Of a DNA stretch of 6,226 nucleotides, positions 1 to 6,226 are shown piece by piece. The first letter of the stretch is position 1. Each line of letters starts with the position of its first letter. Made by a program: the position numbers and the translations under genes. The notes under the pieces are model-generated. The model searched no databases and had not been told where the DNA came from. It saw only the letters and a program-made list of their open reading frames with translations. The stretch is from positions 1 through 6,226 of the forward strand of contig JARKQP010000689.1 in NCBI GenBank assembly GCA_029974875.1, in the 5' to 3' direction. Origin of the DNA: Mobilitalea sp. (GTDB taxonomy: Bacteria > Bacillota_A > Clostridia > Lachnospirales > Lachnospiraceae).

Positions 1-1
1 G

Positions 2-175
2 CCTGCGAAAAAGGAATTTATGGAGATCGTGGGAACCCTGGCAAAACGTCATGGTAATATCACGCTGACAGAGGAAGAGCTTTATGCAGAGGCAAATAAA
101 TGGGAGCTTTCCCATGGAGGAATGTCCGGAAGGACAGCCCAGCAATTTATTACTTATATAGCAGGACAACTATAA
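2..175 (+). CDS. C-terminal end of a DUF815-family ATP-binding protein (partial, 5' end outside window)
   Basis: This open frame enters from the left edge and runs 57 residues to a TAA stop. The visible peptide begins [18 protein letters not shown] and ends with a charged helix, then [17 protein letters not shown] and ITYIAGQL. The KEF-x-x-IV-x-x-LA start, the W-E-L-x-H-G-G-x-SGRTA-x-QF block and the closing hydrophobic helix resemble the C-terminus of the DUF815 family of AAA-type ATPases. In AAA proteins the SGR arginine would fit the small helical lid (sensor 2 region). The Walker motifs would lie upstream, so the ATPase assignment rests on tail similarity only. The exact cellular role of the family is not established. 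No terminator-like hairpin with a U-tract follows the stop; a repeat array begins 25 bases later. Confidence 0.72.
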
Positions 176-199
176 CCGGCTGCCCTGCAGCGGATTGGA

Positions 200-323
200 G
201 AAGTGTGAGAAGAAATTCTAAGCCCACAAAATACGTGGACTAAGAATTTCTAAATCTCACACTGGAAGAACGCAAGTACAGCGTTCTTCACCGATTGTTT
301 GTGCCGCTAAAGCGGCATGTCGG
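200..323. repeat. Repeat unit 1 of the tandem stem-loop array
   Basis: The variable arm folds into one long hairpin at 203-262. The outer stem is GTGTGAGA (203-210) with TCTCACAC (255-262). A 3-base bulge AAA lies on the 3' side. The middle stem is AGAAATTCT (211-219) with AGAATTTCT (243-251). The inner stem is CCAC (224-227) with GTGG (235-238), closing a 7-base loop AAAATAC. The constant part follows: GAAGAACGC 265-273 with GCGTTCTTC 281-289, and TGCCGCT 302-308 with AGCGGCA 311-317. Confidence 0.8.
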
Positions 324-469
324 GAAGTGTGAAGAGAAGTTCTAAGGCACCAAAAGACGGTGCCCAACAACTTCTATGCTTCAAAAATGGAATACTATGT
401 ATTCCATTCGGAAGAACGCAGAAACAGCGTTCTTCACTGATTGTTTGTGCCGCTAAAGCGGCATGTTGG
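324..469. repeat. Repeat unit 2 of the tandem stem-loop array
   Basis: This unit has the same plan as unit 1 with different bases. The outer stem is GAAG (331-334) with CTTC (379-382) and a 3-base 3' bulge ATG. The middle stem is AGAAGTT (335-341) with AACTTCT (369-375). The inner stem is GGCACC (346-351) with GGTGCC (359-364), closing a 7-base loop AAAAGAC. It carries an extra perfect 10-bp hairpin absent from unit 1: AATGGAATAC (386-395), loop TAT, GTATTCCATT (399-408). The constant stems lie at 411-435 and 448-463. Confidence 0.8.
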
Positions 470-518
470 GAAGTGTGAATATTGGGCAGCCGCCCGAATT
501 CGCAGGTTTACGGCAGAG

Positions 519-550
519 GGAGGAGAAATCCTCCGCAGAAATGGAGGATT
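519..550 (+). promoter_or_regulatory. Competing hairpins at the Nudix gene ribosome binding site
   Basis: Segment TCCTCC (529-534) can pair backwards with GGAGGA (519-524) around a GAAA tetraloop. Extended to AATCCTCC (527-534), it can instead pair forwards with GGAGGATT (543-550) around an 8-base loop. The forward pairing buries GGAGG (543-547), the Shine-Dalgarno site 6 bases before the ATG at 554. The two folds exclude each other, so the layout could control translation of the Nudix gene. The pairings are seen in the sequence; regulation is inferred. I see no convincing sigma-A promoter between 176 and 553 for the Nudix-pyrC pair. Confidence 0.45.
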
Positions 551-553
551 AGG

Positions 554-988
554 ATGGAGAAGTATAGGATTTTGGTAAAGGGCGTTGTACAGTATGAGGA
601 CAGGTATCTTGTAGTATGCCGTTGGTTTGATGACCGTATATCGGAGCCATACCAGTGGGGATTCGTTGATGGGGCCATAGAGTTTGGGGAAGAGCCGGAT
701 AAGGCGGTTCTCCGTGCCATTGCAGAGCAGACGGGTCTGCCGGCGGCCATAGACAGGATTCTCTATACCTGGTCCTTTACGACAGGGGATACCTTTAATA
801 TAGGTATCAGCTATTTGTGCAGGGTAAGCTTTGATGATGTAGTTCTTTCTGAGGATCTGGTCGATAGCAGGTGGATGCTAAAGGAGGAATTGGAAGGAAC
901 CATTGACAGCAAGGTATTGGAGGATCTGGAGGAAGCGGAGTTTTATAAAGAAAGATTCCGGTATATTGCGAGACCGGACGAGGAATAA
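554..988 (+). CDS. Nudix-fold protein with a degenerate Nudix box
   Basis: A 144-residue single-domain protein. Nudix hydrolases cleave nucleoside diphosphates linked to another group, using Mg2+ held by the glutamates of G-x5-E-x7-R-E-U-x-E-E-x-G-U. The box here spans residues 40-62 (GAIEFGEEPDKAVL, then RAIAEQTGL). G40, E46, R54, E58 and G61 are kept, but the first glutamate of RExxEE is alanine (A55) and the last is glutamine (Q59). Two of the usual metal ligands are therefore missing, and activity may be weak, altered or absent. The N-terminal strand VKGVVQYEDRYLVVCRW and the W-G-F-V-D-G lead-in are typical of the fold. Start choice: ATG 554 has GGAGG 6 bases upstream; the in-frame TTG at 482 lacks a Shine-Dalgarno site and lies on the repeat edge. 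pyrC starts 2 bases after the stop, so the two are probably cotranscribed. There is no DNA-binding domain, which argues against an NrtR-type regulator. The substrate is unknown. Confidence 0.88.
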   Translation: MEKYRILVKGVVQYEDRYLVVCRWFDDRISEPYQWGFVDGAIEFGEEPDKAVLRAIAEQTGLPAAIDRILYTWSFTTGDTFNIGISYLCRVSFDDVVLSEDLVDSRWMLKEELEGTIDSKVLEDLEEAEFYKERFRYIARPDEE

Positions 989-990
989 GT

Positions 991-2298
991 ATGCTGATAT
1001 TGATTAAAAATGGATATGTCATTGATCCCGCTTCCGGGCGGGAAGGTATTTTCGATGTACTGGTTCAGGATGACAGAATCAGTAAAGTAGGGAAGGAAAT
1101 TGATGCTGGGGAAGTGACCTGCCCAGCCGGGGAGCAGGAGCTTAAGGTCATTGATGCAAGGGGAAAATATATTATGCCCGGATTCATAGACCTACACGTA
1201 CATTTGAGGGAGCCCGGGTTTGAATATAAGGAAACCATTGCCACCGGTGCCCAGGCAGCGGCGGCCGGCGGATATACCTCCATATGCCCAATGCCAAATA
1301 CAAAGCCGGCTACGGATTCCCCTGAGGTTGTGAGGCTGGTACTGGATAAGGCCAGGCTCCAGGCGGCTGTCAATGTACTTCCTGTTGGAGCTATTACCCT
1401 AAGCCAGGAGGGAAAGGAGCTGGTTGACTTTTCCGCTTTAAAGGAGGCCGGTGCTGTGGCTCTTAGCGAGGATGGCAAATCGGTGATGGATTTGGCCCTT
1501 TATGCAGAGGCAATGAGGCAGGCAGCAAAGCTCGGGATGCCGGTTTTTGCACACTGTGAGGATAAGAGCCTGGCTGGCAATGGGGCAATCAATGCGGGAA
1601 GGAAAGCCCAGGAATTAGGCTTGCCCGGCATTAGCAATGCAGTTGAGGATATTATTACGGCGAGGGACATTTTACTTGCGAAGGATACCGGTGCACAGCT
1701 TCATATCTGCCATATTTCCACCAGGGACAGCGCAAGGATGGTAGGTCTGGCAAAGCAGGATGGGTTAAGGGTGACGGGTGAGGTATGCCCCCATCATTTT
1801 ATCCTGTCAGACGAGGATATTAAGGCGGATGACGCGGATTATAAGATGAACCCGCCACTTAGAAGCAGGGAGGATGTACAGGCCTTAAAGGAAGCATTGC
1901 GGGATGGGATTATTGATGTGATCTCAACGGACCATGCTCCCCATTCTGAGGAAGAGAAGAGAAAATCCTGCAAGGATGCTCCCTTCGGCATTGTTGGCTC
2001 CGAGACGGCCTTTGCCCTGACGTGGACGGAGCTGGTGAAGACCGGGTATCTGACTGCCGGACAAATGGTAGAGAAGATGAGCGTTAATCCGGCTAAGATT
2101 TTAGGAATTGACCGTGGCTGCATTGGAGAAGGCAAAATAGCGGATCTGACCATAGTTGACCCGGAGGCGGAATATGTGATTGACAAAAGCAGGTTCCTTT
2201 CTAAGGGTAAGAATACGCCCTTCCATGGACGGAAGGTAACGGGGCGGGTGGAATATACCTTTGTTGCCGGAAAGCTGGCCTATCAGTTCCAGAAATAG
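991..2298 (+). CDS. pyrC: Dihydroorotase, class I
   Basis: This enzyme reversibly cyclises N-carbamoyl-L-aspartate to L-dihydroorotate, the third step of UMP synthesis, in the cytosol. The protein is 435 residues, near the roughly 430 usual for the class I (Bacillus-type) amidohydrolase enzyme. Zinc-site motifs are present in order: DLHVHLREPG (67-76, H69 and H71 as ligands, R73 for substrate), the S-E-D-G segment at 159-162 (D161 at the usual bridging aspartate position), H188 in AHCED, H238 in HICHIST, and D314 in STDHAPHS, the likely catalytic base. The PNTKPATDS segment (102-110) and APFGIVGSE (330-338, flexible loop) are also typical. The C-terminal beta-sandwich ends with VAGKLAYQ. AGGA at 981-984 lies 6 bases before the ATG. 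The gene sits 2 bases after the Nudix gene and 100 bases before pyrF. I see no missing key residue. Confidence 0.97.
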   Translation: MLILIKNGYVIDPASGREGIFDVLVQDDRISKVGKEIDAGEVTCPAGEQELKVIDARGKYIMPGFIDLHVHLREPGFEYKETIATGAQAAAAGGYTSICPMPNTKPATDSPEVVRLVLDKARLQAAVNVLPVGAITLSQEGKELVDFSALKEAGAVALSEDGKSVMDLALYAEAMRQAAKLGMPVFAHCEDKSLAGNGAINAGRKAQELGLPGISNAVEDIITARDILLAKDTGAQLHICHISTRDSARMVGLAKQDGLRVTGEVCPHHFILSDEDIKADDADYKMNPPLRSREDVQALKEALRDGIIDVISTDHAPHSEEEKRKSCKDAPFGIVGSETAFALTWTELVKTGYLTAGQMVEKMSVNPAKILGIDRGCIGEGKIADLTIVDPEAEYVIDKSRFLSKGKNTPFHGRKVTGRVEYTFVAGKLAYQFQK

Positions 2299-2398
2299 CC
2301 TATGGCTAAAGACTTATTCCGGGCACCTATGGGATGGGACAATGCTGTGGAGGATTGCAAAAGTCAGTTTAATTAAAATTTGAAAGGCTGGTAAAGGA

Positions 2399-3331
2399 AT
2401 GATAAATAAATTAGTTGAAAAAATTGAAAGCCTAAGTGCTCCCATCGTTGTGGGGCTTGATCCTATGCTGGACTATGTCCCCAAGCATATCTTAGACCGG
2501 GCATTCAGTGAAAAGGGGGAGAACCTGGAGGGGGTAGCGGAGGCTATCTGGCAGTATAATAAGGGAATCGTTGATGCTACCTATGATCTGATCCCGGCAG
2601 TTAAGCCACAGATTGCAATGTATGAGCAATTTGGTATTGAAGGCCTGCAGGTGTTTAAGAAGACCGTGGATTACTGTAAAGGAAAGGGCTTAGTTGTCAT
2701 CGGTGACATCAAGCGGGGCGATATCGGTTCTACCTCTGCAGCCTATGCAACAGGCCATCTTGGAAAAGTGACAATCGGTGGAAAGACCTATCGTGGCTTT
2801 GATGAGGATTTTGCTACCATTAATCCATATATGGGCTCTGACAGCGTGGTTCCTTTTATTGATGTCTGCAAGGAAGAGAATAAGGGCTTATTCATCCTGG
2901 TGAAGACCTCTAATCCCTCCAGCGGAGAATTCCAGGATCAATTGGTTGACGGTAAGCCGGTGTATGAGCTGGTTGGAAAAAAGGTTGCCGAGTGGGGTGA
3001 GCTCCACATGGGTGATTCTTATAGCTATATTGGTGCCGTGGTTGGGGCAACCTATCCGGAGATGGGCAGGGTCCTGAGGGAAATCATGCCGAAAACCCTC
3101 ATTCTGGTGCCGGGCTACGGTGCACAGGGCGGTAAGGCAGAGGATCTGGTCCATTATTTTAACAAGGACGGTCTCGGAGCAATTGTGAATTCCTCCCGGG
3201 GAATCATTGCAGCGTATAAGGCGAAGGGCTATGAAAAATACGGGGCAGAAGGCTATGCAGATGCAGCGAGACAGGCAGTTATTGATATGAGGGAAGACTT
3301 GAAGCAAGCCTGGACAGCTGCTAAGAAGTAA
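2399..3331 (+). CDS. pyrF: Orotidine 5'-phosphate decarboxylase, type 2 (long form)
   Basis: This enzyme decarboxylates OMP to UMP, the last step of the pathway. At 310 residues it belongs to the long subfamily 2, not the roughly 240-residue form of Bacillus. Visible active-site elements of the TIM barrel are VGLDP (19-22 region, D21), AVKPQIAMYE (67-76, K69), the signature GDIKRGDIGSTSAAY (102-116) with D103, K105 and D108, LVKTSNPSSGEFQD (168-180), LVPGYGAQGG (236-245) for phosphate binding, and NSSRGII (264-270) with R267. The ATG at 2399 is preceded by AAAGG at 2383-2387 with a rather long 11-base spacer, plus an AAAGGA directly abutting the start codon, so initiation may be modest. The 100-base gap after pyrC has no clear terminator, so read-through from pyrC is likely. 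Confidence 0.96.
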   Translation: MINKLVEKIESLSAPIVVGLDPMLDYVPKHILDRAFSEKGENLEGVAEAIWQYNKGIVDATYDLIPAVKPQIAMYEQFGIEGLQVFKKTVDYCKGKGLVVIGDIKRGDIGSTSAAYATGHLGKVTIGGKTYRGFDEDFATINPYMGSDSVVPFIDVCKEENKGLFILVKTSNPSSGEFQDQLVDGKPVYELVGKKVAEWGELHMGDSYSYIGAVVGATYPEMGRVLREIMPKTLILVPGYGAQGGKAEDLVHYFNKDGLGAIVNSSRGIIAAYKAKGYEKYGAEGYADAARQAVIDMREDLKQAWTAAKK

Positions 3332-3383
3332 TTATAAAAATGCGTCTTGAAAAGGCTTTTACAGCCATGGATCAAGACGCATT
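3332..3383 (-). terminator. Stem-loop terminator between convergent pyrF and cyclophilin genes
   Basis: A perfect 12-bp stem, AATGCGTCTTGA (3339-3350) with TCAAGACGCATT (3372-3383), encloses a 21-base loop that contains a small GGC/GCC pair. Read on the minus strand, the stem is followed by TTTTTATAA, the expected U-tract for the cyclophilin transcript. On the plus strand only CCTTGTGTATTCG follows, so it would be a weaker stop for pyrF, although the same stem could serve both directions. Confidence 0.75.
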
Positions 3384-3438
3384 CCTTGTGTATTCGTTTC
3401 CTTTGGGGTCTGTCTTACGGCAGCCCCATATTTATTAA

Positions 3439-3969
3439 TTAACAGGTTTCCGGTTCACTATAATCCACACCAAAAGTCTCAACAGTTAATTTCTTCATGA
3501 TCTGAGGTTCTAATGGAGCATCTGAATAATCAGTCTTAGTTTCAGCAATTTTGTTCACAAAGTCCATACCCTCGGTAACCTTACCAAAAGCAGCATAGGA
3601 GCCATCAAGATGGGGGGAATCCTTATGCATGATGAAGAATTGGGAACCGGCAGAATCAGGACGCTGGGATCTGGCCATCGAAATTACGCCGGCAGCGTGT
3701 TTCAGATCGTTCTTGAAATTATTGTAGGAGAATTCTCCTTTAATGGAGTAATTCGGGCCGCCCATACCGGTGCCCTCAGGATCGCCGCCCTGGATCATAA
3801 AGCCACGGATAACCCTGTGGAATTTCAGACCGTCATAAAACCCTTTTTTCACCAAAGCGATGAAATTATTAACAGTATTCGGAGCTACTTCGGGATATAA
3901 TTCGATTTTGATTATACCGCCGTCTTGAAGTTCCATTGTAACAATTGGATTAGTGTTTGCCATCTTCAT
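3439..3969 (-). CDS. Cyclophilin-type peptidyl-prolyl cis-trans isomerase
   Basis: Cyclophilins speed cis-trans isomerisation of peptide bonds before proline and assist protein folding. The protein is 176 residues with no signal peptide or membrane segment, so a cytosolic location is expected. Motifs in order: FHRVIRGFMIQGGDPEGTG (50-68) with the catalytic arginine R52 and the F57, M58, Q60 set; GVISMARSQRPDSAGSQFF (94-112); and LDGSYAAFGKVTEGMD (121-136). At the position of human cyclophilin A W121 there is histidine (H120), and Y125 stands where H126 is expected. Bacterial cyclophilins often vary here, and this usually goes with lower cyclosporin binding. AGAGG lies 6 bases before the chosen ATG; a second ATG two codons later is possible. 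The gene opposes pyrF, has its own strong promoter and a terminator, and seems to be an independent unit inside the pyr locus. Confidence 0.95.
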   Translation of the reverse strand: MKMANTNPIVTMELQDGGIIKIELYPEVAPNTVNNFIALVKKGFYDGLKFHRVIRGFMIQGGDPEGTGMGGPNYSIKGEFSYNNFKNDLKHAAGVISMARSQRPDSAGSQFFIMHKDSPHLDGSYAAFGKVTEGMDFVNKIAETKTDYSDAPLEPQIMKKLTVETFGVDYSEPETC

Positions 3970-4041
3970 TCATTTCCTCTCAAATAAGAATTTACTAGAA
4001 TCACCAAAAATGTACTGTATAATTTATTAAGTCCGTTGGTA

Positions 4042-4070
4042 AATATAACATAGTAGTTTCTGTATGTCAA
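4042..4070 (-). promoter_or_regulatory. Sigma-A type promoter for the cyclophilin gene
   Basis: Read on the minus strand, there is a consensus -35 TTGACA (4065-4070), a 17-base spacer and a -10 TATATT (4042-4047), one mismatch from TATAAT. A TG one base before the -10 box makes it an extended -10. The bases upstream of the -35 box are AT-rich, like an UP element. Transcription would start near 4035, leaving a leader of about 65 bases. This is the best promoter match in the window. Confidence 0.85.
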
Positions 4071-4083
4071 GAAAATCAAAATA

Positions 4084-4147
4084 TATGGAAATAAATAAAA
4101 ATGTATAGAAATAAATGTAATAATTTATAGGAATAAATATGACAATG
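4084..4147. repeat. Three degenerate AT-rich direct repeats of 20-22 bases
   Basis: Copies start at 4084 (TATGGAAATAAATAAAAATG), 4104 (TATAGAAATAAATGTAATAA, then TT) and 4126 (TATAGGAATAAATATGACAA, then TG), with a fourth partial TATGGA at 4148. The shared core is TATRGRAATAAAT. The spacing is about two helical turns, so the cores lie on the same face of the DNA. They sit between the two divergent promoters, which could mean a protein-binding array or bent DNA; simple AT-rich drift is the dull alternative. Confidence 0.6.
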
Positions 4148-4205
4148 TATGGAGCGATGGGTATTTATGGGATAATTCTGTTTTATGCAAAATGGTTGGT
4201 ACTCC

Positions 4206-4234
4206 TTGAAGTTTTGTTATGATTTTAATATAAT
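4206..4234 (+). promoter_or_regulatory. Sigma-A type promoter for the YjbQ gene
   Basis: The -35 is TTGAAG (4206-4211), the spacer is 17 bases and the -10 is a perfect TATAAT (4229-4234). Transcription would begin near 4241 and give a leader of about 170 bases before the ATG at 4412, which is long for such a small gene. Confidence 0.75.
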
Positions 4235-4281
4235 AATTCTACATATACCGACAAAAAAAGAATAAAGTCTACATGAACTCT

Positions 4282-4307
4282 CAGGGTGTGAATGACCACA
4301 CACCCTG
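4282..4307 (+). promoter_or_regulatory. 9-bp hairpin in the YjbQ leader
   Basis: CAGGGTGTG (4282-4290) pairs perfectly with CACACCCTG (4299-4307) around the loop AATGACCA. A run of five T follows, but only after a 13-base gap, so it is not a standard terminator. It could be a leader structure or an operator-like inverted repeat. No TPP riboswitch or T-box signature motif was found near it. Confidence 0.5.
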
Positions 4308-4411
4308 CTAGGAATGGGTTTTTACGTATTAGGAGCAGGCTGCCGCTATTATGGTTGATCACGCTGCTATCTATGTAACAGAGAGACTAAAGATGAAGGG
4401 GGCGGGGTTTG

Positions 4412-4816
4412 ATGAGAGAAATTTATACCTTTGGGGTGAAGACAGCCCAGCTTAATGCGATGGTTAATATCACGAGTGAAATTAACAAAGCAATCAGGGA
4501 GAGTGGCGTTAAGAGTGGAATTTGCGTGATATTTGTCCCGCATACAACGGCAGGCATTACCGTGAATGAGAATGCTGATCCGGATGCGGTCCGGGATTTT
4601 ATTATGGATATGAATAAAATCATCCCCAAAAATGATGACCATAAGCGTGCAGGAGGAAATTCGTCAGTACATACCAGAACAAGCCTGACAGGCTGTTCCT
4701 TGACACTTATTGTTGACGAGGGGAGACTGCTCCTTGGTACCTGGCAGGGGATTTATTTTATGGAATTTGACGGGCCGGGAATCCGTAAAGTCCACGTGAA
4801 AATTATCGAGGGCTGA
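4412..4816 (+). CDS. YjbQ / UPF0047 family protein (secondary thiamine-phosphate synthase family)
   Basis: A 134-residue protein that matches the UPF0047 (YjbQ) family along its whole length. Hallmarks are FVPHTTAGITVNENADPD (41-58), the histidine set around DDHKRAGGNSSVH (75-87), and LGTWQGIYFMEFDGPG (108-123). Members form small trimers with clustered conserved histidines and acidic residues. Some have shown weak thiamine phosphate synthase activity that can replace ThiE in vivo, but the true physiological role is uncertain. The ATG at 4412 has AAGGGGG (4396-4402) 9 bases upstream; the preceding TTG at 4409 would give 6-base spacing and one extra residue. It has its own promoter. No thiamine gene is nearby, and the position between pyrF and pyrK gives no clear functional hint. 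Confidence 0.93.
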   Translation: MREIYTFGVKTAQLNAMVNITSEINKAIRESGVKSGICVIFVPHTTAGITVNENADPDAVRDFIMDMNKIIPKNDDHKRAGGNSSVHTRTSLTGCSLTLIVDEGRLLLGTWQGIYFMEFDGPGIRKVHVKIIEG

Positions 4817-4822
4817 TAAGCT

Positions 4823-4906
4823 TTGTAACAATTTAACCAAGGTAGTTAAAATTTACCCTGGTTATTAAAAAATTACCTTGTGGTAGACACAAGTTTAGGA
4901 TAGAAT
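4823..4906 (+). promoter_or_regulatory. Putative pyrK promoter region with overlapping inverted repeats
   Basis: Two promoter candidates are visible. The first is TTGTAA (4823-4828), an 18-base spacer and TAAAAT (4847-4852). The second is TTGTGG (4879-4884), a 16-base spacer and TAGAAT (4901-4906). The first -10 sits inside an inverted repeat, TAACCAAGGTA (4834-4844) with TACCCTGGTTA (4854-4864), which has one mismatch. CAAGGTA (4838-4844) can alternatively pair with TACCTTG (4874-4880), and CTTGTG (4877-4882) with CACAAG (4888-4893). The arrangement suits an operator or a leader RNA that changes fold, but no known regulator site is recognised and no PyrR-type binding loop was seen. A YjbQ terminator with a U-tract is not visible. 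Confidence 0.45.
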
Positions 4907-4943
4907 ATGCAGGAAAGCAATTTTATTAGTAGGAGAGCTTATT

Positions 4944-5711
4944 ATGTCAGTAGCGATGAAAAGAAAAGCAATAATAGCTGAAAATGTGGAGATAGCTAAG
5001 GATATCTATAGTATGTGGCTGGATGCGCCTGATATTGCGGATGAGGCAAAGCCTGGCCAGTTTGTTTCCTTATATTGCAGGGATAAAGGTAAATTGCTGC
5101 CAAGACCAATCAGCATTTGTGAAATAAATAAAGGGCAGGGCAAGGTCCGGCTTGTATACCGGATTGCCGGTGAAGGCACGAGGGAATTTGCAGGAATGAA
5201 GGCAGCCGAAAGTATCGAAGCCATGGGACCCTTAGGAAACGGCTTTACCTTAGAAGGAAAAAAAGCCTTGTTAATTGGCGGTGGGATTGGGATCCCGCCA
5301 ATGCTGGAGCTGGCAAAGCAGCTTTCCTGCGAGAAGCAGATGGTACTGGGCTACCGGGACATTACATTTTTGGAGAAGGAATTTGAGGCCTATGGAAGGG
5401 TGTATATCTCAACGGAGGACGGAAGCAGGGGAACAAAAGGGAATGTAATTGATGCAATCCGGGAGAATAATCTGGATGCAGATATCATATTCGCCTGCGG
5501 CCCGACACCAATGCTGCGCGGAATCAAGGCATATGCCGCAGAACATAAGATCAGGACACAATTATCCTTGGAGGAACGTATGGCCTGTGGAATCGGTGCA
5601 TGTCTGGGCTGTATATGCAAGACAAAGGAAATTGACCATCATAGCAATGTAAAGAACAAACGGATCTGTAAGGACGGTCCGGTATTTTATGCGGAGGAGG
5701 TGGAGCTATGA
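4944..5711 (+). CDS. pyrK: Dihydroorotate dehydrogenase electron transfer subunit
   Basis: PyrK joins PyrD in the class 1B heterotetramer and carries electrons from the FMN of PyrD through a 2Fe-2S cluster and FAD to NAD+. It has 255 residues, the usual family length. The N-terminal FAD-binding barrel contains LLPRPISICE (51-60), with R54-P-I-S as the flavin motif, YRIAGEGTREF (72-82) and GPLGNGF (95-101). The nucleotide-binding half has IGGGIGIPPM (111-120) and FACGPTPML (183-191). The C-terminal cluster motif is C215-x4-C220-x2-C223, with C242 in RICKDGP as the fourth ligand; C225 is an extra nearby cysteine. AGGAGAG at 4931-4937 is 6 bases before the ATG. Its TGA overlaps the pyrD ATG, indicating translational coupling of the two subunits. 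B. subtilis PyrK has the same role. Confidence 0.97.
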   Translation: MSVAMKRKAIIAENVEIAKDIYSMWLDAPDIADEAKPGQFVSLYCRDKGKLLPRPISICEINKGQGKVRLVYRIAGEGTREFAGMKAAESIEAMGPLGNGFTLEGKKALLIGGGIGIPPMLELAKQLSCEKQMVLGYRDITFLEKEFEAYGRVYISTEDGSRGTKGNVIDAIRENNLDADIIFACGPTPMLRGIKAYAAEHKIRTQLSLEERMACGIGACLGCICKTKEIDHHSNVKNKRICKDGPVFYAEEVEL

Positions 5712-6226
5712 ATACCAGTGTAGCTTTAGCAGGCATAACCTTTAAAAATCCGGTAACTACTGCCTCCGGTACCTTCGGCTCCGGTATGGAATATGGGGAC
5801 TATGTGGATTTATCCAGGCTTGGTGCGGTAACCACAAAAGGGGTATCCAGTATACCCTGGCCAGGGAACCCGACGCCCAGGATCGCCGAGACCTATGGAG
5901 GTATGCTAAACGCAATCGGCCTGCAAAATCCTGGGGCTGATGTATTTATAAAAAGGGATATCCCATTTTTGAGAAAGTACGACACGAAGATCATTGTAAA
6001 TGTGGTTGGAAAAACGACGGAGGAATACTGTGAGGTAGTGGAGCGTCTTGCTGACCAGGACGTGGACATGCTTGAAATCAATATTTCCTGTCCCAATGTA
6101 AAGGAAGGCGGGATTGCTTTCGGGCAGGATCCCAGATGTGTGGAAGAAATTACTGCTGAGCTAAAAAAGCGCGCAAAGCAGCCAATCATTATGAAGCTTA
6201 GCCCTAATGTGACGGATATCGGGGAG
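5708..6226 (+). CDS. pyrD: Dihydroorotate dehydrogenase, class 1B catalytic subunit (partial, 3' end outside window)
   Basis: PyrD oxidises dihydroorotate to orotate on FMN in the cytosol. The first 173 residues are visible and the frame is still open at the right edge. Features: TASGTFGSG (18-26), TTKGVSSIPWPGN (42-54) with K44, GMLNAIGLQNPG (65-76) with N68, IVNVVG (96-101), and EINISCPNVKEGG (123-135), where C128 is the active-site base that marks class 1 enzymes, and IMKLSPN (161-167) with K163. Together with an adjoining pyrK this supports type 1B with NAD+ as acceptor. Translation starts at the ATG inside the ATGA overlap with pyrK, with a strong AGGAGG at 5695-5700, 7 bases upstream. 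About 130 residues, including the later FMN phosphate-binding loops, lie beyond the window. Confidence 0.96.
   Translation, partial: MNTSVALAGITFKNPVTTASGTFGSGMEYGDYVDLSRLGAVTTKGVSSIPWPGNPTPRIAETYGGMLNAIGLQNPGADVFIKRDIPFLRKYDTKIIVNVVGKTTEEYCEVVERLADQDVDMLEINISCPNVKEGGIAFGQDPRCVEEITAELKKRAKQPIIMKLSPNVTDIGE

Follow-up and report, generated by a model that had tools for sequence, protein, structure and literature searches.

The window, by which we mean the whole 6,226-nucleotide stretch of Mobilitalea sp. DNA analysed here, opens with the 3' end of a DUF815 gene (2-175, forward strand), which ends 25 nt before a tandem structured repeat. The repeat is followed by a NUDIX domain gene (554-988, forward strand) and, at 991, by a dihydroorotase gene; the rest of the window holds genes for OMP decarboxylase, an opposite-strand cyclophilin, UPF0047 and two dihydroorotate dehydrogenases. 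A separate GGAGG-AGAAAT-CCTCC hairpin lies at 521-553, directly ahead of the NUDIX start, and is found likewise at the equivalent place in loci L109 and L110. Relatives carry extra tandem copies of this small hairpin (about five in L110), each made of a Shine-Dalgarno-like word and its complement.

Layout and folding of the two units

Both units lie on the forward strand. Hairpin A of unit 1 (201-263) is built from an outer stem (202-210/255-263), a middle stem (211-219/243-251) with a 3-nt bulge on the 3' side (252-254), an A.A mismatch (220/242), inner pairs (221-222/240-241 and 224-227/235-238) and the loop AAAATAC (228-234). Hairpin B (264-289, stem 265-273/281-289) and a C module (290-324), which contains a GC hairpin (301-307/312-318) and the core TGTGCCGCTAAAGCGGCATGT, complete the unit. 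In unit 2, hairpin A (325-383) has the loop AAAAGAC and an outer stem of which just 5 pairs are left in the predicted fold, as the expected end of its 3' arm is taken up by about 26 nt that include a further hairpin (384-409, stem 386-395/399-408); hairpin B (410-435, stem 411-419/427-435) and a C module (436-470, GC hairpin 448-453/458-463) follow. The word AAGTGTGA occurs three times, at the two unit starts (201 and 325) and at the right boundary (471-479). The top match to the family model described below is 105.5 bits for 201-289, and 325-407 matches it with 59.7 bits.

Refolding agreed with the pairs, loops and coordinates that an earlier note, made from the letters alone, had given for 200-479; the pairs it singled out, and the corresponding ones 124 nt on, are as it describes. 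Its common plan for the two units held for the stems, bulge and loops, and had to be amended for the 5-pair outer stem of unit 2 and for the extra and third hairpins that the units contain. Segment 201-333 folds with a z score of -9.4 as DNA and -8.9 as RNA, and 325-479 with -7.7 as DNA; in each case 0 of 200 shuffles folded equally well.

The right parts of the units (264-333 and 410-479) are 93% identical and the left hairpins 75%, and the two hairpin B stems have the same sequence around different loops, as the note had recorded. The left hairpin of unit 2 matches a copy in another genome (locus L004) at 58 of 59 positions and unit 1 at only 42 of 59. The tandem is therefore not a plain duplication.

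A dispersed repeat family

The exact 21-base core TGTGCCGCTAAAGCGGCATGT was found at five further loci, spread over three MAGs of Lachnospiraceae or Clostridiales: Lachnoclostridium sp. NALB_7823_23 (G001), Clostridiales AS05jafATM_90 (G002) and Lachnospiraceae STD2_226 (G003). A model of hairpins A and B (R1), built from 23 copies, gave at least 122 matches at E<=0.1 in G001 (3.1 Mb), at least 21 in G002 and at least 24 in G003; these counts are lower bounds, as 150 candidates per genome were scored. Matches were present in 27 of 41 genomes sampled from the genus of G001 (E<=1e-5), in 14 of 150 from the family of G002 (E<=1e-3), and in 2 of 291 from the class (E<=1e-5), both of them members of the G001 genus. 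The two window units are thus members of a dispersed repeat family of Lachnospiraceae, and the recurrence in relatives that the earlier note had envisaged was found many times over, by the core search and by R1 alike.

The family also appears to be undescribed, as that note had thought possible. Rfam 15 gave no family match to the window at E values up to 5, and at gathering thresholds its sole match in 7 of 40 chunks of G001 was tRNA. At the search sensitivities applied, plasmid and phage records contained no blastn match to the repeat and the exact 19-base core was absent from viral contigs, and we found no description of the repeat in the open-access literature, with subscription papers and supplements outside the scope of that search.

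Judged by eye, the copies share a common anatomy. In hairpin A the outer stem, which often reads AAGTGTG...CACACT, is followed by a middle stem; TCTAAG/CTAAGA then flank the A.A mismatch, and a short inner stem carries the loop, with a bulge on the 3' side. Hairpin B takes the form GAAGAACGC/GCGTTCTTC, and C is a GC hairpin following GATTGTTTGTGCC that is variable or absent in some copies. A regular-expression parser could read 106 of 147 copies, and since the motif it reports is the motif it searches for, we used its loop list alone: AAAAGAC, AAAATAC, AAAGTAC and AAAAAAC are the four commonest loops (together 42 of 106), the remainder being variable or carrying longer inserts. AAGTGTGA frequently reappears at the right end of the element. 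This boundary word is a direct repeat; terminal inverted repeats were not seen, and the exact ends are unproven. Tandem arrays occur in the window, at L027 and in genome G015, where four tandem matches in L225 (1133-1552) are spaced by about 91, 91 and 148 bp.

Unlinked copies within G001 are up to 98.9% identical over 89 nt and 96.7% over 92 nt, and orthologous junctions differ in presence or absence. The window has two units ahead of the NUDIX gene and none between NUDIX and dihydroorotase, while in G002, whose operon flanks are 86-90% identical to those of the window, the arrangement is reversed. Near-identical unlinked copies together with presence and absence at orthologous junctions demonstrate dispersal. 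At the rpsH-rplF junction, hairpin A was recognised by eye in 9 of 26 relatives and R1 matches in 11 of 26 loci; several of these copies, with outer stems altered yet still paired, are apparently one old insertion. They look inherited, which would also be compatible with a retained function. A different repeat-like hairpin (AAGCACGAGCGAAGCG... CATCGAGAAAA... TTTTCGAGATG) occupies rpsH-rplF in other species (L087, L089, L099, L102 and L103).

A direct repeat of at least 10 bp at the ends was found for 1 of 49 G001 copies, with about 0.2 expected and with element ends that are not exactly fixed. This copy, L049 17075-17187 (G001 C33:137075), is flanked on each side by a direct repeat of 10-12 bp, a length of duplication that no other of the 49 reaches, and interrupts the 3' end of what is presumably an isocitrate dehydrogenase gene. 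The idea that the 5' arm of the outer stem is copied from host sequence was considered and not established. In L004, a second dispersed G002 repeat (AAATGAGATTAATAAACGAAGGGGGGACC...) lies to the right of the element; 27 of 43 G002 matches begin at query position 133 or beyond and match this flank, not the element.

Two known routes of mobilisation were weighed against these distributions. If the element were a REP-type sequence mobilised by a Y1 (RAYT) transposase, its palindromic form, its many copies and its place at gene 3' ends would be expected, and Y1 genes are present in G130, G027, G158, G178 and G221. However, the element-bearing genomes G002, G003, G045, G090, G063 and G153 lack a PF01797 match, and G001, the richest in copies, has only a 47-codon PF01797 stretch with an internal stop (G188 and G157 were left out of this search); we consider this route highly improbable. 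Still harder to credit is an integron-like attC site, a folded single-strand recombination site in same-strand arrays. The structured site, its conserved unpaired bases and the tandem same-strand units fit such a reading, as does the orthologous G002 site, where a single AAGTGTGAA stands at the position of the window's units (located by eye, as the junction gives a poor global alignment). Against it, the window's units have no cassette genes between them, and 0 of 15 element-bearing genomes has an integron integrase above the TIGR02249 cut-off. Other tyrosine recombinases, with matches below that cut-off in 15 of 15 element-bearing and in all 14 control genomes, may still be candidates.

Covariation and the level of pairing

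Across 79 distinct copies, standard pairs filled 95.6% of cells and changes on both sides were seen at 32 of 34 pairs. Such two-sided changes numbered 533 cells, compared with 129 in shuffles and at most 83 with slid partners, in alignments that are biased towards the modelled structure. The covariation proposed in the earlier note is thus far above both controls.

Selection at the RNA level is expected to tolerate G-U pairs, not A-C. In the first copy set, G-T occurred in 27 and A-C in 36 of 2563 cells; in a second set the counts were 42 and 49 of 2145 once two rows on the opposite strand and a copy already present in the first set had been removed (originally 47 and 49 of 2232). By contrast, seven tRNAs from the same loci gave 13 G-T and 0 A-C among 159 cells (Fisher p 9e-5). 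As G-T is no commoner than A-C in the repeat, unlike in the tRNAs, pairing seems to be maintained at the DNA level, or through one arm being copied from the other. The earlier note had proposed selection on a folded RNA or DNA form: a DNA hairpin or arm copying fits these counts, and RNA-like pairing does not. Comparing G-U with A-C counts is an easy way to recognise, among repeats liable to be classed as noncoding RNAs, those whose pairing is kept at the level of DNA and not of RNA.

Arm copying would also account for covariation by mutation: template switching within the palindrome copies arm onto arm and produces paired changes in one step, with no selection on the fold. Paired changes lacking G-U intermediates are what such a process predicts, and probably orthologous copies have differing yet perfectly paired outer stems. 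It should, however, erase the A.A mismatch and the first bulge base (A), which are kept (conservation 0.94-0.99 and 0.88-0.97, respectively), and it leaves orientation and position unexplained; as the main source of the covariation we think it doubtful. The fixed loop bases, conserved at 0.78-0.97, would not follow from arm copying alone either. Unpaired columns as a class are not more conserved than paired ones (means of 0.75 versus 0.76 and 0.72 versus 0.73).

Orientation and adjacency to stop codons

We surveyed the position of the element in 767 kb of G001, made up of contigs and stretches picked for holding matches. Of 56 matches, 49 were used, after six lower-scoring ones on the opposite strand of a kept match and L068 9935-10036 (E 0.004) had been dropped; merging within 300 bp gave 42 loci. 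Gene calls were home-made, not from an established caller, and missed rpsN. At 36 of these loci the element is sense to both neighbouring genes and at none antisense to both; the remainder comprise three divergent loci (sense to the downstream gene), two convergent ones (sense to the upstream gene) and one contig edge. Co-directional junctions make up 570 of 662 in the surveyed DNA, so the kind of junction is ordinary, and it is the orientation within them that stands out (sense at 36 of 36, p 3e-11).

Of the 39 G001 loci whose upstream gene is in sense, 34 begin between -21 and +8 nt from its stop codon, or 35 counting rpsN, against 27% expected were the starts spread evenly (p 5e-16 for the count with rpsN), and in 19 of the 39 the upstream stop codon lies inside the element. 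Among the matches listed for five other genomes, 61 loci after two opposite-strand rows were dropped, 50 are sense to both neighbours, one is antisense to both, and ten are others (edges, convergent junctions and one within a called gene). Between co-directional genes this brings the total to 86 loci sense to both neighbours and one antisense to both. A start near the stop codon was seen at 39 of 54 loci in the five genomes (15 of 20 in G188, 14 of 18 in G090, 7 of 10 in G130, 2 of 5 in G045 and 1 of 1 in G015), and at 14 of 22 in a cruder count of 24 loci. Exceptions to the adjacency are G045 and the window itself, whose copy begins 25 nt past the upstream stop codon. A Shine-Dalgarno word as the target proved too weak a candidate, with GGAG, GAGG or AGGA in 11 of 49 left flanks and in 62 of 533 control gene ends. 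In G001, genes and elements have their majority strand in common and few copies sit with minority-strand genes; replication strand may be an alternative cause of the orientation.

The element is short, structured, non-coding, multicopy, mostly intergenic and patchy, and belongs by these features to the small interspersed palindromic repeats. We think it probable, more specifically, that it is a non-autonomous, modular palindromic interspersed element that behaves like REP or BOX and is adapted or targeted to gene ends in operons. The simplest account would be a small repeat that is moved or copied as DNA, its hairpin acting in a DNA form (a single-stranded hairpin or a cruciform) recognised by a putative enzyme. 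Operons could tolerate such an element because it ends the upstream frame at once and spares the next ribosome-binding site, and selection could favour sense copies for the same early end of the upstream frame and intact ribosome-binding site. Against this reading stand the lack of exactly fixed ends and of a visible general target-site duplication, and the fact that we found no mobilising enzyme.

Sense copies inside operons such as rpsN-rpsH-rplF would be transcribed along with the genes. On the rival view, the element is a cis-acting intercistronic RNA whose sense hairpins govern the coupling of translation, processing by RNase or the stability of mRNA 3' ends, with selection on RNA explaining structure, orientation and stop adjacency together. 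The near-strict sense orientation and the stop adjacency argue for it, as do the strong predicted RNA fold, the conserved loop and mismatch bases, and the persistence of the element at rpsH-rplF in several species, where its outer stem has changed in a compensatory way. Yet G-U is not preferred, although tRNAs from the same loci prefer it, orthologous junctions are patchy and the neighbouring genes are unrelated. Because of the G-U test we disfavour a role in operon mRNA as the main constraint and regard this explanation as unlikely; as an added role, the element may affect translation or decay of flanking genes in operon mRNA. The earlier note had left a choice between a repeat and a noncoding RNA family: the repeat family stands, and the noncoding RNA is set aside on the G-U counts and the dispersed-repeat behaviour in operons.

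Within the preferred reading of a DNA element, the sense orientation might also reflect targeting. A mobile single-stranded DNA hairpin would integrate where translation ends, aimed by the uncoupling of transcription and translation: the ribosome would leave at the stop codon, the nascent mRNA behind RNA polymerase would anneal to the template there and leave the non-template strand exposed, and a putative enzyme would insert the hairpin as single-stranded DNA into the exposed strand, which would account for copies being in sense and for their beginning at the stop codon. This is a long shot, which we retain because selection alone should leave antisense copies in the longer gaps and only one was seen.

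Closest among known systems in behaviour, and in behaviour only, are BOX and RUP of Streptococcus pneumoniae, which are modular, structured, non-coding, multicopy and intergenic, with nested or tandem modules; 36 pneumococcal genes are reported to have their 3' end, with the stop codon, within a BOX repeat (PMC3049150). Terminal inverted repeats and target-site duplications are described for both BOX and RUP, about 61% of which are on the leading strand, with an excess between genes that converge; the Lachnospiraceae element differs in its direct-repeat ends, its lack of a visible general duplication and its almost invariable sense orientation. REP and REP-like repeats (PMC1590033) are similarly palindromic, dispersed and clustered near gene 3' ends, whereas the present element is larger, has three hairpins, comes without a consistent Y1 transposase and begins at the stop codon itself. 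Prokaryotic MITEs are also short, dispersed and devoid of coding capacity, but neither terminal inverted repeats nor a general target-site duplication are visible in the element. The 3161 candidate structured RNAs from human microbiomes (PMC8040213) resemble it as covarying intergenic hairpins of gut bacteria, and the family may be among them.

If the preferred reading of a palindromic interspersed element is right, then in some Lachnospiraceae dozens of genes per genome, ribosomal protein genes included, have had their ends reshaped by one small repeat that fills operon gaps and can supply stop codons. It would also become directly testable what decides which way small repeats point and where they sit: selection within densely packed operons, or targeting to places where translation terminates.

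Among the upstream genes of the -21 class in G001, such as L060 881-1546 (reverse strand), unrelated proteins have a common element-encoded C-terminal tail, for example CEENF; the genes ending in CEENF we take to be those for an isocitrate dehydrogenase and an O-methyltransferase. Of 30 O-methyltransferase loci in the genus of G001, three have the element at the gene end (judged by eye; one is decayed), and most of the other O-methyltransferase genes terminate 1 to about 23 residues past the same conserved position.
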